Below are positions 1-9,261 of a stretch of DNA of 9,261 nucleotides, one piece after another. The notes under the pieces are model-generated. The model had not been told where the DNA came from. It saw only the letters and a program-made list of their open reading frames with translations, and did no database searches. Both the position numbers and the translations under genes were made by a program. Origin of the DNA: Candidatus Eiseniibacteriota bacterium. Its GTDB lineage: Bacteria; JAFGKV01. Position 1 is the first letter of the stretch, and the number at the start of each line of letters is the position of its first letter. The DNA lies in assembly GCA_025453925.1 (NCBI GenBank), contig JALOPK010000123.1, positions 1-9,261 on the forward strand, written 5' to 3'.

Positions 1-262
1 CCACGCTCCTGTTCCATGGCCGGGGGTAGGTGCATCTGGCGGCGCCGCGTCGCCATCGATGGACCAATGTGCCGCCTTGCTGCCTGTCGAGCAAGGAGGG
101 CCTCCCCGTAAGGGTGCGGGTCATGTGCCGGCATCGCCGAGGGTCAGCTGCTGTCGCCACCCCCTGATGAGAGCGGCGAGGGAACGCCGGCAACCGAGGC
201 GACAAGATCGTTCGGGTCGAGTGGGGAGACCTACCACAGCCCGAGACTGGGCGGAAGTCGCG
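1..262. other. Left-edge stretch without a supportable gene
   Basis: I find no convincing gene here. On the minus strand an ATG at 134 opens a frame that stays open to the left edge (about 44 codons). It has no Shine-Dalgarno site and no recognisable motif, so it is not called. The long plus-strand frame that starts at 59 runs antisense through the AhpD-like gene and is explained by it. Confidence 0.5.
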
Positions 263-637
263 TCAAGAAGAGCTCTTCTCGAACAGGGCATCCATCACCT
301 CGAGCGCAAACCGGGCATGAACCGTCGCGGGGACCACTCCCATCTCGATGGCCACCTCGAGGGTCTCAACGACCTCTCGTTGGGTGGCCCCAGCGTGAAC
401 GGCCTGTTCCATGTGCCACTGCATGCAGGACTGACAGTCGGTGATGACGGCAATGCCGAGCGCGATCAGCTCCTTGTGTTTCCTGGAGAGAGCGCCGTCC
501 ACGAAAGTCGCTTCTTCCAAGGCGGTTGCCGCCCTGTAGACCCTGGAATCCAGCTTCATCCACCGACCGTGAGCCCACTTCCGTCTGAGCGAGATCTGTT
601 CGAGTCTAGCGTGAGCGGCTTCCTTGAGCTGCTTCAT
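263..637 (-). CDS. AhpD-like / carboxymuconolactone decarboxylase family protein
   Basis: This is a 124-residue cytoplasmic protein of the AhpD/CMD fold, a family of small all-helical proteins. Members reduce peroxiredoxins (alkylhydroperoxidase D) or act as decarboxylases. The active-site signature is visible: E56, then C68-x-x-C71, then H75. The E-x11-C-x2-C-x3-H spacing is that of AhpD (E118, C130, C133, H137 in the mycobacterial enzyme). The second AhpD histidine, inside the CxxC, is Ser70 here, so the motif reads CQSC. The helix after it (residues 76-102) is typical of single-domain family members, and the length is normal. The start at 637 is chosen over a longer frame (to 832) because AAGGAGG lies 8 nt upstream and the extension is low-complexity and arginine/proline-rich. 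The gene stands alone, 251 nt from its co-oriented neighbour. The CxxC suggests thiol redox activity; the substrate cannot be told. Confidence 0.9.
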   Translation of the reverse strand: MKQLKEAAHARLEQISLRRKWAHGRWMKLDSRVYRAATALEEATFVDGALSRKHKELIALGIAVITDCQSCMQWHMEQAVHAGATQREVVETLEVAIEMGVVPATVHARFALEVMDALFEKSSS

Positions 638-645
638 CTTGGCGG

Positions 646-652
646 CCTCCTT
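646..652 (-). promoter_or_regulatory. Ribosome binding site of the AhpD-like gene
   Basis: On the minus strand the sequence is AAGGAGG, 8 nt before the ATG at 637. It is a near-perfect Shine-Dalgarno site and decides the start against the longer open frame to 832. Confidence 0.85.
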
Positions 653-888
653 GAAGCGTGAAGGGTGGCGGGGATGAAAGCGAGGGGCGCAGCCCGATGC
701 GGTGAAAGCTACGAGAATCGCAGGCTCAAACGTCAACTTCCGCCCGCGAGCGGCTCCGCACAGCGGTGTCAGGGCCTGACCGTAAGCTGCTCCCATTGAA
801 CGTGAACACCGGGTCGCCGTTGAGGGCGGCAAAGGCCAGGCCCTCGAGTGTGAACGCCGCCGCTAGGTGCGTCGTTCGGAATCCGGTC

Positions 889-1575
889 TCAGCCTGGTCT
901 GAACCGTACTCCTACCATTGACGTGATAACGAGTGGCGCGCCGGGAATGATGCTCCACTGGAACTCGATCGAGTCGCTGATCCGACGGAGGTACTCCAGC
1001 TCGACTGCCGACCAGAAGAGTCGATACTGCCAGCCTCTCCAGACCCGGTCACCATAGAACTCGTCATCTTCGTATTCCTCGAACCTGTGCCAGTCGCGCC
1101 TGAAGCTCAGGATCGGACCGACTCCCGCGTTCACGCGATTGCCGCTCCAGGAGCACTCGAGCCTCGGGCCGGCATGGATGCAGCCGGCCGTGAGGAATGC
1201 GCAGTCTTTGTACAGCGACGACGTGAGACGAACGAAAAACGCATCAGTCAGACGGTAGTCGAGGTTCACCGCCGCACCGACCGAGAGAACCAGATAGGCC
1301 TTCCTGTCGAGCTTCAGGGGGTAGACTTCGGGCGTGTTCCCTCCATCGGGATGCCAGGTCAATCCAAGATACTGAACTGACAGCTCCCATGGCGAAGGTG
1401 GTTTGGGGGCGGGCTCAACTGCCCGTGCCAGGGGGCATGCCGGCCAGAGAGCGGCCAGCATGCACAGGATCCGGAGATAGCCACTGAAGAGCGCGAGGCC
1501 CGGCGCTGCGGTCTCGGACAGGGAGGCCCGTTTCTCCTGCTCGGCCTGGGTCGGGAGCAATCTTGTCGAGTCCAT
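889..1575 (-). CDS. Exported hypothetical protein, probable small outer-membrane beta-barrel
   Basis: A 228-residue protein of unassigned function. Residues 26-49 are hydrophobic and end in a plausible signal-peptidase site (A-R-A, cleavage after about residue 52). A proline-rich linker follows. The mature part (about 175 residues) has alternating polar and hydrophobic/aromatic stretches, many Y, W and F, and glycine-rich turns, as expected for 8 or so amphipathic strands. Examples are WELSVQYLGLTW near residue 63 and the terminal VITSMVGVRFRPG. Such a pattern usually means an outer-membrane or periplasmic beta-barrel. The start is uncertain: GTG (1578) and ATG (1575) are adjacent, and TGAGG sits 5 nt before the ATG, so I prefer the ATG. 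The roughly 25 residues before the hydrophobic segment are longer than a normal signal-peptide n-region, so an alternative downstream start is possible. I do not recognise a named family. Confidence 0.75.
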   Translation of the reverse strand: MDSTRLLPTQAEQEKRASLSETAAPGLALFSGYLRILCMLAALWPACPLARAVEPAPKPPSPWELSVQYLGLTWHPDGGNTPEVYPLKLDRKAYLVLSVGAAVNLDYRLTDAFFVRLTSSLYKDCAFLTAGCIHAGPRLECSWSGNRVNAGVGPILSFRRDWHRFEEYEDDEFYGDRVWRGWQYRLFWSAVELEYLRRISDSIEFQWSIIPGAPLVITSMVGVRFRPG

Positions 1576-1865
1576 CACGACCTCAGGGCGAGGGGTGGTC
1601 CTCCCGAGGGATTCGACTGCACGACTGCAAGGAACGGCCCCAATTCTGTCGGGTCAAGCGGGGGGAATCGGGGCGGGTCTGCAGCGTTTCCCTCGCCGTC
1701 CCCAGCTTGGCAAGTGTGCCCTGCACGGGCAGCGGCTCTTGGGGGTCAGGGCCAGGCAGGTGACAGCCTCCCGACGATGGAGCGCCATGGGTTCGAATCA
1801 CACTCACGAGAAGACCATCGGGGCATATGTCCCCCGAAGGCCGGCAAAACGCGGCCTGGCCGGGC

Positions 1866-1972
1866 CGAAGGCAGGCACGGACGGCACTATTCTAACATTA
1901 GAATAGTTGGGTGTGGGCCCCGGCTACGCCGGCTGCGGGGCATCACCGGCCAGACGCCTCGGCGGGTGTCGG
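1866..1972 (+). repeat. Dispersed structured repeat, copy A (three hairpins)
   Basis: This is the partner of copy B at 3822-3930, in the same orientation. Positions 1866-1907 match 3822-3863 with 38 of 42 identities, and 1934-1951 match 3892-3909 exactly (18 nt). Three hairpins can be drawn. H1 is ACTATTCTAA (1886-1895) with TTAGAATAGT (1898-1907), a perfect 10-bp stem. H2 is CCGGC (1920-1924) with GCCGG (1928-1932). H3 is GACGCCT (1953-1959), loop CGGC, GGGTGTC (1964-1970), counting two G.U pairs. Pairing is kept in copy B although stem bases differ. It could be a structured RNA, a transcription-factor operator (H1 only) or a miniature mobile element with hairpin ends. It contains no coding sequence. 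Confidence 0.8.
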
Positions 1973-2044
1973 GGATCGTCGCGGCGTGTCCCTAGGAGCC
2001 AGTCCCTTGACAGATGCTGCCTTGAAGTTGACAACTTGCCAACG

Positions 2045-2061
2045 TGCCAAGACCGGCCCTG
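2045..2061 (-). repeat. Possible inverted flank, left copy
   Basis: TGCCAAGACCGGCCCTG resembles the reverse complement of 3696-3714 (14 matches over 17 aligned positions with a 2-nt gap). The pair brackets the zinc-finger/DUF1579-like gene in inverted orientation. The match is short and could be chance. Confidence 0.3.
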
Positions 2062-2085
2062 ATACTTCATCGATGCCCTCTGTCT

Positions 2086-3318
2086 CTAGTGGTTTTGACC
2101 TCCGCGGCGGACGGAACTAACGGCGTAGGGGGTCCAGCCCTGTTCCCCTGCCATTTCCGCCCGGACGTCCAGGCCCTCCTGCGGCCGGAATTGCCACAGC
2201 AACCGAAAGGCATCCTCCTGATCCACCGGGCGGAAATCGATCCCTCGCCCGCCGTCCACACTCCGGCCGCGCAAGTCGGTGGACTGGCCGGGGACGGTCA
2301 GCACGATCAGCCGGTACTGCTGCAAATCCGGCACCCAGGTGAGGAATACTTCCCCTTCCAGGGTCCGGCCATCGGCGTAATGGGAACTCTCCGTCATCCG
2401 GTACCAGGTGCCGCCAAAGAGCGGCTCCACGCTGATCTCACCGGTGACGGCGACGTTGTTCTCCTGGCCCTGCGTCTCCCACTGACCGGCCAGGAAGGCC
2501 GCCGCGCGAAGCCCGCTCTTGACCGCGCCGGCCGCGGCCGGCGGGACTCCGGAACCGGCGGGCGGGCTGGCCGCTCCCTGGCGGACCCGGCTCTCGGACA
2601 GGCGGTTCCACCCCCCACTGCTCTGTTGCTCGATGGACATATCCAAGCCGGTACCGGGCAGGATCTTCCAGACCAGGCGCAATGACTCCTGGCCTACGAC
2701 CGCCAGGGCGAGGGTCCGGCCGTCTCCGCCGGCCGGCCCGCGCAGCACCACGGCCTGGCCGCTGCCCGCAAACTCCAGCATGAAATACCCTTTCGCGTCG
2801 GGCTCGTAGGTCAGGGCGATCAGGCAGTCGTCCGCCCGGCCGTCGGGGTACCGGGAGGCTTCCTGGAACAGCAGCCAGGTCCCCTCCAGGCAGGATCTCA
2901 CCGAGTAGGTCCCGGTGACTATATCCGTCCCCTTGGTATGCCGCAACGCCCACGTCCCGCCATCCATGAAGGCCAGCGGTTGGAGCGCATGCCGGATGGC
3001 CTCCAGGTTCTGTTGCCGCTGCTCGGCCGCCCTCTTGGCCAAGGTTCCCGCCGGCAGCCGTCCCGTCCCGTTGCAGGCCAGGCAGGTCATCCCCTGGCCA
3101 TTGCATCCCGGGCAGATTCCGCTGCCGCGGCAGCTGGGGCATCCGGGCCCGGGCGCCCGGGTCGCGTACAAACCGGAGCAGGTGTTGCACTTACCGATGA
3201 ACGGCCAGAAGCAGCGGCCGCAGCCGACCCGCCCCGTCCCCTTGCAGGCGGGGCACACATCGGCCAAGACCACTGTCGCAACCAGTGACATGACAAGGAG
3301 CAACAACGGAATCCGCAT
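2086..3318 (-). CDS. Exported protein: DnaJ-type CxxC cluster plus two tandem DUF1579-like domains
   Basis: A 410-residue protein. Residues 1-19 form a clear signal peptide, with cleavage likely after VVLA. Immediately after come six CxxC pairs (C22/25, 33/36, 44/47, 60/63, 69/72, 79/82), several in the CxxCxGxG form of the DnaJ central zinc finger. There is no J-domain. A short polar helical stretch (92-112) follows. Two copies of one beta-rich domain come next: about 113-247 and, after a Pro/Ala/Gly linker (248-267), about 270-405. The copies align at GTW (146, 303), YxDGR (157-161, 314-318), LTxxPD (169-174, 326-331) and LxWxxxPxxGLD (216-226, 373-384). These resemble DUF1579-type beta-barrels (inference). 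The start at 3318 has GGAGG 5 nt upstream; a longer frame to 3369 would hide the signal peptide. Zinc binding and the ligand of the barrels are untested inferences. Direct repeats (copies A and B) flank the gene. Confidence 0.85.
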   Translation of the reverse strand: MRIPLLLLVMSLVATVVLADVCPACKGTGRVGCGRCFWPFIGKCNTCSGLYATRAPGPGCPSCRGSGICPGCNGQGMTCLACNGTGRLPAGTLAKRAAEQRQQNLEAIRHALQPLAFMDGGTWALRHTKGTDIVTGTYSVRSCLEGTWLLFQEASRYPDGRADDCLIALTYEPDAKGYFMLEFAGSGQAVVLRGPAGGDGRTLALAVVGQESLRLVWKILPGTGLDMSIEQQSSGGWNRLSESRVRQGAASPPAGSGVPPAAAGAVKSGLRAAAFLAGQWETQGQENNVAVTGEISVEPLFGGTWYRMTESSHYADGRTLEGEVFLTWVPDLQQYRLIVLTVPGQSTDLRGRSVDGGRGIDFRPVDQEDAFRLLWQFRPQEGLDVRAEMAGEQGWTPYAVSSVRRGGQNH

Positions 3319-3323
3319 CCGAA

Positions 3324-3328
3324 CCTCC
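3324..3328 (-). promoter_or_regulatory. Ribosome binding site of the CxxC/DUF1579-like gene
   Basis: On the minus strand, GGAGG lies 5 nt before the ATG at 3318. It supports the start that places the signal peptide at the N-terminus. Confidence 0.75.
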
Positions 3329-3695
3329 CTCCCGGGGAGTGAACTGATCACTCCGCCTGGGTACCGCATTTACTGACAGCAATTGCTGATAGGGATTTGC
3401 ATTTCGACAGAGCAGGGCGTCTTGGCGCCATGAGCGGCTCTCCTCTGGGGAAATCACGGATAACCATGCGTCCCACGGTTTTCAACTTCACTGTAAATGG
3501 GCGGCGAGGCGGTGTCAAGGCGCGAGGGGCGTGAAGAGCACAGAGCCTCATTCCCGGCGGCGATCGGGCCGGTGCTGTTGCGGGTGCCGGCCAAAGAGGG
3601 GAATTCGATGCATCGGACATGGTTGGTCACCTTCATCTCTCACCCTCTCGCTTTGACGTGCTGGAAGAGCCGTGTTGTCCAAAGTGAAGGAGCAC

Positions 3696-3714
3696 CAGGG
3701 GTCAGGCCTTGACA
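3696..3714 (+). repeat. Possible inverted flank, right copy
   Basis: CAGGGGTCAGGCCTTGACA is related in reverse complement to 2045-2061. From memory, similar GGGGTCAGG-CTTGACA sequences occur beside REP-associated Y1 transposase genes; no transposase is present here. The TTGACA at 3709-3714 has no matching -10, so I do not call a promoter. Confidence 0.3.
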
Positions 3715-3821
3715 TGTGACAGGCCCGTTGTGAAAGAGGGCCGTGGATTCGATTGGGAATCTCCGGGCACGCATTGGGCCACAAGGGCTCCGAGGGTCGG
3801 TAGAGTGGGTCGCGACTAGGT

Positions 3822-3930
3822 CGAAAGCAGGCACGGACCGCACTATTCTAACCTTGGAATAGTGGGCAAAATCGGCGCCGTCTACGCCGAATGCGGGGCA
3901 TCACCGGCCGGGCTCCTCGGCAGGAGTCGG
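3822..3930 (+). repeat. Dispersed structured repeat, copy B (three hairpins)
   Basis: Partner of copy A, with the same order of parts. H1 is ACTATTCTAA (3842-3851) with TTGGAATAGT (3854-3863): ten pairs including one T.G that is a wobble in RNA, plus an outer C3841-G3864. H2 is TCGGCG (3872-3877) with CGCCGA (3885-3890). H3 is GGCTCCT (3911-3917), loop CGGC (3918-3921), AGGAGTC (3922-3928), with one G.U. Relative to copy A, H3 pair 4 is T3914-A3925 against G1956.T1967, and the H2 closing pair is T3872-A3890 against C1920-G1932. A 12-bp palindrome (CAGTCCGGACTG, 3931-3942) follows directly. The copy lies about 500 nt upstream of the start of one divergent gene and 470 nt before the other. Confidence 0.8.
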
Positions 3931-4032
3931 CAGTCCGGACTGAACCCCTAACCCTGAACCCCGGAACCTGCGGGCGGAGCGAGCCGGCAGTCGGCTGTCG
4001 GCTGGCAGAGAGCAGAAAGCTGAGAGCTGCCG
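3931..4032. repeat. Palindrome and degenerate low-complexity repeats
   Basis: A perfect 12-bp palindrome CAGTCCGGACTG lies at 3931-3942. The unit TGAACCCC occurs at 3941-3948 and 3955-3962, separated by TAACCC and followed by GGAACC. TCGGCTG occurs twice in tandem (3991-3997, 3998-4004), enclosed by CGGCAG (3985-3990) and CTGCCG (4027-4032). This looks like decayed simple-sequence intergenic DNA. I see no function. Confidence 0.5.
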
Positions 4033-4386
4033 CACAGCGGCTATGTGCCCACTCCACCGCGCAGATTCTCGTTCGGCAACTTCGGAAGCGGCGCCTGCGG
4101 TTCCCCGCAACTTGGCGTTTCGCCTACATCCCGACGCCGCGTCGTAACCTTCCTCAATGCGCTTTCTGCACCAAGGCACCCTAGTTGCCATCTGTTCCCC
4201 TTCGCTCCACCTCGCCGATTATCCGGCGCTTTCCCAATGTCCCCCAGTTGCTTTCCATTTCAAGGTCAAACACCGAGCCTCCACTGTTTCGCCGCTTGAA
4301 ACGGCGGTCGGCAATGGCTACTTTCACGCATTCGTCACACCGGGCGCAGAGACACCGGTCTGGGGGTGTCAACGATCCACGTAACG

Positions 4387-4393
4387 AAGGAGA
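4387..4393 (+). promoter_or_regulatory. Ribosome binding site of the ASST gene
   Basis: AAGGAGA lies 7 nt before the GTG at 4401. It selects the GTG start and puts a signal peptide at the N-terminus, against the longer frame from 4185. Confidence 0.85.
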
Positions 4394-4400
4394 CCGTACC

Positions 4401-5939
4401 GTGACAAAGCATGTGCTCTGCGCTGCTGTCCTCCTCGCTGCCCCGTTTCCGGCTGCCAGCCAGCAGTCGTTTGAGGGATTGACGCTGGTATCACCGAGCT
4501 TCTCAACGAGCACCTACCTGATTGACATGGCCGGCTCCACCGTGCGCACCTGGCATGGCGCCGAGAACCCGGCGAGCACCGCCTATCTGCTGGAGGACGG
4601 CTCACTGCTGAGACCGTGCATAGACCCTGACGGGCACTTCCCGGGAGCTGGAGCGGGAGGGCGGGTGCAGCGGATCGATGCGGATGACAGCGTCATCTGG
4701 GATTTCACCTTCTCGGACTCAACCCATCAGCAGCACCACGACATTAGACCACTTTCCAATGGCAACATCCTGTTGATCGCTTGGGAGAAAAAAACCATCG
4801 AGGAGGCCCAAGCAGCAGGTCGGCAGGACATAGACAACGAGATGTGGCCTACGCTCATCGTGGAGGTTGAGCCCCAGGAGCCCACAGGGGGAAACATCGT
4901 ATGGGAGTGGCATCTATGGGACCACCTCATTCAAGACGTTGATCCGGAGAAGTCCAACTACGGAACCGTTGCAGAGCATCCGGAACTTATGGACATCAAC
5001 TTTGGCGATGTTGGACTTGGACACCAGGGAATTGGCGACTGGATCCATGCGAATGCTGTCGACTACAGTGAAGAGCTTGATCAGATTGTCTTTAGTTCAC
5101 GTAGCATGAATGAATTCTACGTCATTGATCACAGCACTACAATAGATGAAGCTGCGGGTCACACAGGTGGAAACGCTGGAAGGGGTGGGGATCTTCTCTA
5201 TCGCTGGGGGAATCCTCAGGTGTACGATAGGGGAACTCCTGCCGACCAGCAGTTCCAGGTTGTTCACGGCGCGAACTGGATTGATCGAGGTCTGCCAGGT
5301 GAAGGTAACATCCTCGTTTTCAACAACGGAGACCGGTCGGGCACGGCGAACGACTATTCTGTTGTTGAGGAAATCGTCCCTCCTCTTGAATCGAGCCTAC
5401 GCTACTACATAGCACCGGGTGCTGCCTTTGGCCCCTCTGGTCCGGCGTGGACGTACGGTGGACCTGGCGGCTTCTACGGTGGGCCGGTGCAGTGCGGCGC
5501 CTATCGATTGCCAAACGGGAACACCCTCGTCTGCAAGACAAACACCGGCTACGTATTCGAAGTCACGCATTCGGGAACGACGGTGTGGGACTACGACATT
5601 CCGGGGCGTATCGCGCGAGCGCCGCGCTACTGGGTTGATCTCAGGGCGACTCTGGCGGGAGGGGCCCTGGAGCTGGAATGGCAATCGCGGCCCGGAGTTG
5701 CGGCCTATTGGGTATATGGAGCCGAGAATCAAACGTACTTTGCACCCGGTCTCGTACCCCTATTCGCGGGAAGGGTCGCCATCGTGCCCTCCGGGATCAC
5801 CACGTGGTTCAGTCCCGCAGGCATAGGCGACCCGGCACACAACTGGACGTACATGGTCATGGCCGTGGACGAAGGCGAGAGCGTACTCGCCAGATCGAAC
5901 CGAGTGGGCGAGCAGGAGTTCGCATTCGGCACGCCATAG
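4401..5939 (+). CDS. Secreted arylsulfotransferase (ASST) family protein with FN3-like C-terminal module
   Basis: A 512-residue protein starting at GTG. Residues 1-20 are a signal peptide. Residues about 24-410 resemble bacterial ASST-family propellers. Landmarks are V89-Q-R-I-D-A-D-D..W100, H112-H113-D-I..L118-S-N-G-N-I, W173-D-H-L, H217-A-N-A-V-D, SSRSMNEFYVIDHS (232-245), LLYRWGNP (265-272), Q286-V-V-H289-G, LVFNNG (305-310) and LPNGNTLVC (370-378). ASST enzymes are periplasmic, move sulfuryl groups between phenolic compounds without PAPS, and use active-site histidines; H112/H113, H217 and H289 are candidates. Residues 412-512 form a separate FN3-like module homologous to the end of the next gene. 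GC falls to about 52 % over the catalytic part (4741-5400) and is about 64 % over 5581-5939, suggesting a chimeric origin. Family assignment is firm at fold level. Enzymatic sulfotransfer is inferred; many family members are uncharacterised. Confidence 0.85.
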   Translation: MTKHVLCAAVLLAAPFPAASQQSFEGLTLVSPSFSTSTYLIDMAGSTVRTWHGAENPASTAYLLEDGSLLRPCIDPDGHFPGAGAGGRVQRIDADDSVIWDFTFSDSTHQQHHDIRPLSNGNILLIAWEKKTIEEAQAAGRQDIDNEMWPTLIVEVEPQEPTGGNIVWEWHLWDHLIQDVDPEKSNYGTVAEHPELMDINFGDVGLGHQGIGDWIHANAVDYSEELDQIVFSSRSMNEFYVIDHSTTIDEAAGHTGGNAGRGGDLLYRWGNPQVYDRGTPADQQFQVVHGANWIDRGLPGEGNILVFNNGDRSGTANDYSVVEEIVPPLESSLRYYIAPGAAFGPSGPAWTYGGPGGFYGGPVQCGAYRLPNGNTLVCKTNTGYVFEVTHSGTTVWDYDIPGRIARAPRYWVDLRATLAGGALELEWQSRPGVAAYWVYGAENQTYFAPGLVPLFAGRVAIVPSGITTWFSPAGIGDPAHNWTYMVMAVDEGESVLARSNRVGEQEFAFGTP

Positions 5940-5985
5940 CCGCGTGCCAACGGAGGCTCTTCGATCGTAGGGTAGCCCTCCAACA

Positions 5986-6076
5986 TGATATGTGAGACAG
6001 CCCTGCCCCTACGCAGCTCCTTCGAATTCCATGGTATGGAGACTATGCATAGGGGGCAGGTCGTGTCCACACATCA
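5986..6076 (+). repeat. Long imperfect inverted repeat (hairpin), about 30 bp of stem
   Basis: Outer arms 5986-5999 and 6064-6076 give 12 pairs with one mismatch (A5990/C6072) and one bulge. Inner arms 6002-6015 and 6046-6060 give 13 pairs with one bulged G and one mismatch (CCTGCCCC against GGGGCAGG is the core). CTCC (6017-6020) with GGAG (6038-6041) closes the apex. It lies 47 nt after the ASST stop. No T-run follows, so it is not a canonical intrinsic terminator. It could be a MITE-like remnant, an mRNA 3' structure or a processed RNA. Confidence 0.65.
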
Positions 6077-6301
6077 GAACCCGACACCGAGCCGCGCCTC
6101 ACTCGGGCTACGGTGATACCCCTTCCCTTCCGATTGCCACGAATGCCTCAAATCCCACAATCGCCTACCTGACCCCAGACCCCACCCGTGCCCCTGAACC
6201 GCTCTACAGCCCGCTCCTGCGGGGCCTGGAGGAGGCGAGGGTTGCTCCCCGCTCGATGAGGGCGTACCTTACAGATAGTGATGACGACGTCACCGTATCA
6301 T

Positions 6302-6346
6302 GTGGCATTCGCCACGCGAAACGAGGGCGCCTTTCGCCGGCCGGCG
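6302..6346 (+). promoter_or_regulatory. Competing leader hairpins upstream of the propeller gene
   Basis: GTGGC-ATTC-GCCAC (6302-6315) and TTCGC-CAC-GCGAA (6308-6320) overlap and cannot form together. A perfect palindrome CGCCGGCCGGCG (6335-6346) ends 2 nt before the Shine-Dalgarno site. Such structures could affect translation, but short GC-rich stems arise easily by chance at this composition. Confidence 0.3.
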
Positions 6347-6348
6347 GC

Positions 6349-6354
6349 AAGGAG
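6349..6354 (+). promoter_or_regulatory. Ribosome binding site of the propeller gene
   Basis: AAGGAG lies 8 nt before the ATG at 6363. It supports this start. Confidence 0.85.
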
Positions 6355-6362
6355 CGTGAGAC

Positions 6363-7769
6363 ATGTGCGGACTGATCGTGAATTCGGGCATCCCCAACCT
6401 AGCGTGTGCCGTCGCCGCGGTCGGTGCCCTGCTGTCGGTCGTGGCGCCTGCGCCAGCTGCAGCGCTCCAGGTCGAGACTGTTGAATCGGAGTCTATGGTG
6501 TGGTCCACCTCGGTCAAGGTCGACTCCGCATCCTACCCGCGTATCGCGTATGTCGACCTCCACCTCAACGACCTGCGTTATGCTTACCGCGATGGGGACG
6601 GGTGGCATGCGGAGATAGTCTGCGATTGGGCGGTGGCCTCGTCGGCCGGTGTGGCGCTCGACGTGGGTGGCGCGTCCCACCTGTGCTGCTATCAGTCCGT
6701 GCCCGGCTATTATGAACGGCTTCTCTACTTCCCCCCGACCGAGGCCGGATGGGACCAGGAGGTCGTCGACGCTTCCCACGGATCCGCATCCCTGGCGTTT
6801 GACGGGTCCGAAAACCCCTGTCTGAGCTACCTGAGCTACGGAACGTTCCCCGATCCTGACCGTGACCTCCGTTTCGCCCAGAGGGACGCCACGGGGTGGC
6901 TCACGGAGACCGTTGACAGCGAAGGGGATGTGGGTTTGTACACATCCCTTGCCTTCGATGATCAGGGGAGGCCCCACATCAGCTATTTCGACAACTCGCA
7001 GGGTGATCTGGCCTACGCCTGCCGGACAGCACTCGGGTGGACGTGCATCCGCGTCGACGTCACCGGCACGGTGGGGCAGCACACGTCGCTGGCACTCGAC
7101 CCCGAGGGTTTCCCGCATGTCAGCTACTACGATGTCACGAACTCGTCGCTGAAGTACGCGCATCAGGACGCCGTGGGGTGGCACATCGACATCGTCGACA
7201 ACAACGGCGACGTGGGCCAATTCTCGTCCATCGCCCTCGATGGTAATGGACTGCCCCACGTCAGCTACTACGATGCAACCGACCAGAATCTGAAGTACGC
7301 GTGCAAGCGCGAAGATGGCTGGCATGTGCGCACACTGGATAGCGAAGCAACCATCGGATTGGGTACTTCGATCGCTCTCTCGACAGCCGGATTGGCCCAC
7401 ATCAGCTACGGGGGCTTCCCCGAGTCGGTGGTCAAGTACGCCTATGTCGACGACATCACCATCTCCGGCGAACTGGGGATGGGCCTGATCACACTGCGAT
7501 GGGACGCGGTGCCCGGCGCGCATGAATACTGGGTGTACGGTGCAGCCAATCTGCCCTGGTTCCAGCCGGGGGCTGGCCCGGCCTATGCGCATCGCGTGGC
7601 CGTGCTCCCGTCAGGAGCGACCGAATGGTCAAACGGCGCCGGTGTGGGAGACCCGCTGGAGCAGTGGACCTATCTCCTCCGAGTGATGCGCGCGGGCGAG
7701 GCGCAGCTTGCCATCTCCAACCGGATAGGCGAACACGACTTCGCCGTGGAAAACCCGGACTCCCCGTGA
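6363..7769 (+). CDS. Secreted seven-repeat beta-propeller-like protein with FN3-like C-terminal module
   Basis: A 468-residue protein. Residues about 11-34 form the signal peptide (cleavage near PAAA-LQ). Seven successive units of 43-49 residues follow: 35-80, 81-129, 130-178, 179-225, 226-272, 273-319 and 320-362. The best-kept units (4th to 6th) follow GW-x-x-x-x-VD-x-x-G-x-VG-x-x-[TS]S-[LI]-A-[FL]-D-x-x-G-x-PH-[IV]-SY-[FY]-D, then L-x-YA. The count and length fit a seven-bladed beta-propeller; this is inference from repeat geometry. Units 2 and 3 are the most diverged and carry extra cysteines (C87, C108, C109). Residues 363-468 are the FN3-like module shared with the ASST protein (YWVYGA, RVA, PSG-x-T-x-W, GDP, WTY, SNRIGE). 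Such repeats are common in exported proteins of unknown role; ligand binding or surface adhesion is possible. No enzyme motif is visible. It follows the ASST gene by 423 nt in the same direction. Confidence 0.85.
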   Translation: MCGLIVNSGIPNLACAVAAVGALLSVVAPAPAAALQVETVESESMVWSTSVKVDSASYPRIAYVDLHLNDLRYAYRDGDGWHAEIVCDWAVASSAGVALDVGGASHLCCYQSVPGYYERLLYFPPTEAGWDQEVVDASHGSASLAFDGSENPCLSYLSYGTFPDPDRDLRFAQRDATGWLTETVDSEGDVGLYTSLAFDDQGRPHISYFDNSQGDLAYACRTALGWTCIRVDVTGTVGQHTSLALDPEGFPHVSYYDVTNSSLKYAHQDAVGWHIDIVDNNGDVGQFSSIALDGNGLPHVSYYDATDQNLKYACKREDGWHVRTLDSEATIGLGTSIALSTAGLAHISYGGFPESVVKYAYVDDITISGELGMGLITLRWDAVPGAHEYWVYGAANLPWFQPGAGPAYAHRVAVLPSGATEWSNGAGVGDPLEQWTYLLRVMRAGEAQLAISNRIGEHDFAVENPDSP

Positions 7770-7816
7770 CGGCTTTGGGCTGCCTGAGTGTCAGCCGACA
7801 GGGCCACGGCATGGAA

Positions 7817-7845
7817 CCGATGATCATCGGGGGTCCAGACGGACC
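7817..7845. repeat. Perfect 14-bp palindrome with adjacent hairpin
   Basis: CCGATGATCATCGG (7817-7830) equals its own reverse complement. GGTCC (7832-7836) and GGACC (7841-7845) follow with a 4-nt loop. It lies about 50 nt after the propeller stop. It may be a protein-binding site or a transcript-end structure; no T-run is present. Confidence 0.45.
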
Positions 7846-7885
7846 AGGGGCAGTGCGCCGGGCGAGATGGCCCGTCATGAGCCTT

Positions 7886-7956
7886 GCACCCGATGGGTGA
7901 CCGACGCGGATCAGCAGGAGCTGATCGCTACCCCATCTGAGAGATGTAACGGGTGC
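7886..7956 (+). repeat. Nested stem-loop, about 20 bp
   Basis: Three stacked stems share one axis. GCACCCG (7886-7892) pairs with CGGGTGC (7950-7956). ATGGGT (7893-7898) pairs with ACCCCAT (7930-7936) with one bulged C. GATCAGC (7909-7915) pairs perfectly with GCTGATC (7920-7926) across an AGGA loop. A 13-nt bulge (7937-7949) lies on the 3' side. It could be a structured RNA or a recombination remnant; no tRNA features are present. Confidence 0.55.
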
Positions 7957-8061
7957 GGAGAGAGACGAAGGAACGACGGTTGATCCAGCACCTGCGGATG
8001 TTGGGCGTGCCCGATGAAAAGGCGTTTCCCCTCTCCCACCTCCAGTGTCGTTCGACTTCCA

Positions 8062-8080
8062 ACACTCAGCACTCAACACT
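8062..8080. repeat. Degenerate heptamer repeat
   Basis: ACACTCA, GCACTCA and ACACT follow one another, giving nearly three 7-nt units. This is simple-sequence intergenic DNA of the same general sort as 3941-4004. No function is evident. Confidence 0.5.
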
Positions 8081-8129
8081 GGGACGGAGTCCCGACCCCC
8101 TTGACCCGCGCTCGAATGGGTGACCCCAA

Positions 8130-8144
8130 GGTGCTCCCAGCACC
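8130..8144. repeat. Short perfect hairpin beyond the remnant's stop
   Basis: GGTGCT-CCC-AGCACC forms a 6-bp stem with a 3-nt loop. It lies 81 nt beyond the stop of the minus-strand remnant (8226-8702), so it may be a decayed transcript-end structure. No T-run is seen on either strand. Confidence 0.35.
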
Positions 8145-8225
8145 CGCGACCAGGCTGGCTACTGCCGCGGGGCGACTTCTCCGCCCTGACGGCGAACACG
8201 ACGACCCTGCCCAAAGGCCCCCGAC

Positions 8226-8702
8226 TCACAACTCCCAATCGAACTCCCCTACCCTGTCGGACTCGGCCGACGTGTTGCCGTTGGCGTCGACGGCTTTCAC
8301 CAAGTAGATGAAGTTGACCGACGGATTGAACGACAGAGTGTCGGCATGGCTGGTGCCAGAGGTAACGGCAAGCGATTCCGAGGACGTGGGCACAAAATGG
8401 GCCGTTTCACTGCGACACACGATGTAGTAGTCCACCGTCTCCGGCGCACCGGTTGTGTCGGTCGTCACGGCCGACCATTGGAGCACAAGCAGACTCCCTT
8501 CCCAACCTGCCGCGCTCCGGATCAATCCTCGTCCCATCAGGGTCGTCCCGACATCCCTCCTCGACTCCCGCCACGACGAGCTCCGCGTAGCGTTGCCAGA
8601 CCCCAATCCGGCGGAATAGCACGACGCCGGACACCCTTCGGGATCATGGGAAGTTTGCCAAACTGCGCACGCTGTTTGTTCTTGCAGCCCGTGCCTCGCC
8701 AC
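8226..8702 (-). pseudogene. Orphan C-terminal FN3-like module, remnant of a larger secreted protein
   Basis: The frame encodes 158 residues from a GTG at 8702, but only residues 60-158 (nt 8226-8525) look like real protein. That part is an FN3-like domain with L73-x-L-Q-W-S-A-V, D91-Y-Y-I-V, H102-F-V-P, LVKAVDANGNTSAES (134-148) and the ending SDRVGEFDWEL. This is the same kind of terminal module that closes the ASST and propeller proteins (SNRVGE, SNRIGE). The first 59 residues are Arg/Ser/Cys-rich, lack a signal peptide and resemble no exported protein. In its intact form this module sits at the end of long secreted proteins, so I read the frame as the 3' end of a gene whose 5' part was lost when the sequence beyond 8525 was rearranged. 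A GAGG 7 nt before the GTG leaves a short expressed protein possible. Confidence 0.6.
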
Positions 8703-8713
8703 TCCCCATCCTC

Positions 8714-8719
8714 AGGAGG
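8714..8719 (+). promoter_or_regulatory. Ribosome binding site of the broken serine-hydrolase gene
   Basis: AGGAGG lies 5 nt before the ATG at 8726. This strong site shows that translation is meant to start in the frame of the signal peptide, not in the frame of the catalytic domain. Confidence 0.75.
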
Positions 8720-8725
8720 GTACTT

Positions 8726-9261
8726 ATGCGCACCCCGCGATTGCTCGGTCCGATGGTCGTGATTATCGCCCTCACACACCGGACACGAAGTTCCGCCTGG
8801 GCTCCGTCACCAAGCAGTTCACCGCTGCGGTGATCCTCCAGCTTGTCAATGAGGGCGCGGTCTCGTTGGACAGCACCATCAGCTCTTATCTCCCACACTA
8901 CCGCGCAGACACGGGAAGACAGGTCACCATCCATCACCTCCTCTGCCACCAGTCGGGCATTCCGAACCTGACGGCCGATCCCGAGTATCCCCAGTTCAGC
9001 CGGCAGCCGTTCTCAGCCGAGGAGATCATCAAGGGACGCTGCAGCGGTAACCTGGAGTTCACGCCCGGTGCGGAGTTCCGCTACAGCAACAGCAACTACG
9101 TAATCCTCGGCGGTATCATCGAGGCCGTGACCGGGACGCCATACGAGGCAGTCCTTCGGACTCGGATCTTCGATCCGCTGCACATGGACGCGTCAGGCTA
9201 TGATCGGGATGATCTCATCATCCCGCACCGTGCGCGAGGCTACGAGCCGGCCCCCGAGGGA
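8726..9261 (+). pseudogene. Serine hydrolase / class C beta-lactamase-family gene, frame-broken and cut by the right edge
   Basis: The ATG at 8726 starts a signal-peptide-like sequence (MRTPRLLGPMVVIIAL) in one frame, which then meets a stop at 8831-8833. The catalytic domain lies in another frame, from about 8776 to the edge (162 residues). It begins TPDTKFRLGS and contains S-V-T-K (Ser codon at 8803), the S-x-x-K nucleophile motif; LLCHQSGIPNL; FTPGAEFRYSNSNY with the Y-S-N motif (Tyr codon at 9082); and the IFDPLHM segment. This is the PF00144 beta-lactamase/penicillin-binding family, typically periplasmic serine hydrolases or peptidases. The catalytic frame has a stop at 8617-8619 and no ATG or GTG before the SxxK serine. 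Only 77 nt separate the ATG from the serine codon, where the family usually has about 50 or more residues after the signal peptide. An internal deletion with frame change is the simplest reading; an assembly error is the alternative. The 3' end is outside the window. Confidence 0.75.

Follow-up and report, generated by a model that had tools for sequence, protein, structure and literature searches.

Two copies of a repeat lie on the plus strand of the window, i.e., the whole stretch of 9,261 nt that was analysed, at positions 1866-1972 and 3822-3930. The two copies of the preliminary description are confirmed: they are homologous and in the same orientation, and they align in blocks of 95 nt at 73% and 57 nt at 84% identity. 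The homology reaches further left than was described there, to about 1742 and 3698, and is weaker in that part. The left extension of copy 1 (1742-1865, plus strand), taken from the two-copy alignment, is weakly conserved, starts with GGGGTCAGG and has an nhmmer match from 1787. That of copy 2 (3698-3821, plus strand), from the same alignment, starts with GGGGTCAGGCCTTG and has the TCAGG motif that also marks both ends of a sister-genus Y1_Tnp element. Between the two copies is a gene on the minus strand (2086-3369), with a Cys-rich N-terminus and a DUF1579-like C-terminal part in its product. No other repeats of a comparable kind are found in the window.

Three genomes were compared, all of them fragmented Fermentibacteria MAGs with genes called by our own codon-usage method: that of the window (G000; 82% complete, 502 contigs), one of the same genus (G001) and one of a sister genus (G002). 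No homologue of the Cys-rich gene is present in either G001 or G002, and the gene may be a recent acquisition with repeats at both flanks. A covariance model for the long repeat, built from seven long copies, matches the two window copies with 105.6 and 108 bits, respectively, and detects about four strong copies in G000, at least seven in G001 and none in G002. The 107-nt copies of the window are members of an intergenic repeat, 110 nt or more in length, in which a palindrome termed H1 is embedded; the repeat is rarer than the palindrome itself. With H1 alone present at 63 and 74 sites in G000 and G001, the original count of two copies was far too low.

The long copies open with TCAGG, several of them with TCAGG[C/T]ATTGC, a motif also found in G002, where it forms inverted ends around an IS200-like Y1_Tnp gene. 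At 33813-34820 of contig C187 in that genome (L205), inverted GGGGTCAGGCATTGCTAAC is found on both sides of the Y1_Tnp gene, and this motif also opens several long repeats in G000 and G001. A link of the long repeat to a mobile element is plausible because its left end matches these inverted ends in the sister genus, and the long copies are possibly decayed relatives of a Y1_Tnp-type element, now dispersed as intergenic repeats. Several copies also have an ATG after a GGAGG-like sequence; a paralogous gene start was considered and rejected, as the reading frame is not common to the copies.

The H1 core is a 22-base palindrome, ACTATTCT[A/C]A-NN-T[T/G]AGAATAGT, made up of two 10-bp half-sites (ACTATTCTMA) with dyad symmetry around two free bases. 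In copy 1 it reads ACTATTCTAA-CA-TTAGAATAGT (1886-1907, no strand assigned), a perfect core with arms that are not extended, and in copy 2 ACTATTCTAA-CC-TTGGAATAGT (3842-3863, no strand assigned), with one core change. The H1 sites were counted with the pattern CTATTCT-N{0,30}-AGAATAG, which has no match in G002 and for which control patterns gave 0 sites. The spacing between CTATTCT and AGAATAG is 6 nt in every listed site. The half-site TTAGAATAGT occurs 96 times and the reversed pattern not once, and exact half-sites are essentially confined to partners within the 22-bp palindrome. In the fetched loci, which were chosen around the sites, H1 ranks first in count among all palindromes in both G000 and G001. 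Nearly all of the examined G000 sites (60/61) lie between predicted genes, even though coding sequence makes up 77% of the loci.

The palindrome was not found in viral contigs, and no convincing motif is common to its surroundings. No Rfam family was matched, and among the full-text literature matches to the two half-site 10-mers none is recognisable from its title or abstract as dealing with such a repeat. With its many further copies, the element is thus borne out as unrecognised, dispersed, intergenic and capable of forming a hairpin. Genes with a C-terminal secretion-like domain make up 9/104 of the genes facing a site vs 8/259 of non-adjacent genes; a link of the palindrome to the 3′ ends of such genes is weak and was rejected. 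Two occurrences outside the three genomes should be noted. A single exact core match in a Prolixibacteraceae contig of 34% GC (L128:1190-1211) lies between A7 and T7 and is probably a chance AT-rich terminator. The palindrome is also present in a contig binned as Anaerolineae in the same assembly as G001 (L133), possibly a misbinned Fermentibacteria contig.

Comparison of flanking genes shows seven clear and three possible orthologous gaps that have a site in both G000 and G001. The clear pairs are L067/L149, L075/L164, L099/L168, L100/L156, L102/L184, L105/L182 and L114/L170. In the ten alignments 5/200 cells differ at the 20 fixed positions of the core, and identity over the whole aligned regions is 50-61%. 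The distance from site to start codon is kept in several pairs (40/41, 221/217, 247/249 and 322/334 bp). The exact core sequence is thus under strong constraint. The changes that are tolerated in the core are dyad-symmetric, A9C with T14G and A1G with T22C. In the most variable core pair, A9-T14, the two sides change singly, giving 15 unpaired cells and one double change, and no covariation is found within the core. The dyad-symmetric tolerance and the missing core covariation point to half-sites that are read in duplex DNA, rather than to a stem.

Outside of the core the pattern is a different one. At least three further complementary bases, and up to 11, are found in 26/61 and 18/46 copies (about 40%), vs 6.5% and 4% in controls with mismatched partners. 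In a gap-free alignment of 61 copies, eight flanking pairs covary (0.452 vs 0.210 ± 0.023, reached in 0/500 shuffles); in any other register the arm covariation is 0.19 or less. The sequence of the extended arms differs from copy to copy, so that a single mobile parent is not their source. The arms form perfect Watson-Crick blocks that end abruptly, and past the first mismatch pairing is 0.24, as compared to a random 0.27. Perfect stems have been described as a product of template switching (PMC8794818), which in yeast is promoted by transcription (PMC3820800). Such perfect blocks are in line with template switching in the course of replication, a mechanism suggested by the pattern of the arms.

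The explanation tentatively preferred, with slightly less than even confidence, is that H1 is a DNA dyad for a putative dimeric DNA-binding protein and that the arms are mainly a by-product of template switching. The functional unit would be the H1 palindrome and not the three-hairpin stretch in which it was first described. A putative protein of this Fermentibacteria genus, probably dimeric, would read the H1 half-sites by sequence, and its role would most likely be local (a block or end of transcription at gene borders) or architectural. The perfect outer arms would arise mainly at the DNA level, by replication template switching at a palindrome that is already present, and transcripts that run through a site may favour the process. 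The symmetric core changes and the half-site spacing of always 6 nt are consistent with a dimeric protein. Among architectural and operator dyads, Noc and MatP sites are strict dyads present in tens of copies, and CIRCE is unusually strictly conserved. H1 differs from dyads of these types in its longer and stricter core, its bias to gene ends and its matched arms, and in that its binding protein is only putative. However, no autoregulated gene stands out, and for an operator of a transcription factor it is unusual that a 20-bp site is so invariant at more than 60 places. Nor does a purely mutational origin of the arms require a trend with gene orientation, and such a trend exists: arms are extended in 12/20 convergent, 20/47 tandem and 1/9 divergent gaps (trend p = 0.014), i.e., the more gene ends face a site, the more often its arms are extended. 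Selection on a transcribed hairpin therefore stays alive as a rival.

According to that rival, H1 is part of a 3′ hairpin of the mRNA, acting as a terminator or exonuclease block, in which the palindrome is the apex read by a protein, while selection for RNA pairing maintains the basal stem. The strong covariation of the basal stems, the scarcity of extended stems in divergent gaps and their preference for convergent ones argue for it, as do compensated stem changes at orthologous sites, e.g., L100:4082 and L156:3598, both 25-27 nt past the stop codon. However, an extended stem is lacking in the majority of copies, some of which lie 40 bp in front of a start codon and nevertheless keep the core. 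Changes in the core occur without compensation. The preliminary description took G.U tolerance as a sign of a single-stranded fold, but at the ends of the H1 arms G.U is as frequent as A.C (5 and 5), and pairing falls to the random level beyond the first mismatch. A separate comparison of G.U with A.C on the sense strand comprised few mismatches. A T tract is absent as well, with a mean of 20% T in the 10 nt past 40 stem ends; on this ground the palindrome was rejected as an intrinsic terminator. An mRNA hairpin is rather unlikely on this evidence.

A REP-like origin is improbable. Here an enzyme of the IS200/IS605 type (TnpAREP/RAYT) would have dispersed H1, as a short palindrome in single-stranded form, and the copies would now be mostly fixed. 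REP and BIME elements with TnpAREP are also short, intergenic, lineage-specific palindromes that avoid divergent (promoter) gaps, and are present in tens to thousands of copies. H1 resembles them in size and placement (22 bp, tens of copies per genome, intergenic and lineage-specific), with a copy number that is low for a REP. A different palindrome of 24 bp in the sister genus, with 54 copies, and the match between the start of the long copies and the Y1_Tnp ends in G002 also favour a REP-like origin. In TnpAREP-associated REPs, which are palindromes of 20-50 nt, a tetranucleotide that is mostly GTAG is conserved directly 5′ of the palindrome (PMC8266576). Such REPs also have a tnpAREP gene close by some of the copies (REPtron). 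However, GTAG is found within 15 nt of 2.3% of H1 arms vs a background of 2.8%, and GGAG, GTGG and CTAC show no enrichment near the palindrome. Three Y1_Tnp loci in G000 (82% complete) and five in G001, fetched with up to 1.5 kb per side, do not contain the palindrome at up to 6 mismatches. The closest Y1_Tnp pair of G000 and G001 is 35% identical, though the palindrome is identical in the two genomes. H1 is also unlike a REP in having its fixed core inside and its variable arms outside, and in site positions that are conserved between two species. With GTAG, a linked Y1 transposase and a well-conserved common one all absent, H1 was rejected as the REP of resident Y1 transposases.

The main reading of the preliminary description, a three-hairpin structured RNA about 107 nt long, is already largely refuted and can be considered very improbable indeed. 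H1 and H3 (1953-1970 in copy 1 and 3911-3928 in copy 2, plus strand) can form in both window copies, and the pair differences given for these two hairpins are present. H2 does not hold up in the same way. In copy 1 it is CCGGC-TAC-GCCGG (1920-1932, plus strand), found in most long copies without covariation, and in copy 2 it is TCGGCG...CGCCGA (3872-3890, plus strand), with another left arm. The right arms share their alignment columns, whereas the left arms, at 1920-1924 and 3872-3877, occupy columns 57-61 and 51-56, respectively. The comparison of the H2 closing pairs, C1920-G1932 vs T3872-A3890, is therefore one of non-homologous pairs. Nor do differences respect pairing in general: covariation over 11 long copies from two species is 0.121 vs 0.110 ± 0.013 in shuffles, a level at which it stayed even though the alignment had been fitted to the three-hairpin structure, and seven long copies show no excess over shuffles either. 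Over the 11 copies, 65% of cells are paired in H3 and 89% in H2, and RNAalifold chooses partners for H2 and H3 other than those proposed. The stability of the whole fold of the window copies as RNA is not unusual, with z = -0.59 in copy 1 (52/200 shuffles are equally good) and z = -1.85 in copy 2. DNA-parameter folds of the same strand give similar values, and the minimum-energy fold of copy 1 differs from three simple hairpins. In Rfam the window and seven related loci gave a single sub-threshold match, to mir-1231 (25.5 bits vs a cut-off of 80), which was rejected. Essentially, the H1 palindrome alone is conserved, at the DNA level, an outcome that the preliminary description itself had named as speaking against its reading.

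Two other kinds of repeat invite comparison with the proposed protein-bound dyad. Uptake sequences of Haemophilus (USS) and Neisseria (DUS) are about 10 nt long and, as inverted pairs, are able to form hairpins at gene ends (PMC1852404). Unlike these, H1 essentially lacks lone half-sites, has a fixed pair spacing and no T tract, and numbers tens of copies vs about a thousand; a DNA uptake sequence was rejected on the near-absence of single half-sites. Bacterial stem-loop repeat families, most of them new and uncharacterised when described (Cozzuto et al. 2008, PMC2267715), are likewise dispersed in intergenic regions with a common stem-loop. In H1, unlike these families, conservation is limited to 22 bp, and the outer stem is specific to each copy yet matched.

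The 24-bp palindrome of G002, CTAGTAAATC[C/T]AT[A/G]GATTTACTAG (e.g., L232:8225 and L282:419), continues without a mismatch for 5 bp or more beyond either end in 49/50 copies examined, i.e., over at least 34 bp. Its outer arms come in a few variants (AATCT, AATAGT, AATACT, AAAAGT) and are always matched on both sides. Several copies have longer flanks in common, so that they look more like a conventional repeat, and the parallel with H1 is suggestive. Also in G002, e.g., at L225:12677, GTAG followed by GTCGGGTTAGCGCAGCGTAACCCGAC is found in many copies with the look of a canonical REP; this type is not among the top palindromes of G000. A rather unlikely but far-reaching possibility is that related Fermentibacteria genera each have an "address" palindrome of their own at 50-75 intergenic sites, and that between sister genera the sequence was swapped genome-wide while copy number and matched-arm design were kept. 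If true, a recognition system would turn over wholesale together with its protein, and its flanks would be repeatedly re-symmetrised by template switching.

Tens of exact palindromes that stay in place in two species while their neighbours drift imply that a factor acts on them in trans, throughout the genome, in a phylum that is uncultured; the palindrome is a ready bait for finding this putative binding factor. The copy-specific perfect arms form a natural test set for template switching vs compensatory selection as the source of RNA-like covariation. They also call for caution wherever a structured RNA is regarded as proven by covarying stems in a search.

Two further features of the window should be noted. 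The predicted proteins at 4413-5939, 6363-7769 and 8226-8702 all end in the same C-terminal domain, about 90 aa in length (YWVYG...RSNRVGE.DF), which has 22 matches in G000 at E ≤ 1e-20 and looks like a lineage-specific sorting domain. The intergenic stretch at 3935-4020 is of low complexity, with CCCTAACCCTGAACCCC and CGGCAGTCGGCTGTCGGCTGGCAGAG, and is found again between other genes in the genome.
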